Below, one piece after another: positions 1 to 64,000 of a stretch of DNA of 64,000 bases (within the stretch, counting starts at the first letter, position 1; every line of letters begins with the position of its first letter). This DNA comes from Sphaerisporangium rubeum (GTDB lineage Bacteria > Actinomycetota > Actinomycetes > Streptosporangiales > Streptosporangiaceae). Where the stretch lies: assembly GCF_014207705.1 (NCBI RefSeq), contig NZ_JACHIU010000001.1, forward strand, positions 3,588,501 to 3,652,500, read 5' to 3'. The notes below the pieces were generated by a model. It had not been told where the DNA came from and did no database searches. It worked only from the letters and a program-made list of their open reading frames with translations. The translations under genes and the position numbers were made by a program.

Positions 1-1222
1 CCCGGCGGCGCGACCGGCGCAGCCCGCACCTCCGCCGGGACAGCGGGAAAGACGGCACGTGGCCAAGGAGTTCGCCGACCTGCTCGACCACATCCGTACC
101 CTCGACGGCTTCGGCACCTTCGCCTTGCCTCCCACCACCGAACAGCTGCTGTCCCAGGCCACGTCCGGTCCCGTCGTGGTCTTCTCCGTCAGCTCGCACC
201 GCAGCGACGCACTGCTCCTCACCGGGGACGGCATCACCGCGCTGGAGCTCCCCGCACTCACCCACGACACCCTGACCAGCAAGATCACCACCTTCTACGA
301 GGCTCTGCGCATCGCCACCGACCGCGACACCTCGTCAGCCGGCCGCGCCGCCGCGCAGCAGCCGATCCTGGACGTCCTGTCCTGGCTGTGGGAGGCCGCC
401 GCCGGACCTGTGCTGACCGCGCTCGGCCACCACCACCCACCCCGGCCCGGCACGCCATGGCCCCGCGTGTGGTGGGCCCCAGGCGGACTGCTCGGACTGC
501 TCCCCATCCATGCCGCGGGCCACCACTCACGGCAGGACGACCCGCGCCACCGCGCCGTCATCGACCGCGTCGTCTCCTCGTACACCCCCACCGTCGGCGC
601 GCTGCACCACGCACGCCGACGCACCACCACCCGTACCAGCCCACCTCACCGGGGTCTCGTCGCCGCCACGCCGACCCTCGAAGGCGCCGTCACCGAAGCC
701 GGAAAGGTACTGAAAGCCCTTCCCGGCCTGACGCCGCTCCCGGCCCCCACCACGGCCACCGTCCTCAGCCACCTGCCGGAAGCCCAGGTCGCTCACCTCG
801 CCTGCCACGGCTACAGCGACCCCACCGACCCCTCCAGCAGCCACCTCCTGCTCGGCGACGACCGCACCGACCCCCTGACCGTCACCGCGCTGGCCCCGCT
901 GGCCCTGGATCAGGCCCGCCTCGCCTACATCTCGGCCTGCAGCACCGGCGTCACCACCACGACGCATCTCCTGGACGAGGCCATCCACCTCGCCTCCGCG
1001 TTCCAGCTCGCCGGGTTTCCCCACGTCATCGCCACCCTGTGGCGCGTCAACAGCACCCTCGCCACGCTCGTGGCCACCGCCTTCTACACCGCACTCACCC
1101 CGGACGGCACCCTCGACACCGCCGAGGCGGCGTTCGCGCTGCACCACACCGTCCGGGCCATCCGCGCCGGCGACCCCACGACCCCCACCGCGTGGGCCTC
1201 TCACATCCACACCGGCGCTTGA
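1..1222 (+). CDS. CHAT-domain (caspase-like) protein, C-terminal part
   Basis: The frame is open to the left edge of the window, so this is probably the C-terminal part of a longer protein; actinobacterial CHAT proteins usually carry TPRs before this domain. A GTG at 59 would give a 387-residue product but has no clear ribosome binding site. Counting from that GTG, the CHAT catalytic pair is visible as HLACHG (His about 250) and SACSTG (Cys about 294). The expected order of a clan CD cysteine-protease fold is kept: beta-rich N-terminal half, His motif, GDD/DPLT segment, then Cys motif. CHAT proteases cleave protein partners in defence or regulated-death systems, but many actinobacterial TPR-CHAT proteins have no known substrate. 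The partner genes lie outside the window. Domain call firm, function open. Confidence 0.85.
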   Translation, partial: PAARPAQPAPPPGQRERRHVAKEFADLLDHIRTLDGFGTFALPPTTEQLLSQATSGPVVVFSVSSHRSDALLLTGDGITALELPALTHDTLTSKITTFYEALRIATDRDTSSAGRAAAQQPILDVLSWLWEAAAGPVLTALGHHHPPRPGTPWPRVWWAPGGLLGLLPIHAAGHHSRQDDPRHRAVIDRVVSSYTPTVGALHHARRRTTTRTSPPHRGLVAATPTLEGAVTEAGKVLKALPGLTPLPAPTTATVLSHLPEAQVAHLACHGYSDPTDPSSSHLLLGDDRTDPLTVTALAPLALDQARLAYISACSTGVTTTTHLLDEAIHLASAFQLAGFPHVIATLWRVNSTLATLVATAFYTALTPDGTLDTAEAAFALHHTVRAIRAGDPTTPTAWASHIHTGA

Positions 1223-1238
1223 GGGAAGGACAGGAACC

Positions 1239-1604
1239 TCACTCCTCGCCGGAGAACCGTTCCCATGCGCTCTGCCGCGTCATGCCGAGCGCCTCACCGA
1301 TCCTGGCCCAGGTGACGCCGCGGCGCCGCAGTTCCTGGACCCAGGAGCGCAGGTCGGTCTCGACCTGGTTCACCACGGCGACGACGCGGGGGATGTGGTC
1401 GAGCATCTGCTCGTCGGTCAGGGACTCCCACGTCGGCAGGCGGGGGTCGGCCTTCTTGTCGCGGTGCTCGCCGATGACGGTGTCGGCGAGGCTGACGCAC
1501 TGGTCGCAGATGTAGACCCCGGGTCCGGCGACGAGCTGGCCGACCTCGGTGCGGGGCTTGCTGCAGAACGAGCAACGCAGTTCCTCGACGCTGCTGGTGG
1601 CCAT
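1239..1604 (-). CDS. ClpX-type zinc-finger protein with C-terminal HTH
   Basis: A 121-residue protein. The N-terminus has a C4 zinc-binding module of the kind at the N-terminus of ClpX (CSFC at about 10-13, CDQC about 25 residues later), but there is no AAA+ ATPase domain. The C-terminal segment (RIGEALGMTRQSAWERF) reads as a helix-turn-helix. The ATG at 1604 is preferred because AAGGAGG lies just upstream; longer readings run into the promoter. Its upstream region holds two 17-bp palindromes over the likely promoter, so autoregulation or control by a dimeric repressor is plausible (inference). Known stand-alone relatives are annotated only as Clp-N zinc-finger proteins; the function is unknown. 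Confidence 0.8.
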   Translation of the reverse strand: MATSSVEELRCSFCSKPRTEVGQLVAGPGVYICDQCVSLADTVIGEHRDKKADPRLPTWESLTDEQMLDHIPRVVAVVNQVETDLRSWVQELRRRGVTWARIGEALGMTRQSAWERFSGEE

Positions 1605-1617
1605 GTCACGCCTCCTT

Positions 1618-1634
1618 GTCAGGTCATTCCTGAC
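1618..1634. promoter_or_regulatory. Palindromic operator, site 1
   Basis: GTCAGG-N5-CCTGAC, a perfect 6+6 inverted repeat between the predicted -10 and the ribosome binding site of the zinc-finger gene. It matches site 2 in arm sequence and spacer length. Confidence 0.6.
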
Positions 1635-1636
1635 GT

Positions 1637-1666
1637 AGGGTAGCGACGTCAGGGACGGCCTGACAA
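1637..1666 (-). promoter_or_regulatory. Putative promoter of the zinc-finger gene
   Basis: On the minus strand TTGTCA (1666-1661) and TACCCT (1642-1637) are separated by 18 nt, giving a leader of about 25 nt before the ATG at 1604. Each of the two palindromic sites overlaps a promoter element or the transcription start region. Confidence 0.55.
1648..1664. promoter_or_regulatory. Palindromic operator, site 2
   Basis: A second GTCAGG-N5-CCTGAC, overlapping the -35 hexamer. Its centre is 30 bp from site 1, close to three helical turns, so two dimers would sit on the same face of the DNA. Confidence 0.6.
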
Positions 1667-1707
1667 CCCCCGCGGGCCGTCCCATGGGAGACGCCACACG
1701 CGGAGGC

Positions 1708-3075
1708 TCAGGCGGCGAGACGGATGATGGCGGCGATGGAGCGGTCGACGTCCGTCTCGGTCGTGGTGGCGTTGGAGACGGAGATGCGCATGTGGCGGCG
1801 GCCTCGCCAGGTGGTGGCGCCGGTCCAGCAGGTGCCGTCGGACTGGACGGCGCGGACCACGTCGTCGGTGCGTGTGTCGTCGCCGAAGTTCACCAGGACC
1901 TGGTTGAGGACGACGTCGTTGGCGACCTCGAATCCGGCGGCGGTGAGGCCGGTGGCGAAGCGGCGGGCCAGTGCGCAGCAGCGATCGACCAGGGAGGTGA
2001 CGCCGTCGCGGCCGAGTTCGCGCAGGGCCGACCAGACGGCGAAGCCGCGGGCCCGGCGGGAGGATTCGGGGGTGAGGGCCGCGCCTGCCGGGGGGCCGTC
2101 GGAGCCGGCGAGGTAGGCGGCGGTGTAGGACATGGCGGCGGTGTGCGCGGCGGGGTGCGCGCAGAAGGCGAAGGCCGAGTCGTACGGGACGTTGAGCCAT
2201 TTGTGGCCGTCGCAGGCCCACGAGTCGGCCAGCTCGACGCCGTCCACCAGGTGGCGGGTCGCGGGGCTCGCGGCGGCCCACAGGCCGAAGGCGCCGTCGA
2301 CGTGGACCCAGGCGCCGTGGCGGCGGGCCAGGTCGGTGGCCTCTCTCAAGGGGTCGCAGGCGCCGGTGTTCACGTTGCCTGCCTGGAGGCACACGATGAG
2401 GGGGCCGGGGGAGGCGGTGCGGAGGACCTCGTGCAGTGAGGCGGGGTCGATCGCGCCGTTGGCGTCGGCGGCCACGGGTTCCACGACGTCGGAGCCGAGG
2501 CCGAGCAGGCGCAGGGATCGGTCGATGGTGGCGTGGCGTTCCTCGCCGGCGACGACCCGGATCGGCGGGGCTCCGAGCAGGCCGCGCCGTTCGACGTCCC
2601 AGCCGGCCTGGCGCAGGACGTGGTGCCTGGCGGCGGCGAGGCCGACGGTGTTGGCGGCCTGGCAGCCGGTGACGAAACCGGTCGTGGCGGACGCGGGGAT
2701 GCCGAGCAGGTCTTTCAGCCACGTGCCGGCGGCGGTCTCGGCGGCGATGGCGGCGGGGGAGGAGACGGCGGTGGTCGCGAACTGGTCCCAGGCGGTGGCG
2801 AGCATGTCGGCGGCCGTCGACGCCGGGGTGGCGCCGCCGGTCACGAAGCCGAAGTAACGGGGGCCCGCGCTCGCGACCAGGCCCGGTTCGGCGGTGGCGA
2901 TCAGGTCGGTGAGGACCTGCTCGGGGGGTGTCGACGTGGTGGGGAGCGGGCCGGAGAAGGCGCGGGTCAGCTCGTCCTGGTCGGCGGGTATGCCGACCGG
3001 CCGGTCACGCAGCGAACGCCGGTACCTGGCGGCGTGGTCGGCGGCCAGACGGAACAGCGGGGTCAGATCTTCCAC
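1708..3075 (-). CDS. PLP-dependent group II decarboxylase/aminotransferase family protein
   Basis: A 455-residue fold-type I PLP enzyme. The PLP lysine is in the motif SWACDGHKWLNVP (about residue 293), the pattern of aromatic-amino-acid and other group II decarboxylases. The upstream VHVDGAFG segment carries the Asp that contacts the pyridine nitrogen. Length and motif order fit the actinobacterial 'pyridoxal phosphate-dependent decarboxylase' family; the substrate cannot be told from sequence. It starts with GTG at 3075 behind AAGGTGG. The gene is single, with its own promoter-like sequence, and ends about 100 bp from the divergent control region of the zinc-finger gene. Confidence 0.85.
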   Translation of the reverse strand: MEDLTPLFRLAADHAARYRRSLRDRPVGIPADQDELTRAFSGPLPTTSTPPEQVLTDLIATAEPGLVASAGPRYFGFVTGGATPASTAADMLATAWDQFATTAVSSPAAIAAETAAGTWLKDLLGIPASATTGFVTGCQAANTVGLAAARHHVLRQAGWDVERRGLLGAPPIRVVAGEERHATIDRSLRLLGLGSDVVEPVAADANGAIDPASLHEVLRTASPGPLIVCLQAGNVNTGACDPLREATDLARRHGAWVHVDGAFGLWAAASPATRHLVDGVELADSWACDGHKWLNVPYDSAFAFCAHPAAHTAAMSYTAAYLAGSDGPPAGAALTPESSRRARGFAVWSALRELGRDGVTSLVDRCCALARRFATGLTAAGFEVANDVVLNQVLVNFGDDTRTDDVVRAVQSDGTCWTGATTWRGRRHMRISVSNATTTETDVDRSIAAIIRLAA

Positions 3076-3106
3076 CGCACCACCTTATCGGGACAGATGC
3101 CTCGTT

Positions 3107-3134
3107 TATCTATAAAGGTATGTGGAGCTGACAA
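3107..3134 (-). promoter_or_regulatory. Putative promoter of the PLP decarboxylase
   Basis: TTGTCA (3134-3129) and TAGATA (3112-3107) with a 16-nt spacer on the minus strand, in a locally AT-rich stretch just upstream of the GTG start. The remaining gap to 3397 is AT-rich by local standards and presumably also holds the promoter of the divergent GDSL gene; I see no gene in it. Confidence 0.5.
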
Positions 3135-3397
3135 ATGACTGCAATTCGGCGTGGTGCTGCGTCGCGATATCACACCGACTTTCGGTAGGCAACCATTCCG
3201 CCTCCTTCGGACGGCGGCATTCCGAAGGGCTAAAACCCTATTGGTCGGTTGATTTGCGCTCTAAGGTGTGTATCTCGGGACATCGGCCTCCGGAAGGGCC
3301 ATACGCTCGCACTTTCCGCATGTCCATCTTCGTCTTGCGATTTTTCCGGACCGTTCCAAGTCTCGGCGGCAGGCACACCTTCGCTTTTGGGGAGAAA

Positions 3398-4654
3398 ATG
3401 GTCGACATCAAGAACGTCGTCGTTCTCGGCGACAGCATGTCCGACATCGGGAACAAATGGCTGTGGCCCACCGGTGAGCTCGGCCGGCTGTTCCGCGCGA
3501 TGCGCGTCAACGAGACGGGACGGTTCAGCGACGGCAAGAACTGGGCCGACTTCCTCGTCGAGTGGTCCACCGGCGAGACACTCATGTGGGGCAACCGCGA
3601 CCTGTCGATCGGCAAGTCCACGACGTACCGCACCTTGTCGGGATACTCCGTGCTCGGGGTCGCGGACCCGGACGCGCCGGTCGAGCCGAAGGTGCCGGCG
3701 GAGCTCGACAAGTACCTGGAGATGCTGCACGCGGAGAAGAAGCCCACCAAGCCGCTCAAGGAGATCCGGTACGTCAACTACGCCATGGGTGGGGCCATCG
3801 TCACCAACGACTGGTCACCCAAGTTCGGCGCGCTCACCTACCTCAGGAGCCAGGTCGAGGACTACATCGCGCAGCGCAAGATCATGGGTACGGCGTTCAG
3901 CGGCCCGACGCTGCACGTCATCTGGATCGGCCTCAACGACTTCGTCACCGCCACCCGGCCCGACTACGACCCGAACAAGATCAAGTCGGTGCCGTCCACC
4001 GCCGACTACAGCTCGTGGCTGTCGTGGAGCCAGAACAACCCCAAGGACCTCTCCGGCGGCGTCGGCGTCTTCCCCGCCGTGGCCGAGATCCAGTCCCTGG
4101 TCGAACTGATCAACTCCAGCCTGGGTGAGACGGCGAAGGACCACCACTTCGTGATCGTCGACCTGCCGAGCGTGTACAACGCCATCAGGTTCATGGAGGG
4201 CCTCGGCGACCCCTCGTGGATTCCTCAGGCCAAGACGATCGAGCCCGTCATCCGCCGCTACAACGAGATGCTGGAAAGCCTCGTCAACAAGTGGCCGGTC
4301 AGCGGCCACGCGCCGGCCAACGTCCATCTGGTGAAGATGAGCGCCTGGATGGACTACGTCAGCGAGAACCTGGAGACCTGGGAGCTGTCCAAGAAGGCCC
4401 AGGACAAGGGGGTGCGCGTCTTCTACAACCCCGGCCTGCCCCCGGAGCCGAAGACCGACCCCGTCGCCAAGGACATGCGCCGCCGCATCACCACCAGCGA
4501 CCTGGCCCACCCCACCGAGGCGGTGTACGGCATCATCGCGCGGTACTTCGTGACCCAGTTGCTGGAGAACGGCTACACCCTGGGCCGGCTGAGGAACGAC
4601 ACCTGGCCGAGGATCGCCCCCTTCCCCAAGCTGCCGTTCGACGTCGAGGACTGA
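3398..4654 (+). CDS. SGNH/GDSL-type hydrolase
   Basis: A 418-residue protein of the GDSL lipase/esterase class. Block I is VVLGDSMSDIGN at residues 7-18 (nucleophile Ser in GDS), block III is GLNDF, and block V is DLAHPTEAVYG with the catalytic Asp/His. The SDxGN form is that of the GDSL lipase/thermolabile-haemolysin branch. No signal peptide is seen when translation starts at the ATG at 3398, which has a GGGGAG ribosome binding site; the frame stays open upstream for about 90 codons, but that stretch lacks actinobacterial codon bias. A strong hairpin follows the stop. Likely an intracellular or non-classically exported esterase or phospholipase; the substrate is unknown. Confidence 0.85.
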   Translation: MVDIKNVVVLGDSMSDIGNKWLWPTGELGRLFRAMRVNETGRFSDGKNWADFLVEWSTGETLMWGNRDLSIGKSTTYRTLSGYSVLGVADPDAPVEPKVPAELDKYLEMLHAEKKPTKPLKEIRYVNYAMGGAIVTNDWSPKFGALTYLRSQVEDYIAQRKIMGTAFSGPTLHVIWIGLNDFVTATRPDYDPNKIKSVPSTADYSSWLSWSQNNPKDLSGGVGVFPAVAEIQSLVELINSSLGETAKDHHFVIVDLPSVYNAIRFMEGLGDPSWIPQAKTIEPVIRRYNEMLESLVNKWPVSGHAPANVHLVKMSAWMDYVSENLETWELSKKAQDKGVRVFYNPGLPPEPKTDPVAKDMRRRITTSDLAHPTEAVYGIIARYFVTQLLENGYTLGRLRNDTWPRIAPFPKLPFDVED

Positions 4655-4666
4655 CCCGGCCATGAC

Positions 4667-4700
4667 GGAGCCCCGTCCGCTTCGCGGCGGACGGGGCTCC
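4667..4700. terminator. Bidirectional terminator hairpin
   Basis: A perfect 14-bp stem (4667-4680 with 4687-4700) and a 6-nt loop between the convergent GDSL and CBM2 genes, which are 54 bp apart. No U-tract, as is usual in this group. Confidence 0.8.
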
Positions 4701-4708
4701 GGCGGGGG

Positions 4709-5881
4709 TCACCCCGTCGTGCAGGGCCTGCCGTTCACGGTGAAGGCGGCAGGGGACGGGTTGGCGCTGGTGTGCGTCCCGATGAGGCCGATCAGCTGGG
4801 ACTTGCCGGGCTTGATGGTCTTGTTCCAGGACAGGCTGGCCGCGGTGACGCCGGTGCCGGACTGGGCCCAGGCGGCCGACCAGCCCTGGGTCAGGTGCTG
4901 CGCCGCGGACGGGAAGTCGAACGCGAGACGCCAGCCGTCGATGTCGGTCGTGCCGATGTTCTTGACGGTGACGTTCGCGGCGAAACCACTGGCCCAGGTG
5001 GTCACCTCGTAGGTGACCGAGCAGGTGGGTGGGGTCGGTGTCGGTGTCGGTGTCGGGGTCGGGCTCTGCGGAGCGGGGGAGTACGTCGCGGCGTTGGACG
5101 GGAGGCTCAGGTAGCCGGCCGCGTTACGTGTCACCACCTGGAACGTGTACGACGGCTCGGTGCCGATCCGCACCATGGTGCGGGGGAGCGAGCTGTACCC
5201 CGCGTAGTTCCATTCGGTGGAGGACCGGCGGAACACCTGCCAGACGAGACCGGACGTGGAGTCCGTGCCGCCGGTCCAGGTCAGCGTCGCGTAGTCCGCG
5301 CCGAGTCCGCCGCCGGCACGCAGGTCGGTCGGGGTCGGCGGGATCACCGGTCCGGGGGTCGGGCCGGGGCTCGGCGGCTCGGCCATCGCGATCCCCCTGG
5401 CCAGCAGGCTCGGCACGCTGCGGTTGCCGGCCGCGTCCACGGCCACGACGTACGCCAGGTAGTGGCGGCCCGGGACGAGGTCGTAGGTGTAGCCGGTGAC
5501 CCGCTCCGGTGTGGAGGAGACGATCTGCAGCGGGCCACGGGCGAAGGTCACGCTCTCCGGTGAGGTGTACGTCCAGGTGTACACCTCGTACCCGGTCACC
5601 CCGGTGTCGTCGGTCGACGGCGTCCAGACGAGGCCGAGCGCGGTGTTCAGGTAGATGTTCGTCGCGCCGAGCATGCCGGGCTCGCTCGGCCGGGTGGTGT
5701 CGGCGGCACCCGCCGCGGCGGCGCCGAGGACCGGAGCCGCGACGGCGGCCGAGCCCGGTGGCGGGACGGCGCCTGAGGCGGGGACCGGCCCGGCGATGAG
5801 CGCGGCCGTCGTGGCGGTCGCGGCGAGGCATCCGATGAGAAAGCCGCGTAACGCGGCCCCGCGGTTACGGGACAAGAACAT
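4709..5881 (-). CDS. Secreted FnIII-FnIII-CBM2 protein, copy A
   Basis: About 390 residues: a Sec signal peptide (Arg-rich start, hydrophobic stretch to about residue 36, ASGA), two fibronectin type III-like domains (about 60-150 and 175-260), a Pro/Thr linker, and a C-terminal family 2 carbohydrate-binding module with WASGF, GWRLAF and GWSAAW aromatic motifs and the end-spanning Cys pair. No catalytic domain is present, so it is a carbohydrate-binding wall or extracellular protein, not an enzyme. The second ATG (5881) is chosen because it aligns with the start of the paralogue at 7042-8265 and both are preceded by ACGAGAGAGAT. It belongs to the left copy of a tandem duplication. Confidence 0.85.
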   Translation of the reverse strand: MFLSRNRGAALRGFLIGCLAATATTAALIAGPVPASGAVPPPGSAAVAAPVLGAAAAGAADTTRPSEPGMLGATNIYLNTALGLVWTPSTDDTGVTGYEVYTWTYTSPESVTFARGPLQIVSSTPERVTGYTYDLVPGRHYLAYVVAVDAAGNRSVPSLLARGIAMAEPPSPGPTPGPVIPPTPTDLRAGGGLGADYATLTWTGGTDSTSGLVWQVFRRSSTEWNYAGYSSLPRTMVRIGTEPSYTFQVVTRNAAGYLSLPSNAATYSPAPQSPTPTPTPTPTPPTCSVTYEVTTWASGFAANVTVKNIGTTDIDGWRLAFDFPSAAQHLTQGWSAAWAQSGTGVTAASLSWNKTIKPGKSQLIGLIGTHTSANPSPAAFTVNGRPCTTG

Positions 5882-6263
5882 GAGCATCTCTCTCGTCAGG
5901 TGAGCGGACCTTGGCGGGCCCGCTCATGATGTGCCGGTCAGGAGCAGGTGGTGCTGACGGAGGCACGGTGCCGCCGGACGCCGAGCGGCATGAGCGGCTC
6001 TGCCGGTGACAGGCATGACGGATCGAGCCGGACTTCCCCCCGGGCGAGAACCGGTGATATGCACCGTATGTCGCTGATCATGCGCCGCTGACGCGGAATC
6101 GTCCACGCATGTGCTCGGTCGGACCGCGGACCGGACAGGTCACAAGCGGAGCGGCGCCGCAGGTGACTGAAAATTTCACGCGCCGGGGACGGCGTACGGC
6201 CGGTGCCACCGGTCCGGCTGTACGGCCCGCCGATCCGGATGCGCGGAAAAGGACCGGCCCCGT
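5882..6263. other. Intergenic spacer of duplication copy 1
   Basis: No gene recognised. The first about 100 bp match the region upstream of CBM2 copy B (8266-8350), including GTCAGGAGCAGGT and GCTGACGGAGGCA, which marks both as duplicated DNA. Confidence 0.5.
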
Positions 6264-6920
6264 TCAGGCCAGAGCGCGCACGATCAGGTCGGCGACCATG
6301 TCGGGGTCGATGTGGTGGCCGGTGAGCGTGCAGAGGTTCTCCTGGTACAGCAGGACGGCCGCGAACGTCGCCGCCGCGGCCTCCAGGCGCGCGGCGTCCC
6401 CACGGGAACCGGGGAGGGTGAGCTCCAAGGCGAACCCGGCACGGCGGATGATCTCGGCGTTCAGGTGACGCAGCCGGTCGCGCACGAAGCCATGGGTGTC
6501 GGCCTCGCGGAACAGGATGCGGCGCATCGCGGGGGAGGCCCGCAGCGGCACCCGCCGCGCCAGCCGGGCCAGCGTGCCGGCCGGGTCACCGGGGACGGCG
6601 TCCACCGGCGCGTCCCCGAGCTCCTCGATGCCGGTCCGCTCACGGATCAGCGCCGCCAGGACGTCGATCTTGCGAGGGAAGTAGTGGAACACCAGCCCCT
6701 TCGGCACCCCGGCCTGCTTGGCGATCTCGGCCGTCGCCGTGGCGTCGTACCCGCCGCCGGCGAACAGCTCCTCCGCCGCGTTCAGGATGCGCGTACGCGC
6801 GTCGGGTTCCGCCTGGTCACGGCGTTCGCCGCCTGAGGTCTCACCGTCGCCGGAGGCGGCCGGGACACCGGTACCGGTCCCGGGCCGCCTGCGCGCGGCC
6901 CGGGACCAGGTCTCGATCAC
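6264..6920 (-). CDS. TetR/AcrR-family regulator (surviving copy)
   Basis: The N-terminal HTH is TRILNAAEELFAGGGYDATATAEIAKQAGVPKGLVFHYF in sense, i.e. a standard TetR DNA-binding domain ending in the HYFPRK motif, followed by a typical helical ligand domain. The only plausible start is the GTG at 6920, which overlaps the stop of an SPW-gene remnant (GTGTGA). It leaves an unusual tail of about 40 residues before the HTH that runs through a hairpin (6876-6907) homologous to the terminator of the intact SPW gene, so the start is uncertain. A decayed second copy lies at 8380-8636. A perfect palindrome upstream of the intact SPW gene (9082-9099) is its natural candidate operator (inference). Confidence 0.75.
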   Translation of the reverse strand: MIETWSRAARRRPGTGTGVPAASGDGETSGGERRDQAEPDARTRILNAAEELFAGGGYDATATAEIAKQAGVPKGLVFHYFPRKIDVLAALIRERTGIEELGDAPVDAVPGDPAGTLARLARRVPLRASPAMRRILFREADTHGFVRDRLRHLNAEIIRRAGFALELTLPGSRGDAARLEAAAATFAAVLLYQENLCTLTGHHIDPDMVADLIVRALA

Positions 6921-7010
6921 ACGTGCGCCGGAGTGGTCACGCGGTTCCGCAGGGCCGTCCACAGCCCGACGATAACGGTCACGGCGCCGGCGGGCCACGC
7001 CGCGGCCGAT
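6917..7010 (-). pseudogene. Remnant of SPW-protein gene (copy 1), 3' end only
   Basis: The frame encodes AGAVTVIVGLWTALRNR and ends TTPAHV-stop, matching the C-terminus of the intact SPW protein (AGAVTVLVALWTSLQNR, TPTRV). The match ends near 7010; the rest of the gene is gone. Confidence 0.75.
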
Positions 7011-7041
7011 GATCTGCAGGACCTGTGGGCCGGCCGCACGC

Positions 7042-8265
7042 TCACCCGGCCGTGCAAGGCTTTCCGTTCAGCGTGAAGGAGTGCGGCGGCGGGTTGGTGC
7101 CGGTGTGCGTTCCGGTGAAGCCGATGATCTGCGACTTTCCTGGCTTGATGACCTTGTTCCAGTTGGTGGCGGTCGCGGTGACGGTCGTCCCCGACTGGGT
7201 CCAGGCGGCGGACCAGCCCCTGGTCACGCGCTGGCCGGCCTCCCGGAAGGTGAACCGGAGACGCCAGCCGTCGATCGTGGTGGTGCCGGTGTTCCTGACG
7301 GTGAGGCTCGCGGTGAATCCGCTGCTCCAGATGGTGTCCTTGTAGGTGACGGCGCAGGCCGGAGGGGTCGCGGACGGCGAAGGGCTCGATGGAGGAGCGG
7401 GGTAGGTGGCGAGGTTGGAGCCGCGGCCGAACTGGCCGTACACGTCGCGTGGCATCACCTGGAACGTGTACGACGGATCCCCGCCGATTTCCACCGTGGC
7501 GCTCGGGACCGAGGTGTACGCCATGAACTTCCAGTCGGTGGAGGAACGGCGGAACACCATCCACCGCAGGTCCGGCGTGGTGCCTTCGCCGGAGGTCCAG
7601 GTCAGCGACACGTACCCGGGGGACGGGCCCGCCGCGGCACGCAGGTTCTCGGCCAGTGGCGGAGCGGGAAGAGGTGTCGGGGTCGGGGTCACGATGATCG
7701 GCGGTTCCGCCATGGCCCTGCCGGCGGTCAGGAGACTCGGCAGGCTCCTGTTGCCGGCCGCGTCCACGGCCACGAGATACACCAGGTAGACCTGCGTAGG
7801 GACGAGGCTGTGGGTGTAGCCGATGATCTGCTCGGGTGTGGAGGAGACGATCTCCAGCGGGCCGCGGGTGAAGGTCGCGCTCTCCGGGGAGGTGTACGTC
7901 CACGTGTACACCTCATACCCGACGACCCCTGTGTCGTCGGTCGACGGTTTCCAGACAAGGCCGAGCGCGGTGTTGTGGTAGATGTTCGTCGGACCGAGCA
8001 CGACAGGCGCGCTCGGCGGGGTGGTGTCGACGGCGCGACCTGCCGCTCCTGCGTCCTTGGCCGGGACGGCGGCGGAGCCAGGCGGCGGTAGGACGGCCGG
8101 GACGGCGGCGGAGCCCGGCAAAGGAGCGGCGGCCGGGGTCGGGACCGGGACGGCGCCTGAGGCGGGGACCGGGCCGGCGATGAGCATCGCCGCCGTGGCG
8201 GCGGTGACGCAGGTGCCGATGAGGAGGCCGCTCCACGCGGCTCCCCGCTTACGGGATGGGGACAT
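7042..8265 (-). CDS. Secreted FnIII-FnIII-CBM2 protein, copy B
   Basis: A 407-residue paralogue of the protein at 4709-5881 with the same layout: signal peptide ending near GPVPASGA, a longer Ala/Pro-rich stretch, two FnIII-like domains, a Ser/Pro linker, and a CBM2 (WSSGF, GWRLRF, GWSAAW, end-spanning Cys pair). The same ACGAGAGAGAT precedes the start. FnIII domain 1 is nearly identical between copies (LGLVWTPSTDDTG versus LGLVWKPSTDDTG) while the linkers have drifted, consistent with an old tandem duplication. No catalytic domain. Confidence 0.85.
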   Translation of the reverse strand: MSPSRKRGAAWSGLLIGTCVTAATAAMLIAGPVPASGAVPVPTPAAAPLPGSAAVPAVLPPPGSAAVPAKDAGAAGRAVDTTPPSAPVVLGPTNIYHNTALGLVWKPSTDDTGVVGYEVYTWTYTSPESATFTRGPLEIVSSTPEQIIGYTHSLVPTQVYLVYLVAVDAAGNRSLPSLLTAGRAMAEPPIIVTPTPTPLPAPPLAENLRAAAGPSPGYVSLTWTSGEGTTPDLRWMVFRRSSTDWKFMAYTSVPSATVEIGGDPSYTFQVMPRDVYGQFGRGSNLATYPAPPSSPSPSATPPACAVTYKDTIWSSGFTASLTVRNTGTTTIDGWRLRFTFREAGQRVTRGWSAAWTQSGTTVTATATNWNKVIKPGKSQIIGFTGTHTGTNPPPHSFTLNGKPCTAG

Positions 8266-8379
8266 CAGATATCTCTCTCGTCAGGTGGTCCGGCCCGGTC
8301 GGCCGGGCCACGATGTGCTGGTCAGGAGCAGGTCGAGCTGACGGAGGCAAAGGAGGTCGCCGGGCCACCGCAGTGGCCG

Positions 8380-8636
8380 CGGCGGCCTCCAGGCGCGCGG
8401 CGTCACCACGGGAACCGGGGAGGGTGGGTTCCGTGGCGAGACCGGCACGGGAATGGTCGCGGAGTGCGAGTGACGCAGCCGGTCGCGCACGAGGACATGC
8501 GTGCCGGCTTGGCGTGACGGAATGCGGCGCGCGTCGGGGTGGTCCGCGGCGGGACGCGTGTCGGCGTGTCCTGCGCGGCGGCGTCACCGGGGCCGGGGCC
8601 TGCGGCGCGGAGAGTGAGGAGGATGCCGTCCGGGGT
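8380..8636 (-). pseudogene. Remnant of TetR gene (copy 2)
   Basis: Patches match the intact TetR gene: 8380-8430 corresponds to about 6375-6425 (GCGGCCTCCAGGCGCGCGGC...), and 8469-8490 to about 6467-6490 (GTGACGCAGCCGGTCGCGCA). The intervening sequence is deleted or scrambled and no open TetR frame remains. Confidence 0.7.
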
Positions 8637-8665
8637 GGTCCCGGGCCGGTGTGCGGCCCGGGACC
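8637..8665 (-). terminator. Hairpin after SPW gene
   Basis: A perfect 11-bp stem GGTCCCGGGCC/GGCCCGGGACC with a 7-nt loop, 15 nt beyond the SPW stop. The homologous hairpin in copy 1 is at 6876-6907. Confidence 0.6.
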
Positions 8666-8680
8666 GTTGAGGGGGTTCGG

Positions 8681-9028
8681 TCAGACGCGCGTCGGGGTGG
8701 CGGCGCGGTTCTGCAGGGACGTCCAGAGTGCGACGAGTACGGTCACGGCGCCGGCGAGCCACGCCGTCCACGCCGCGGCCTGTGTGCCGTCGAACCCGAA
8801 GGCCCAGGGTGAGACGACGAGCAGCGCGCCGAACGCGGCGGTCACCCACAGGCTCGCGCCACCCGCTCCGAGCAGGCCCCACAGGCCCGAGATCAGCAGC
8901 AGCACCCCGAGCGCCAGCAACGGCAGCGCGGCGTCCGCGACACCATTGGCCCAGACGAACACGGCGACCACCGCGACCAGACCCGCGAGGAACGCGACGA
9001 CGTCGGACAAGGACTTCGTGAGATCCAT
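8681..9028 (-). CDS. SPW-repeat integral membrane protein
   Basis: A 115-residue membrane protein with about four hydrophobic helices and the signature VVSPWAFGF (SPW motif) near residue 83. The ATG at 9028 is chosen because GGGAGGG lies upstream; earlier in-frame starts overlap the operator side. SPW proteins are uncharacterised small membrane proteins, often next to TetR regulators. Here the matching TetR gene survives only in the other copy of the duplication, about 1.8 kb away. The upstream region carries a perfect 18-bp palindrome. Confidence 0.8.
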   Translation of the reverse strand: MDLTKSLSDVVAFLAGLVAVVAVFVWANGVADAALPLLALGVLLLISGLWGLLGAGGASLWVTAAFGALLVVSPWAFGFDGTQAAAWTAWLAGAVTVLVALWTSLQNRAATPTRV

Positions 9029-9081
9029 CGGCTTTCCCTCCCAGCACGTGAAAGCGTCGTGGACCCTGAGAGTCATCCTTG

Positions 9082-9099
9082 ATTGACCGGCCGGTCAAT
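9082..9099. promoter_or_regulatory. Perfect 18-bp palindrome, likely TetR operator
   Basis: ATTGACCGGCCGGTCAAT, fully symmetric, 54 bp upstream of the SPW start. The length and symmetry suit a TetR-family dimer, and the nearby TetR (6264-6920) is the obvious candidate. Confidence 0.65.
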
Positions 9100-9335
9100 G
9101 TACGCCACCGTTACTTTCTGCTCACTGAGGGCGACGGGGCCGTTGTGAGACGCATGATGTTCCCCCTCCGCGGACGGCCGTGCACCGGACGCCGATCCGG
9201 CGCTCGGTGGCACTAGCGTCTGCTCGCGGACGCCGCGGTTCTTGACTGTCCGCGCCACGTCCTTGCCTGTCCGTGCACGATCCGGCGGTCAGGCCCTGGA
9301 ACGCGACGGCCGGCCTCGTCTTTCCCGGCACGAGA
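9100..9335. other. Intergenic region with no gene seen
   Basis: No frame here has convincing coding character or a conserved product. It presumably holds the upstream promoter elements of the SPW gene. Confidence 0.4.
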
Positions 9336-9369
9336 ACACCCACCCGCGGCGACGGCCGCGGGTGGGTGT
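9336..9369. terminator. Terminator hairpin
   Basis: A perfect 14-bp stem (9336-9349 with 9356-9369) and a 6-nt loop, 47 bp downstream of the stop of the small secreted protein on the minus strand. Confidence 0.8.
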
Positions 9370-9415
9370 GCGGTGGCCTGTGGTCCGGGGTCACCGGCCG
9401 GTCAGCGGATGCGGC

Positions 9416-9832
9416 TCACCACCAGGCCGTGGCGTTGCCGCTGCTGCAGGGGCCCGTCGACATGCAGGCGCGGAAGGCCCGGCTGGAACTGTTGCTGGTC
9501 GGATAGCCGGCGGTGTAGTTGCGGTTGCCGGCGCGGTAGTACGAGTACCCGTCCGGAGAGCGGTCGCCATTGGTGTCCACCTCGAAGCGGATGTACTCGC
9601 TCCCGTCGTAGTTCAGGATCCGTCCCCAGCCGTGCTGCGTGCCGTCGCAGTTCCCGTAACGCACTTGGATGGTGCGGCCGGAGACGATGCGGCTCACCGC
9701 GGTGGCGGCTCCCGTACACGAGTTGGGGTCGCTGTACCACGAGGCGGCATTCGCCGACCCGGCGGTCACAAGGGACGCGGCGAATGCCAGCGCAGCGATC
9801 CCCGTCAATCCGAATTTACCTTTCAGCGACAT
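9416..9832 (-). CDS. Small secreted protein of unknown function
   Basis: A 138-residue protein with a clear Sec signal peptide (MSLKGKFGLTGIAALAF..., cleavage about SANA-AS). The mature part has about 105 residues, four Cys and many Tyr/Trp/Asn/Gly residues, ending GNATAWW. I do not recognise a family. The composition suggests a small disulfide-stabilised extracellular protein. The ATG at 9832 is supported by AGGGGAT just upstream. Single gene with its own terminator. Confidence 0.75.
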   Translation of the reverse strand: MSLKGKFGLTGIAALAFAASLVTAGSANAASWYSDPNSCTGAATAVSRIVSGRTIQVRYGNCDGTQHGWGRILNYDGSEYIRFEVDTNGDRSPDGYSYYRAGNRNYTAGYPTSNSSSRAFRACMSTGPCSSGNATAWW

Positions 9833-10042
9833 AACCGATCCCCTGTCCATAATGGCGCTCTGGTGTGCAGGTGCGCCGATTTGGTGCTTAATGGGGATTC
9901 TTGCTGTCGTAGTACCGGCTGTCGTTGACGGTCCGCGACACCCGGTTGACGAAGCGTGCCAATCGCCTCGCCACGAGTCGAACGCGCGAGCCCCCCGCCG
10001 GGACCGTCATCCGGCCGGTTCCGGCGGGGTCGCCGGGAGAGG

Positions 10043-10378
10043 TCAGGCCGTGCGGACCTCGACCTTCTTGGGGGAGTCGAGGGCGGGCCGGGTGCCGTCC
10101 AGAACTGAGGCGGCGGCGTCGCCGTTGAGCGCGGCCACTACCTGCGCGGCGGTGCTGGACACCGCGCCGGCCGCGTCACCGGCGAGCCCGACGGTGACGT
10201 CCTTGCCGGTCACCGCGACGGTGAGCGGGCTGGACGGCGCGGCACGCGCGGCGAGCGCGACGGTGACGTCGTCGCCGCCTTCGTGGCCGTAGGCCTTGGA
10301 GGTGACGTGGAGCGTGCCCGCGGCGGTGGCGCCGAACTCCGCGGCGCGGACGGTTCTCGCGGTGCGAGAGTTCCTCAT
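10043..10378 (-). CDS. Small protein with phage-structural-like repeat
   Basis: A 111-residue protein starting at ATG 10378 behind GGAGGA. The core reads as a chain of short beta strands with a SSTAAQVVAALNGDAAAS segment. It resembles a motif found in phage tail or sheath-type structural proteins (pattern VTVxLATDAAGAITSTAAEVxAAINA). I see no other phage genes nearby, so this is a stand-alone domain of unknown role. The family link is from memory of the motif, not from a search. Confidence 0.6.
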   Translation of the reverse strand: MRNSRTARTVRAAEFGATAAGTLHVTSKAYGHEGGDDVTVALAARAAPSSPLTVAVTGKDVTVGLAGDAAGAVSSTAAQVVAALNGDAAASVLDGTRPALDSPKKVEVRTA

Positions 10379-10738
10379 CGAACGTTTTCCTCCGGTCGGC
10401 GCGCGTGGCCGCGGGGGAGGGGCGGCCCTGAGGGGATGCGCGCGGATGCTGTGGAGTCTTCGGCGGGTGAGGATCTTCGTCAAGCCCTGAATGGCATGTT
10501 CCGCGTAGTTTCGTGCTGTTAGAGGGCTGTAGTACGAAATTCTGTGACATACCATTCTGCAACCCTTCAAACTGGATATTTGGCGCCTCTGCGGAGGGTT
10601 GTCCCTCCGCCATTCCTGAGCCGGACGTGAGGTGGCAAAGTCATCACACAAACAGGTGTCAACGTGATCAGAGCGGGCACGCGGATTGTCGGCTGGCCCG
10701 CTCGCCGGCCGTGCCACGTCACTCTCACGGGGATCGCC
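10379..10738. other. Divergent promoter region, locally AT-rich
   Basis: It separates the minus-strand 111-residue protein from the plus-strand WhiB operon. The stretch 10490-10660 is clearly less GC-rich than its surroundings, as expected for promoters. No gene is supported. Confidence 0.4.
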
Positions 10739-11050
10739 ATGGTCATGCACGACACCGTCACCGCGGTGCACCGGCCGCCGGCCGGGCCCGCCATCGCCTG
10801 GCTGGTCCGTGCCGCCTGCCGCGGCGAGGACCCCGAGTTGTTCTTCCCCATCTCGGCGAAGGGACCCGGTCACGCGCAGCACGAACGGGCCAAGTCGATC
10901 TGCCGGCGCTGCCCGGTGCGCACGCCGTGCCTGGAGTACGCGGTGCGGTGGCGCGAGGAACACGGCATCTGGGGTGGCACCGACCCCGAGGAGAGAAGGA
11001 CGACGCCGTTCCACGCGGTGCGGCGGCTCGGCGGAGGGGAGCACCGATGA
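10739..11050 (+). CDS. WhiB-family iron-sulfur transcription factor
   Basis: A 103-residue protein with the four WhiB cysteines in order: AACRGEDPELFF, then SICRRCPVRTPC, and the turn GIWGGTDPEERR that precedes the basic C-terminal helix. These cysteines bind a redox/NO-sensitive [4Fe-4S] cluster and the protein acts with the sigma-A region 4 in known members. The ATG at 10739 has CACGGGGA upstream; the ATG at 10745 is an alternative. It overlaps the next gene by ATGA and so is translationally coupled to it. Confidence 0.9.
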   Translation: MVMHDTVTAVHRPPAGPAIAWLVRAACRGEDPELFFPISAKGPGHAQHERAKSICRRCPVRTPCLEYAVRWREEHGIWGGTDPEERRTTPFHAVRRLGGGEHR

Positions 11051-11445
11051 GCGAGACGGCGGCGCGGCCCGGCCGGCCGCAGGGGCTGGACGACGGGACC
11101 GTCGAGGCGCTCGGCAAGCTGTCGGAGGCGCTGGAGACCGCCGAACGGGCCAGGGGACACCTGTACGCGTTCCACCAGCTCACCGGCCGCGCGCACAACA
11201 TGCTCGCCGAGGCCGTGGAGATGCTGCGCGCCGCCGGTCACGACGGTGAGGCGGACGTGATACGCGGCGACCTGCTCGGCAGGGACGTGCTGCCGGGACG
11301 CTGGACGTACCAGATCGTCGAGGAGTACGACGACGGGTACCGCCGCACGTTCCTGGAGGTCGAGGAGCTGATCCGCATGCGGCTCGCCGGAGGCCGGCGG
11401 CACATCTACGAGGAGGAGATGAAGGAACGCTTCCGGTCGCCGTGA
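11047..11445 (+). CDS. WhiB-coupled conserved small protein
   Basis: A 132-residue soluble, highly charged and mainly helical protein. The start ATG overlaps the WhiB stop (ATGA), so the two are made together. Features: helical N-terminal half (LSEALETAERARGHLYAFHQL), a middle WTYQIVEEYDDGYRR segment, and a basic/acidic C-terminus. I do not recognise a named domain. The tight coupling suggests a partner or modulator of the WhiB protein (inference). Confidence 0.75.
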   Translation: MSETAARPGRPQGLDDGTVEALGKLSEALETAERARGHLYAFHQLTGRAHNMLAEAVEMLRAAGHDGEADVIRGDLLGRDVLPGRWTYQIVEEYDDGYRRTFLEVEELIRMRLAGGRRHIYEEEMKERFRSP

Positions 11446-11449
11446 CCGC

Positions 11450-12343
11450 CTACTTCAGCGCGCCGGCGGTGAGACCGGCCTGGATCTGCCGCTGGAACAC
11501 GGTGTAGACGGCGAGCATCGGCAGGATCGCCATGCCGAGCGCGGCGAACAGCGCGGCCCAGTCGGCGTCGTACCCGGCGGCCGTCGAGATGTCGGCGATG
11601 CCTTGCGTGAGCACCCATTTGTCCTTGGCCTGGCCGCTGAGCAGCACCAGCGGGATCTGGTACTGGTTCCACTGGCCGAGCACGTTGAAGATCGTGATGC
11701 TGACCACGCCGGGCCTGGCCATCGGCAGCATGATCTGGAAGAACACCCGCGCGTGCGAGGCGCCGTCCACGAACGCCGCCTCCGCGACCGCGCCGGGAAG
11801 CGTGCGGAAGAACGCCGTCAGGAAGAACACCGTGAACGGCAGCGAGTACGCGACGTACACCAGCACGAGGCCGCCGTGGGTGTCGAGCCCGATGAACGGC
11901 CCCACCACCGGCAGCGTCCCGGTGTTGCGCACCACGAAGAACAGCGGCGTGAGCGCCAGGTACACCGGGAACGCCAGGCCCGACACGAACAGCAGGTAGA
12001 CGGCCCGCGACCCCCGGAAGCGGTACCGCGCCAGCACGTACGCCGCCATCGACCCGAGCAGCATGGTGCCGGCCGTCCCGAACGCCACCACGACGACGCT
12101 GTTCAGCATGTACCGGCCCACGTGCGCCTGGTCCCACGCGCGGACCCAGTTGTCCAGGCGCACGGTCGCCGGCAGCGACCACGCCGACCCGAAGATCTCG
12201 TCCTCGCTCTTGACCGACGCCAGGAACGTCCACACGATCGGCACCGCCACCAGCAGCGTCCACACCACCAGCGCCACATGCGACAACACCGAGAGCGGCC
12301 CGAGCCGGGCCCGGCGCAGCGAGCGAGCGGTGTGCGTGGTCAC
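11450..12343 (-). CDS. ngcG: Carbohydrate ABC transporter permease (NgcG/MalG type)
   Basis: About 298 residues, six predicted membrane helices, and the MalG-type EAA loop (EAAFVDGASHARVFFQIMLP) that docks on the ATPase. It is the third component of the uptake system with ngcE and ngcF. A GTG at 12343 is preferred: in the pre-insertion order it would directly follow the ngcF stop (TGA-GTG). A TnpB element now separates it from ngcF and places the element's left end immediately upstream, so its translation coupling and operon transcription are probably disturbed. No ATPase gene is in the operon; a shared MsiK-type ATPase is usual (family knowledge). Confidence 0.85.
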   Translation of the reverse strand: MTTHTARSLRRARLGPLSVLSHVALVVWTLLVAVPIVWTFLASVKSEDEIFGSAWSLPATVRLDNWVRAWDQAHVGRYMLNSVVVVAFGTAGTMLLGSMAAYVLARYRFRGSRAVYLLFVSGLAFPVYLALTPLFFVVRNTGTLPVVGPFIGLDTHGGLVLVYVAYSLPFTVFFLTAFFRTLPGAVAEAAFVDGASHARVFFQIMLPMARPGVVSITIFNVLGQWNQYQIPLVLLSGQAKDKWVLTQGIADISTAAGYDADWAALFAALGMAILPMLAVYTVFQRQIQAGLTAGALK

Positions 12344-12453
12344 CAACTACCTACAGGCTGGAGGCCCGGCCCGTCAGGGCGGGGAGGAAAGTCGGAACGG
12401 TCGGACGCTCTGATCTCCCGGTTTTGTCGGTGAGGGTCGGTAGGTTGATCGGC

Positions 12454-13647
12454 ATGTCCCGCTACCGCCTTCAGCCGTCGCCCGCCCAAGAGGCAGCGTT
12501 GCTGGAGCATTGCGGGCATGCCCGGTTCGTGTGGAACCTCGCCGTTGAGCAGCACGCGCACTGGAAACCGGGCCGGAAAAGCGCGCCGGGGTTCGCCGAG
12601 CAGTGCCGCCAGCTCACCCAGGCGCGCCAGGCGAACCCATGGCTCGCGGCCGGATCGGTGATGGTCCAGCAGCAGGCGCTCAAGGACTTCCACCAGGCCT
12701 TGGCCAATTTCTTCGGCAAGACCCACAAGCGCCCGACATGGCGAAAGCGCGGCCAGGGCGAGGGGTTCCGGATCGTCGCGGTCAGATCCGGTGACGTGCG
12801 CCGGCTGTCCCGTAACGTCGGCGAGGTGAAGATCCCCAAGGTGGGATGGGTTCGCTTCCGGTGGTCGCGGCCCGTCCCCGAGGACGCGAAGTCGTTCCGG
12901 GTGACCTGCGACCCCGCGGGCCGCTGGCATGTTGCCTTCGCGGTGATCCCCGATCCGGTCCCCGCGCCGGGCACCGGCCAGGTCGTCGGCGTGGACCGTG
13001 GCGTCGCGGTCAGCGCCGCCTTGTCCACCGGGGAACTCCTCAACACGCCGGCGCTGCGGGACACCGAGAAGACGCGGCTGCTTCGACTCCAGCGGAAGCT
13101 GGCACGGGCCAGACGTGGATCGAACCGGCGTGGCCGGGTGAAACTGGCCATCGCCAAGCTCAAGGCACGCGAAGGCGACCGGCGCCGGGAATGGGTGGAG
13201 CAGACCAGCACCAGCCTGGCCCGCCGGTTCGACGTCATCGCTGTTGAAGACCTCAAGGTCAAGAACCTGACCCGGTCGGCGAAGGGCACCGTCGAAACTC
13301 CAGGCAAGAACGTCCGGCAGAAGGCCGGACTCAACCGGGGCATTCTCGCCGCCGGATGGGGCCGGCTTGTTGAACGGCTGGAGCACAAGGCTCCCGGCCG
13401 CCTGATGAAGGTCAACCCCGCGTACACGAGCCAGCGGTGCTCGGCGTGCGGAATCGTCGATGCCAAGTCGCGCGAGAGTCAAGCCGTCTTCGCCTGCCGA
13501 TCCTGCGGATACGCCGCCAACGCCGATGTCAACGCGGCCAGGAACATCCGGCACGCCGCAGGGCATGCGGTGTCTGCGCGGGGAGGCCCAGCGTTGGCTG
13601 AGCCTGTGAACCGCGAACCTCAACGCAACCTCCTCCTCGTGAGGTAG
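12454..13647 (+). CDS. tnpB: RNA-guided nuclease TnpB
   Basis: A 397-residue protein. The split RuvC site is intact: Asp181 (VVGVDRG), Glu265 (AVEDLKV) and Asp358 (NADVNAARN). The zinc finger is CSAC...CRSC (Cys 329, 332, 348, 351). The N-terminal region (LQPSPAQEAALLEHCGHARF, WKPGRKSAPGF) matches the OrfB/TnpB recognition lobe. The size is usual for the family. It is a predicted RNA-guided DNA endonuclease that cuts the empty donor site and so favours retention of the element. The ATG at 12454 fits the family N-terminus; an earlier GTG/ATG region is possible. Confidence 0.9.
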   Translation: MSRYRLQPSPAQEAALLEHCGHARFVWNLAVEQHAHWKPGRKSAPGFAEQCRQLTQARQANPWLAAGSVMVQQQALKDFHQALANFFGKTHKRPTWRKRGQGEGFRIVAVRSGDVRRLSRNVGEVKIPKVGWVRFRWSRPVPEDAKSFRVTCDPAGRWHVAFAVIPDPVPAPGTGQVVGVDRGVAVSAALSTGELLNTPALRDTEKTRLLRLQRKLARARRGSNRRGRVKLAIAKLKAREGDRRREWVEQTSTSLARRFDVIAVEDLKVKNLTRSAKGTVETPGKNVRQKAGLNRGILAAGWGRLVERLEHKAPGRLMKVNPAYTSQRCSACGIVDAKSRESQAVFACRSCGYAANADVNAARNIRHAAGHAVSARGGPALAEPVNREPQRNLLLVR

Positions 13648-13690
13648 CTGCCGTTGGAATCCCCCGCCTTCAGGCGGGGGAGGACGTCAA
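13560..13690 (+). ncRNA. Candidate omega RNA (reRNA) of TnpB
   Basis: In characterised TnpB systems the guide scaffold overlaps the 3' end of tnpB and ends at the right end of the element, with the guide read from the flanking DNA. Here the scaffold would end with the TTCA-loop hairpin and GGACGTCAA at 13690. The guide would begin TCAGTACTCG at 13691, inside the 3' end of ngcF. The 5' end is approximate. Confidence 0.55.
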
Positions 13691-14617
13691 TCAGTACTCG
13701 ATCCGCTCGCGCCGCGACAGCCGCAGGGCCAGCGCCGCGAAACCGACGGTGAAGAAGAACAGCACCACCCCTATCGCCGAGGCGTAACCGAACTTGAAGT
13801 ACTGGAACGCGTTGCGGTAGATCTCGGCCGCCATCACCGTCGTGGAATGGTCGGGGCCCCCGTGCTCGGCCGTCATCACCCATACGATCGCGAACACGTC
13901 CAGCGCGGCGATGCCGAGATAGATCCAGCCGACTTGAACGGTGTCCCGCAGCAGCGGCAGCGTCACCCGGAAGAACACCTGCCGCCGTCCCGCGCCGTCG
14001 ATCCGCGCCGCCTCGTACAGCTCACGCGGCACCGACGCCATGCCGGCCGAGAACAGCACCACGTAGAACCCGACGGCCTGCCACACCAGCACCCCGAGGA
14101 TCGACCACAGCGCCACCCCCGGGTCGGCCAGGAACCCCACCGGTTCCAGGCCGAGCGCCATCAGCGGCGCGTTCAGCATGCCGGCGGCGTCCGGCCGGAA
14201 CACCTGCTGGAACAGCACCGCCACGATCGCGACCGCCAGCACCTGCGGGAAGAAGAACACCACCCGGTAGAACCGTGCTCCCCGCACGCCGCCGGACCCG
14301 GGGCCGCCGTCGTTCAGCAGGAACGCGAAGAACAAGGCCACCACGACGGTGAGCACCGGCAGCAGGACCAGCAGCAGCGCGTTGTGCCGCACCGCCGTCC
14401 AGAACACCCCGTCGCCGGACAGCCGCCGGAAGTTGTCCAGCCCCACGAACCTCGGCTCGGCGCTCACCCCCCGCCAGTCGGTCAGCGCGATCGAGAACGC
14501 CTGCGCGTACGGCGAGATCACGTACACGCCGTACAGCAGCAGCGGCAGCGCGAGGAAACCGATGACGAACCGCGCTCTGGCGAACGCGGCGGGCCTCGCC
14601 GCCGGCCGGAACCGCAT
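13691..14617 (-). CDS. ngcF: Carbohydrate ABC transporter permease (NgcF/MalF type)
   Basis: A 308-residue protein with about six membrane helices and the MalF-type EAA loop (YEAARIDGAGRRQVFFRVTLP). It lies 12 nt downstream of ngcE and starts at ATG 14617 behind AGGGGG. Its stop codon is the first base triplet outside the right end of the TnpB element, so the coding sequence is intact but the operon downstream of it is interrupted. Confidence 0.88.
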   Translation of the reverse strand: MRFRPAARPAAFARARFVIGFLALPLLLYGVYVISPYAQAFSIALTDWRGVSAEPRFVGLDNFRRLSGDGVFWTAVRHNALLLVLLPVLTVVVALFFAFLLNDGGPGSGGVRGARFYRVVFFFPQVLAVAIVAVLFQQVFRPDAAGMLNAPLMALGLEPVGFLADPGVALWSILGVLVWQAVGFYVVLFSAGMASVPRELYEAARIDGAGRRQVFFRVTLPLLRDTVQVGWIYLGIAALDVFAIVWVMTAEHGGPDHSTTVMAAEIYRNAFQYFKFGYASAIGVVLFFFTVGFAALALRLSRRERIEY

Positions 14618-14629
14618 CGCGTCCCCCTC

Positions 14630-16036
14630 TCAGCGGGTGAACTTCTTCACCGAGGAGTCGGCTTTGACGGCGTCGGCCTTGCGCTGCAACCGGTCGGCCC
14701 ACTCGGCGGGCTTCAACCGGCCCGCCATGAGCTGACCGGTCGCCGCGGCCACCTCGTCGTGCAGTTCCTGGTACCACTGCCGGAACCGGAAGTACGTGAC
14801 GTTCGGCCCGGCCGTCTTCAGCGCCGCCGCCGCGCTGGTCAGGCCCGGTGTGAGCGTGCGGCCCTCCGCCGCGCCCTTCACGACCGTCAGGGTGCTGACC
14901 ATCTCGGTGAAGCGGCCCGAGCCCTGCTTGGAGAGCATGGCCCGCATGTACTCCACCCCAGCGAGCGGGTTGGCCGACCGTGCCGCCACGAAGTACTCCT
15001 CGCCGGGCCGCGAGTGCAGCGTGCCGTACGGCAGCGCGTCGGACGAGGTGAACGACGGCAGCGGGAACATGGCGTACCCGAAGTCCGGCGGCGTGGTGTC
15101 CTTCTGCTCGTTCTCCAGCCACGACCCGCACGGCAGCATCGCCACCTGGTACTTGTTGTGCGCCGTCTGCGTCTGGATGTGGTCCAGGCCGCTCGTGCCG
15201 CGCATCAGGAACCGCGCGCCGAGGTCGGCGAACGCGCCGGCCGCCGTCACCACCGGCCCGGCCTTCCACGCGCCGTCCGCCAGGTTGTCGAGGTTCCGCA
15301 GGACCTCGGCGCCTCCGATCTTGGCGGCCAGCGTGAGGATGGTCTCGTAGATGTAGAACGGATGCTTCCCGGCGTACGTGAACGGCGCCGCCTTCCCCGA
15401 GTCCTTGATCGTCTGGCAGAGCGCGGTGAACGCGTCCCACGTCTCCGGCACCTCCCAGCCGTTCTCCTTGAACAGCTTCGTGGAGTACCAGATGCCCCAC
15501 ACCGTGCTCGCGTAGTTGAGCACACAGAACTTGCCGTCATAGGTGCCGACCTCCACGGCCGACGGCAGGATCGTGTCCCGCACCGGAACCGCCGGGTCGT
15601 CCCAGCTCGGCGCGTCCAGCAGCGGCCCGAGGTCCTGCAGCTGGCCGTCCTGCGCCAGCGCGCCGAAGTCCATGGCCCCGGCCCCGGAGTTGTTCACGAA
15701 CTCCGGCGGGTCACCCCCGGCGAACCTCGGCTGGAGCGTCTTGGCGATCTCCTTGGTGGCCGTGTGCTTGATCCGCACCCCCGGGTGCTTCCCCGCGAAC
15801 AACGGCTGGTGCACCTGCCGCGCGTACGCGTCCCCGAACCCGCCGTCGAAGATGACCACCTCGAACGGCCGGTCCTCGGGGATGCCGAGCGGGTTGTCCC
15901 GCGACGTGGCCCCCGCCGACGGCGCCGGCGACGGAGCGGGACCCGCCGGGGTGGCGCACGACGCGACCGGCGCGAGCAGCCCGGCGAGCGCCGCGGCGCG
16001 CAGCAGTTCGCGCCGGGAGAACGTGGTGTCCGTCAT
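14630..16036 (-). CDS. ngcE: Sugar ABC transporter substrate-binding lipoprotein (NgcE-like)
   Basis: A 468-residue protein. The N-terminus shows a twin-arginine motif (SRRELLRAAALAG) and a lipobox LAPVASC, so it is a lipid-anchored, probably Tat-exported binding protein. The body matches the NgcE family (N-acetylglucosamine/chitobiose binding) as I know it: PLGIPEDRPFEVVIF, LQPRFAGGDPPEFV, LNYASTVWGIWYS, CGSWLENE and SSVKKFTR at the end. The ATG at 16036 has GGAGG upstream. First transport gene of the operon, 35 nt after the SIS gene. Substrate specificity within chitin sugars is inference. Confidence 0.85.
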   Translation of the reverse strand: MTDTTFSRRELLRAAALAGLLAPVASCATPAGPAPSPAPSAGATSRDNPLGIPEDRPFEVVIFDGGFGDAYARQVHQPLFAGKHPGVRIKHTATKEIAKTLQPRFAGGDPPEFVNNSGAGAMDFGALAQDGQLQDLGPLLDAPSWDDPAVPVRDTILPSAVEVGTYDGKFCVLNYASTVWGIWYSTKLFKENGWEVPETWDAFTALCQTIKDSGKAAPFTYAGKHPFYIYETILTLAAKIGGAEVLRNLDNLADGAWKAGPVVTAAGAFADLGARFLMRGTSGLDHIQTQTAHNKYQVAMLPCGSWLENEQKDTTPPDFGYAMFPLPSFTSSDALPYGTLHSRPGEEYFVAARSANPLAGVEYMRAMLSKQGSGRFTEMVSTLTVVKGAAEGRTLTPGLTSAAAALKTAGPNVTYFRFRQWYQELHDEVAAATGQLMAGRLKPAEWADRLQRKADAVKADSSVKKFTR

Positions 16037-16071
16037 GGGGCCTCCTGGGGGTAAGGCGTGACGCGAAAGGG

Positions 16072-16821
16072 TCACCCGCCGCGGCGGATACGACCGGCGT
16101 ACCGGGCCTCCAGCGCGCGGTTGTGCTCGTCGCCGTCGGCGACGTTGGACGAGCGGTACACCGGCGGCGTCTCCCCGGCGGCCAGCAGCGCGGCGACCAC
16201 CTCGGCCACCACCATCTGCGCCAGCAGCGCCGACGTGATCGTCGACACCGCGCCGGTCGCGCCGCCGCCGGGGAGCGGCAGCACCGCGTCGCCGTACGGC
16301 GCGCCGTTGTCCAGCACCACGTCGGCGAGGTCGAGCAGCTTCAGGCCCGAGGGGTGCCGCGAGGTCATCTCGTTGCTGTGCCGCACCGAGGTCAGCGCCA
16401 CCAGCGGATGGCCGCGCTCCTTGACGATGGACGCCAGCTCCACGACCGAGCCGTTGACCCCCGAGCTCGAAATGATCACGAAGGTGTCGTGCGGCCCCAC
16501 CGGCGCCAGCTCGAACACCCGCCGCGCCACCGACGGATCACGTTCCAGCTCCGGCCCGAGCACCGACACCGGCTCCCCGCCGTACAGCACCAGATCACGC
16601 AGCGCCAGGCGGTTCGACGGCACCAGCCCTCCGGCCCGGCCCGCGATCTCCATCGCGATCGCCTCGGAATGTCCCGACCCGAACGCCTGCACCACCCCAC
16701 CGGCACGCAGGCACCTCAGCAGCGACTCCGCCGCCGCACGCACCGCGCCGGCCTGGCTCCCGGCGACCTCCCGCGTGAGCGCCTGCACCCGCTCGGCGTA
16801 GGCGGCGCCGCTGATGTCCAC
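16072..16821 (-). CDS. SIS-domain phosphosugar-binding protein
   Basis: About 249 residues with a sugar isomerase (SIS) fold: VVQAFGSGHSEAIAMEIAGRAGG near the N-terminus (phosphosugar loop) and VIISSSGVNGSVVELA. This is the UPF0309/MurQ-AgaS-like type rather than a full GlmS. It is the first gene of the ngc operon, so a role in handling the imported amino sugar after phosphorylation is likely (inference). The GTG at 16821 is chosen for the GAGGAGCGG upstream; a longer version from 16857 is possible. Confidence 0.78.
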   Translation of the reverse strand: MDISGAAYAERVQALTREVAGSQAGAVRAAAESLLRCLRAGGVVQAFGSGHSEAIAMEIAGRAGGLVPSNRLALRDLVLYGGEPVSVLGPELERDPSVARRVFELAPVGPHDTFVIISSSGVNGSVVELASIVKERGHPLVALTSVRHSNEMTSRHPSGLKLLDLADVVLDNGAPYGDAVLPLPGGGATGAVSTITSALLAQMVVAEVVAALLAAGETPPVYRSSNVADGDEHNRALEARYAGRIRRGG

Positions 16822-17035
16822 GTCGTCTCCGCTCCTCGTGAGGGTTCCTTTCACCACACGACCCTGTCATGAAAATATTCACCATCCGCGGACCGTAATC
16901 AAGAGGCACCCCGATCCCGTTCCGGACACCTCGGCCCGGCCGGCATACCGGAGCACCGCACTCCGGACACCTCGACCCGGCACGGGATACTGGGGGAGCC
17001 GCACATCCCGCGGCACCGGCTCGACAGGGGGCACC

Positions 17036-17458
17036 ATGAGGTTCGCGAGCGAGGACGACGCCAAGGCCGTCCCGGCCGCCGCGCCGCGGTTCACCGAAGG
17101 CGTCCACGAGACGAGATTCCTGGAGGCGATCCACGAGAACGGCCTGCGCGCGCAGCGGTTCTCCTACGTCCCCGGCTCGCGTTCCGGCTGGCACGTCCAC
17201 GACGGCGAGCAGGCCCTGTACGTCCTGCACGGCCGCGGCGTCATCGCACGCGAAGGCGAGCCGGAAGGCGTCGCCGTCGGCCCCGGCGACTGGGTCCACG
17301 TCGAACCGGGAGAAAAACACTGGCACGGCGCGGCTCCCGACGCTACCTTCGTCCATCTGGCCGTCACCGCCAGTGGCGCCACCCACTGGCACGGCCCGGT
17401 GACCGAAGAAGAGTACGAGACCGCGTCGGCGACCGCGCGCCGCGCGACCGGTGAATGA
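17036..17458 (+). CDS. Cupin-domain protein
   Basis: A 140-residue single cupin. Motif 1 is GWHVHDGEQALYVLHGRG and motif 2 is WVHVEPGEKHWHGA, with the metal-binding His/Glu/His set complete. The C-terminus repeats THWHGPVT. Small cupins of this type are often metal-dependent oxygenases or isomerases, or sensors; no substrate can be assigned. The stop overlaps the start region of the following DUF2087 gene, so the pair is an operon. It is divergent from the SIS/ngc operon. Confidence 0.82.
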   Translation: MRFASEDDAKAVPAAAPRFTEGVHETRFLEAIHENGLRAQRFSYVPGSRSGWHVHDGEQALYVLHGRGVIAREGEPEGVAVGPGDWVHVEPGEKHWHGAAPDATFVHLAVTASGATHWHGPVTEEEYETASATARRATGE

Positions 17459-17993
17459 GCACGCCGCAGGGGGAGCGTTGTCCGAGGAAGACACCAGACG
17501 CGTCTTAGGCCTGCTCTACCAGGAGGACACCCTGCGCGTCCTGTCCGCCCTGGTCCTGACCGGCCGTCCCGAGGACGCCGGCCTGGACCCCGAAGCCACG
17601 CGCCGAGCCCTGGACCGCCTGGAACGCGGCGGCCTCGCCACCCCCGAGGGCTCCACCTGGCACCCCCGCCGCGACCGCTTCCGTGAACTCCTCCACGCCA
17701 CCAAACCGGACCCCACCCCCGCCACGTCCCCCGAGGACCGCGTCATCCAGACGTTCCTGGTGGAAGGCCGCCTCCGAGCCATCCCCACCCGCCGGGACAA
17801 ACGCCTGGTCATCCTCGACCACATAGCCCGGCTCTTCGACCCCGGCGTCCGCTACTCGGAAAAAGACGTCAACGTAGCCCTGCGCGCCTTCCACGACGAC
17901 TACGCCGCACTCCGCCGCTACCTGGTGGACGAGGGTCTCCTGGACCGCGAGGACAACGTCTACTGGCGCAGCGGCGGCTCGGTCGACATCTGA
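17451..17993 (+). CDS. DUF2087-domain protein
   Basis: A 180-residue protein. The N-terminal half looks like a winged-helix (EEDTRRVLGLLYQEDTLRVLSALV, with a following recognition helix ATRRALDRLERGGLA). The C-terminal half is DUF2087 (LRAIPTRRDKRLVILDHIARLFDPG, YSEKDVNVALRAFHDDYAALRRYL). The combination suggests a DNA-binding regulator. The GTG at 17451 overlaps the cupin gene; a TTG at 17478 is less likely because its purine-rich site is too close. Confidence 0.78.
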   Translation: MNEHAAGGALSEEDTRRVLGLLYQEDTLRVLSALVLTGRPEDAGLDPEATRRALDRLERGGLATPEGSTWHPRRDRFRELLHATKPDPTPATSPEDRVIQTFLVEGRLRAIPTRRDKRLVILDHIARLFDPGVRYSEKDVNVALRAFHDDYAALRRYLVDEGLLDREDNVYWRSGGSVDI

Positions 17994-17995
17994 GC

Positions 17996-19309
17996 TCAGG
18001 TCGCGGCCGTCCCGTGCGGATGCTCGGGGGTCTCACTGTCCAGGGGGACGGCGGAGCCGCGGACCAGGTCGAGTTGGACGGTCTGGCGGGGGAGCACGGC
18101 GTCGAGGAGCCAGTTGCCTGCGACGCGGGCTCGGCCGCCGGGGAGGGACAGCAGGTGGTAGCCGCGGGTGACGGCCTTGGCGGGGAGGCCGGACAGGGGG
18201 ATGCCGAGGGGGTTGGCGGCGGCTTTGGCGCCGGCCAGGTCCACGACGAAGCCGAGGTCGCTGTGTTTGTACGGACGGCGTTCGGCCTGGTCGTACGTCG
18301 CGGCGAGGTTGAGGGCCGCGCGGGTGCCCTGGCGGGTGGCGTGTTGTGCGGTCATGGCGGTGAACTCGCCGGGACGGGTGAGGTCGGGGACGGCGGCGGC
18401 GTCGCCGCAGGCGAAGATCTCGGGGTGGCCGGGGACGGTCAGGTACTCGTCGGTGCACAGCCGGCCGCGTTCGGTCGGCAGGCCCAGGGACTCGACCAGG
18501 GGGTCGGGCCGCACGCCGACGCACCACACCAGGGAACGCGACGGCACGAACTCGCCGTCGGACAGCTTGACCCCGTCGTGGGTGGCCTCGGCGACGCTGG
18601 TGCCGGTGCGGATCTCGACACCTCGGCCGGCCAGCGTGTCGTGCGCGGCGCGCGACAGCCGTTCGTCCAGCTCAGGAAGCACGCGCGGCGCGATGTCGAC
18701 CAGCAGCCACCGCGCCTCGAGGCCGCGCAGCCCCGGACGGCGCCGCAGGATGTCGCGGGTCATGAGCTGCCCCTGCGCGGCGACCTCGGTACCGGTGTAA
18801 CCGGCGCCGACCACGACGAACGTGCACCGCGCCTGACGTTCGGCCGGATCGTCGGACGACTCGGCGAGCTCGATCTGCCGGATCATGTGGTCACGCAGGT
18901 AAAGCGCCTCGGCCACACTGCGGAACCCGTGCGCGTGCTCGACCACCCCCGGCACCGGCAGCAGCTTGTTGACGCTGCCGACCGCCACGATCAGCCGGTC
19001 GTACCGCAGCTCACGACGACCCCGCTCGGCGTCGGTGCAGTGCACCCGCCGTTCCTTGACGTCCACCGAGTCGACGTTCGCCAGCAGGTGCCGCGCGCCG
19101 GGACAGTGACCCGCAAGCGGCACGGTGACCTTGCGCGGGTCGAGGATGCCGGCGGCGACCTCGGGAAGCAGCGGCAGGTAGAGGAAGTAGTCGGTCGGAT
19201 TGACGAGCACGATCTCGATCGCACCCCTGGCCATACGGGACAGTTTGCGCGCGGCGGTGAAGCCGGCGAACCCCCCGCCGACGATGACGACGCGTTCACG
19301 GTCGGCCAT
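17996..19309 (-). CDS. Type II NADH dehydrogenase-like FAD oxidoreductase
   Basis: About 437 residues. The FAD motif VIVGGGFAGFTAARKL is at the start, a second NAD(P) dinucleotide motif VVVGAGYTGTEVAAQ lies about 165 residues in, and the family motif IFACGDAAAVPDL precedes the C-terminal membrane-binding region. This layout is that of NDH-2 enzymes, which pass electrons from NADH to quinone without pumping. The ATG at 19309 has AAGGGG upstream. Convergent with the DUF2087 gene, two bases apart. Confidence 0.85.
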   Translation of the reverse strand: MADRERVVIVGGGFAGFTAARKLSRMARGAIEIVLVNPTDYFLYLPLLPEVAAGILDPRKVTVPLAGHCPGARHLLANVDSVDVKERRVHCTDAERGRRELRYDRLIVAVGSVNKLLPVPGVVEHAHGFRSVAEALYLRDHMIRQIELAESSDDPAERQARCTFVVVGAGYTGTEVAAQGQLMTRDILRRRPGLRGLEARWLLVDIAPRVLPELDERLSRAAHDTLAGRGVEIRTGTSVAEATHDGVKLSDGEFVPSRSLVWCVGVRPDPLVESLGLPTERGRLCTDEYLTVPGHPEIFACGDAAAVPDLTRPGEFTAMTAQHATRQGTRAALNLAATYDQAERRPYKHSDLGFVVDLAGAKAAANPLGIPLSGLPAKAVTRGYHLLSLPGGRARVAGNWLLDAVLPRQTVQLDLVRGSAVPLDSETPEHPHGTAAT

Positions 19310-19527
19310 GGATGTGACCCCTTCGGCTAGCCGGTCCTGCCAGAGATCGCCGTACCCACCCCGCCAGCCGGAAACCACCCGATTCATCCCACAACGGCGA
19401 CGGATACGCAGTGTGAGGACGGAGTAACGGGTTCTTGTTCCGAGGGAAACCGTCCGGCAACGGCGGCCACCTCGAATGGGGACACGCTGAAAGAACGGCG
19501 GCGCGGCTCACTCCCACGGAGGCTCGC

Positions 19528-19572
19528 ATGCCAGGCACCCCCATCGTCCGCACCCCCGGCCCTCCGAGATGA
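19528..19572 (+). CDS. 14-residue leader ORF upstream of the nit-type operon
   Basis: ATG at 19528 has a near-perfect ribosome binding site (ACGGAGG, 6 nt upstream) and encodes [14 protein letters not shown]. Its TGA overlaps the ATG of the flavoprotein gene (ATGA), and that gene has no good site of its own. This looks like a translational-coupling leader. A precursor-peptide role cannot be excluded but has no support. Confidence 0.5.
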
Positions 19573-20846
19573 GCGTCCGCCGCCACGCGGTCGTGGTGAT
19601 CGGCGCCGGCCAGGCGGGCCTGTCCATGAGCCACTGCCTCACCAGGCGCGGCGTCGACCACGTCGTGCTGGAACGGCACAAGGTCGGCCACGAGTGGCGT
19701 TCCCGCAGATGGGACACCTTCTGTCTGGTCACCCCCAACTGGCAGTGCCGCCTCCCCGGCTACTCCTACGGCGGCGCCGACCCCGACGGCTTCATGCGCC
19801 GTGACGAGATCGTCCGCTACCTGGAGGACTACGCCGCGTCGTTCGGCCCCCCGGTGCTGGAAGGCGTCACCGCGACCCGCCTCACCGCGTCCGGCACCGG
19901 TTTCGAGGTCGAGACCACCCACGGCACGTTCACCGCCGGCCAGGTCGTCGTGGCGACCGGGCCGTACCAGGAACCCGTGATCCCCCGCGTCGCCGAACGC
20001 GTCCCGCCGCACGTCACCCAGCTCCACTCCGGCGCCTACCGCGACCCCGGCGCGCTGCCGCCGGGGGAGGTGCTGGTCGTCGGCTCCGGCCAGTCCGGCT
20101 GCCAGATCGCCGAGGACCTGCACCTGGCGGGCCGGCGCGTCCACCTGGCCGTCGGCTCGGCCCCCCGCATCTCCCGGTTCTACCGCGGCAGGGACATCGT
20201 GGCCTGGCTCGACCTCATGGGCTACTACGAACGGCCCATCGAATCGTTCCCCGACCACGACGCGATCAGGGCCCGCGCCAACCACTACGTCACCGGCAGG
20301 GACGGCGGCAGGGACATCGACCTGCGCGCCTTCGCACGCGACGGCATGCGGCTGTACGGCAGGCTCACCGGCGTGCGGGACGGAAGATTCCTGTTCGGCG
20401 GCGACCTGGAACGCGACCTCGACCACGCCGACGCCGTGAACGACGGCGTCAAGGACTCCATCGACGCGTTCATCGCCGAACACGGCATCCAGGCCCGCAC
20501 CGAACCCCGGTACGTCCCGGTGTGGCGGCCGGAGAACCCCCCCGAGCACCTGGACGCCGGGCGGATCGCCGCCGTCGTCTGGTCCACCGGCTTCCGGCGC
20601 GACTACCGCTGGATCAGGGTCCCGGTGTTCGACGGCACCGGCTACCCCGTCCACCACCGCGGCGTCACCCGCGCACCCGGCCTGTACTTCCTCGGCCTGC
20701 CGTGGCTGCACACCTGGGGCTCGGGCCGTTTCTCCGGTGTCGCCGCCGACGCCGAGCACCTCGCCAGGCACATCGGCTCACCGCAGCCGGCCACCGCCGC
20801 GAACGGCCACTCCTACTTCGTCCACCCCGAACTGCTGGGGACGTGA
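19569..20846 (+). CDS. MSMEG_0569/NitH-family flavin-dependent oxidoreductase
   Basis: A 425-residue flavoprotein. FAD motif [20 protein letters not shown] at residues 8-27 and NADP motif [18 protein letters not shown] about 165 residues in, as in flavin monooxygenase-like enzymes. The [19 protein letters not shown] segment is typical of the MSMEG_0569 family, which occurs only with Nit1C-type clusters. First long gene of the operon, preceded by the 14-residue leader. Predicted oxygenase or dehydrogenase acting on an unknown intermediate of this pathway. Confidence 0.85.
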
Positions 20847-20848
20847 CC

Positions 20849-21664
20849 ATGGTCTTCGACGCGCACCGCCACCTCGGCGTACTCCCCGCCTACCCCTTCT
20901 ACGGCGGCCCCCCGGTCAAGCCGGACGTCACCGCGCGCGCCACCGTCGCGCACCTCATGGCCGACCTGTACGCCGAAGGCACAGAACGCGCTCTCGTGCT
21001 CCCCAACTACGGCGTCCCCGACCCCGACGTGGCGTTCGGCTTCAACGAACTGGTCCTCGAGGCCGCCGCGGCCGACGACCGCGTCCGCTGCGGCCTGTGG
21101 GTGTCCCCGCGGCCGCAGGACGCCGGCCGTACCGAGGAGGCACTGCGACTCGCCGGGGAACGCGGCGTGCGGGCCCTCAAGCTCAGCTTCCTGCTCGGCG
21201 GACGGCCCACCGACCCGGCGTGCCGGCCCCTGCTGGACCGCATCTTCGCCGCCGCGCGCGAACACGACCTGGTCGTCCACGTGCACACCTCGCCAGGCGC
21301 CGCGTCCGACATCGACGAGGTCGGCCACCTCGTCGACTGGTACGCCGGCGACGTCGCCGTCCACCTGGTGCACTTCGGCGGCGGCATGAGCGGCCACATC
21401 AAGCTCGCCGGGTCGCGGTTCTTCGACTGGATCGACGCCGGCAAGCGCGTCTACACCGACCTGTCGTGGGCCATCGGCTTCACCCCCCGCTGGCTCGCCG
21501 CCGAGATCGACCGCCGCGGCGCCGGCCACGACCGGGTGCTGTTCGCCAGCGACGAACCGTGGGGCGACTACACCGGGGAACGGGCCCGCCTCGGCGCCGC
21601 CGTCGGCGACGGCGAACTCGCACGCCTCATCTTCCGCGACACCTTCGAAAAGCTCTACGCCTGA
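20849..21664 (+). CDS. Amidohydrolase-2 (ACMSD-like) family protein
   Basis: A 271-residue TIM-barrel metal hydrolase or decarboxylase. Metal ligands are visible: FDAHRHLG at the start (HxH), VHVHTSP, HLVHFGGG, and the final Asp in FASDEPWGDY. It starts 2 nt after the flavoprotein stop and its codon use matches the operon, so it is an integral member. I do not recall it as a standard Nit1C component; here it may process an intermediate (inference). Confidence 0.82.
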   Translation: MVFDAHRHLGVLPAYPFYGGPPVKPDVTARATVAHLMADLYAEGTERALVLPNYGVPDPDVAFGFNELVLEAAAADDRVRCGLWVSPRPQDAGRTEEALRLAGERGVRALKLSFLLGGRPTDPACRPLLDRIFAAAREHDLVVHVHTSPGAASDIDEVGHLVDWYAGDVAVHLVHFGGGMSGHIKLAGSRFFDWIDAGKRVYTDLSWAIGFTPRWLAAEIDRRGAGHDRVLFASDEPWGDYTGERARLGAAVGDGELARLIFRDTFEKLYA

Positions 21665-21719
21665 TCCGACCACCCCGCCGGGGTCCCCCCGGAAAGACAC
21701 ACTCAAGGAGCACCGCACC

Positions 21720-22232
21720 ATGCCGGAACTGACCGACCTGGAGAAGCAGAGCCTCACCGAGATCCCGCACCCGTCGCTGCCCGAGGGCTCCAGCCTGTAC
21801 GGCGGCACCAAGGTGTTCCCCGACTACCAGGCCGAGAACGGCGAGAGCTACTTCACGCTGGTGCACGGCATCGCGCACGAGTCGTCGGTCAGCTTCGTCG
21901 CGATCCTCCAGGCCACCCGCGCGCTGCGCAAAGGCTTCGAGTCGGCCATCTACTTCTACGGCCCCGGCTCCCTCAACTGCCTCGCCACCCGCGGTTTCCC
22001 CACCACCGGCAACTCCGCGTTCCCCGGCGAGCACAACATCAACAACTCGCTGAAGACGTTCATCGAGGAAGGCGGCAAGGTCTACTGCTGCCGCTTCGGC
22101 CTGTCGCTCCACGGCGCGCGCGAGGAGGACCTCATCGAAGGCGTCATCCCGACCCACCCGCTCGACGTCCAGGACGCCTTGATCCACTACGGCCGCAAAG
22201 GCGCGATCATCAACTCGACCTACATGTTCTAG
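21720..22232 (+). CDS. MSMEG_0572/Sll0783 (NitB) family protein
   Basis: A 170-residue protein starting at ATG 21720 behind AAGGAG. The sequence is strongly of the MSMEG_0572/Sll0783 'nitrogen starvation response' family: GESYFTLVHGIAHESSVSFVA, YFYGPGSLNC, GFPTTGNSAFPGE and CCRFGLSLHG. The fold is DsrE-like in character (small alpha/beta, conserved Cys), but the activity is unknown. In Synechocystis the homologue is nitrogen-starvation induced. Central marker gene of the cluster. Confidence 0.85.
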   Translation: MPELTDLEKQSLTEIPHPSLPEGSSLYGGTKVFPDYQAENGESYFTLVHGIAHESSVSFVAILQATRALRKGFESAIYFYGPGSLNCLATRGFPTTGNSAFPGEHNINNSLKTFIEEGGKVYCCRFGLSLHGAREEDLIEGVIPTHPLDVQDALIHYGRKGAIINSTYMF

Positions 22233-22242
22233 GAGGTCACGC

Positions 22243-23295
22243 GTGAGTGTCGGTACCAGGGTCGACGTGGCCATCAGGGGTGTCCGGGTGGACGCGCCGG
22301 TGCGCCGCTCCGGCGGCGCGGGCCCGAGCGACGACGGCCATCTGCTGTTCGGCGGCGCGCAAGCCGCGATCCCCATCGACCCGGCGAGCCCGTACGTCGT
22401 CCGCGACGGCAGCCTGTGGCTCGGCGACACCGACCTCGGCGTCCCCGTCACGCCGGTGGCCAGGCCCCGTTTCTACGACCTGGCCACCGCGGACGGAGTG
22501 CCGTACGAAAAGATCGCCAAACTGCACGGCTCCGGTGTGCTCGCCACCACCGTGGTGCAGACCTGCATCCGGTACGGCGAGGCCGACCGCTGCCGGTTCT
22601 GCACGGTGGAGGAGTCCCTGCGGGCCGGTGCGACCGTGGCCGCCAAGACCCCCGAGCAGCTCGCCGAGGTCGCCGAGGCCGCGGTCCGGCTCGACGGCGT
22701 ACGGCAGATGGTCATGACCACCGGCACCACCACCGGCCCCGACCGCGGCGCACGCGTCCTGTCCCGCGCCGTCCGCGCCGTCCTGCGCGCCGTCCCCGGC
22801 CTGCCGATCCAGGTCCAGTGCGAACCCCCCGCCGACCTGGCGTGGCTCACCGTCCTCCACGAGTCCGGCGCCACCGCCATCGGCATCCACGCCGAGTCCT
22901 TGGACGAGGACGTCCGCCGCGCCTGGACCCCCGGCAAGGCGACCGTTCCCCTGACCGTCTACGAGGAGGCCTGGGACGAAGCGGTCCGCGTCTTCGGCCG
23001 CAACCGCGTCTCCACCTACCTGCTGGTGGGCCTGGGTGAGGATCCCGACGAACTTGTCGCAGGCGCCGCACGCCTGATCGACCGCGGCGTCTACCCCTTC
23101 GTCGTCCCCTTCCGTCCGTTGAAAGGCTCCCTCGCCACCCGCGCCGGCGCCGTCCCCCCCGACCCCGCCACGATGCGGGACATCACCGTACGCGTCGCGG
23201 CCCTCCTCGGCGAAGCCGGCATGACCGGGGCCGACCAGCAGGCCGGTTGCGCCGCCTGCGGCGCCTGCTCGGCCCTACCTGCCGCAGGCGGCTGA
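22243..23295 (+). CDS. MSMEG_0568 (NitD) family radical SAM enzyme
   Basis: A 350-residue radical SAM protein. The cluster-binding cysteines are in TCIRYGEADRCRFC, a CX8CX2C spacing unlike the canonical CX3CX2C but characteristic of this family as I know it. A second Cys group (GCAACGAC, CX2CX2C) sits at the C-terminus and could bind another cluster. SAM-binding region TTGTTTGPDRG. It starts 10 nt after the NitB stop, with AGGAGGT upstream. Confidence 0.85.
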   Translation: MSVGTRVDVAIRGVRVDAPVRRSGGAGPSDDGHLLFGGAQAAIPIDPASPYVVRDGSLWLGDTDLGVPVTPVARPRFYDLATADGVPYEKIAKLHGSGVLATTVVQTCIRYGEADRCRFCTVEESLRAGATVAAKTPEQLAEVAEAAVRLDGVRQMVMTTGTTTGPDRGARVLSRAVRAVLRAVPGLPIQVQCEPPADLAWLTVLHESGATAIGIHAESLDEDVRRAWTPGKATVPLTVYEEAWDEAVRVFGRNRVSTYLLVGLGEDPDELVAGAARLIDRGVYPFVVPFRPLKGSLATRAGAVPPDPATMRDITVRVAALLGEAGMTGADQQAGCAACGACSALPAAGG

Positions 23296-23297
23296 CC

Positions 23298-23342
23298 ATG
23301 CACCCCGACGCCTGCACGGCCCCACCCCCTGTGGAGGGCTGA
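23298..23342 (+). CDS. Mini-ORF from duplicated start of the GNAT-AIRS gene
   Basis: ATG at 23298 encodes MHPDACTAPPPVEG. It arises because GCTGACCATGCACCC(C/T)GACGCC occurs twice, 47 bp apart (23291 and 23338). The first copy shares its first five residues with the real gene, and the mini-ORF stop lies two bases before the real ATG. No evidence for a function beyond coupling. Confidence 0.45.
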   Translation: MHPDACTAPPPVEG

Positions 23343-23344
23343 CC

Positions 23345-24820
23345 ATGCACCCTGACGCCGACCTGTTCGCACTGCTCTCCGGCCTCCCCGACGCCTCCCG
23401 CGGACCCGTCTGCGACGTGCTCCTCGGCGGCGCGCCGCCGTACTTCATGATCGAGGAGGCGGACGCGGCCGGGACCGCCGCCTACCGGAGGCTGCGCCGC
23501 GAGGTGTTCGTCGACGAACAAGGCCTGTTCCCCGGCCACGACCTCGACGACAGGGACGACGACCCCCGCACCGTGGTCCTCGTCGCCAGGGACCGCACCG
23601 GCATCGTGATCGGCGGCGTGCGGCTCGGCCCGGCCGCCGACGGCCCCGACATCGGCTGGTGGCACGGCGGCCGGCTCATCGTCCGTCCCACCGACCGCGG
23701 CGGCGCCGGTGTCGGCCCCGCACTGATCCGCGCCGCCTGCGCACGCGCCGAAGCCGCAGGAGCACTCCGCTTCGAAGCCACCGTGCAGGCCCGCGCCGAA
23801 CGCCTCTTCGCGCGCCTCGGCTGGCGGACCATCCGTCCCGTCACCGTCGCCGGCCGTCCCCACGTCCTCATGCGTCACCCCGTCGGCCGCATCGCCGCAC
23901 TCGTCGCCGCCACCAAACACCCCCTCGGCCCGCTCCTCGCCGGTCTGGCCCCCGGCGGCCCCGGCTTCGTCGGCGACGACGCCGCCCCTGTCCCCGGCAG
24001 CGACCTCGTCGCCGCCTGCGACGCCATCCTCCCCGCCATGGTGGAACGCGACCCCGAATGGGCCGGCTGGTGCTCGGTCCTCGTCAACCTCAACGACCTG
24101 TCCGCCATGGGTGCCACCCCCGTAGGCATCCTCGACGCCGTCGCCGCCAAGGACACCACCGCCGCCACCCGCGTCCTGACCGGCCTCCGCCGCGCCGCCG
24201 AAGCGTACGACGTCCCCATCCTCGGCGGCCACACCCAACTAGGCGTCCCCGCGGCCCTCGCCGTGACCGCACTGGGCCGCACCGCCAACCCCGTCCCCGG
24301 CGGCGGCGGCCACCCCGGCCACCACGTCACCCTCACCGCCGACCTCTCCGGCGGTTGGCGTCCCGGCTACACCGGCCGCCAATGGGACTCCACGACAACC
24401 CGCACCACCCCAGAACTCCAGGCGATGCTGAACGCCGTGGCCGAAGCCCAGCCCGCCGCCGCCAAAGACGTCTCCATGGCCGGCGTCGCAGGCACTCTGG
24501 GAATGCTCGCCGAAGCCTCCGCCTGCGGCGCCGTCCTCGACGTCGCCAAGATCCCCCACCCCCCGAACACCACCATGGCCGACTGGCTCACCTGCTTCCC
24601 CGGCTTCGCCATGCTCACCACAGCCCCCCCATCCCACCCCGGCCTCCCGGAGACCCCGGCGGCAAGCGCGGTCTGCGGCGAACTGACAAGTACCCCTGGC
24701 ATCCACCTCCGCTGGCCCGACGGCGAACTGACCGAAGCCCTCCCCACCCCCGCCACCGGCCTCGGCCCGGCGGTTCAGCCGGTGAACGTTCGAGGTTCGA
24801 CGAGAAGGGCTGGACGATGA
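23345..24820 (+). CDS. GNAT-AIR synthase fusion (MSMEG_0567/Sll0786-Sll0787; NitE-NitF)
   Basis: A 491-residue two-domain protein. Residues about 30-180 are a GNAT acetyltransferase-like domain (YRRLRREVFVDEQGLF, then GGAGVGPALIRAACARAEAAG as the acetyl-CoA loop). Residues about 205-470 are an AIR synthase/PurM-like ATP-binding domain (GFVGDDAAPVPG, LNDLSAMGATPVGILDAVA, VPILGGHTQLG). In Synechocystis these are separate genes. The ATG at 23345 has GGAGG upstream. The stop overlaps the nitrilase start (ATGA). The AIRS part probably activates a carbonyl or amide with ATP (family knowledge). Confidence 0.85.
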   Translation: MHPDADLFALLSGLPDASRGPVCDVLLGGAPPYFMIEEADAAGTAAYRRLRREVFVDEQGLFPGHDLDDRDDDPRTVVLVARDRTGIVIGGVRLGPAADGPDIGWWHGGRLIVRPTDRGGAGVGPALIRAACARAEAAGALRFEATVQARAERLFARLGWRTIRPVTVAGRPHVLMRHPVGRIAALVAATKHPLGPLLAGLAPGGPGFVGDDAAPVPGSDLVAACDAILPAMVERDPEWAGWCSVLVNLNDLSAMGATPVGILDAVAAKDTTAATRVLTGLRRAAEAYDVPILGGHTQLGVPAALAVTALGRTANPVPGGGGHPGHHVTLTADLSGGWRPGYTGRQWDSTTTRTTPELQAMLNAVAEAQPAAAKDVSMAGVAGTLGMLAEASACGAVLDVAKIPHPPNTTMADWLTCFPGFAMLTTAPPSHPGLPETPAASAVCGELTSTPGIHLRWPDGELTEALPTPATGLGPAVQPVNVRGSTRRAGR

Positions 24821-25692
24821 TGATTCGCATGGCCGCTGTGGCGGCGCCGTTCGACCGGGACGTCGAGAGGTGTTTCGCACGCATAGAACAACTGGTGGAG
24901 GCCGCAAGGGCCGACGGGGTACGACTGCTGGCGCTGCCGGAGGCATGCATCGGCGGCTACCTGCACAGCATGGACGGCGACCCTTCCGACGTACCACCGG
25001 CGCTCGACCCGGACGGGCCGGAGATACGGCGGCTCGCGGCGATCGCGAAAGACATGGTGGTGTGCGCGGGGTTCTGCGAGGCGGCAGGCGACCGGCGGTA
25101 CAACAGCGTGGTCTGCGTGACCGGCGACGGGACACTCGGCCTGCACAGAAAAGTGCACCAACCCCTCAGTGAGGACGCGCTGTTCGCGGCCGGTGACGGC
25201 TTCGCGGCGTTCGACACGCCGGTCGGCAGGCTCGGCATGATGATCTGCTACGACAAGGCGTTCCCCGAGTCGGCACGCACCCTGGCCCTGGACGGCGCCG
25301 AGATAGTGGTCTGTTCCTCGGCGTGGCCCGCGAGCCGCACCGACCCGGCCCCCGACCTGGCCGACGACCGCTGGACCCGGCGTTTCGACCTGTTCGACCA
25401 GACCCGGGCCCTGGAGAACCAGGTCGTCTGGCTCTCGGCCAACCAGTCCGGCACCTTCGGCACCCTCCGCTTCGTCGGCAGCGCCAAGATCGTCGGCCCA
25501 GGCGGCGAGATCCTGTCCCGTACCGGGGTGACCCAAGGCATGGCGACAGCCGAACTGGACGTGCCGCGAACCCTCGCCACGGCCCGCCGCTCCATGGGCC
25601 ACCTACGCGACCGCCGTCCCTCTGCCTACCACTCCACCGACATATCCGTGATGACTGCCTTCCCGGCGGTGACCCCGGCACCAGGAGCCTGA
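24817..25692 (+). CDS. nitC: Nit1C-type nitrilase (NitC), catalytically complete
   Basis: A 291-residue carbon-nitrogen hydrolase. The triad is intact: Glu42 (ALPEACIGGY), Lys112 (LHRKVHQP) and Cys144 (MMICYDKAFPE). This is the nitrilase-1 branch found in Nit1C clusters, linked in Pseudomonas to growth on cyanide. Translation is coupled to the upstream gene by ATGA. It is followed after 4 nt by a paralogue that lacks the catalytic residues. Substrate here unproven. Confidence 0.88.
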   Translation: MMIRMAAVAAPFDRDVERCFARIEQLVEAARADGVRLLALPEACIGGYLHSMDGDPSDVPPALDPDGPEIRRLAAIAKDMVVCAGFCEAAGDRRYNSVVCVTGDGTLGLHRKVHQPLSEDALFAAGDGFAAFDTPVGRLGMMICYDKAFPESARTLALDGAEIVVCSSAWPASRTDPAPDLADDRWTRRFDLFDQTRALENQVVWLSANQSGTFGTLRFVGSAKIVGPGGEILSRTGVTQGMATAELDVPRTLATARRSMGHLRDRRPSAYHSTDISVMTAFPAVTPAPGA

Positions 25693-25696
25693 CCCG

Positions 25697-26515
25697 GTGG
25701 TCCGCATAGCGGCGGCGTCCGCGCACTTCGGCCGGGACCTGGAGTTCGACCTTCAAAGAATCGCGAAACTCATCGCCGACGCGCGAGCCGAAGGCGCCGC
25801 ACTCCTCGTCCTCCCCGACGCCACCCTCGGCGGCTACCTGGCCGACCTCCGCCACCCCGACCCCGACGCGCTCCCCCCGGCCCTCGACCCCGCCGACCCG
25901 ATCTTCAAACGGCTGGCAGGCCTGGCAGGAGAAATGGTCGTCTGCGCCGGCTACTGCGAAGCCGCAGGCCAGGACCGCTACAACGCCGCGGTCTGCCTCA
26001 CCGGCGACGGCGTACTCGGCCGCCACCGCAAGGTCCACCTCCCCGCAGGAGAGATCACCGCCTACGCGCCAGGCGACCGCTTCGACGCCTTCGACACCCC
26101 TGTCGGCCGTGTCGGCATGCTCATCGACTACGACAAGACCTTCCCCGAGTCGGCACGCTCCCTGGCCCTCGACGGCGCCGAGATCCTCGCGTGCCTGTCG
26201 GCGTGGCCCACCAGCATCACCAACCGCGCACCCCGCATGACCCAGGACCGCCAGTCCCGCCTGTTCGACCTGTACGACCAGGCCCGCGCCGCCGAGAACC
26301 AGGTCGTCCTCGCCTCCTCCAACCAGACCGGCGCCATGGGAGGCATGCGTTTCCTCGGCCAGGCCAAGGTCGTCGGCCCCGGCGGCGAGATCCTCGCACG
26401 TACCTGGTCCAAAGCGGGCCTGGCGGTCGCCGAACTGGACGTCAAGGAGGAGATCGCCAGAGCCCGCCGCGTCCTCGACCACCTGAGCGAACTACGACCG
26501 GGGAGCTACCGGTGA
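25697..26515 (+). CDS. Nitrilase-fold pseudoenzyme (NitC paralogue)
   Basis: A 272-residue close paralogue of the preceding nitrilase and collinear with it, but the catalytic Glu is Asp41 (VLPDATLGGY) and the catalytic Cys is Asp144 (MLIDYDKTFPE, codon GAC). Lys112 is kept (RHRKVHLP). Without the Cys no thioester can form, so it should be inactive. The frame is intact and codon use is normal, so it is not a decaying pseudogene. A structural or regulatory subunit of the nitrilase oligomer is the likely role (inference). The GTG start is at 25697. Confidence 0.85.
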   Translation: MVRIAAASAHFGRDLEFDLQRIAKLIADARAEGAALLVLPDATLGGYLADLRHPDPDALPPALDPADPIFKRLAGLAGEMVVCAGYCEAAGQDRYNAAVCLTGDGVLGRHRKVHLPAGEITAYAPGDRFDAFDTPVGRVGMLIDYDKTFPESARSLALDGAEILACLSAWPTSITNRAPRMTQDRQSRLFDLYDQARAAENQVVLASSNQTGAMGGMRFLGQAKVVGPGGEILARTWSKAGLAVAELDVKEEIARARRVLDHLSELRPGSYR

Positions 26516-26577
26516 GGATCGCGCCGCTGACGTACTCCACCAACCCGAGCGAGCCGCGTCCAGGGGGCCACCGGTGA
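26512..26577 (+). CDS. Mini-ORF from duplicated start of the glycosyltransferase gene
   Basis: GTG at 26512 overlaps the stop of the pseudo-nitrilase (GTGA) and opens a 21-codon frame beginning VRIAPLTYST, nearly the same as the start of the real gene (MRIALLTYST). The copies are 62 bp apart. The mini-ORF TGA overlaps the real GTG at 26574. Confidence 0.45.
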   Translation: MRIAPLTYSTNPSEPRPGGHR

Positions 26578-27644
26578 GGATCGCGCTGCTGACGTACTCG
26601 ACCAAGCCGCGCGGCGGCGTCGTGCACACCCTCAGCCTCGCCGAGGCCCTGGCCGCCGCCGGACAGGACGTGACGGTCTGGACGCTGGCCCGCGGCGGCG
26701 ACGGCGGCTTCTTCCGCGCCGTCGACCCGGCCGTACGGCAGGTCATCGTGCCGTTCCGCGACATCCCCGGCGAAAGCGTCGGCGACCGCGTGCTGCGCTC
26801 CATCGCCGCCATGCGCGCCGCGTTCCGTCCCGACGGCTACGACGTCGTGCACGCGCAGGACTGCATCACCGCCAACGCCGCCGACGACTGCGTGCGCACC
26901 GTCCACCACATCGACCACTTCACCACCCCCGAACTGGTCGCCTGCCACGAACGCGCCATCTCCCGGCCGCACACCCACATCTGCGTCTCCACCGCCGTGG
27001 CCCGTGAACTGGCCGCCGGCTGGGACATCGCCGCCACCGTCATCCCCAACGGCGTCGAGGCCGAGCGCTTCGCCGAAGCGGCCCGCCACCCCGACCCCCG
27101 CTGGCGTGCGCGCTTCGGCCGGTACGTCCTCACCGTCGGCGGCATCGAACCCCGCAAAGGCTCCATGGACCTCCTGGAGGCCTACGCGCTGCTCACCGGT
27201 GCCGACCCTGACCTGCGCCTCGTCATCGCCGGCGGCGAGACCCTGTTCGACTACCGCGACTACCGCGCCACCTGGGACGACCGCGCCGCCGCACTCGGCC
27301 TCGACCCCGTCGTCCTCGGCCGCGTCGGCCACGACGACCTCCCCGGCCTCGTCGCCTCCGCCGCCGTCTTCGCCTTCCCGTCCCTCAAGGAAGGCTTCGG
27401 CCTCGCCGCCATGGAGGCCCTGGCGGCAGGCGTCCCCCTGGTCACCCGCGACCTCGCCGTCTTCCGTGAGGTCTTCACCCCCGCCGCGCACTTCGCCACG
27501 ACCCCCCGCGACTTCGCCGACGCCATGCACACGGCCATGACCACCCCCGACCCACCCCGCCGTACCGCCGGCCACGACCTGGCGACCCGCCACACCTGGC
27601 GAGCCGCCGCCGAACGTCACATCACGCTGTACGAGTCCCTGTGA
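26574..27644 (+). CDS. MSMEG_0565-family GT4 glycosyltransferase
   Basis: A 356-residue GT-B glycosyltransferase: MRIALLTYSTKPRGGVVH at the N-terminus, CVSTAVARELAAGW, VIPNGVEAERF, VGGIEPRKGS, and the nucleotide-sugar-binding EGFGLAAMEALAAGVP near residue 280. It is the last gene of the operon and its stop abuts the convergent gene at 27645. Family members are found with MSMEG_0566-0572 homologues, which suggests the pathway product is glycosylated. Acceptor unknown. Confidence 0.85.
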   Translation: MRIALLTYSTKPRGGVVHTLSLAEALAAAGQDVTVWTLARGGDGGFFRAVDPAVRQVIVPFRDIPGESVGDRVLRSIAAMRAAFRPDGYDVVHAQDCITANAADDCVRTVHHIDHFTTPELVACHERAISRPHTHICVSTAVARELAAGWDIAATVIPNGVEAERFAEAARHPDPRWRARFGRYVLTVGGIEPRKGSMDLLEAYALLTGADPDLRLVIAGGETLFDYRDYRATWDDRAAALGLDPVVLGRVGHDDLPGLVASAAVFAFPSLKEGFGLAAMEALAAGVPLVTRDLAVFREVFTPAAHFATTPRDFADAMHTAMTTPDPPRRTAGHDLATRHTWRAAAERHITLYESL

Positions 27645-28400
27645 TCACTGCGTGGCGGCCACCCGCAGCGCCTGGAACTGCGCCAGCAGCGCCGGGTCCC
27701 CGGCGGTGCGGACCGCATCGCCGCCGCCGCGGTTCCACAGCCACAGCAGCAGCGGCTCGGCGTCCCCGCTGACCAGCGCGTCACCGTCGAAACCGGAGCG
27801 GGCCTCGCGCACCTCGACGCCTTTGGGGGTGGGGGCCACGGACCAGGCGTGGTGGCCGGTGGACACGATGACGGGACGCTCGTCGGGGGAGTCGAGCAGG
27901 GTGCCGTAGTCGTCGCGCCAGACGGTGCTGCCGTACCCCATGAACAGGGTCAGCATCTCCTCGACGCCGTCGAAGGCCAGGTCGGCGGAGACGGGGGAGA
28001 CGGCGACACCGGCCGCCAGCTCGGCGTCCACCCGGTGGACGACGGTCTCCTGCGTCATCCGCCGGATCCAGAAACCCACCGTCTGGTCGGGTTCGTGCCA
28101 GGTGGCCGCGTGGTCCTCAGGGGAATGCGCGGCGAACTGCTCCGTCAGCGCGCCGTACATCTCGTCGAGGAGAGCCACCGACCCCGGGTGGACCGTCTCC
28201 GGCGGCCACGGGTCGGGGAACGCGCCGAGCCGGATGCACTCGGCCTTGTGCAGATAGACGTACGCGACATGCTGCGCCAGGTCGGCCGCGGTCCACTCAG
28301 GGCACGACGGCACCCGGGAGGCGAGGTCGGCCGCGCCGATGGCGGCCCGCAGCAAGGTGAACTCGTCCTCTAGGTGACGCAGAAGGCGGGAATGTTCCAT
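27645..28400 (-). CDS. Maleylpyruvate isomerase-like (TIGR03083/DinB) protein
   Basis: A 251-residue protein with the N-terminal four-helix DinB-like region (VPSCPEWTAADLAQHVAYVY), metal-binding His in AQHV and ETVVHRVDAELAAG, and a C-terminal SCP2-like half. These are often mycothiol-dependent enzymes. No pathway partner nearby. Convergent with the nit-type operon with no spacer. Confidence 0.78.
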   Translation of the reverse strand: MEHSRLLRHLEDEFTLLRAAIGAADLASRVPSCPEWTAADLAQHVAYVYLHKAECIRLGAFPDPWPPETVHPGSVALLDEMYGALTEQFAAHSPEDHAATWHEPDQTVGFWIRRMTQETVVHRVDAELAAGVAVSPVSADLAFDGVEEMLTLFMGYGSTVWRDDYGTLLDSPDERPVIVSTGHHAWSVAPTPKGVEVREARSGFDGDALVSGDAEPLLLWLWNRGGGDAVRTAGDPALLAQFQALRVAATQ

Positions 28401-28575
28401 GGCCCCATCGAAGCAGGTCCGCGGGCCGGTCGCCTCTTCATATCCGCCTAGGTGCGGCTACGGCGATGCCACAGGGGAGAACAGCGCCGGCGAACCGTGC
28501 GGATGCCCCGCCGGGGGCCATCACCGCGGCGACATCACTGACACGCTCGTCACCTCGGGATGTCACCGGGCCCCG

Positions 28576-28947
28576 TCACGCCTCGGCGTGCTCCTGGTCG
28601 TACGCGGCCCGCACGCGCTTCGGCGCCGCCATGCGCCACGCGTCGGTGACGAGCTCACGTAACTCGTCCTCGCCGAGAGCCGACAGGCGAACCACGATCC
28701 AGTGGTACCGCATGTCGCCACCCTTCGGCAGCAGGAACTTGTCCGGCTCGGCCGCGACCGCCGCTTCGCGCTCCTCCTTGGGGAACCCGCACCCCATGAG
28801 CGTCTCGTCACGGGACAACGTGCAGTACACGATGCGTCCCACATTGAACTTGACGCGATCACGCACCAGCCGCTCGACGGTGCGCGGCAACGACATGGCC
28901 ACGCGCCGCACATCGGCGGCGGTGACGGGAGACTCGACCGTACTCAC
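28576..28947 (-). CDS. MmcQ/YjbR-family protein
   Basis: About 123 residues of the YjbR (MmcQ) double-wing DNA-binding-like fold: VRRVAMSLPRTVER, GCGFPKEEREAA, and the C-terminal LVTDAWRMAAPKRV. Its role is uncertain in all organisms. GTG 28947 is preferred; an upstream in-frame start at 28971 adds eight residues. Confidence 0.75.
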   Translation of the reverse strand: MSTVESPVTAADVRRVAMSLPRTVERLVRDRVKFNVGRIVYCTLSRDETLMGCGFPKEEREAAVAAEPDKFLLPKGGDMRYHWIVVRLSALGEDELRELVTDAWRMAAPKRVRAAYDQEHAEA

Positions 28948-29029
28948 ACCCGCGACCGTAGCCTCCCGCACCGACAGAACCGGCCGTTCACCTCGGAACG
29001 AACGCTCGGGCCGGATCCCGCCGCACGGC

Positions 29030-30436
<1,407 letters not shown>

Positions 30437-30610
30437 TCATCCTCTTTGTCCGCATCCACCGCGACGCCGGAGCCCCCAGAACGTGACCACTCACCAAAGA
30501 CCCGACCGTCCACCTCAAAGCGGAATGCTCGGCGTCCAGGTCCTCGCGCTGTGTGAGTCGTTCCCCCGGAGCCGAAGCGGTTGATGGAGGCGGCACCTCC
30601 GGCCTTCTCG

Positions 30611-30713
30611 GACCCCGACCGACCACATCAGAAACCCGGCCGACCACATCAGAAACCCGGCCGGTCACTTTCAGAACCTGGCCGATGACCTCAGACCCCG
30701 GCCCGGTACGCCA
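30611..30713. repeat. Imperfect 20-22 bp tandem repeat
   Basis: Five adjacent units of the form GA(AA)CCCGGCCGACCACATCA (start positions about 30611, 30631, 30652, 30674, 30694); the second and third are the closest. It lies just after the stop of the beta-helix gene. The rest of 30338-30610 shows no gene. Confidence 0.8.
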
Positions 30714-30725
30714 AGGCCCGTCCCG

Positions 30726-31796
30726 TCACCTCAGTGAAGAGGACACCACCTGCGGCCGTCCCGCACCGAGGAAGAAGATGCCGGGGAACCCCTTCGTCTC
30801 GAACCCGGCGCTGCGGTTGCGCCGGAACGTCGACTGCTCGATCCGCAACGTCCCCGTACGGTCGTTGCTCACGAAGAAGACGGCCCCGCCACCCTCCCGT
30901 GCCGTGTTGTCCGACACCACAGACCCCGCGATCCGCACCGTGAACCGGTTCCCATCGGTGTAGATCGCACCGCCACTACCCCCACCAGGCGTACCACCCC
31001 GCGCCGGATTGGCCCCCCGTCCGACCGCCTTGTTGTGCGTGAACACACTGTTCAACACCACCCACGACACCCCGATGCTGCTCAACGCACCCCCGTTCGA
31101 ACACACCCCACCGAGCCCCGCAGCCCCCCCGAACGTACTCTTCACCACATAAACCGGCAGATCCCTCCACTGATCGAGCACCCGAACCGCAGCCCCACCC
31201 ACATCAGGCCCAGTGGCGTCACATCGATTTCGAACAAAAGCCGAGTTCACCACCTTCACCCGACCCCCGCGCACGAAGATGGCCCCACCCCCGCCACCCT
31301 CGGCCCGCTCCCCGGTCGCGTTCCCGTCCGCGAACCGCATGTTCTGCACCGTGAGCTGCGGCCACTGCTGATCGTCACAGTGAGAGGTCGTCCACACCTG
31401 CGCCTTGTCGCACGTGTTCATATAAAGAATCCGCCGCTTACCCTCACCGCTCAACGTCACCTTCCCCCCACCGTCCAGCACCACCCTCTTACTGGTGTTC
31501 CGCACCTTCGCCGTCGCCTTCATCACGATCGTCACCGGCCGAACCCCACAAGAGAACCGGATCACCCCACCCTTCGCCACCGCCGCCACCACAGCCGCCG
31601 ACGTACAACTCGCCGCGGTCCCGTTCCCCACCACCCGATCCGGCCGAGACGAATCCACAGCCCGACCGTCCGCCGGCACCGTGACCCGCCCCGCAGGATT
31701 CCCCGGCCCCGCCGCAACGGCCCCCTGAGCCCCCACCGGCACCAGCACACCCGCCAGACCCATGACCACCACAACGGCGACACGACGCATAAGCAT
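30726..31796 (-). CDS. Secreted parallel beta-helix protein
   Basis: A 356-residue protein with a Sec signal peptide (MRRVAVVVVMGLAGVLV..., cleavage near AQGA) and a right-handed parallel beta-helix body: repeated short strands with conserved small residues (GGGGGAIFVRGGRVKVVNS, GGSGGAIYTDGNRFTV, EGGGAVFFVSN). Such proteins are polysaccharide-active or adhesin-like, but no catalytic residues can be assigned. The ATG at 31790 is an alternative start two codons later. Confidence 0.78.
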   Translation of the reverse strand: MLMRRVAVVVVMGLAGVLVPVGAQGAVAAGPGNPAGRVTVPADGRAVDSSRPDRVVGNGTAASCTSAAVVAAVAKGGVIRFSCGVRPVTIVMKATAKVRNTSKRVVLDGGGKVTLSGEGKRRILYMNTCDKAQVWTTSHCDDQQWPQLTVQNMRFADGNATGERAEGGGGGAIFVRGGRVKVVNSAFVRNRCDATGPDVGGAAVRVLDQWRDLPVYVVKSTFGGAAGLGGVCSNGGALSSIGVSWVVLNSVFTHNKAVGRGANPARGGTPGGGSGGAIYTDGNRFTVRIAGSVVSDNTAREGGGAVFFVSNDRTGTLRIEQSTFRRNRSAGFETKGFPGIFFLGAGRPQVVSSSLR

Positions 31797-31805
31797 CCCG
31801 CGATG

Positions 31806-32660
31806 CTACTGCGACACTTCAGGCACATCACCCGATTCAATCGAACTCCTCGACATTCCGGTCGATGTGCGAGGAGCGGCAGGGCTGGTGAGCTCGTGGG
31901 CCGAGCGGGCCAGCCAGATGAACATCAAAGCTGCGGTGGCCGCTGTGGCGTCGATGTAGACCTTCGCCGCGATCGCGAGCAGCGGATAGATCAGCACCAG
32001 CACCATCGGCACCACCAGCGCCGCGATGCCGTACAGGACGGTGGCCCGCTGCCAGCGGTTATCGTGCCACTGCGCTCGCAGGACCAGCACCAGCCAGATC
32101 AGGCCCGCCAGCGCGAAGATCCACGACACCTCGAGAGGGACTCGCAGACCGAAGGCGTCCAGGATGTCCATGACAGCGGCGCCACCGTAGCCTCCGATCG
32201 CCAGCACATCCCCGATCCACGCCTGATGAGCAGGCCCCAGTTCGCGACCCAGCACCGGCCGGAACAGCACCATGACCGCGCAGCTCGCCAGGTCGTGGGG
32301 CACCGTCGTCCACCAGGGCCAGGACGGCACGAACGAGGTGAGCAGCACGGTCGCCGTCGCGACGTACAATGCCGCACGCAGCCGACGTGCGGCCCGGTCG
32401 AGTTCTGCGGACGGCCCTGTCGCCGGCCCACGCAGAACCTGCCACAGTGCCCAGGCCCACAGCGCACCCGCCATGATCAGCGCACCTACGTTGGCCAACG
32501 TCGCCTCGATGCCTTGTTCCACTCGCGTGAACAGTGTCAGGTACGACAAAGCGAGGAGGTCGCCGGTGGTCAGCGCGACAACGGCGGCGATCACCACCAC
32601 GACGGCATAAACAGCGGTGACGAACAGCGCTGGGACAGCTAAACGGTACGCACGGGCCAT
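31806..32660 (-). CDS. Multi-pass membrane protein of unknown function
   Basis: A 284-residue protein with about seven hydrophobic segments (first VPALFVTAVYAVVVVIAAVV, last MVLVLIYPLLAIAAKVYIDA) and a short hydrophilic C-terminus. I do not recognise the family. ATG 32660 behind CAGGAAG. Nine bases upstream of the beta-helix gene start, so the two may be co-transcribed. Confidence 0.75.
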   Translation of the reverse strand: MARAYRLAVPALFVTAVYAVVVVIAAVVALTTGDLLALSYLTLFTRVEQGIEATLANVGALIMAGALWAWALWQVLRGPATGPSAELDRAARRLRAALYVATATVLLTSFVPSWPWWTTVPHDLASCAVMVLFRPVLGRELGPAHQAWIGDVLAIGGYGGAAVMDILDAFGLRVPLEVSWIFALAGLIWLVLVLRAQWHDNRWQRATVLYGIAALVVPMVLVLIYPLLAIAAKVYIDATAATAALMFIWLARSAHELTSPAAPRTSTGMSRSSIESGDVPEVSQ

Positions 32661-32780
32661 GTGACACTTCCTGGGGGATGAGTGGCGAACGGACCACTTT
32701 AGAGGCGAGCCGTCGACGCCTACATCCGCCGTTACCGTGCCGGTATCGGCTCCGGCCTGGCGCGGACCAAGCGGGCCCGG

Positions 32781-34052
32781 CTAGGTGAGGTGCCGGGTCA
32801 AGGCCTCTGTGGCCTCCCGGGTGCTCTTGGCGTCGATCGAGGCCAGAGTGTCGCGCACGGCGATCGTGCGGACTCTCACCCGTCCCGAGGACACTTCGCG
32901 GAGCTGTTCGAGTCCTGTCATGGCCGTGGCCGCCGCCTCGTCGGCTTCTCCTGCGTGCGCCAAGTTGTTGGCGAGGCTGAACTGCCGCACGGCGCGGTTC
33001 CTGCCATAGGACGCGCCGACATGCGCGATGGAGGCGCGGTAGTAGGAGGCCGCTGCCTTGTGGTTTCCGGCCGCCGCGTCGATTGTCGCCTGGTAGCACT
33101 CCAGCTCGGCCCGGTCGTAGAACGCGGTCCATTCGGGACGGTTGTGCATGGGGCCGTCCATCAGTCGCATCGCGTGAGCCAGCCGCGCGCGGGCCGTGGT
33201 GTGGTCTCCCATGGTTCCGTACGCGTGCGCCTCACGGCTCGCGATGATCGAGTCCAGTACCGGCGACTTGAGCGACCGCGCGTGCCGCTGCGCCGCGGCG
33301 AGGAAGTCCAGAGCGTGCCGCGGTTGATCGATGTAGTTGGCCTGGAGCGCCAGCATGGTGAGCGCCTGGGTCTTGATCTGGTCGTCGTCCAGCGTGGTGC
33401 CGATGGTGAGCGCCTCACCCCAGTACTGCCGGGCCGCCTGATGGTCGCAGGCGTCGAAGTGGACGTACGCGCATCGGTTGGCGGCGTCACCAGCCAGCCG
33501 CCGGAGCTGGAGGCCGATCGAGTCGGGGTAGCCGCTGGTCTCGATGACCCGGCGGATCCGCGCGAGGAGCCGTGCCGCCAGCGGCCGCACGTCGTCCCCG
33601 CCGTGAGCGTCCCCCATCAGCCGCAAGGCGCGCAGCTCCAGCCGCAATTGCGACACATGCTGCATTCCCACGTTTTCCGGGGGAGTGAAGGAACCAAACG
33701 CGACACCGGCCACGGTGCCGACCGTACTGGTCACGAATGTACGTCGCTTCACATCCGTTTCCTCCGTTTCACCTGATATAAGAAACACGCCGGAAGTAGT
33801 TTCACCATACGGCGGCGGCGGGAAACCGAGTTCCGCCGGGCTGAACCCGAACATGGCGTGCAGGACACGCCAGGCCCTCGGCCGGGGACGCGGCGGATCG
33901 GCGAGGCACCAGCGGCGGAACTGGCGGTCGGTCAACGCGACCTGCTCGCCGATCAGGTGCGCGGCCTGGGTGAACGCGGCCAGGAACACGGCGGGCCGCT
34001 CCCAGCCGCGATCGGCGCAGGCCTGAGCGAAGGGGGTGCACTGCCTGACCAC
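32781..34052 (-). CDS. NsdA-like/TPR transcriptional regulator
   Basis: A 423-residue protein. The N-terminal about 95 residues are a helical, XRE-like region (LTDRQFRRWCLADPPRPRP). A short Arg-containing hydrophobic stretch (KRRTFVTSTVGTVAGVAFGSF) follows, then TPR-type helical repeats to the end. This arrangement is that of actinobacterial NsdA-like regulators of development and antibiotic production. GTG 34052 is preferred because GGAGG lies just upstream. Divergent from the ATP-binding protein gene. Confidence 0.78.
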   Translation of the reverse strand: MVRQCTPFAQACADRGWERPAVFLAAFTQAAHLIGEQVALTDRQFRRWCLADPPRPRPRAWRVLHAMFGFSPAELGFPPPPYGETTSGVFLISGETEETDVKRRTFVTSTVGTVAGVAFGSFTPPENVGMQHVSQLRLELRALRLMGDAHGGDDVRPLAARLLARIRRVIETSGYPDSIGLQLRRLAGDAANRCAYVHFDACDHQAARQYWGEALTIGTTLDDDQIKTQALTMLALQANYIDQPRHALDFLAAAQRHARSLKSPVLDSIIASREAHAYGTMGDHTTARARLAHAMRLMDGPMHNRPEWTAFYDRAELECYQATIDAAAGNHKAAASYYRASIAHVGASYGRNRAVRQFSLANNLAHAGEADEAAATAMTGLEQLREVSSGRVRVRTIAVRDTLASIDAKSTREATEALTRHLT

Positions 34053-34221
34053 GGATACCTCCAGTGATGTCGTCCACACAGAAAGTAGCCGACCGTAGGA
34101 AAAAGGAAAGCCCGTTCGCTCGGAAAAGACAGGCCGAATGTCAACCGAGATATCCACGCGACACACCGGCCCAGCGGTTCCCTGAGGAGGTCGAGATCCC
34201 CCACGGAAGGAAACCGGTCAA

Positions 34222-34677
34222 ATGCGTATCTATTCCTCCGGAAGGCGGGAGGAATCAGCCGTCTTCCCCGGCGCCGAGACCTCCGCCGCCGAAGGCAGGC
34301 GATGGCTGCGGAAGATCCTCGGCGACCACCCCCGCCGCGACGACGCCGTCCTCCTCCTCTCCGAACTCCTCACCAACGCCGTCCTCCACACCACCTCCAC
34401 CGAACTCCACGCCACCGTCCTGATCGACTGGGACGCCGTGATCCACCTCAAAGTCGCCGACCAGGGAGCCCCCACCTCCCCCTGCCTCTGCCGCCCCCAG
34501 CCAGACCCCCTCACCGAGTCCGGCCGTGGCATCCACCTCGTCCGCAACCTTTCCCACCGCTGGGGCTTCCTCAAGGACACCACCGGCTGCGTCGTCTGGC
34601 TAACCCTCGACCCCCACAACCCCCCCGACCCCCCCACCTCCCACCGCGCCGTCTACCAGGAGGCCCGGTGCGACTGA
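34222..34677 (+). CDS. Anti-sigma-factor-like ATPase (HATPase_c_2)
   Basis: A 151-residue GHKL-type ATP-binding protein: N-box LLLSELLTNAVLH, G1 VADQGAPTSP and G2 ESGRGIHLVRNL. Stand-alone GHKL proteins of this type in actinomycetes act as serine kinases or anti-sigma switches. No matching anti-anti-sigma gene is nearby. It pairs divergently with the NsdA-like regulator, a common arrangement. Confidence 0.83.
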   Translation: MRIYSSGRREESAVFPGAETSAAEGRRWLRKILGDHPRRDDAVLLLSELLTNAVLHTTSTELHATVLIDWDAVIHLKVADQGAPTSPCLCRPQPDPLTESGRGIHLVRNLSHRWGFLKDTTGCVVWLTLDPHNPPDPPTSHRAVYQEARCD

Positions 34678-34734
34678 ACCATGCCGCATCCGACCACGCG
34701 CCGCCACGGTGCGTGCCGCCGCCGTGGCCGACAA

Positions 34735-34944
34735 AAAGAGAACTACCTCGTCGCGCACGCACAGGCTCACGGACACATCGTTGTCACCCACGAAACGGCA
34801 GGGAACTCCAGCAAGCCCATTGAGATCCCTGACGCCTGCTCAGGTCTGGCGGTGAAGCGTGTGACCCCGTTCGAAATGCTTCGGCAGGTCAAGGCCCGCC
34901 TGGTGATGAAGACGTTCGCACATACCGACGATCTTGGCGATTGA
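34735..34944 (+). pseudogene. DUF4411 (PIN-like toxin) C-terminal fragment
   Basis: The frame from about 34735 (NYLVAHAQAHGHIVVTHE, then PIEIPDACSGLAVKRVTPFEML) matches the C-terminal half of DUF4411 PIN-fold proteins, usually toxins with a small XRE antitoxin. The N-terminal half with the first acidic residues is missing and the preceding codons are not family-like, so it is a remnant. Confidence 0.65.
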
Positions 34945-35022
34945 GTTGCTTTACGCTGCCCGGGCCTTCTGTCTGATCTGCGGAACTAGCTGAATGCGGA
35001 AACGGCTGGTCGGCGCCGGGAT

Positions 35023-36228
35023 CTAGCAACACGCGCCTGGCAACGACAGGTCCGGCATGTGTGGCTGCCGAAGGCGCTGTTTGTCGTGGGTGATGTGCAG
35101 GTGGAAGGACTCCAGGTCTGGACAGCCCGCTGAGTCATACGCGCTGAGGACGGTTTCGATCTGCTCCCATAGGTTGATCGGTCCGCTTTCCCGTACCTGC
35201 CAGGTGCCGTCCACGGGTGTGAGGGTGGCGGCTGAGCCGGTGAGGACGTCGGTCAGGTGAACCGCGCCGGCGATCGTGACCATCTGCGCGCCGGGGACGG
35301 CGCACTGTGCGAGGAATCGCAGATGGAACGCCTCAGGGGTGGCGGCGGTGATGCGTTCTGGGCCATGGGTGGCGGTGCGGGAGGTGCGCGGCAGGCTGGT
35401 GGTCCAGTGGGCCGGGTTGCCGAAGGGTGGTGCGGCGTGGGTGCGGGCGGACATGAAAGAGACGGTGCCGCCGAGCAACGGGCCCTCTGCTGTGCCGTCG
35501 GCTGCGACCGTCAGCAGGACACGCGCGTAGCCGTATAGCCAGCCGCTCAGGGTGAGCAGGATCTTTCCGCCGGGGCGGGTCTGAGCGATCAGCGCGGGTG
35601 GGACGGTGCGGAAGGAGCAGGCGGCGACGATCCGGTCGAACGGTGCTTCTGGCCAGTAGCCGTACAGCCCGTCGGCCACTGCGAGGGTGGGGGTGTAGCC
35701 GCAGTCGTACAGCGCGGACGCCGCCTGGTCGAGCCGTCTGCTGTCGACCTCGATGGAGGTCACGTCCGTGGAGCCGAGACGTTCGCAGGCCAGTGCGGTG
35801 GAGTAGCCCGTTCCCGTGCCGATCTCCAATGTCGTGTGTCCTGGCCGCACGTCGGCGTCGGCCCACATGCGTGCGACGAGGGACGGCAGGGTGGACGAGG
35901 AGGTGGGGGTGCCACCATGCCGCGTGACGGGGTGTTTCCAGTCCGGTTCGTCACCGTCGAACTGTGTGATCAAAGTGACGTCGGAGTAGGCGGCTCTCAG
36001 CCACCGGCTTCGGTCCAGTTCGGCGGTGACCGGCTCCCAGAGCGTCAGTCCTTGTTCGTCAGGGCGGTCGGCAGGCAGATAGAAGCCGGGGACGAACCGG
36101 TGCCGTGGCGCCTTTCCGGCCGCGGCCCGCCATCCGGGGTCGTCCACGGCACCCTGTGCGGCGAGCACCTCGACCATCGCCTCGCGCAGGCGCACCGCGT
36201 CGTTCTCGCCGTCGCCGTACGTGGTCAC
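35023..36228 (-). CDS. tgmC: Graspetide PIMT-like O-methyltransferase
   Basis: A 401-residue SAM methyltransferase homologous to protein-L-isoaspartate methyltransferase: TTLEIGTGTGYSTALACERLG (SAM loop), VTSIEVDSRRLDQA and the long C-terminal extension of graspetide-linked members. These enzymes methylate an Asp side chain in the modified core so that it closes to an aspartimide (established for fuscimiditide). The GTG start overlaps the tgmB stop (GTGA), so the two are coupled. A longer reading upstream overlaps tgmB and is not supported. Confidence 0.85.
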   Translation of the reverse strand: MTTYGDGENDAVRLREAMVEVLAAQGAVDDPGWRAAAGKAPRHRFVPGFYLPADRPDEQGLTLWEPVTAELDRSRWLRAAYSDVTLITQFDGDEPDWKHPVTRHGGTPTSSSTLPSLVARMWADADVRPGHTTLEIGTGTGYSTALACERLGSTDVTSIEVDSRRLDQAASALYDCGYTPTLAVADGLYGYWPEAPFDRIVAACSFRTVPPALIAQTRPGGKILLTLSGWLYGYARVLLTVAADGTAEGPLLGGTVSFMSARTHAAPPFGNPAHWTTSLPRTSRTATHGPERITAATPEAFHLRFLAQCAVPGAQMVTIAGAVHLTDVLTGSAATLTPVDGTWQVRESGPINLWEQIETVLSAYDSAGCPDLESFHLHITHDKQRLRQPHMPDLSLPGACC

Positions 36229-37202
36229 GATGCCGGCTCCTCTCCGCTGAGGACGTCGGCGAATGTCTCGGCTGTCTGATCGGCGCCGGGTAACCAGCCC
36301 CACTGACCGTTCGGGTTGCATTCAAGCCATACCCAGTGCCGGGGGTCGTTTTCTTCGCCGATGAGCGCGAAGTCGAAGCAGCCGAAGACCAGGCCGAAGC
36401 CGTCCAGGTAGCCGTGCAGCGCGACCTCGACCGACGCCGGCACGGCGATGGGTGTGTGGACGAGTTCGTTCCAGTCGCCGCGGCGCCAGTCCACGGTCCC
36501 GGCCGGTGCGGTGATCCGCTGCGCGAACAGGCGGGGGCCCGCCACGGTCACCCGCACGTCGGCGACCTTGGGTACCTCGGCCTGAAAGAGGTGCGCGGTC
36601 ACCGAAAGGGAGTCGTCGAAAGTGCCAGGGTCGACACGTTGCGTCCAGATGGCTCCGGCGTGTCCGCTCTGGTCTGGAGGCAGGCCGCGGAAGGTCTTGT
36701 CAACCACGCGGCTGTGCCGGGTGGCGAACTCACGCGCGGCTTCGACATCGTTGGTGACCAGGGTCGGCGGGATCGTCAGTCCCGAGTGAACGGCGGCTTG
36801 GAGTTGCGCGGGCTTGAAGTCGGCGCGGGTGACGGCGGCGGGGTGGTTGACGTACCTCGCACCATGCAGGTCGTTCAGGACTCCGCCGAGCCCGTGCCGG
36901 GCCTCGGCGGTGGCGAAGTCGCACTGTTGCCGCGGGAGGTGAGCGAAACGAGCGGAGTACGGGGTGGGGCGACGGTGGTACACCGCCGCCACCTCCTCCA
37001 GCTCCACCTCGCGACTGGTCGTACGCAGACGTCCACGCCATGCCGGTGCCGCGGGATCGAGACAGGCGTCGAACAGCAGGCCAGGTCCGATGTCGGCCGG
37101 ATCGATCCGGGCCACCGGCACAGCGCGCCGATTCAGCGCATTGATGACCATGTCGGCGGTGACGTCCTCCAGCGCGGTGACGACCAGAACGAGGGAAGCC
37201 AT
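36225..37202 (-). CDS. tgmB: ATP-grasp graspetide synthetase
   Basis: A 325-residue ATP-grasp ligase of the TgmB/microviridin type: the N-terminal leader-binding region (VLVVTALEDVTADMVINALNRR, VAAVYHRRPTPYS), then VVDKTFRG, and the metal/ATP site FGCFDFALIGEEN followed by WLECNPNGQWGWLPGAD. It forms ester or amide cross-links between Thr/Ser/Lys and Asp/Glu side chains in the precursor core. ATG 37202 is five bases after the tgmA stop. Confidence 0.9.
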   Translation of the reverse strand: MASLVLVVTALEDVTADMVINALNRRAVPVARIDPADIGPGLLFDACLDPAAPAWRGRLRTTSREVELEEVAAVYHRRPTPYSARFAHLPRQQCDFATAEARHGLGGVLNDLHGARYVNHPAAVTRADFKPAQLQAAVHSGLTIPPTLVTNDVEAAREFATRHSRVVDKTFRGLPPDQSGHAGAIWTQRVDPGTFDDSLSVTAHLFQAEVPKVADVRVTVAGPRLFAQRITAPAGTVDWRRGDWNELVHTPIAVPASVEVALHGYLDGFGLVFGCFDFALIGEENDPRHWVWLECNPNGQWGWLPGADQTAETFADVLSGEEPAS

Positions 37203-37207
37203 CGTGG

Positions 37208-37474
37208 TCAGTCGGACTCGTAGTCGGTGGTGTTGTCGTCCGTCGTCTGCGGCTGCGGGGTGTTCCCGTCCCCGCCACCCGACATGGAGGCCGTGTTCCT
37301 GGACCGGTTGGTGCCGTGCTCGCCCATCTCGATGGGCCGGCCCCCGTGGTCGAAGTAACGTGCTGTCTGCGTGGACGGGTCCAGCGTCACCCGCGCGTAC
37401 CACGCGGGATCGACGGCGAGCCGGTCGGTGACCAGCCGCGTCCCCCACGGAGCGCCTGCCGCGTTCGTCGCCAT
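37208..37474 (-). CDS. tgmA: Graspetide precursor peptide
   Basis: An 88-residue precursor. The leader carries the conserved PWGTRL motif (residues 9-14) and the DPSTQTARYFDHGGRPIE segment used by ATP-grasp partners. The core is the Gly/Thr/Asp-rich C-terminus: GGGDGN at 66-71, then TPQPQTTDDNTTDYESD. Thr72, 77, 78, 82, 83 face Asp79, 80, 84, Glu86 and Asp88 as possible ester pairs. Asp69-Gly70 is an ideal aspartimide site for the PIMT-like enzyme. GAGGGGAG lies upstream. Confidence 0.87.
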   Translation of the reverse strand: MATNAAGAPWGTRLVTDRLAVDPAWYARVTLDPSTQTARYFDHGGRPIEMGEHGTNRSRNTASMSGGGDGNTPQPQTTDDNTTDYESD

Positions 37475-37501
37475 GAGCTGACTCTCCCCTCTCCGGACCG
37501 C

Positions 37502-37521
37502 CGGAAGCCGATCGGCTTCCG
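37502..37521. promoter_or_regulatory. Perfect 20-bp palindrome upstream of tgmA
   Basis: CGGAAGCCGATCGGCTTCCG, 28 bp upstream of the tgmA ATG. It could be an operator for a dimeric regulator, or a 5'UTR hairpin. Confidence 0.5.
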
Positions 37522-37549
37522 CGCAGACCACCATCCCCCGAGAGCGTGC

Positions 37550-37577
37550 GGGCCGCCAGCGCGCCGGCTGGCGGCCC
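37550..37577. terminator. Terminator between M20 peptidase and tgm genes
   Basis: A perfect 11-bp stem GGGCCGCCAGC/GCTGGCGGCCC with a 6-nt loop, 51 bp downstream of the peptidase stop. It separates the two minus-strand operons. Confidence 0.65.
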
Positions 37578-37628
37578 TTTATCGTGCGCTTGTCGTCCGG
37601 TTGTCGGCAAAGCCGGTGTTCTCGCAGG

Positions 37629-38855
37629 TCAGTGGTGATTGCCACGGGGTTTGAGCAGGGTGAGCAGCGCGTGGTGGTAGGTGGCCTGCACTGGTGGAAT
37701 CGAGCCGAGTCGGATCCGCTCATCTGTGGCGTGCAGTCCGACGTAGTCGACACCGAACCCGGCCGTGGCCTCCACCCCCAGCCCCGCCAGGTAGTTCCCG
37801 ATGTTGGACGGTCCGGCCACTTTGGCCTCGGGAGCCAGCCCGGCCTTCGCGGCGGCCCCGAGCAGCGCGCGTCCCACCTGGGAGTCCTCACCCAGCCGGT
37901 ACGGCGGCCAGCGGGTGGTGATCTCCAGGGATGAGGGCCGGGTGCCGGGCCAGGCCGTGTCTACAGTCGCGACGCAGCCGCGCAGCAGATCTTCCGCGGC
38001 ACGATCGTCCATCGCGGGGGTGAGGCGGATGTCCACGTTGAGCGTGCACAGGTCAGGGGTGAGCGAGAAGCCCTCACCGCCATTGATCGCCGTCACGGTC
38101 AGCTTCGCCGCCGGCGGGAATTCCGGGCCGCCACTGCCGGGTAGCTCGGCGCGGCCGAGCACGGTCACGAGGTCGGCGGCCTTGGCGATCGCCGACGGGG
38201 TGACCTTGCTGCCACCTGAGTGGCCGGCCACTCCGTGCACGTGGACGCTGGCCCGCAGCACGCCACGACCGCCGACCACGACGTGCTCGATGCCTGGGTA
38301 GCCGATCATGACGCCGTCCACCTGCCCGAGTGCGGCAGGGCCCTCGAAGTATGCTTTCGCTCCCCCGAAACCGCCGGTGTGCTCATCGACGTCCAGCAGG
38401 AGCAGTACGCCGCCGTGGAGAGCACGCCGGTCCTCGTTGAGGCGAGCGAGGACGTGCGCGAAGATCGCCGCGCCTACTTTGGAGTCGGCGCTGCCTCGGC
38501 CGTGTAGCCACCCATCGGTGATCTCGCCGGAGGACGGCGGGTAGGTCCAGGCTGCCTCGTCGCCGTAGGGGGCCGTGTCCAGGCAGGCATCGAGCACGTA
38601 CCGCGGACCCGTATGGACGCCGGACACCTCGCACACCACCGCGACCGTCGTCCCTTGCGGCCCGGCCCCGGTCAGCTTGCGCGGTCGTAGGCCGTGAGCG
38701 GCCAGCCAGGCCATGGTGTGCTCCAGCACCGGCTCATACGAGTCGACACCGCCGCGGCTGGGGATGCGTACCAGTTCACGGGTCAGGGCGACCACCGCGT
38801 CGTGGTCCTCGTCGGCCATGTGCAGAGCGGCCGCGATCTCCGGCTCACCACTCAT
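37629..38855 (-). CDS. M20-family metallopeptidase (ArgE/DapE-like)
   Basis: A 408-residue zinc aminoacylase/peptidase. Features: LDACLDTAPYGDEAAW (first metal ligands region), GWLHGRGSADSKVGAAIF, LLDVDEHTGGFGGA with the Glu-His catalytic and metal pair, and the GVAGHSGG dimerisation lid. The first ligand His normally in the HxD motif reads DACLD here, an atypical form. It overlaps the XRE gene by ATGA. Whether it serves the graspetide pathway is unknown. Confidence 0.8.
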   Translation of the reverse strand: MSGEPEIAAALHMADEDHDAVVALTRELVRIPSRGGVDSYEPVLEHTMAWLAAHGLRPRKLTGAGPQGTTVAVVCEVSGVHTGPRYVLDACLDTAPYGDEAAWTYPPSSGEITDGWLHGRGSADSKVGAAIFAHVLARLNEDRRALHGGVLLLLDVDEHTGGFGGAKAYFEGPAALGQVDGVMIGYPGIEHVVVGGRGVLRASVHVHGVAGHSGGSKVTPSAIAKAADLVTVLGRAELPGSGGPEFPPAAKLTVTAINGGEGFSLTPDLCTLNVDIRLTPAMDDRAAEDLLRGCVATVDTAWPGTRPSSLEITTRWPPYRLGEDSQVGRALLGAAAKAGLAPEAKVAGPSNIGNYLAGLGVEATAGFGVDYVGLHATDERIRLGSIPPVQATYHHALLTLLKPRGNHH

Positions 38856-39634
38856 GGCCGCTCACCTGGCCCGCGCACCACCGGCAGGCCATCGATGTGC
38901 TTGCGCGTCTCGATGCGCCGGGAGGCCGCGTACGCCTGGCGACCGTGATCCAGCAACCGCACGGCTTCCGCTCTGCCCAGCCCCACGCCGGAGTCGAACG
39001 CCTCATGCGATGTCAGACTGGGGATCGGCACGACCGCCTGCCGCTCGCATGCGGTGAAGAATCGCTCCGGCGCCATCGGGTCCTCCACGATCCCCAGGTG
39101 CAGTGTCTTGACTCCGAGACTACGGTCGCCGGGATCACGGAGCTCCAGCAACCTCAGCAGGTGATCCTTGAGTATCTGGTGGTGCGGCGGCCCATACAGT
39201 ACCCGGTAGCAGACCAGCGCCGGATGCCGCTCCAGCGCCGTCTCGATCGCACCGAGGTAGTTCGTGTCCCGTGCCCGCGATCCCATCACCACCAGCCACT
39301 CCCGCGCTTCGGCGACGGTGGCCACGATGGCTTGCCGCAGGCAGAGGTGACCCGCCAGCAGCCGGGGCACGCCTCGTCCGAGCCGTTCGTCCTGGTGCGC
39401 GAAGAGAACGTCGGCGGGTAACCGGTAGATGTCGCAGAGCGTTTTGCGGTGACCGACGCTAGTGGTGTGCCTACCTCGCTCCCAGCCGCTCACCATGCTC
39501 GGTGTGACACCCGAATGGCCGTTTCGGCTACGCCGATCCATCTCCTCGACGAGGTTCTCCAGTGTCCAGTTGCGCGCGAGGCGTGCTCGGCGCAGCGGCG
39601 ACGGTTCCACCGTACCTCCCGCATGAATGGGCAT
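38852..39634 (-). CDS. XRE-family regulator with C-terminal sensor-like region
   Basis: A 260-residue protein. The HTH is LRRARLARNWTLENLVEEMDRR...VTPSMVSGWERGRHTTSV at residues 14-60, a standard XRE fold. The C-terminal about 180 residues (RARDTNYLGAIETALERHP...) are a conserved actinobacterial region without a known ligand. Operon with the M20 peptidase (4-bp overlap), directly upstream of the tgm genes on the same strand. It could regulate tgmA, but the terminator in between argues for separate transcription. Confidence 0.78.
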   Translation of the reverse strand: MPIHAGGTVEPSPLRRARLARNWTLENLVEEMDRRSRNGHSGVTPSMVSGWERGRHTTSVGHRKTLCDIYRLPADVLFAHQDERLGRGVPRLLAGHLCLRQAIVATVAEAREWLVVMGSRARDTNYLGAIETALERHPALVCYRVLYGPPHHQILKDHLLRLLELRDPGDRSLGVKTLHLGIVEDPMAPERFFTACERQAVVPIPSLTSHEAFDSGVGLGRAEAVRLLDHGRQAYAASRRIETRKHIDGLPVVRGPGERP

Positions 39635-39846
39635 CGGCCCTCGTCTCCTGGCCGTGCGCGGAAGAGAACGGCCGGACCGGCGATATCACCGGTCGCGGGG
39701 AGACGTGAATGATGGGGCCGGTCATGACATGTGGTCAACATACGGCACGAGGACGAGATCCTTCGTCGGTCTAGTGATTTCCGAATGTTGTTTATGTTAT
39801 TTGTTCTGCTTTGCGAGGTCGCCTGGAATTTTCCGCGAACGCTTTT

Positions 39847-40300
39847 CATCCTGCTTCTTTGAGCTGTAGCACGGGGATGGCTTTGACGAGCTGACCTGCG
39901 CTGTGAGGGCGGCAGCGGAGTTTGCGAGGATCCGCCAGGTCTTCAGCAGTGCGTTGGCCCGCTCGCCGGGTGCGCGTAGCTTGACGCGGGAGGAGTTGGC
40001 CTGCTTTCGCCCGGCGGGTTTGTCCTTGCCGCGGTACGGCACGTGTATATGCTCACCTGCGCCGATGTAGTCCTTGTCCGCCAAGGCGGCCAGTCCTGCG
40101 GTCTGTAAGCGGCGCGGGATGCCCTAGATCCTGGCGGCGTTGATGTCGTGCACCGGCCTCGGCGAATGTCTCGCCTTTGCGTAGGCGGACCAGGACCAGC
40201 CCCCTGACCAAGCAGCAGACGGCCCGGGCGCCGACCACATGCTGGGGGCGCGTGGATGCGCTGGCCGGAAACATCGACTACTCCCTGTTGATCATCTCAG
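39847..40300 (-). pseudogene. IS5-type (DDE) transposase remnant
   Basis: The minus strand encodes HDINAARI-stop-GIPRR followed by LAALADKDYIGAG, VPYRGKDKPAGRKQANSSR and LRAPGERANALLKTWRIL. The end reads GQLVKAIPVLQLKEAG in another frame. This is the C-terminal part of a DDE_Tnp_4/IS5-type transposase with an in-frame TAG and at least one frameshift. The gene is dead. The rest of 39635-40473 has no recognisable gene. Confidence 0.75.
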
Positions 40301-40473
40301 CTGTGACCAGGCCGTCGCCGACCCACTCTCTCGTAGCACTGGTCTCCGCGAGGACGAAGATCGTTGCGTACATCCCGTAGCGGGACCTTGCGCGTACTCT
40401 TCTGATTCGTGATCAAATGATCCCGAGATCGGGCAATGCAGGGCCTTGAGGGAAAAACTGGTGGGAGCTGCCT

Positions 40474-41067
40474 GTGACGCCGGAAGACGCCCTGCTTCGT
40501 CCTGACCGGCTTTACGGTGCCGAGGAGATCCGGGCCCGGGACTGCCCCATGCCGGCGGCGGCCGGTGTCTATGCCTGGTACTTCACGTCGCCGCCGCCCG
40601 GGGTGCCGCTCGACGGCTGCCATGAGTGGCACGGTGCCGTGCTGCTCTACGTCGGCATTTCGCCGAAAGCGCCGCCGACGAACGGACGGGCTCCGAGCCG
40701 GCAGACCATCCGCAGCCGGGTCCGGTACCACTACCGCGGCAATGCGGAGGGTTCCACCCTGCGCCTTACCCTCGGCTGTCTCCTTGCGGACGAGCTGGGG
40801 ATCGGTCTGCGTCGGGTGGGCAGTGGCAAGCGCATGACCTTCGGCCACGAGGGGGAGGCCCGGCTGACTGATTGGATGGCTCGGCACGCCTATGTCGTCT
40901 GGGCCGCCGTGGCTAGCCCCTGGACGCTCGAGGCGGAGCTCATCAGGTCGTTGGTACTGCCGCTCAACCTCGACCAGAACCGCCACAGCCGCTTCCACCA
41001 GCGGCTATCCGAGATACGCACTGGACAACGGACACTCGCTCGCTCTCTACCGGTAGAGGGAGGCTGA
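40474..41067 (+). CDS. GIY-YIG nuclease-family protein
   Basis: A 197-residue protein with GVYAWYF (GIY) and LLYVGIS (YIG) about 30 residues apart, then TIRSRVRYHYRG supplying the conserved Arg and EAELI supplying the metal-binding Glu. Single-domain GIY-YIG proteins can be structure-specific nucleases or restriction-like. GTG 40474 behind TGGGAGC. It lies next to the dead transposase, a region of past insertion. Confidence 0.8.
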   Translation: MTPEDALLRPDRLYGAEEIRARDCPMPAAAGVYAWYFTSPPPGVPLDGCHEWHGAVLLYVGISPKAPPTNGRAPSRQTIRSRVRYHYRGNAEGSTLRLTLGCLLADELGIGLRRVGSGKRMTFGHEGEARLTDWMARHAYVVWAAVASPWTLEAELIRSLVLPLNLDQNRHSRFHQRLSEIRTGQRTLARSLPVEGG

Positions 41068-41087
41068 GCTTACTCTTAGAGGGCCGG

Positions 41088-41612
41088 TCAGCCGCTGGAT
41101 GTCCTGACCCATGGACGCAGCCGGGGCCACCAGCCGGGGACGGCCGCACGGTACTCCTCGTACTCGGCGCCGAAGCTCCGGCGCAGGGTCGGCTCCTCGT
41201 ACAGCCGCACGAAGCAGAAGACCGCGACGAACGCGATGGCGGCGTACCAGAGCAACTCGGACCGGGCGAGCAGGAGCGCCTGGCCGACGATGGCCGCGAG
41301 CACTCCTACATACATGGGGTTGCGAACATGCCGGTACAGTCCGCCGACCACGAGATGCTCGGGAGGTGCGACGGGTGCGGGGGTACCGAACCCCTCGGCC
41401 ACGAAGCGGACGAAGGCGTCGACCAGCACGGCGCCCCCCGCAAGGACGAGCACCACCCCGACCACCCGAAGCGGGACGGCGGCCCACGAGAGCCCTTCGG
41501 GCAGATTCGCCATCCGCCAGCGGGTGACCCACCACGGCCCGAACCCAGCCACACCGCCGGGCGCCAGGGCAAAGAACACCGCACTCCCGACGGCCGCAGG
41601 CGTCCTGCGCAT
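41088..41612 (-). CDS. ICMT/PEMT-like membrane methyltransferase
   Basis: A 174-residue membrane protein with about four helices and the SAM-binding motif YRHVRNPMYVG plus YEEPTLRRSFGAEYEEYRAAVPGW of the isoprenylcysteine-methyltransferase-like family. Bacterial members are often methyltransferases of unknown lipid or small-molecule substrate. Convergent with the GIY-YIG gene. Confidence 0.82.
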   Translation of the reverse strand: MRRTPAAVGSAVFFALAPGGVAGFGPWWVTRWRMANLPEGLSWAAVPLRVVGVVLVLAGGAVLVDAFVRFVAEGFGTPAPVAPPEHLVVGGLYRHVRNPMYVGVLAAIVGQALLLARSELLWYAAIAFVAVFCFVRLYEEPTLRRSFGAEYEEYRAAVPGWWPRLRPWVRTSSG

Positions 41613-42199
41613 GTCTCACCACATCCTTCCGCAGATAACTCATCGGACGATGAAATAATCATCGTGAGCTTACCCCGCGGACGATCGGCAGGCGAGGGGT
41701 GACCACCTTTCAGAGGGACGGCGATGGCGAGACGGACACATCACCCGTCCACGGCGTCGGCCAGCTCTTTCTGGTCGGCTGAGCGCGACGAGATGACCCC
41801 CGGGCAGGATCTCGGCCGTCGACGCCACCATGCAAGGCGACCGCGAAACCGTGGCCCGGCTTCTGCGACTGTTCAAACGAACTACGCCGATCACCACACT
41901 GGACTGAACACATCCGGCCACGTGCCCGGGCTGCTCGTCAGACGCGGAGAGCACGCACGCGCCGACGGCGGATGGCCAGGCGGGGTCGGCTCCGGTGGAA
42001 CCGGCAGGTAGATGCGGCCGGGCCCTGCACGCGACCGTCGGATTCAGCGCCTTGGCTTCGTCGTGCGCTCCTGGAACTCGCCGGATCAGTACACGCTTAG
42101 GACACCGGCCAGGCAGGCACGACCGTACGTCCGGTTCCGGTCGCTGGTCCACGCCGCCACCGTTCGCAGTGAACCTCTTCGCGTGCCCGCTCGGATCGA
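41613..42199. other. 587-bp stretch without a recognisable gene
   Basis: Several open frames exist on both strands but none has a start with a ribosome binding site, a normal composition or family-like sequence. Likely a degraded or non-coding region near the old insertion site. Confidence 0.4.
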
Positions 42200-42781
42200 T
42201 CAACGGCGCACCTGGTAGCGCAGGTGAAGTACCCGGTTGCCCTGGATCGCCACGTCAGGATCCTCCAGCAGGTGCTGCGCGTCGACCGGCCCGAAGTAGC
42301 GCTTGCCGGATCCGAACACGACGGGCACGACGTCCATGCGCACCTCGTCGATCAGGCCCGCGGCGAGCACCTGGCCGCCGACGTCGCCGGCGGCGACCTC
42401 GACCATGCGGTCACCCGCGAGTTCCTGCGCCTTGGCGACGGCTGCCTCGACGCCGTCGACGAAGTGGAACGGCGCTTCGGGGTCCCAGTTCTCGGGCATC
42501 GGCCGGTGCGATACGACGACGACGTGGTCGATGCCGCTCGGCGGCTTCCCGTCCCAGCCGTCGGTCAGGTCGAAGACGTGGCGGCCGACGATCGTGACGG
42601 CGATCTGGTCCCAGTAGGCCCGGGTGTAGTCGTAGGACGGCTTTGACACCTTCAGCGCGCCGCTGTCGTCCAGCGGGACGTCACCGCTGGACAGCCAGTC
42701 GAACAGCGGCCCGGGCTGGTCGTTCTCGTCCGCGATGAAACCGTCCACCGACACCGAGCTGTACATGACCACCTTGCCCAC
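42200..42781 (-). CDS. RibD C-terminal/dihydrofolate reductase-like protein
   Basis: About 193 residues. VVMYSSVSVDGFIADEN at the start, TIVGRHVFDLTDGW, VVVVSHRPMPENW and VVPVVFGSGKRYF are typical of the RibD_C/DHFR-like reductase family, which binds NADPH. The GTG at 42781 has GAGGAGAG upstream. Downstream of the AraC gene by 65 bp on the same strand, so it may be its target. Confidence 0.82.
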   Translation of the reverse strand: MGKVVMYSSVSVDGFIADENDQPGPLFDWLSSGDVPLDDSGALKVSKPSYDYTRAYWDQIAVTIVGRHVFDLTDGWDGKPPSGIDHVVVVSHRPMPENWDPEAPFHFVDGVEAAVAKAQELAGDRMVEVAAGDVGGQVLAAGLIDEVRMDVVPVVFGSGKRYFGPVDAQHLLEDPDVAIQGNRVLHLRYQVRR

Positions 42782-42846
42782 GGGGCTCTCCTCTGCTTCG
42801 GGGTGCCCCAAATTAGCGTGCCGTCGGCTGTCGCTCTTGTAGGAAA

Positions 42847-43686
42847 TCAATCGGACGGCAGGGGCCAGCCGTCCAGCGCGTGGCCGGGATGCTCGCGCAG
42901 GAACCGCCGTCGGACTTCGATGTACCGGGTCGGCGTGAGCCCGGTGAACGCTCGGAACTCGTGGCCGAAGTGGGCCTGGTCGAAGTAGCCCGCGGCACCG
43001 GCGAGGTCGCCCCAGTCGATCGGGCCGGCGGGGTCGATCGACAACACGGTGGCGGCGAAGCGGTAGGTGCGGGCCAGCCGCTTCGGTGTGACGCCGATGA
43101 GCTGCTTGAACCGCTGTGCCAGATGAGTGCTGCTGACACCGGCTGCCGCGCTCAGGTCGCCGATCGCCACCGTCCCGCCGGTCGCCGCGATGACGCTGCT
43201 CGTATGGCGGACCAGCCCCAGGCCGGCGGTCTCGGCCAGCCGTCGCATCAGTTCCTCCTCTAGCAGGGTCAGCATCTCGTGCGGTCCGGCCGCCGAGGCA
43301 AGTCGGTCTCGGAGCTCAGCAGTGGCGGGCCGACCCCAGACCTGCTCCACCGTCACCGGCCGGTCACACAGCTCTCCCGCGGGCATCGGCAGGAACGGGG
43401 CCGGCCCCCACGGCTTGAAGTGCACGCCGACGGACCGGGTGCCCGGTGGATAGCCGAACTCGAAGGCACGGGTGGGCATAGTGATCACGCAGCCGTCGGC
43501 GTACTCGGCTGTCTCGAGGTCGGTGCCGGCGCGGATGCGGAACGGCGCGCCGAGGTTGACGATGAGCAACGCCGCCGGCATCGGCGGCAGCGTCAGCCGG
43601 GCATACGGCGGCGCACCCTCCAGGTAGTAAAGGTCGTCGATGAGCCCGTCCAGCGGCGGCCGCGGCACTCTGGACACGTATTCCAC
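42847..43686 (-). CDS. AraC-family transcription regulator
   Basis: A 279-residue protein. The C-terminal two-HTH domain is clear: IGDLSAAAGVSSTHLAQRFKQLIGVTPKRLAR and AGYFDQAHFGHEFRAFTGLTPTRY. The N-terminal about 150 residues are a DUF6597-like cupin-type ligand domain. Probably controls the adjacent reductase gene. Confidence 0.87.
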   Translation of the reverse strand: MEYVSRVPRPPLDGLIDDLYYLEGAPPYARLTLPPMPAALLIVNLGAPFRIRAGTDLETAEYADGCVITMPTRAFEFGYPPGTRSVGVHFKPWGPAPFLPMPAGELCDRPVTVEQVWGRPATAELRDRLASAAGPHEMLTLLEEELMRRLAETAGLGLVRHTSSVIAATGGTVAIGDLSAAAGVSSTHLAQRFKQLIGVTPKRLARTYRFAATVLSIDPAGPIDWGDLAGAAGYFDQAHFGHEFRAFTGLTPTRYIEVRRRFLREHPGHALDGWPLPSD

Positions 43687-43873
43687 GTCCGCAGTATCGC
43701 CGACAACCGGCCGTCGGCGAGGCGACGTCGGCAGAGGAGATCCGAAAGGTCCCGCACCTTGTTCCAGTGGCGCCGCCTTGCCGGTCCTGAGCGGGAAGGC
43801 GAGATGACGGCACGAGAGAGTACGTGGACAGACAAGTACGCAGCGACGTGGTTGCGCGTCCGGGCCGGGAGGG

Positions 43874-43955
43874 GTCGGCCGGTCAGGGCCGCTCCCTCCT
43901 GGGAACCATCAGCGGTCGGCCGGCCAGGGCCGTTCCCTCCCGGGAACCATCAGCG
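43874..43955. repeat. 41-bp tandem duplication across the GH44 stop
   Basis: Two adjacent copies (43874-43914 and 43915-43955) of GTCGGCCGG(T/C)CAGGGCCG(C/T)TCCCTCC(T/C)GGGAACCATCAGCG, differing at three positions. The right copy contains the TCA that is the stop codon of the minus-strand GH44 gene. Confidence 0.8.
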
Positions 43956-45608
43956 CCGATGCGCCGGAAAGACCAGCAGGGTGATCGAATTCGCCGGGTA
44001 CGTCGCATTGACCCGGCCCTGGTGCGCCCTGAGATCCTGACCGCGCACGATCGAGTTGAGATCGGCCGGGCTGTAGGTGAAACGCTGCGCCGTGGTGTTG
44101 CCGTGCAGGCCGGCGATCGACAACGGTGAGGTCAGTTCACCGCCGGTCTTGTTGATGACCATCAGGGTCAGTGCCTTGTCGCGTGAGCGCTGTGCCCCGT
44201 ACACCGCGAGCTGACCTTGGTCGCTGCTGGTCGCTGACACGCTCACGTCGCCGAACCGGCTCCCCGCGCCGTCGTAGTTGCGGTACATCCGGAACGCGTA
44301 GGCGCCGGGTTGTGTCGGCTGGGGTTCGCCCCAGATGGTCGCGAGGTCGAGACCCTCGCGGCCGAAGATGCCGAGAACGTCGGCCTGCGTCAGTGCGCCG
44401 TTGATGTCGTCCAGCGCGCCCCAGTTGTACTCGGTGATCGCGGTCTTCGTGCCGGGGTAGTACTGCGCGATCCACTGCTTCATCTTGCGGATGAACTGCA
44501 GCGGCGGCGCGTTCACGCCTGTGGGGCCGATCCAGGACTCCTCGACGTACGTCGGGTCCCACAGCGAACGCGTGGAACGTAGCCGCCACGCGTTGGACTC
44601 GGGGTCCTTCCCGCCGTTGATCTGCGGGTAGTAGTGCTGGTCGAAGTAGTTGAGCATGCGCTTGCCGCCGTGCGCGTCGCTGTAGTCCTTCATGTTCTTC
44701 AGGAACCACTGCGACAGGTTGAGCCCGCCGTGCGCGGCCGCGTCGGCTCCTGGCGCGCATCCGTCCACCCCGGACGCGACCCACTCGCAGTAGCCCCAGC
44801 CGGACGGGCCGAGCACCGCGGCGGTCGGGTCGGCGGCCTTGATGGCCGCGGCGGTCGCGGTGCTCTTGCTGCCGAGTTCGTCGTACGAGACCGGCTCGGG
44901 GTGCACGTCGCGGTGCGTGGAATTCCACAGCACCGGCTCGTTGTCGAGCTCGTAGATCGACACGCCGCCGCGGGACGCCTTGCCGAACTGGCTAACGAGA
45001 TGCGACACCATCTCGCCGTCGAACGAGGCGTCCACCGGGATCGAGGTGTCCTCGGGCACCGCACCGGTGAGGTTCGCGTTGTTGAGCCTGCCGTTGCCGC
45101 AGCCGGCGTCCCAGGTGTCGAATCCGTCCTGAGCGGGGAACCGGCTGGCAGGGAATCCGCAGGCGAACGGGTGCTGGTCCGGCGAGTCCTTGGCCACCCA
45201 CCCGCTCATCGGCACGGTGACGACCTGTTTGGTGCCGCGGTCCCGGTTGGTCTCGACGAACGCCTCGACCGTGTTCGCGGGCCCGGCGACGATGTTCTCG
45301 AAGTACCAGTCGCTTCCGGTGTTGTAGGTGTGGTTCTTGAAGTTGTACCGCGTGCTCGCGTTGCCGCCCCAGCGCGCCACCGGGAGACCGATCTCGACGG
45401 CGAACGCCGGGTCGGCGCCGTTCATGCCGTAGATGTCCGGGCTGATCGCGTGCCGTGCGGCGGACAGGTTCACCGACAACGTGGGGCCCGCTGCGGCCAC
45501 AGCCGGGTCCAGGGCCGCCTGGACGGTCAGCGTCCCCGCCACGAGTGACGCCGCTACGCCGAGTGTTGTGGCCGATCGCAGCTTCCGCCGCCGTCGAGCA
45601 CCCATCAT
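43950..45608 (-). CDS. Secreted glycoside hydrolase family 44 (endoglucanase/xyloglucanase)
   Basis: About 552 residues. A signal peptide (RRRRKLRSATTLGVAASLVAG, cleavage near AVAA), then the GH44 domain: ISPDIYGMNG, ARWGGNASTRYN, the acid/base Glu in IYELDNEPVLWN, and the nucleophile Glu in TAITEYNWGALDD. It ends with a C-terminal beta domain (LTLMVINKTGG) and no CBM. The ATG at 45608 has CGGGAG upstream. Typical substrates are cellulose or xyloglucan. Confidence 0.87.
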   Translation of the reverse strand: MMGARRRRKLRSATTLGVAASLVAGTLTVQAALDPAVAAAGPTLSVNLSAARHAISPDIYGMNGADPAFAVEIGLPVARWGGNASTRYNFKNHTYNTGSDWYFENIVAGPANTVEAFVETNRDRGTKQVVTVPMSGWVAKDSPDQHPFACGFPASRFPAQDGFDTWDAGCGNGRLNNANLTGAVPEDTSIPVDASFDGEMVSHLVSQFGKASRGGVSIYELDNEPVLWNSTHRDVHPEPVSYDELGSKSTATAAAIKAADPTAAVLGPSGWGYCEWVASGVDGCAPGADAAAHGGLNLSQWFLKNMKDYSDAHGGKRMLNYFDQHYYPQINGGKDPESNAWRLRSTRSLWDPTYVEESWIGPTGVNAPPLQFIRKMKQWIAQYYPGTKTAITEYNWGALDDINGALTQADVLGIFGREGLDLATIWGEPQPTQPGAYAFRMYRNYDGAGSRFGDVSVSATSSDQGQLAVYGAQRSRDKALTLMVINKTGGELTSPLSIAGLHGNTTAQRFTYSPADLNSIVRGQDLRAHQGRVNATYPANSITLLVFPAHRR

Positions 45609-45971
45609 CGACGCTCCCGTCAATCGATCCAGCGGTCAACAATCGAGGAGCCTGACCGGATGCTTCACGCGAGTCAAGGCACCGCGGTCGCGTGGAGGAC
45701 GGGGCGGCCAGGCGGGACCAAGAAATCCGGTCCCCTGACGTGGTGGATCTCCTGGTCAAGCCTTGGCCGTCCCGCAACGACTCGGCCGCGGATCAAGAGG
45801 GCGGCCTGAAAGTTGCACCCAGCCCACGAATTCGGCCGCGCGGCGACCTGCGGATCTGCTTCGTGGGCCGGGTTGACCTCGCTGGTCGGCAACCGCGATC
45901 GGTGGCCGGCGTCGCGCCGCGTCGTGATGCGTCCGGTGCGGAGTGGGCCGGCCGGCTTGTCGTCTCGGTCG
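45609..45971. other. Intergenic region, nothing recognised
   Basis: Between the GH44 start and the stop of the small cupin, both on the minus strand. No supported gene; presumably the GH44 promoter. Confidence 0.4.
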
Positions 45972-46325
45972 TTACGGAGCGCCGGGGCCCAGGGGGACGT
46001 CGGCAGCCGGTGCGCTGGCGGGTGCCGGTTCCTTCAGTTCGACGAAGATGCTGTGTGTGGCGGTGTCGCCGATGTTCTCGCCGGTGTGCTCCTGCGCCCC
46101 CACCCACCGGGCTTCGCCGGCCTTCAGTTCGACCTCGACGTCGCGTCCGCCGGCGGCGACGCGGCGTCGGAAGGCGCTCAGTGTCACCATCACGCTGTCC
46201 GGGTGCCGGTGTACATGGGTGTGGTCACCGGGTTCGTCGCGGTACTCCAGGACCCGCACCCGCTCGTTCTCGAATATGACCTTGTAGAAGTCCGGGTCGG
46301 TGACAGTCGGGTCGTGGGGGTTCAT
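45972..46325 (-). CDS. Small cupin protein
   Basis: A 117-residue single cupin with the metal site HTHVHRHPDSVMV and a second strand pair ARWVGAQEHTGENIG. Starts at ATG 46325, 31 bp from the palindromic operator shared with the divergent TetR gene. Function unknown; the arrangement suggests TetR-repressed expression. Confidence 0.8.
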   Translation of the reverse strand: MNPHDPTVTDPDFYKVIFENERVRVLEYRDEPGDHTHVHRHPDSVMVTLSAFRRRVAAGGRDVEVELKAGEARWVGAQEHTGENIGDTATHSIFVELKEPAPASAPAADVPLGPGAP

Positions 46326-46355
46326 CGCCGCCTCCGCGCACGTTCGTGGGACTCC

Positions 46356-46371
46356 AGTCCCATATGGGACT
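46356..46371. promoter_or_regulatory. Perfect 16-bp palindrome, TetR operator
   Basis: AGTCCCATATGGGACT, fully symmetric, centred between the divergent cupin and TetR genes. The position and length fit a TetR dimer binding both promoters. Confidence 0.7.
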
Positions 46372-46387
46372 ACGGTACCATGACGAC

Positions 46388-47146
46388 GTGACGACGCCCT
46401 ACGAGTCGACCGGCCGGACAGCGCAGAAGTCGCGCACCCGGCACGCGCTCGTCGCCGCCACCCAAGACCTGCTCGCCGCCGGACACACCCCCAAGGTCGA
46501 GGACGCCGCTCAACGAGCCGGGATCTCCCGCACCACCGCCTACCGTTACTTCCCCAACCAACGCAGCCTGCTTCTCGCGGCTCGGCCCACCATCTCGCCG
46601 GACAGCCTGCTGCCCCCCGACGCACCCGTAGATCCGAAGCAACGTCTCGACGCGCTCATGACCGCGTTCACCCGGTACAACTTCACCTGGGAACCGCAAC
46701 TGCGCACCTCGCTGCGGCTGTCGCTGGAACCCGATGCCCACCAGCCGGTCCTGCGCCAGGGACGCGCCATCGGCTGGATCGCCGAGGCCCTGACACCACT
46801 GCGAGACAGCCATCCGCACGTCGACATCCACCGGCTCGCCGTCGCGATCCGCTCAGCGACGGGCATCGAGACACTCGTCTGGCTCCTCGACATCGCCGGC
46901 TACACCCACGAGCAGGCAGCCGACACCGTCAAGGCGACCGCGCAGGCCCTCCTGGACGCGGCCATCACCGGTGACGCCTCAACCGGGTCTGTCCAGCCTG
47001 GAGCGACACCCCCGGCCGAACGCGGATCAGGAAGTCAGTCGGCGCAGTATTCGCGCGGTGGGTTCCGCGGTGGTGCGGCGGTGACCGGTGCCGGCCCAGA
47101 GGTTGATCAGTTCGGGGTCGCCGGCGGCGGTGGCGGCTTTGCGTAG
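46388..47146 (+). CDS. TetR-family regulator
   Basis: About 252 residues. HTH: ALVAATQDLLAAGHTPKVEDAAQRAGISRTTAYRYFPNQ. The ligand domain is regular up to about residue 205 (ALLDAAITG). The last about 45 residues are low-complexity Gly/Ser-rich and run antisense into the 3' end of the nitronate monooxygenase for 120 bp, so the true stop was probably lost or shifted. GTG 46388 is preferred. Confidence 0.83.
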   Translation: MTTPYESTGRTAQKSRTRHALVAATQDLLAAGHTPKVEDAAQRAGISRTTAYRYFPNQRSLLLAARPTISPDSLLPPDAPVDPKQRLDALMTAFTRYNFTWEPQLRTSLRLSLEPDAHQPVLRQGRAIGWIAEALTPLRDSHPHVDIHRLAVAIRSATGIETLVWLLDIAGYTHEQAADTVKATAQALLDAAITGDASTGSVQPGATPPAERGSGSQSAQYSRGGFRGGAAVTGAGPEVDQFGVAGGGGGFA

Positions 47147-48052
47147 AGGGCTGGTCAGGTGGTGGACGGCGGGGTAGCCGGGGGGTGCCGTGGCGGTGTG
47201 GTGGTCGGTGAAGGTGTTCGTGAGAGATCTGGCGGGGCGGCCGGTGAAGGCTCTGGTCACTGTGGTTGTTCGGCGGGATGGGTCGGCCAGGGCCTTCTTG
47301 TGAGGATGGGAGGTGCCGGCTTCTTCCGCGCGTAGGAGGGCCGTGCCGACCATCACGGCTGTGGCGTCGGTCTGTAGCGCGGCGGCGACGGCGTCGGGGG
47401 TGGCGAGGCCGCCGGCGGCGATCAGCGGGGTGGGTACGGCGTGGCGTACCTGGCGCAGCAGGTCGGTCAGGGGGGTGGGGGGTGGGATGCGGCCGGGGGT
47501 CAGGGTGGCGGAGTGGCCGCCTGCGGCCGAGGACTGGACGGCCAGCATGTCGGCGCCTGCCTCGGAGGCCTGGCGGGCCTCTTGCGGGGACGTGACGGTT
47601 TGGACGACGACGGTTCCGGCGGTACGGAGAGCGGCGATCACCGTACTGGCGGGGATGCCGAAGGTGAAGCTCACGACCGGTACGGGGGTGGACAGGAGGA
47701 GGTCGAGTTTGTCCTGCCAGTGGTCGTCGTCCTCGACGATGGCGGCGCCTAGGACGTCCACGCCGTACGGCTCGGCGTCCGGGGCGATCTCGCGTGCGTA
47801 GCGGTGGAAGGCCTCGGGGTCGACGGGGACGGGGTTCGGGACGAACAGGTTGACGCCGAAAGGCACGCCGGTGGAGCGCACCTCGGTGATCTGGCCGGCC
47901 AGCGCGGCGGCGGTCTTGTAACCGCCGGCGAGGAAACCGAGGCCGCCTGCGCGGGCCGCCGCCATGACCAGCGCGGGGGTGCTGGGACCCCCGGCCATCG
48001 GGGCGGCCAGGACGGGGATGTCCAGGCCGAGAGCGGTCAGCGATGAGGCCAT
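47027..48052 (-). CDS. Nitronate monooxygenase (2-nitropropane dioxygenase) family
   Basis: About 341 residues, FMN TIM-barrel. LAAPMAGGPSTPALVMAAARAGGLGFLAGG at the start, VVVQTVTSPQEAR, DMLAVQSSAAGGH (FMN phosphate and active region), then PLIAAGGLATPDAVAAAL and VMVGTALLRAEEAG. Members detoxify propionate-3-nitronate. The ATG at 48052 has AGGGAAAG upstream. The 3' end overlaps the convergent TetR gene. Confidence 0.85.
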   Translation of the reverse strand: MASSLTALGLDIPVLAAPMAGGPSTPALVMAAARAGGLGFLAGGYKTAAALAGQITEVRSTGVPFGVNLFVPNPVPVDPEAFHRYAREIAPDAEPYGVDVLGAAIVEDDDHWQDKLDLLLSTPVPVVSFTFGIPASTVIAALRTAGTVVVQTVTSPQEARQASEAGADMLAVQSSAAGGHSATLTPGRIPPPTPLTDLLRQVRHAVPTPLIAAGGLATPDAVAAALQTDATAVMVGTALLRAEEAGTSHPHKKALADPSRRTTTVTRAFTGRPARSLTNTFTDHHTATAPPGYPAVHHLTSPLRKAATAAGDPELINLWAGTGHRRTTAEPTARILRRLTS

Positions 48053-48150
48053 GCTGGTTTCTTTCCCTGTGGCCGGTGGTTCGTCCCCGTGGCTGGTACC
48101 TGTGGTTCGGTGGCCGGATCGGACGGGACCGGCTCCTCGTGCGCGGTGAC

Positions 48151-48651
48151 CTAAAGCCGCCGGTACATGATGTGGAGTCCGACATAGCCGTGAAGCGGGT
48201 GGTGGAAACCTTCCGGGAGGGTGGTCATCACGTCGAAGCCGAGTGACCTCCACAGTGCGACTGCACGGGTGTTGGTCTCCACCACGGCGTTGAACTGCAT
48301 CGCTCGGAAGTCGTCCTTGCGTGCCTGGTCCAGGACATGTTCGCCGAGGGCTCGGCCGACTCCCCGGCCGGAGTGGTTCGGATCGACCATGAAGCTGGCG
48401 CTGGAGATGTGCGCGGCGCCGCCGCGATGATTGCGGACGCTGTTGGCGGTGCCGAGGACGGTGCCGTCCGCGTCCACGGCGACGAAGGTGCGGCCCGGCG
48501 GCTCAGGGAACCACATGTGCCTGGCCTGGGCTTCGCTGGTGCTCCGATCCCAGGAGAACGTCTCACCGGCCCGCACGATGGCTTCCATGAAGTGCCACAT
48601 TCCGGGCCAGTCCTGCGGCGTCGCCTCTCTGATCAGCATGGCCGTCAGCAT
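48151..48651 (-). CDS. GNAT-family N-acetyltransferase
   Basis: A 166-residue protein: MLIREATPQDWPGMW at the start, acetyl-CoA loop PNHSGRGVGRALGEHVLDQAR, and NAVVETNTRAVALWRSLGF. Resembles phosphinothricin-acetyltransferase-like GNATs; substrate unknown. An alternative start is the ATG at 48639. Confidence 0.82.
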   Translation of the reverse strand: MLTAMLIREATPQDWPGMWHFMEAIVRAGETFSWDRSTSEAQARHMWFPEPPGRTFVAVDADGTVLGTANSVRNHRGGAAHISSASFMVDPNHSGRGVGRALGEHVLDQARKDDFRAMQFNAVVETNTRAVALWRSLGFDVMTTLPEGFHHPLHGYVGLHIMYRRL

Positions 48652-48735
48652 GGGTCAACCGGATGAGGGCCGCAACCGGGTTTCGAACACCCCAGGTCGA
48701 GCCTCGCGTGGATCACGTGATCCACGGGACAGGCG

Positions 48736-49206
48736 CTAGTCGCGTTCGACCTTGGTGGTCATCGACGGGACGCCGGCGGTACAGGTGATCCGTATCTCGA
48801 TCTTGACGGTCTCGGACTCGAACTCCACGGAGACCTCGTGGCCGGAGTGGTCGTTCACGTCGTCGGTCTTGTAGCCCTGGGCCGGGCTCCAGGCAAGGAG
48901 GGTGGGACGGCCGGCGGTGCAGGTGGCGACGACGGTGCCGCCTTGGGTGGTGAAGGCGCGGCCGGGTTGAGAGGAGGACGGCTCGGGGGTGGGGGTCCGA
49001 GTGGTCGTGGGTGGGGTCGTCGCGCCGGGTGGGGTCGCCGGGGTGGCGGTGGCGAGGGCTTGAGCGATCTGGGACGCCGACATGGGGGAGACGACCGGTT
49101 CGCTGAGGCCCTGGCCGAGGAGGGTGATGGCCCACGTGGTGGTCGCGGTGGTGAGGGTGGCGGCGGTGAACCAGCCGAGGGTCGCGAGCAGGGGGCCACG
49201 TTTCAC
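48736..49206 (-). CDS. Membrane-anchored or secreted small protein
   Basis: A 156-residue protein with an N-terminal hydrophobic anchor (LLATLGWFTAATLTTATTTWAITLL), a long Thr/Pro-rich linker (about residues 50-80), and a small C-terminal domain with two Cys (VATCTAGRP and ITCTAGVP) likely forming a disulfide outside the cell. Divergent from the two-component pair; it could be its sensor partner or target (inference). Confidence 0.72.
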   Translation of the reverse strand: MKRGPLLATLGWFTAATLTTATTTWAITLLGQGLSEPVVSPMSASQIAQALATATPATPPGATTPPTTTRTPTPEPSSSQPGRAFTTQGGTVVATCTAGRPTLLAWSPAQGYKTDDVNDHSGHEVSVEFESETVKIEIRITCTAGVPSMTTKVERD

Positions 49207-49308
49207 ACTGCCTACAGTGCCACGAGGAGTCCTAAATCTGTCCTAACGGCACCTCAACGCCGGATACGGCGGGGGAAGGGACGGCGGAGTGCGTTTACTG
49301 TTGGGGCG

Positions 49309-49998
49309 ATGGCACAGCTACTGCTCGTTGAGGACGACGCCGCGGTGCGGTCCGCGCTCATGCGGGCCCTGAGTGAGCGCGGACACGGCGTGACGTCCGC
49401 CATGACCGGCATGGCGGGGTTGCGGATGGCCGTGGACGACCGGCCGGACCTCGTGGTCCTGGACCTCGGGCTGCCGGACATCGACGGGTACGAGGTGATC
49501 CGCATGCTGCGCGCGGTCAGTGCCGTGCCGCTCATCGTGGCGACCGCGCGGGACGACGAACGTGAGATCGCGCGGGTCCTGGACGCCGGCGCCGACGACT
49601 ACGTCGTCAAGCCGTTCGGGGCCGTGCAGCTCGACGCGCGGATCCGGGCCGTGCTGCGGCGCCTGCAGAGCGAGGACGGCGACGCGGCACGGCCGTACAC
49701 GGTGGGGGAGCTGCGGGTCGACCCGCGCGCCAGGGAGGTCACGCTGGCGGGACGGGTGCTCGACCTGCGGCCCAAGGAGTTCGACCTGCTGCACTACCTC
49801 GCGGCGCGGCCCGACCAGGTGGTCACCAAGCGCGAGCTGATGACCGAGGTGTGGCGCATGCCGTACGGCGGCGCCGACAAGACCGTGGACGTCCACCTGT
49901 CCTGGCTCCGCAACAAACTCGGCGAGTCGGCCCAGGACCCCCGCTACATCCGCGCCGTGCGCGGCGTCGGCGTGAAACTGGTGGACCCGGGAGCATGA
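49309..49998 (+). CDS. OmpR-family response regulator
   Basis: A 229-residue protein. Receiver domain with LLLVEDD, phospho-acceptor Asp in LVVLDLGLPD (about 52), Thr in VATARDD and Lys in DDYVVKPFG. The C-terminal winged helix (LRPKEFDLLHYLAARPDQVVTKRELM, TVDVHLSWLRNKL) is typical. ATG 49309 follows TTGGGGCG. Coupled to the kinase through a mini-ORF. Confidence 0.9.
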   Translation: MAQLLLVEDDAAVRSALMRALSERGHGVTSAMTGMAGLRMAVDDRPDLVVLDLGLPDIDGYEVIRMLRAVSAVPLIVATARDDEREIARVLDAGADDYVVKPFGAVQLDARIRAVLRRLQSEDGDAARPYTVGELRVDPRAREVTLAGRVLDLRPKEFDLLHYLAARPDQVVTKRELMTEVWRMPYGGADKTVDVHLSWLRNKLGESAQDPRYIRAVRGVGVKLVDPGA

Positions 49999-50069
49999 GA
50001 CGGCGTCGATGCGAGATCGGTGGACCCAGGAGTACGCGTCGGCGTGAGCCTGGCAGGGCCGTGGGATGA
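49995..50069 (+). CDS. Mini-ORF from duplicated start of the kinase gene
   Basis: ATG 49995 overlaps the response-regulator stop (ATGA) and opens a 24-codon frame beginning MRRRR, like the kinase (MRRRL). ATGAGACGGCGTC occurs at 49995 and 50066, 71 bp apart. The mini-ORF stop overlaps the kinase ATG (ATGA). Confidence 0.45.
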   Translation: MRRRRCEIGGPRSTRRREPGRAVG

Positions 50070-51346
50070 GACGGCGTCTGCTCGTTCTCGTCGGGTCCAT
50101 GGTGTCGCTCGCGTTGGTGGCGTTCGTGGTGCCGTTGGCGGTGCTGGCGCTGATGCTGGCCGGGGATCGCGCCACCGCCGACGCGCTCGTGCGTGCGCAG
50201 TCGCTGGTGCCTGTGGTGTCGGCCGGGTCGCCTGCGGCGCTGGGGCTGGCGGTGCAGCAGGCCAACAGCTCCGGTGGTTACCCCTTGACGGTGTTCCTGT
50301 CGGACGGGTCCGCGCTCGGGGCCCCGGCGGAGCGGTCCGACGCGGTACGGCTGGCGTTCACCGGACGTAGCCTCACCGCGCAGGCCGACGGCGGCCGGGA
50401 GATCGTCGTCGCCGTCACCGGGCCTTCCGCCGGCGCGGCCGTCATCCGCACGTTCGTCACCGACGCCGAGCTCACCCGTGGTGTGCGCCGCGCCTGGCTG
50501 ATCCTCGCGCTGGTCGGCACCGGTGTGCTGGTCGTCAGCCTGGTCGTCGCCGATCGTCTCGCGCGGTCGCAGATCCGCCTCATCGCCGGCATGGCCGGTG
50601 TCTCGCACCGCCTCGCCGCCGGTGACCTCACCGCACGCGCTCCCGCCGAAGGCCCGAAGGAACTCCGCCAGGTGGCCGGCGCGCTCAACCACCTGGCCCG
50701 CCGCATCCGCGTCCTGCTGGCCCAGGAACGCGAAGCCGTCGCCGACCTGTCGCACCAGCTCCGCACCCCCCTGACGGTGCTCCGCCTGGAAGCCGAGGCA
50801 CTGCCGCCGAGCGAGCAGGCGACCCGTGTCGGCGCCGCCGTGGACGCCATGGAACGCATGGTCACCCAGGTCATCCAAGAGGCCCGCCGCTCCCGCCACG
50901 ACGAACCCGGCGAATGCGACGCCGCAGAGGTCGTCGCCGCACGCGTCCACCACTGGTCGATGCTCGCCAGCGACCAGGACCGTCCCGTCACCCGCCACCT
51001 CGCCCCCCCACCCCTGATCGTCGGCGTCGGCGAGGAACCCCTGACCGCCTGCGTGGACGCGCTCCTGGAGAACGTCTTCGCTCACACCCCCGAAGCCACC
51101 GCCTTCACCGTGACCCTCACCCCCCGCGAAGGCGGCGGCGCCATCCTCACCGTGGCCGACGACGGCCCCGGCTTCCCCCACCCCGGAGCCCTGCGCCGCG
51201 GCGTCAGCGGCCGCTCCTCAACAGGCCTCGGCCTCGACATCGTCCGCCGCACCGCCGAACGCTCCGGCGGCTCCGCCACCCTCACCACCAGCCCCGACGG
51301 AGGCGCCACCGTCACCGTGGAGTTCGGCCACCAGACTCCGACTTGA
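50066..51346 (+). CDS. Sensor histidine kinase
   Basis: A 426-residue protein with two membrane segments (about 5-33 and 150-172) and a periplasm-facing domain of about 110 residues. HAMP linker, H-box DLSHQLRTPLTVLRLE (His about 230), N-box DALLENVFAHTPE, and G-boxes VADDGPGF and STGLGLDIVRRT. Partner of the preceding regulator. Its signal is unknown. Confidence 0.88.
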   Translation: MRRRLLVLVGSMVSLALVAFVVPLAVLALMLAGDRATADALVRAQSLVPVVSAGSPAALGLAVQQANSSGGYPLTVFLSDGSALGAPAERSDAVRLAFTGRSLTAQADGGREIVVAVTGPSAGAAVIRTFVTDAELTRGVRRAWLILALVGTGVLVVSLVVADRLARSQIRLIAGMAGVSHRLAAGDLTARAPAEGPKELRQVAGALNHLARRIRVLLAQEREAVADLSHQLRTPLTVLRLEAEALPPSEQATRVGAAVDAMERMVTQVIQEARRSRHDEPGECDAAEVVAARVHHWSMLASDQDRPVTRHLAPPPLIVGVGEEPLTACVDALLENVFAHTPEATAFTVTLTPREGGGAILTVADDGPGFPHPGALRRGVSGRSSTGLGLDIVRRTAERSGGSATLTTSPDGGATVTVEFGHQTPT

Positions 51347-51478
51347 TTCCCCTTGCGACCGGTCTCGTGCTGCCTCCTGGCTCTGCCTGAGAGACAATCG
51401 CTCCGCCTCGGACCGGTGCCCCACTTTTGATCACGTAACTCCAAGCATGATAACATTAAGTGACGCTATGTTTACGCA

Positions 51479-52039
51479 GTGCTTACCGCCTTTGTTGACG
51501 AGAGCCTGCGTCGCCGTCCCGACGACGACAGCGTCTACGCGATGGCCGCCGTGATCATCGACTCCGCCGACCACGACGACATCCGGACGACTCTCGAATC
51601 TCTGCGAATGGGTAAGCGAGGCCGTCTGCATTGGCGCGATGAGTCGTCGCCGCACCGACTCCACATCGCAGAGACGGTGGCGAAGCTTCCTCTGTGCGGC
51701 ATCGTGACCGTACGCATCCATGACAGGAGCGTCCGGCACGAACGGGCCAGGCGGCTCTGTCTGGAACGTCTACTACAAGAACTCGACATGTCAGGTGTCG
51801 AAACGGTGGTCCTGGAGAGCCGCTGCACCGAAGACCGGCTTGACCGGAGCCTCCTCACCAGCCTGCGCCGGTCGCGTCGTGTCTCGCTGACCATGAAGGT
51901 GAGCTGGGAGTCGCCGTTTCACGAGCCGTTGCTGTGGGCTGCGGACACCGTCGTGGGGGCCACGACGTGGTGGCTGGACGGAGAGCCGCGGTACTTCGAC
52001 GCGCTCGCCGGTCAAGTCCGCGTGATCTGTCTGGACTGA
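51479..52039 (+). CDS. DUF3800-like protein
   Basis: A 186-residue protein. The N-terminal LTAFVDESLR and the later LHWRDES, together with the C-terminal WAADTVVGA, match the acidic pattern of DUF3800 (RNase H-like fold) proteins. Their activity is unknown; some occur in defence loci. The GTG start at 51479 is tentative. Confidence 0.65.
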   Translation: MLTAFVDESLRRRPDDDSVYAMAAVIIDSADHDDIRTTLESLRMGKRGRLHWRDESSPHRLHIAETVAKLPLCGIVTVRIHDRSVRHERARRLCLERLLQELDMSGVETVVLESRCTEDRLDRSLLTSLRRSRRVSLTMKVSWESPFHEPLLWAADTVVGATTWWLDGEPRYFDALAGQVRVICLD

Positions 52040-52052
52040 CTGGACAGCGCGA

Positions 52053-52088
52053 AGGCCGGGCACCCGATATCCCTCGGTAACCCGGCCT
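52053..52088 (+). terminator. Hairpin after the DUF3800-like gene
   Basis: Stem AGGCCGGG (52053-52060) with CCCGGCCT (52081-52088), 14 nt after the stop; the large loop can form a further short stem. Confidence 0.55.
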
Positions 52089-52282
52089 CTACTTCCGCAC
52101 CCCAGAGGATGCGACAAGCTCAATTGTGCCTCACCGGCTGTGGCCGAGCAAGCGCATTGAGCCACATATCGCTAGTGCTGCGCGTTAACCCGGCGTTAGG
52201 GACGGTGCAGCGTCGCGCTATCGGGGGTCGGCGCAGTCTTGGAACCGTCAAGCACTGAGGATCGAGCGTTACGGAGATTCGG

Positions 52283-52759
52283 ATGACCAAGTCCAAGATA
52301 ATCGCTGGTCTCGCCACCGCGACCCTGCTGGTGATCGGCGGCGGTACGGCGCTGGCGGCGGCCGACTTCAGTCCGTCTCCCGCTGCTTCGCCGACCGAGG
52401 ACCGGCGTGATGGGGAGGTCGCTCCGTCCGCTTCGGCGTCGCCTGAGGACGATGGCGGGGTGGCGTCGCCGGCGGCGAGTCCGGCCGCGGAGCCCAAGGT
52501 CTCCCGGGAGGAGGCGGAGCGTACGGCGCTCGGCAAGGTGGCGGGGGGACGGGTGACGTCCACCGAGTTGGAGAACGAGCACGGGAAGCAGGTCTGGGAC
52601 GTCGAGGTGGACGCTCCTGACGGGACCGAGCACGAGTTCGACATCGACGCGGCCACCGGTGCGATTGTGAAGCAGGAGGTGGACGACGACGACCACAGTG
52701 GTCCGGGTGGCGGTCACAGTGACGACGACGACCGGGACGACGACCAGGACGACGACTGA
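52283..52759 (+). CDS. Secreted PepSY-domain protein
   Basis: A 158-residue protein with a signal peptide (KIIAGLATATLLVIGGGTALA), a Ser/Pro/Asp-rich linker, and a PepSY domain at about 73-125 (REEAERTALGKVAGGRVTSTELENEHGKQVWDVEV, FDIDAATGAIVK). It ends in an Asp-rich tail (DDDDRDDDQDDD). PepSY domains are thought to inhibit or bind proteases; the tail may bind cations. Confidence 0.83.
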   Translation: MTKSKIIAGLATATLLVIGGGTALAAADFSPSPAASPTEDRRDGEVAPSASASPEDDGGVASPAASPAAEPKVSREEAERTALGKVAGGRVTSTELENEHGKQVWDVEVDAPDGTEHEFDIDAATGAIVKQEVDDDDHSGPGGGHSDDDDRDDDQDDD

Positions 52760-52771
52760 CGGTGTCGCGTT

Positions 52772-52814
52772 AACGCGAACGGCTCCCCCTGGCTCAGGGG
52801 GAGCCGTTCGCGTT
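52772..52814 (+). terminator. Strong terminator hairpin
   Basis: A perfect 19-bp stem (52772-52790 with 52796-52814) and a 5-nt loop directly after the PepSY gene. Confidence 0.85.
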
Positions 52815-52914
52815 CTCGTGTATGACGGACTGGGCTGCCATGTGGGAGGCAAAGGCTCGCCTGGGGTGCGGTAAAGCGGGTGAGCGGGGGACGGGGCTGC
52901 GCGACAGTGAGAGG

Positions 52915-53427
52915 GTGAGAGTTCGGGGGATCGTGCTGGTGGCATTGGCATTCGGGCTGGCGGGGTGTGGTGGGGTGGGGCCGGGGAGGCTCACTCCGGT
53001 GCAGCTGGACTCGGTCCGGGCTCAGGGGGTGGCGCCTGAGATGGTGTTCGAGGTGGACGCGCCGGGGTTCCGGCTGGTGGGGCCGTCGGTGAGTGTGTAC
53101 CACGAGGACGGGTTCCAGGCGTTCTACCTGTCGCCTCGGGGGGGTCAGGTGTGGTTCGCGGTCGACCGGGGGGCCTTCAGTGACGGGATCTGTCCGGAGC
53201 GGCCCGTGCACGGGGCCGAGCGGGTGAGTGCTCCGGTCGTGTGCGAGCGGGACGACGTCGGGTGGTACCGGGTGAGCGGGGACCGGCATGAGTACGCGGT
53301 GGATGTGGACGGCCGTGTGCTGCGGGTCGGCGGGGTGCGCGGTGAGGTGGGGAGACGGGCTCTGCGTGCCGCCGCCACCGGGGCCCATGCCGTCGGGGCC
53401 GGCGCTCAGGTGTCCGACGGCAGGTGA
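52915..53427 (+). CDS. Lipoprotein of unknown function
   Basis: About 170 residues from GTG 52915. Signal sequence and lipobox LVALAFGLAGCGG. The body is beta-rich with two Cys (GICPERP and VVCERDD, probable disulfide). No family recognised. Its 3' end lies in a short tandem duplication. Confidence 0.72.
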   Translation: MRVRGIVLVALAFGLAGCGGVGPGRLTPVQLDSVRAQGVAPEMVFEVDAPGFRLVGPSVSVYHEDGFQAFYLSPRGGQVWFAVDRGAFSDGICPERPVHGAERVSAPVVCERDDVGWYRVSGDRHEYAVDVDGRVLRVGGVRGEVGRRALRAAATGAHAVGAGAQVSDGR

Positions 53428-53481
53428 GCGTCAGTGCCTGCGCCGAGGTGTCCGACGGCAGGGTGAGCGTCAGTGCCGGGT
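53408..53481. repeat. 38-bp tandem duplication across the lipoprotein stop
   Basis: AGGTGTCCGACGGCAGG(G)TGAGCGTCAGTGCC occurs at 53408 and 53446; the first copy contains the TGA stop. Confidence 0.8.
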
Positions 53482-53546
53482 GAGCGCACTGGCGTCGCAT
53501 GGCGGCGTGAGTGCGGGGGAGGCGCGACGGGTCGTGGACGGTGAGG

Positions 53547-54176
53547 TCAGCGGACGTCGTGGGGACGGAACTGGATGCTGATTCTCGGGCCGGTGGGGCG
53601 GGTCAGCTTGGGGATGGAGTGGTCCCAGGTGCGCTGGCAGGTGCCCCCCATGACGATGAGGTCGCCGTGGCCGAGGTCGTGGCGGATCGAGGGGCCGCCG
53701 CCTCGGGGACGCAGGAGGAGGGGACGGGGGGTGCCGAGGGAGAGGATGGCGACCATGGTGTCCTCGACGGCGCCGCGGCCGATGCGGTCGCCGTGCCAGG
53801 CCACGCTGTCGCGGCCGTCGCGGTAGAGGCACAGGCCGGCGGTGCGGAAGGGGGTGCCGGGGTGGCCGGCGTAGTGCGCGTTGAGCAGGCGCATCGCCTG
53901 GTCGAGCAGGGGGTCGGGGAAGGGCTCGTGGTCCTCGTAGAACTTGAGCAGCCTCGGGACGGCCACCATGCGGTCGTACATGTGGCGGCGCTCGGCGTGC
54001 CAGGGGACCTTGTGGGACAGGCGGTCGAACAGCGCGTCGGCGCCGGTGAGCCAGGCGGGACGCAGGTCGAGCCACGCGCCGTCGGTGAGGTGGGTGCGGC
54101 GGACCGTCGCGCCGAGGGGGCCGAGGCCGGGCTCTTCGCCGAGATCCAGCAGTGAGGCCTGGAATCCAGCGGTCAT
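53547..54176 (-). CDS. AlkB-like 2OG/Fe(II) dioxygenase
   Basis: About 209 residues. Iron ligands AWHGDRIG (HxD) and WDHSIPK (His), with GPRISIQFR carrying the Arg pair that binds 2-oxoglutarate. The substrate lid PWHAERRHMYDRMVAVPRL is typical of bacterial AlkB repair enzymes that demethylate N1-methyladenine/N3-methylcytosine. ATG 54176 is preferred. Confidence 0.87.
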   Translation of the reverse strand: MTAGFQASLLDLGEEPGLGPLGATVRRTHLTDGAWLDLRPAWLTGADALFDRLSHKVPWHAERRHMYDRMVAVPRLLKFYEDHEPFPDPLLDQAMRLLNAHYAGHPGTPFRTAGLCLYRDGRDSVAWHGDRIGRGAVEDTMVAILSLGTPRPLLLRPRGGGPSIRHDLGHGDLIVMGGTCQRTWDHSIPKLTRPTGPRISIQFRPHDVR

Positions 54177-54369
54177 GCACCCGATGGTACCGCGAGTATT
54201 CAAACACCCATTCGATGGGGGTGTGCTGAGCCGGCCGGGGACGCAGGTGGGGTGTCTGTGGTCTGGACGCTCCGTGGGGGTGTCCTGAACTGGTCAGGGT
54301 GCGGCCGGGGTTTCTGTGGTCGGAGGTTGTGTGGGGTGCTCTGGCCTGGGGGGACGCGGATGGGGTGGG

Positions 54370-54873
54370 CTAGAGACTCCAGGGGGTGCCGCTCGGGGAG
54401 GCGTTGGCGGACGGGGTGGGTGGGGTCGGGGTGACCTTGTAGACGTCGTACGGGGAGGGGCCGGCGGGGCAGGGGGTGTCGCCGCCGGTGCGGAAGGTGG
54501 TGTCGTCGAGGGTGAACGGGGAGTCGTATCTGGCGGTGAAGACGCCGGCGAGGCGGCTCAGTGCGGCCGGGTCGAGTACGCGGGTGGCGACGCCGCGGAC
54601 GACCAGTTCCATGCCTCGGGGGTCGGTGGTGACGGCACAGTCGGCGGTGGCGCCGAGGGGTTCCGGCGCGTGCATGGTCTGGCTCACGGCGAGGTGCAGC
54701 GCGCCGTCCAGCCAGACGCCGAGGACGGGGACGATGGTGGTCCTGCCGTTCCTGCGCGGGGCCGAGAGCCAGTAGGTGCCTGTGCCGTCGTCCGGACCTG
54801 TCGCGCCTGTCACCCGTGGCGTCGTGGACGGCTCACCGGCAGGCACCGGGGCCACGGGCTCGTTTTCGGCCAT
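54370..54873 (-). CDS. Pyridoxamine 5'-phosphate oxidase-like (PPOX) flavin protein
   Basis: A 167-residue split-barrel protein: TGTYWLSAPRRNGRTTIVPVLGVWLDGALHL and CAVTTDPRGMELVVRGVATRV. Binds FMN or F420 in relatives. Divergent from the HxlR gene, 93 bp apart. Confidence 0.8.
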   Translation of the reverse strand: MAENEPVAPVPAGEPSTTPRVTGATGPDDGTGTYWLSAPRRNGRTTIVPVLGVWLDGALHLAVSQTMHAPEPLGATADCAVTTDPRGMELVVRGVATRVLDPAALSRLAGVFTARYDSPFTLDDTTFRTGGDTPCPAGPSPYDVYKVTPTPPTPSANASPSGTPWSL

Positions 54874-54922
54874 CGCCTCTCCTGTCGAGCTGGTTGTGGA
54901 ACAGCACCGTGATTGTTAAAAG

Positions 54923-54948
54923 CAAGCGTAATGCATCCAGCCAAGCGT
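54923..54948. promoter_or_regulatory. Direct repeat CAAGCGT x2 between PPOX and HxlR genes
   Basis: CAAGCGT at 54923 and 54942, 19 bp apart, in an AT-rich spot of the divergent promoter region. Possible HxlR site. Confidence 0.3.
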
Positions 54949-54966
54949 GAACTAGAATCCGGATCC

Positions 54967-55623
54967 ATGACGGGGCGGAGTTACGGTCAGTTCTGCGGGC
55001 TCTCGCGAGCCATGGAGACAGTGGGGGAACGCTGGGCCCTTCTCATCGTGCGTGACCTGCTCGTCGGCCCGAGGCGCTTCACCGACCTGCGCCGCGGCCT
55101 GCCTCGCATCCCCACCAACATCCTGTCGGCACGTCTCAAGGAGCTTGAGCTCGCCGGCGTCGTCCACCGCAGGGTCCTGCCCCGTCCCGCCACATCGGTG
55201 GTCTACGAGCTGACGCCGTACGGCCACGCGCTGGAGGACGTCGTGCTACGCCTCGGCCTGTGGGGAGCGATGGCGATGGGGGACCCCGAGCCCGGTGAGA
55301 TCGCCACCGTGGACTCGCTCACCATGGCGTTGCGTTCGACGTTCGACGCCGAGGCCGCCGCCGGGCTGCGGGTGTCCTACGAGTTCCGCCTGGGGGACCT
55401 TGTGGTGTCCGCCGTCGTGGACGACGGCACGCTGGACGTCGTCCAGGGCCCGCTGCCGGAGGCCGACCTGGTGGTGGAGACCGGCGCCCAGCTGCGTGCC
55501 CTCATGGCGGGTGAACTGGCCCCCGCCGAGGCCGTCGGCACGGGCCTGGTCACCCTGACCGGGGACCCCACGGAGCTGGACCGGCTGGTCCAGGTGTTCC
55601 GCATCCCCCCGATGCCGTCATGA
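54967..55623 (+). CDS. HxlR-family transcription regulator
   Basis: A 218-residue protein. The winged helix is clear (YGQFCGLSRAMETVGERWALLIVRDLLVGPRRFTDL, IPTNILSARLKELELAG). It has a C-terminal SCP2-like domain (FRLGDLVVSAVVDDG). Probably controls the divergent PPOX gene. Confidence 0.85.
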   Translation: MTGRSYGQFCGLSRAMETVGERWALLIVRDLLVGPRRFTDLRRGLPRIPTNILSARLKELELAGVVHRRVLPRPATSVVYELTPYGHALEDVVLRLGLWGAMAMGDPEPGEIATVDSLTMALRSTFDAEAAAGLRVSYEFRLGDLVVSAVVDDGTLDVVQGPLPEADLVVETGAQLRALMAGELAPAEAVGTGLVTLTGDPTELDRLVQVFRIPPMPS

Positions 55624-55633
55624 CCGGCCGGGG

Positions 55634-56320
55634 CTAGGCGCGCGAGGGGGTGCCGCGCCGCGCGGGAGCGGGGACGACGATGGCGGTGATGATGAGCTCG
55701 GGGCCGGCGAGCCAGCGGCCGGTGAAGCGGGACAGCTGCTGGCCGTTGACCCGCGGGCCGGGGACCCGCAGGCGTGCGGAGAACTCGCCGCGCGTCGCGT
55801 CCAGCGACACGATGATGTCCTCGAAGTCCAGCCACCGCTTGGTGAGCGGGAACCACGACTTGTACACCGACTCCTTGGCGCTCCACAGCACCCGGTCCCA
55901 GTGCACACGCGGGTGCCGCGCGGCGAGGCGGCGCAGGGATTCGCGTTCCTCGGGGAGCGACACCGCGTCGAGCACGCCGTCCACCAGGGGTTCGTTGCGC
56001 TCGGCGTCGATGCCGATGGTGGCGACCTTGGACGCCACACCGACGACGGCCGCGCGGTAGCCGGTGCAGTGGGTGATGCTGCCGACGACCCCGGCCGGCC
56101 ACTGCGGCTCGCCGCGCAGCCCTGGAGGCACCGGGCCGGGACGCATGCCGAGCTTGCGCAGCGCGTCGTGCGCGCACACACGCGCGGTGGCGAACTCCGC
56201 GCGGTGCTGCTCGTCGGCGTCGCCGATCGCCCGGTCCTCCTCGGGGTACAGCGGTGGGTCGGGAGGGTCGGCGAACAGGTCGGCGGCCACCACGCAGTCA
56301 GGCAGAATCGACTTGATCAT
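55634..56320 (-). CDS. 4'-phosphopantetheinyl transferase (Sfp/EntD type)
   Basis: About 228 residues: WPAGVVGSITHCTGY, the Mg-binding GIDAERNEPL, and WSAKESVYKSWFPLTKRWLDF. It transfers phosphopantetheine from CoA to acyl or peptidyl carrier proteins of PKS/NRPS systems. ATG 56320 gives the family-like N-terminus (MIKSILPDCVVAADLFAD). It lies next to the SARP gene. Confidence 0.88.
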   Translation of the reverse strand: MIKSILPDCVVAADLFADPPDPPLYPEEDRAIGDADEQHRAEFATARVCAHDALRKLGMRPGPVPPGLRGEPQWPAGVVGSITHCTGYRAAVVGVASKVATIGIDAERNEPLVDGVLDAVSLPEERESLRRLAARHPRVHWDRVLWSAKESVYKSWFPLTKRWLDFEDIIVSLDATRGEFSARLRVPGPRVNGQQLSRFTGRWLAGPELIITAIVVPAPARRGTPSRA

Positions 56321-56480
56321 GGGCCCGGCCGGCCCTGGGGCCGTCCCGCTCGTACGTGCAGTGGTCACCTGACGAGCGTATCGGCGGGGTGAACACCGCA
56401 AGCATCTCCGAGAGCGCTTTGTTGGCCACCTGCCGCTCCTGAGCGGCAGGAATGGGGGGGAGTAAGGGGTGCCGCGGGGG

Positions 56481-59462
56481 TCAGCCGCCGCCGACCGTGG
56501 TCAGGCCGCCGGGACGGGTGGCGGCGCGGGCCCGGTCGAGCATGCAGCGCGCGCGTTCCTCGTAGGCGGGGATGCCGAGGGTGTGGAACACGGTCAGGGC
56601 CTGCTCGATGTGCGCGACGGCGTGCGCGTTGTCGTCGCAGGACAGGGCCAGCTCGCCGAGCCCGAGCAGCGCGCGGCCCTCGGCCAGCCCGTCGCCGCAG
56701 GCCCGGCCGAGACGCACGGCCTGGCGCAGCGTCTCGTCGGCCTCGGCGACCTCGCCGAGCCGCAGCTGTGCCACCCCGAGGCCGCACAGCACGTACGTCT
56801 CACCGATCGGGTCGCCGAAGTCGCGCACGATGTCGATGGCGGTGCCGAAGATCTCGGCCGCGAGACCCGGCTCGTCCCACTGCAGGTAGGTGTCCCCCAT
56901 GCGGTGCAGCACCTGTGCCTCCACCCGCCTGCTGCCGCCGCGCCTGCTGAGGGCCAGCGCCTCGGCCAGCACGCGGCTCGCGCCTTCGGGGTCGCCGGCG
57001 TCGAGCCGCAGCTGCGCCAGGTTGTGCAGCACGTAGGCCGCGCCGACCTGGTCGCCGGTGCGGGTGAAGATGTCCAGCGCGTGCGTGTACCGGGTCTCCG
57101 CCTCGTCGGCGCGGCCGCTCATGCGGTCGAGGAACGCGACGTTGCGCAGCACCAGCGCCAGCCCGAGGTCGTCACCGACCTGGGTGAACAGCTCGATGGC
57201 CTCCTCGAAGTCACGCCGCGCCTCGGCGAGCCGCTTGAGGGTCATGTGCAGCGAGCCCCGCGAGTACAGGATGGCCCCCTGGCCGCGCGGGTCGCCGGCG
57301 TGCCGGACGGCGGCGAGCGCCACCTCGTGGGTCTCGCGCCAGTCGTCCAGGTAGATGCGCGCCTCGAACAGCGTGACGGCGCTGACCGCGAGGTCCCAGC
57401 ACAGTTCGGCGAAGCCGGCGCGCGCGGCCTGCCTGATGCCGGACACCAGCAGCGGCCGTTCGCGTTCGTACCACGCCATGGGGGTGGCGACGAGTTGGTC
57501 CACCAGCGCGCGCGGCAGCGGCCGGCGGGCCACGCCGCTGTGCACCTGCAGGTACTCCTCGCCGTACACCCGGCGGTGCGCGGCCTCGGCGACGTACAGC
57601 AGCGTGGCGAGCGCGCGTTCCAGCGCCGCCTTGCGTTCGGCGGCGGTCTCCTCGGCGGCGAGGCGCTCACGTGCGAACACCCGCACCAGGTCGTGGAAGC
57701 GGTACTGGCTGTGCACGCCGTACCCCGTCCCCGCCGTCTCGATGAGCTGCGCGTCGGCGAGCTCGTCCAGCAGGTCCTGCGCGTCGAAGTGCGAACCGCC
57801 GAGCAGCGCGCCGGCGAGCCACGACGAGAACATGCTGGTGTCGAGGACGGCGAGCAGCCGGAACAGCCGCCGCGCTTCGGCGCCGACGCTTTCGTAGGTG
57901 AGGGAGATGCTGGCCCGTATCCCCATGTCGCCGTGCTTGAGTTCATCCAGTCTGCGGGTCTCGTCCTTGAGCCGGACGACGAGCTGGTCGATGCTCCAGT
58001 GGGGGCGGGCCGACAGGCGCGCGCCGGCGATGCGCAGCGCCAGCGGCAGGCGGCCGCACAACTCCGACAGCTCGGCCGCCTCGCTGGGCTCGGCCATCAC
58101 GCGTTCGGACCCCGCGATGCGGCCGAGCAGCTCAAGGGACTGGTCGCTGTCGAAGATGTCCATCTCGATCTGGATCGCGCCGGGTAGCCCGGCCAGGCGG
58201 CTGCGGCTCGTGATGATCACCGCGGAGCTGCGGTTGCCGGGCAGCAGCGGCGTCACCTGGCTCTCCCGCGCCGCGTCGTCGAGCACGATCAGCGTGCGCC
58301 GGTCGGCGAGCAGCGCGCGGTACATCTCGGCGCGTTCCTCCAGCCCGTCCGGCATGTCGCTGCCGGCCACGCCGAGCGCGCGCAGGAACCGTTCCAGCAC
58401 CTGCATGGCGCCGACCTGCCGGTACCCGCCGCCGTGCAGGTCGGTGAAGAGCTGGCCGTCGGGGTAGCTGCCGGCGATGGTGTGCGCGGCGTGCACCGCG
58501 AGCGTCGTCTTGCCGAGCCCCCCCTGACCGGCGATCACGATGATCGGCACAGCCAGGCGGAAGCGGTTCTCGGCGGCCAGGGCCAGCTCGCGCTGGATGG
58601 CGTCGAGCTGTTTGGCGCGGCCGGTGAAGTCGGCCACCGCGGCGGGGAGCAGACCGGGGACCGGACGCGCGGCCGGCGGCTCCGGTGGGATGGTCTTCAC
58701 CCGCGCGGGCCCGTTGAGGCTCTCGTCCGCGGTCAGGATCGCGTACTCGAGGCGCTGGAGCTGCTCGTTGGGCTCGATGCCGAGCTCCTCGACGAGCGTC
58801 TCCCGCGCCACGCGGTAGGCGCGCAGCGCGTCGGCCTGGCGGCCCGAGCGGTACAGCGCCAGCATGAGCTGACCGCGCAGCCGCTCGCGCAGCGGGTGCT
58901 CGGCGACCAGCGCGGTCAGCTCACCCACCAGCTCGTGGTGGCGGCCGAGGTCCAGCTCCAGCTGCAGGCAGTCCTCGTTGGTGTGGACGCGGTGCTCGGC
59001 GAGCCTGTTGGCGGCGGCACGCACCGGCCTGCTGTCGATGCCGGCCATGGCCTCGCCGCGCCACAGCCCGAGCGCCTCGCGGTACCGCCGCACGGCGGTC
59101 TCGCGGTCACCCTCGTCGCGGTGCCTCTTGGCCTCGGTGGTCAGGGACTCGAAACGGCGGACGTCCAGCGTGTCGTCGTCCGCGGCCTCCAGGATGTAGC
59201 CGCGGGGGTGGGTGACGATGAGACCGGGACGGCCGTGCGCGGTGAACAGGCGGCGCAGCGCGGAGATGCAGATCTGGACCTGCGCCTTGGAGGTCGGCGG
59301 GAGCACCTCGCCGTAGATGGCGTCCACGAGCCGGTCGACGGTGACGACCCGGCCGGCCTCCATGAGGAGTAAGGCGAGGGTGATGCGCTGCCGCAACCCA
59401 CCGACGTCCAGGCGCACATCTTGCGCGAGCACTTCAAGTGGCCCCAGAATGCGGAACTCCAC
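56481..59462 (-). CDS. AfsR-like SARP regulator (wHTH-BTAD-NB-ARC-TPR)
   Basis: About 993 residues. The N-terminal OmpR-type winged helix (VEFRILGPLEVL, LRQRITLALLLMEAG), BTAD (about 100-245, ALRAYRVARETLVEELGIEP), the NB-ARC ATPase with P-loop VIAGQGGLGKTTLAV and Walker B LIVLDDA, then a TPR region with repeated LGLALVLRNVAFLDRMSG-type units. GTG 59462 has AAGGAG 7 nt upstream; a longer frame upstream is not supported. A pathway-specific or global activator of specialised metabolism. Confidence 0.9.
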   Translation of the reverse strand: MEFRILGPLEVLAQDVRLDVGGLRQRITLALLLMEAGRVVTVDRLVDAIYGEVLPPTSKAQVQICISALRRLFTAHGRPGLIVTHPRGYILEAADDDTLDVRRFESLTTEAKRHRDEGDRETAVRRYREALGLWRGEAMAGIDSRPVRAAANRLAEHRVHTNEDCLQLELDLGRHHELVGELTALVAEHPLRERLRGQLMLALYRSGRQADALRAYRVARETLVEELGIEPNEQLQRLEYAILTADESLNGPARVKTIPPEPPAARPVPGLLPAAVADFTGRAKQLDAIQRELALAAENRFRLAVPIIVIAGQGGLGKTTLAVHAAHTIAGSYPDGQLFTDLHGGGYRQVGAMQVLERFLRALGVAGSDMPDGLEERAEMYRALLADRRTLIVLDDAARESQVTPLLPGNRSSAVIITSRSRLAGLPGAIQIEMDIFDSDQSLELLGRIAGSERVMAEPSEAAELSELCGRLPLALRIAGARLSARPHWSIDQLVVRLKDETRRLDELKHGDMGIRASISLTYESVGAEARRLFRLLAVLDTSMFSSWLAGALLGGSHFDAQDLLDELADAQLIETAGTGYGVHSQYRFHDLVRVFARERLAAEETAAERKAALERALATLLYVAEAAHRRVYGEEYLQVHSGVARRPLPRALVDQLVATPMAWYERERPLLVSGIRQAARAGFAELCWDLAVSAVTLFEARIYLDDWRETHEVALAAVRHAGDPRGQGAILYSRGSLHMTLKRLAEARRDFEEAIELFTQVGDDLGLALVLRNVAFLDRMSGRADEAETRYTHALDIFTRTGDQVGAAYVLHNLAQLRLDAGDPEGASRVLAEALALSRRGGSRRVEAQVLHRMGDTYLQWDEPGLAAEIFGTAIDIVRDFGDPIGETYVLCGLGVAQLRLGEVAEADETLRQAVRLGRACGDGLAEGRALLGLGELALSCDDNAHAVAHIEQALTVFHTLGIPAYEERARCMLDRARAATRPGGLTTVGGG

Positions 59463-59959
59463 CTGCTTACTCCTTGCCCAAAAACCTCGGACCGATCCGG
59501 AAGTCTTCACGCAACCATGAGAGACGCGGGGCGGACGGCCGCAGGCGGGCCGGCCCGGGGAGCGATCGTGGCCTTTCTGACGCTCTGGACGGTGGCACCT
59601 GGCGTTTCTCTGGTCCCCCTGGGTGCCTGTCCATTGCCCGGATAGTACAACCTGCCAGGTGAGGGGACCAGCCACATTACTGTGAGTGCGGTATTGCAGT
59701 CGTGCTCTATCATCTGCCTAAGGCCGAAGGTTCGTCGAATATGGCTGACATATAAGTACGCAAACGGACATGAACCGGCCATCCATCCGGATAATTCCGG
59801 CAATTCGGTCCGTCCATCGGGAGATCGCCACGGCATCACCGATGACGGTCCGTGCTGTGATCCGTGCCGTGAAGGGACGCCGCCTCCACCGGCGGCCCGG
59901 CCCGCCGGCGTGGTGCGTGCCATAGGGGGAACGCAGGGGTGCCCGCCGTCACCAGGGCC
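59463..59959. other. Upstream region of the SARP gene
   Basis: It holds the SARP promoter and locally AT-rich sequence (about 59690-59800). No gene seen. Confidence 0.4.
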
Positions 59960-60107
59960 GACCTAGCATCGAATTCGTCGAGGTTGCGACGGTTTTAGCT
60001 GCACGATGAGGTGGTGTCTCTGGTCGGTGGTCTGCTTCGTAGCAAGTCCCCACGCGGCAAAGGCCATCGTGTGAGCGCCACTCGCACGATGGCCCTTGTT
60101 TTTCGCT
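59960..60107 (+). ncRNA. Candidate small RNA or metK leader with intrinsic terminator
   Basis: A non-coding stretch ends in a strong hairpin (10-bp stem GGCCATCGTG/CACGATGGCC) followed by CTTGTTTTT, a U-tract rare in this genome. The sequence before it (TAGCAT-like -10 near 59964) lacks a reading frame and looks structured. It is either a free small RNA or a transcription attenuator about 145 bp upstream of metK. It does not match SAM-I or SAM-IV riboswitch cores that I know. Confidence 0.5.
60062..60103 (+). terminator. Intrinsic terminator with U-tract
   Basis: GGCCATCGTG at 60062-60071 pairs with CACGATGGCC at 60085-60094, followed by CTTGTTTTT. Confidence 0.8.
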
Positions 60108-60250
60108 CAGGATTTCCCTCGAACCCCGCCGTTCCCCGCGTGCCACCTGATCCCCTGTCGATTCCCGGACGCCGGCCACCGGCGTGACGAGGCCCGCCAT
60201 CTCGCGAGGACCACCGGCCTCGCGGCGCACGAGCACACTGAGGAGTGACG

Positions 60251-61432
60251 ATGTCCCGCCGCCTTTTCACTTCCGAGTCGGTCACAGAAGGCCACCCGGA
60301 CAAGATCGCCGACCAGATCAGCGACGCCGTGCTGGACGCCATGCTCAAGGGCGACCCGAGAAGCCGCGTCGCGGTCGAGACGCTCATCACCACCGGCCAG
60401 GTCCACGTCGCCGGCGAGGTCACCACCGAGACCTACGTCGACATCCCCGGCCTGATCCGCGAGACCATCCTCGACATCGGCTACGACGCCTCCCACAAGG
60501 GCTTCGACGGCGCCTCCTGCGGCGTGTCGGTGTCCATCGGCGCGCAGTCCCCCGACATCGCGCAAGGCGTCGACGAGGCGTACGAGCACCGCGAGGACGG
60601 CGCGGACGACGAGCTGGACCGTCAAGGCGCCGGCGACCAGGGCCTGATGTTCGGGTACGCCTGCGGTGAGACCCCCGAGCTGATGCCGCTGCCGATCCAG
60701 CTCGCGCACCGGCTCGCGCAGCGGCTGTCGGAGGTCCGCAAGAACGGCACCGTGCCGTACCTGCGTCCCGACGGCAAGACCCAGGTCACCGTCGAGTACG
60801 ACGGCGACCGTCCGGTCCGCCTCGACACCGTCGTGGTCTCCAGCCAGCACGCCGCCGAGATCGACCTCAAGGAGATGCTCGTCCCCGACATCAAGGAACA
60901 CGTGGTCGACCCGCTGCTCGCCGGGCTGTCCCTCGACACCGAGGGCTACCGGCTGCTGGTCAACCCGACCGGTCGTTTCGAGATCGGCGGCCCGATGGGT
61001 GACGCCGGCCTGACCGGCCGCAAGATCATCGTGGACACCTACGGCGGCATGGCGCGGCACGGCGGTGGCGCGTTCTCCGGCAAGGACCCCTCCAAGGTCG
61101 ACCGGTCGGCGGCGTACGCGATGCGCTGGGTCGCCAAGAACGTCGTCGCGGCGGGCCTGGCCGACCGTGCCGAGGTGCAGGTGGCCTACGCCATCGGTAA
61201 GGCGCAGCCGGTGGGGGTGTTCGTGGAGACCTTCGGCACCGAGAAGGTCGCCGTCGACGCCATCCAGCGGGCCATCCTGGAGGTCTTCGACCTGCGTCCG
61301 GCCGCCATCATCCGCGACCTCGACCTGCTGCGGCCCATCTACTCGGCCACCTCCGCCTACGGCCACTTCGGCCGCGAGGGCTTCTCCTGGGAGTCCACCG
61401 ACCGCGCCGACGCGCTGCGCCGGGCCGTCTGA
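60251..61432 (+). CDS. metK: S-adenosylmethionine synthetase
   Basis: A 393-residue protein. Motifs: [21 protein letters not shown] at the start (ATP/Met), [31 protein letters not shown] (phosphate loop) and [12 protein letters not shown] near the end. Makes SAM from Met and ATP. ATG 60251 has TGAGGAG upstream. It is directly followed by metH, 11 bp apart. Confidence 0.95.
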
Positions 61433-61443
61433 GAGGCCGCGTC

Positions 61444-64000
61444 ATGACACCACTGCGTGAGGCGTTGTCCCGGCGGGTCCTCGTCGCGGACGGCGCGATG
61501 GGGACGATGCTCCAGGCGCACGACCCGTCGCTCGACGACTTCCAGAACCTAGAGGGCTGCAACGAGATCCTGAACGTGACGCGGCCCGACATCGTGGCGG
61601 GGGTGCATGACGCGTATCTGGCGGTGGGTGCTGATCTGGTGGAGACCAATACGTTCGGTGCGAACTGGGCGGCTTTGGGGGAGTACGAGATCGGTGAGCG
61701 GATTCGTGAGCTGTCGCTGGCGGGTGCGCGGATCGCGCGCGAGCGTGCTGATCATTGGTCGCGGGAGTCGGGTCGTCAGCGGTATGTGCTCGGGTCGATG
61801 GGGCCGGGGACCAAGCTGCCGAGTCTGGGTCATACGACCTTTGGTGTGTTGCGTGAGGGGTATCGGCTGAACGCCGAGGGGTTGATCGAGGGTGGTGCCG
61901 ACGGTCTGATCGTCGAGACCTGCCAGGACCTCTTGCAGGTGAAGGCCGCCGTGCTCGGCGCGCGCGAGGCCATCGCGGCGAGCGGACGCGACGTCGTGCT
62001 CGTGGTGCAGGTGACGATCGAGACCAACGGTGCGATGTTGCTGGGGTCGGAGATCGGTGCGGCGCTCGGGGTGATCGAGCCGCTGGGTGCCGATGTGATC
62101 GGGCTGAACTGTGCGACCGGTCCGGCGGAGATGAGCGAGCATCTGCGGTATCTGGCGCGGCACTGCGACGTGGCGATCTCCTGCATGCCGAACGCTGGTC
62201 TCCCCGAGTTGACCTCCGACGGCGCGCGGTACCCCCTCGGCCCGGAGGAACTGGCGGCGGCCCAGGCCGGTTTCGTCGAGCAGTTCGGTGTGGCGCTGGT
62301 CGGCGGGTGCTGCGGCACCACGCCGGAGCACATCGGCGCGGTGGCGCGGGCCGTGGCGGGACGGCAGGCCGCCTCCCGCCGGGTGACCGATGTGCGGGGA
62401 GCGGCGTCGTTGTATGCGCATGTGCCGTTCTCGCAGGACGCGTCGTATCTGGCGATCGGGGAGCGGACCAACGCCAACGGGTCGAGGGTGTTCCGGGAGG
62501 CGATGCTGGCCGGCCGGTGGGAGGAGTGTGTGGAGATCGCCAGGTCGCAGGTGCGTGAGGGTGCGCATCTGCTGGATGTGTGTGTGGATTATGTCGGCCG
62601 GGACGGGGTGGCCGATATGCGGGAGCTGGCGTTTCGTTTGGCGACGGCGTCGACGTTGCCGTTGATGCTGGACTCCACCGAGCCGGCGGTTCTGGCGGCG
62701 GGGCTGGAGATGCTGGGGGGTCGTGCGGTGGTGAACTCGGTGAACTTCGAGGACGGTGACGGGCCGGAGTCGCGGTTCACCAAGGTCATGGGTTTGGTGC
62801 GGGAGCATGGTGCGGCGGTGGTGGCGCTGACCATCGACGAGCGGGGTCAGGCCCGGGACGCCGACTGGAAGGTTCAGGTCGCCGGCCGGTTGATCGAGCG
62901 GCTGACCGGGGAGTGGGGGATGGATGTGGGGGACATCCTGATCGATTGCCTGACGTTCCCGATCGCGACCGGGCAGGAGGAGACCCGGGGTGACGGTGCG
63001 GCGACGATCGAGGCGATCGCGCGGGTGAAGTCGGCGTATCCGGGGGTGCGGACCACACTCGGGGTCTCGAATGTGTCGTTTGGGTTGAATCCGGCGGCGC
63101 GGGTGGTGTTGAACTCGGTGTTCCTGCACGAGTGTGTCAAAGCCGGTTTGGATTCGGCGATCGTGTCGCCGGCGAAGATCGTGCCGGTGGCGCAGATCCC
63201 TGAGGAGCAGCATCGGGTGGCGTTGGATCTGGTGTATGACCGGCGGCGGGAGGGCTATGATCCGCTGGCGCGGTTCATGGAGATCTTCGAGGGTGTGGAT
63301 GCGGCGCAGTTGCGGGCCGGTCGCGCGGCCAGGCTCGCCGGTCTGGGGTTGTGGGAGCGGTTGCAGGCCCGGATCGTGGAGGGGGAGCGTAAGGGTCTGG
63401 AGCAGGACCTGGATGAGGCGCTGGGGGTGCGGCCGGCGTTGGAGATCATCAATGAGGTTTTGCTGGAGGGGATGAAGACGGTCGGGGAGTTGTTCGGGTC
63501 GGGGCAGATGCAGTTGCCGTTTGTGTTGGCGTCGGCGGAGGTGATGAAGGCGGCGGTGGGGTATCTGGAGCCGCATATGCCGAAGGTGGGTGCGGGGGAT
63601 CAGTCCAAGGGGCGGATCGTTTTGGCGACGGTGAAGGGGGATGTGCACGATATCGGGAAGAACCTGGTGGACATCATTTTGTCGAACAACGGGTTCGATG
63701 TGGTGAATCTGGGGATCAAGCAGCCGGTGTCGGCGATCTTGGAGGCGGCTCAGGAGCATCAGGCCGATGTGATCGGGATGTCGGGGCTTTTGGTGAAGTC
63801 GACGGTGATCATGCGGGAGAACCTGGAGGAGATCACCGCGCGTGGCCTCGCCGATCAGTACCCCGTGCTGCTCGGTGGCGCCGCGCTCACGCGTGCGTAT
63901 GTGGAGCAGGATCTGGCGGGGATGTTCCCCGGGCAGGTGCGGTACGCGCGGGACGCGTTCGAGGGGTTGCGGTTGATGGAGGGCCTGGTCGCGGTGAAAC
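61444..64000 (+). CDS. metH: Cobalamin-dependent methionine synthase (partial, runs off window)
   Basis: About 852 codons are in the window; full-length enzymes have about 1150-1250. Domains in order: homocysteine-binding zinc domain (VADGAMGTML, GLNCATGP, ALVGGCCGTTPEH with the Cys ligands), methyltetrahydrofolate domain (AIGERTNANGS, LLDVCVDYVGRDG), cap (EGMKTVGELFGSGQMQLPFVL) and cobalamin domain with DVHDIGKN. The last part, with the reactivation domain, is beyond the edge. Operon with metK. Third-position base use changes along the gene. Confidence 0.93.
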   Translation, partial: MTPLREALSRRVLVADGAMGTMLQAHDPSLDDFQNLEGCNEILNVTRPDIVAGVHDAYLAVGADLVETNTFGANWAALGEYEIGERIRELSLAGARIARERADHWSRESGRQRYVLGSMGPGTKLPSLGHTTFGVLREGYRLNAEGLIEGGADGLIVETCQDLLQVKAAVLGAREAIAASGRDVVLVVQVTIETNGAMLLGSEIGAALGVIEPLGADVIGLNCATGPAEMSEHLRYLARHCDVAISCMPNAGLPELTSDGARYPLGPEELAAAQAGFVEQFGVALVGGCCGTTPEHIGAVARAVAGRQAASRRVTDVRGAASLYAHVPFSQDASYLAIGERTNANGSRVFREAMLAGRWEECVEIARSQVREGAHLLDVCVDYVGRDGVADMRELAFRLATASTLPLMLDSTEPAVLAAGLEMLGGRAVVNSVNFEDGDGPESRFTKVMGLVREHGAAVVALTIDERGQARDADWKVQVAGRLIERLTGEWGMDVGDILIDCLTFPIATGQEETRGDGAATIEAIARVKSAYPGVRTTLGVSNVSFGLNPAARVVLNSVFLHECVKAGLDSAIVSPAKIVPVAQIPEEQHRVALDLVYDRRREGYDPLARFMEIFEGVDAAQLRAGRAARLAGLGLWERLQARIVEGERKGLEQDLDEALGVRPALEIINEVLLEGMKTVGELFGSGQMQLPFVLASAEVMKAAVGYLEPHMPKVGAGDQSKGRIVLATVKGDVHDIGKNLVDIILSNNGFDVVNLGIKQPVSAILEAAQEHQADVIGMSGLLVKSTVIMRENLEEITARGLADQYPVLLGGAALTRAYVEQDLAGMFPGQVRYARDAFEGLRLMEGLVAVK

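Follow-up and report, generated by a model that had tools for sequence, protein, structure and literature searches.

Nit1C gene clusters and the gpr operon of Mycobacterium smegmatis are the closest described counterparts of the locus presented here. The 2005 description stated that experimental evidence for a known transformation existed for none of the Nit1C genes (PMC1199592), and NitC/nit1C of Pseudomonas has been tied to cyanide assimilation (PMC11049912). The gpr operon, MSMEG_0565-0572, is described as induced by GlnR, and cells without it are reported to be more sensitive to peroxide when starved of nitrogen (PMC6039565). Of its products, MSMEG_0571 has been annotated as a carbon-nitrogen hydrolase (PMC4222082), whereas MSMEG_0566 is given as an aliphatic amidase that might contribute to nitrogen assimilation (PMC4617892, PMC4222082). 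The accessible text of PMC6039565 also calls MSMEG_0566 a putative aliphatic amidase, and a lost cysteine is not mentioned there. In plants two paralogous nitrilase-fold chains, NIT4A and NIT4B, form heteromers in nitrile metabolism (PMC3537687, PMC5154151). According to a review, the NIT4 activity of Poaceae derives entirely from such heteromers (PMC3537687).

A Nit1C-like operon with two carbon-nitrogen hydrolase genes

The window, a stretch of 64,000 nucleotides from Sphaerisporangium rubeum (NZ_JACHIU010000001.1, positions 3,588,501 to 3,652,500), carries an operon of eight genes on the plus strand. It begins with an MSMEG_0569-family flavin oxidoreductase, here called the flavoprotein (19569..20846; TIGR04046, 639.6 bits against a cut-off of 498.35), followed by an amidohydrolase (Amidohydro_2, Pfam PF04909; 20849..21664), an MSMEG_0572/Sll0783 nitrogen-starvation response protein (21720..22232; TIGR04044 above cut-off), an MSMEG_0568-family radical SAM protein (22243..23295; TIGR04043 above cut-off) and an MSMEG_0567-type fusion of a GNAT domain and an AIR-synthase-like domain (23345..24820; TIGR04045 and TIGR04050 above cut-offs). 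Two carbon-nitrogen hydrolase genes, here called NITA and NITD, come next, and an MSMEG_0565-family glycosyltransferase (26574..27644; TIGR04047 above cut-off) closes the operon.

The radical SAM, GNAT, AIR-like, MSMEG_0572-type and flavoprotein genes are shared with the Nit1C cluster as described in PMC1199592 and PMC11049912. Unlike Nit1C, the window's operon has a hydrolase from outside the TIGR04048 family, adds a second, triad-less hydrolase, an amidohydrolase and a glycosyltransferase (the last reported for betaproteobacteria in PMC1199592), and has no MSMEG_0570-family gene, which was searched for in the genome and not found. TIGR04042, which we equate by size and place with Nit1C ORF6 of about 100 aa, gave no match in the genome at E 0.001. 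The amidohydrolase, which has no NCBIfam match, is well conserved within the operon, with 77-89% identity in those of the relatives' loci named below where it was found, but is absent from the 2005 list of seven Nit1C genes (PMC1199592).

NITA had been introduced in the preliminary description as an active Nit1C nitrilase. This name is not supported, as TIGR04048 (Nit6803/Nit1C nitrilase) scores NITA at 36.9 bits and NITD at 25.0 bits against a cut-off of 502.6, and has no match anywhere in the genome at E 1e-20. The operon is Nit1C-like, and a different carbon-nitrogen hydrolase occupies the nitrilase slot. Because NITA lies outside the TIGR04048 family, the cyanide substrate cannot be transferred to it.

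The gpr operon and the window's operon share gene families by name, including two carbon-nitrogen hydrolases (MSMEG_0571 and MSMEG_0566). The gpr order was matched through synteny with four clusters of one family (f4: G196, G279, G459 and G417), which read MSMEG_0572-type gene, NITA, flavoprotein, radical SAM, 0567, NITD, glycosyltransferase. Of the five f4 clusters, these four have the radical SAM gene between NITA and NITD, which are adjacent in the window. By this synteny MSMEG_0566 would occupy the slot of NITD.

The preliminary description knew of no Nit1C cluster described as having such a pair. This stands for the pairing of an Asp-for-Cys nitrilase with an intact one, since a literature search, covering mostly papers outside subscription, gave no bacterial case among the matches listed. 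It does not stand for the presence of two carbon-nitrogen hydrolase genes, which the gpr operon has in a seemingly matching order (PMC6039565).

Upstream of the operon lies a weak candidate regulatory element (19413..19461, plus strand), proposed from its box score and its spacing, which resembles that of a consensus we take to be GlnR's; some relatives' upstream stretches look alike by eye. The best box score in the window (19413-19450) was equalled in 2 of 200 simple shuffles. Matches in the window as a whole are at chance (36 found, 38.5 expected), and the best scores upstream of 11 relatives were equalled by 14 to 143 of 200 same-strand shuffles. A GlnR box was rejected on these grounds.

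A fixed aspartate at the nucleophile position of NITD

NITA and NITD are two open frames 4 nt apart, as the preliminary description had it: the NITA stop ends at 25692 and the GTG start of NITD is at 25697. NITA (24817..25692, plus strand, 291 aa) has an intact triad, with E42 in LPEACIGGYL, K112 in HRKVH and C144 in MMICYDKAFPESAR, and is predicted from it to be catalytically active. NITD (25697..26515, plus strand, 272 aa) is a nitrilase-superfamily pseudoenzyme with D41, K112, E119 and D144. Only K112 of its triad remains, in agreement with the earlier account, and it remains in relatives too. The general-base Glu is replaced by D41 in LPDATLGGYL (codon 41, 25817..25819, plus strand) and the nucleophile Cys by D144 in MLIDYDKTFPESAR (codon 144, GAC, 26126..26128, plus strand). 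The two proteins are 59% identical, whereas no other protein of the genome exceeds 32% identity to NITD among its best relatives, which makes the pair look like duplicates from a single subfamily.

Both proteins match Pfam CN_hydrolase (PF00795; NITA 141.9 bits, NITD 124.7 bits, cut-off 23.2), and they have the fold in common and a similar length. Structure comparison (VIA-align) assigned the nitrilase fold to NITD with confidence, which makes it a member of the superfamily at fold level. Three viral structures matched at E values of 0.001 or below, and the top one is named a CN hydrolase of a Prochlorococcus phage. Unlike competent nitrilases and amidases, e.g. the PH0642 amidase of Pyrococcus horikoshii (1j31, 6ypa), NITD has neither the Cys nucleophile nor the conserved Glu base, and carries a fixed Asp at the Cys position. 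The triad Lys and a second Glu, on the other hand, are present as K112 and E119. In alignment E119 falls on the second Glu of 7ovg, and we take it to be the second Glu of the superfamily in general.

A scan of species genomes gave 416 candidate relatives, of which the best 80 form the named set. These come from six named Actinomycetes families, with one relative unassigned, and mostly from Streptomycetaceae (38), Streptosporangiaceae (23) and Pseudonocardiaceae (13). Orthologous pairs, which the preliminary description had left to be looked for, are found in all of them: each of these best 80 of 416 loci has a NITA-type gene upstream of NITD and a glycosyltransferase downstream. Residue 144 of NITD is Asp in 80/80, and at position 41 there are 79 Asp and a single His, whereas NITA has the Cys in 80/80 and the complete triad in 79, the exception being L064 with NITA in pieces. 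The codon at NITD position 144 is GAC in 81/81 (the window and the 80 named loci).

The main alignment comprises 113 NITD and 127 NITA rows, combining the window with the named loci, a plasmid and class-wide loci; two genomes are included twice. In it D144, K112 and E119 are each present in 113/113 NITD rows, position 41 is Asp in 104, Gly in seven, His in one and Gln in one, and the nucleophile Cys of NITA is found in 127/127 rows. No Cys occurs at NITD positions 140-150 in any of the 113 rows, which rules out a shifted catalytic residue that would rescue NITD; nor does the Glu position hold anything other than Asp, Gly, His or Gln. D144 is also present throughout the class-wide set, in 31/31 NITD rows (two genomes here are also among the named), in 27/27 NITD loci of a family sample overlapping the named loci, and on a Rhodococcus plasmid copy. 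Its recurrence in all these sets indicates that it is due to neither chance nor assembly error. Further residues are near-invariant in NITD and differ from the NITA majority, i.e. T148, R177, Q186, L189, Y193, A199, Q222 and K239; Q186 and A199 are also present in Cys-bearing relatives from outside the class.

Distribution, origin and selection

In a sample of 394 genomes of the class, the radical SAM family was found in 54 and NITA or NITD in 49; six of the 54 had neither at the thresholds used. Both NITA and NITD were present in 32 genomes, i.e. in all but one of the 33 NITD genomes, while 16 of the 48 NITA clusters were without NITD. G176 is the sole genome of this sample in which NITD is found and NITA is not. 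This orphan NITD (L191:5342-6205) has Asp at both sites, its genome also lacks the cluster radical SAM gene and the TIGR04046 flavoprotein, and by eye it adjoins an aldose epimerase-like gene.

Fourteen of the 16 NITD-less genomes belong to two genera of one family. The remaining two are G362 and G185, and NITD is present in all six sampled genomes from the genus of G185 other than G185 itself. None of the 14 has a TIGR04046 flavoprotein over the family cut-off, five having weaker relatives elsewhere. In two NITA-only loci (L142:6015-8078 and L143:7018-8616) a different FAD protein (Pfam FAD_binding_3) is located between NITA and the glycosyltransferase, and by eye an FAD protein of apparently the same kind is present in G170 (L163), which keeps NITD. 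The tie between NITD and the flavoprotein is weak because there are exceptions on both sides: G170 keeps NITD but gave no TIGR04046 match, and the flavoprotein is present in G185 and G362, which lack NITD.

In the window's family, of which 27 of 150 sampled genomes gave matches, NITA and NITD are neighbours, whereas the flavoprotein gene lies between them in many clusters of other families. One of the 27 (G032, L228:4081-7160) has no NITA, and its NITD directly abuts pieces of the amidohydrolase and MSMEG_0572-type genes strung end to end; this mosaic copy may reflect decay or an assembly artefact. A sample of 246 genomes of the phylum gave three genomes outside the class with relatives, and their five copies all keep the Cys. 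Two of the five lie beside other cluster genes and three are without any in the stretch fetched, which for one of these three, L214, begins at a contig end. This Cys-bearing copy (L214:226-1101) adjoins, by eye, an asparagine synthetase-like gene, and the stretch also holds an ammonium-transporter-like gene.

NITD forms one clade in both trees that were calculated (support 100 and 100/99). The outgroup rows of the first tree are on very long branches, so that the family could not be rooted, and the second was rooted, by assumption, on three Cys-bearing relatives from outside the class. In the second tree NITA groups with two copies that come from outside the class but lie in clusters (98/90), NITD is placed next to this group, and a branch (97/89) sets the NITA rows apart from the rest. 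Under the assumed root, the simplest account would be a single duplication and a single loss of the Cys, at an early point in the class or even earlier, after which some lineages lost NITD.

The earlier suggestion that selection holds the second copy is borne out. Rates were estimated by NG86 on 80 rows (the window and 79 named loci, L064 being dropped). The median dN/dS, taken over the 2907 pairs whose pS is below 0.5, is 0.19 for NITD, far below 1, and 0.24 for NITA, and dN is lower for NITD in 3092 of 3160 pairs, although the pairs are not independent and the set was picked by similarity to NITD, thus favouring it. Nor is the frame broken in relatives, as no internal stop occurs in NITD in any of the best 80 of 416. 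Among 30 clusters (25 from the class sample and five named, after four of 34 candidates with missing genes were dropped), mean identity is 66.0% for NITD and 60.8% for NITA, compared with 59.0% for the flavoprotein, 62.6% for the 0567 fusion, 64.7% for the glycosyltransferase, 69.4% for the radical SAM protein and 81.3% for MSMEG_0572. Column entropy in 37 clusters is lower in NITD than in NITA both near the catalytic positions (0.52 vs 0.64 bits) and elsewhere (0.93 vs 1.10 bits). It is lower in NITD at 142 columns and in NITA at 88 (Wilcoxon p 0.0004, the columns not being independent). As the entropy of the NITD motifs is no higher than that of NITA's, the active site has not been released from selection. 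The pseudoenzyme NITD is real, occurs widely and is under strong selection in its Nit1C-like operon.

The possible role of NITD

NITD evolves more slowly than the intact NITA, so its function is probably something other than the hydrolysis of nitriles or amides. At close to even chances, we propose that it is an ancient functional pseudonitrilase, whose kept Asp-Lys-Glu pocket binds or non-hydrolytically changes an intermediate of the pathway. The cluster's carbon-nitrogen hydrolase was duplicated, and one copy lost its Cys nucleophile, apparently once, and fixed an Asp. Its Glu base was free to vary, with Lys112, Glu119 and the surrounding motifs remaining under strong selection. Lacking the Cys, NITD should hardly be able to hydrolyse nitriles or amides by the established Cys mechanism of the superfamily. 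The Asp144-Lys112-Glu119 pocket, defined here by sequence motifs, would still bind an intermediate of the operon's pathway, and hold, channel or sense it; alternatively, it might perform acid-base chemistry on the intermediate without a covalent thioimidate or thioester step.

Position 144 is always Asp and not the mix of residues expected from drift, which supports a maintained site. According to their PDB entry titles, superfamily proteins with the Cys mutated to Ala retain amide ligands (6ypa, 4izs, 5ny7). The orphan NITD also speaks for this reading, as a case from one genome only, and so does covariation, the distances of NITD following those of the flavoprotein (partial r 0.36) more closely than those of NITA (0.17), although this gap is small and may be due to gene neighbourhood. 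As a counterpoint, the invariant Asp144 could form a buried ion pair with Lys112 and stabilise a purely structural subunit. Hetero-oligomers with NITA are possible since the fold is kept together with helix motifs that we take to be the dimer face of the superfamily, and the pocket reading does not require them.

The most serious rival is that NITD is a pseudo-subunit of NITA, forming hetero-oligomers that set its activity, specificity, filament length or stability, with a pocket that is only structural. The NITA stop and NITD start overlap by 4 nt in 47 of the 80 named loci, with a spacing of -20 to 25 nt in 74, and these overlaps, the near-complete co-occurrence with NITA in the class sample (32/33) and the heteromeric NIT4 of Poaceae (PMC3537687) keep a structural partner in consideration. 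NIT4A and NIT4B are plant enzymes that work as a complex, whereas NITA and NITD are known here from their genes. The likeness of both proteins in fold and length fits as well, and so does helix 188-202 of NITD, the most conserved of six segments measured (entropy 0.21). An obligate pair, however, is argued against by the 16 NITA clusters without NITD, including that of G185, by the orphan NITD, by the clusters with the flavoprotein gene between the two and by covariation. The partial correlation of NITD distances with those of NITA is just 0.17, i.e. not preferential. Furthermore, a structural role alone does not predict an invariant Asp at the nucleophile position. We therefore consider a role of NITD as cap or regulator of NITA possible, at less than even probability, and slightly favour the repurposed pocket.

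The same correlations are higher for the flavoprotein (0.36), the glycosyltransferase (0.25) and the 0567 fusion (0.21), and could mean that NITD serves mainly as a scaffold or pathway sensor together with one of these proteins, with no part played by a small-molecule pocket. The 14 NITD-less genomes without the flavoprotein would agree. Nevertheless this seems improbable, as all the correlations, including those with the radical SAM protein (0.04) and MSMEG_0572 (-0.08), are weak and confounded by adjacency, the 14 genomes represent only two genera of one family, and G170, G185 and G362 break the pattern. About as improbable is that NITD is still a hydrolase, or an acyl- or amidine-transfer enzyme, with Asp144 as nucleophile. 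Asp144, Lys112 and Glu119 would provide an invariant set of polar catalytic groups, but the general-base position is Gly in seven of 113 rows and Gln or His in two, and we know of no member of the superfamily using Asp as nucleophile in this way. A decaying duplicate, as the broken triad and the mosaic or eroded cluster copy in G032 could suggest, is hardly credible. The low dN/dS, the stop-free frames and the invariant Asp refute a pseudogene, and NITD is one clade that changes more slowly than NITA.

A bolder form of the pocket reading, which we regard as unlikely but worth stating, is that NITD represents a new type of nitrilase-fold enzyme. Its Asp/Lys/Glu site would form or rearrange an intermediate such as a nitrile, an amide or a cyanohydrin-like compound, with no covalent adduct to Cys, and hand the product on to NITA. 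This would be a step of its own in a nitrogen-starvation pathway that occurs across many Actinomycetes. On the Rhodococcus plasmid both NITA and NITD are annotated as 'carbon-nitrogen hydrolase family protein', and MSMEG_0566, in the NITD slot by gene order, is listed as an aliphatic amidase. Should the orthologues of NITD turn out not to hydrolyse, annotations of this kind would have to be revised together with the functions deduced from them. A dead member that is kept more strictly than the live one provides a clear handle on the pathway.
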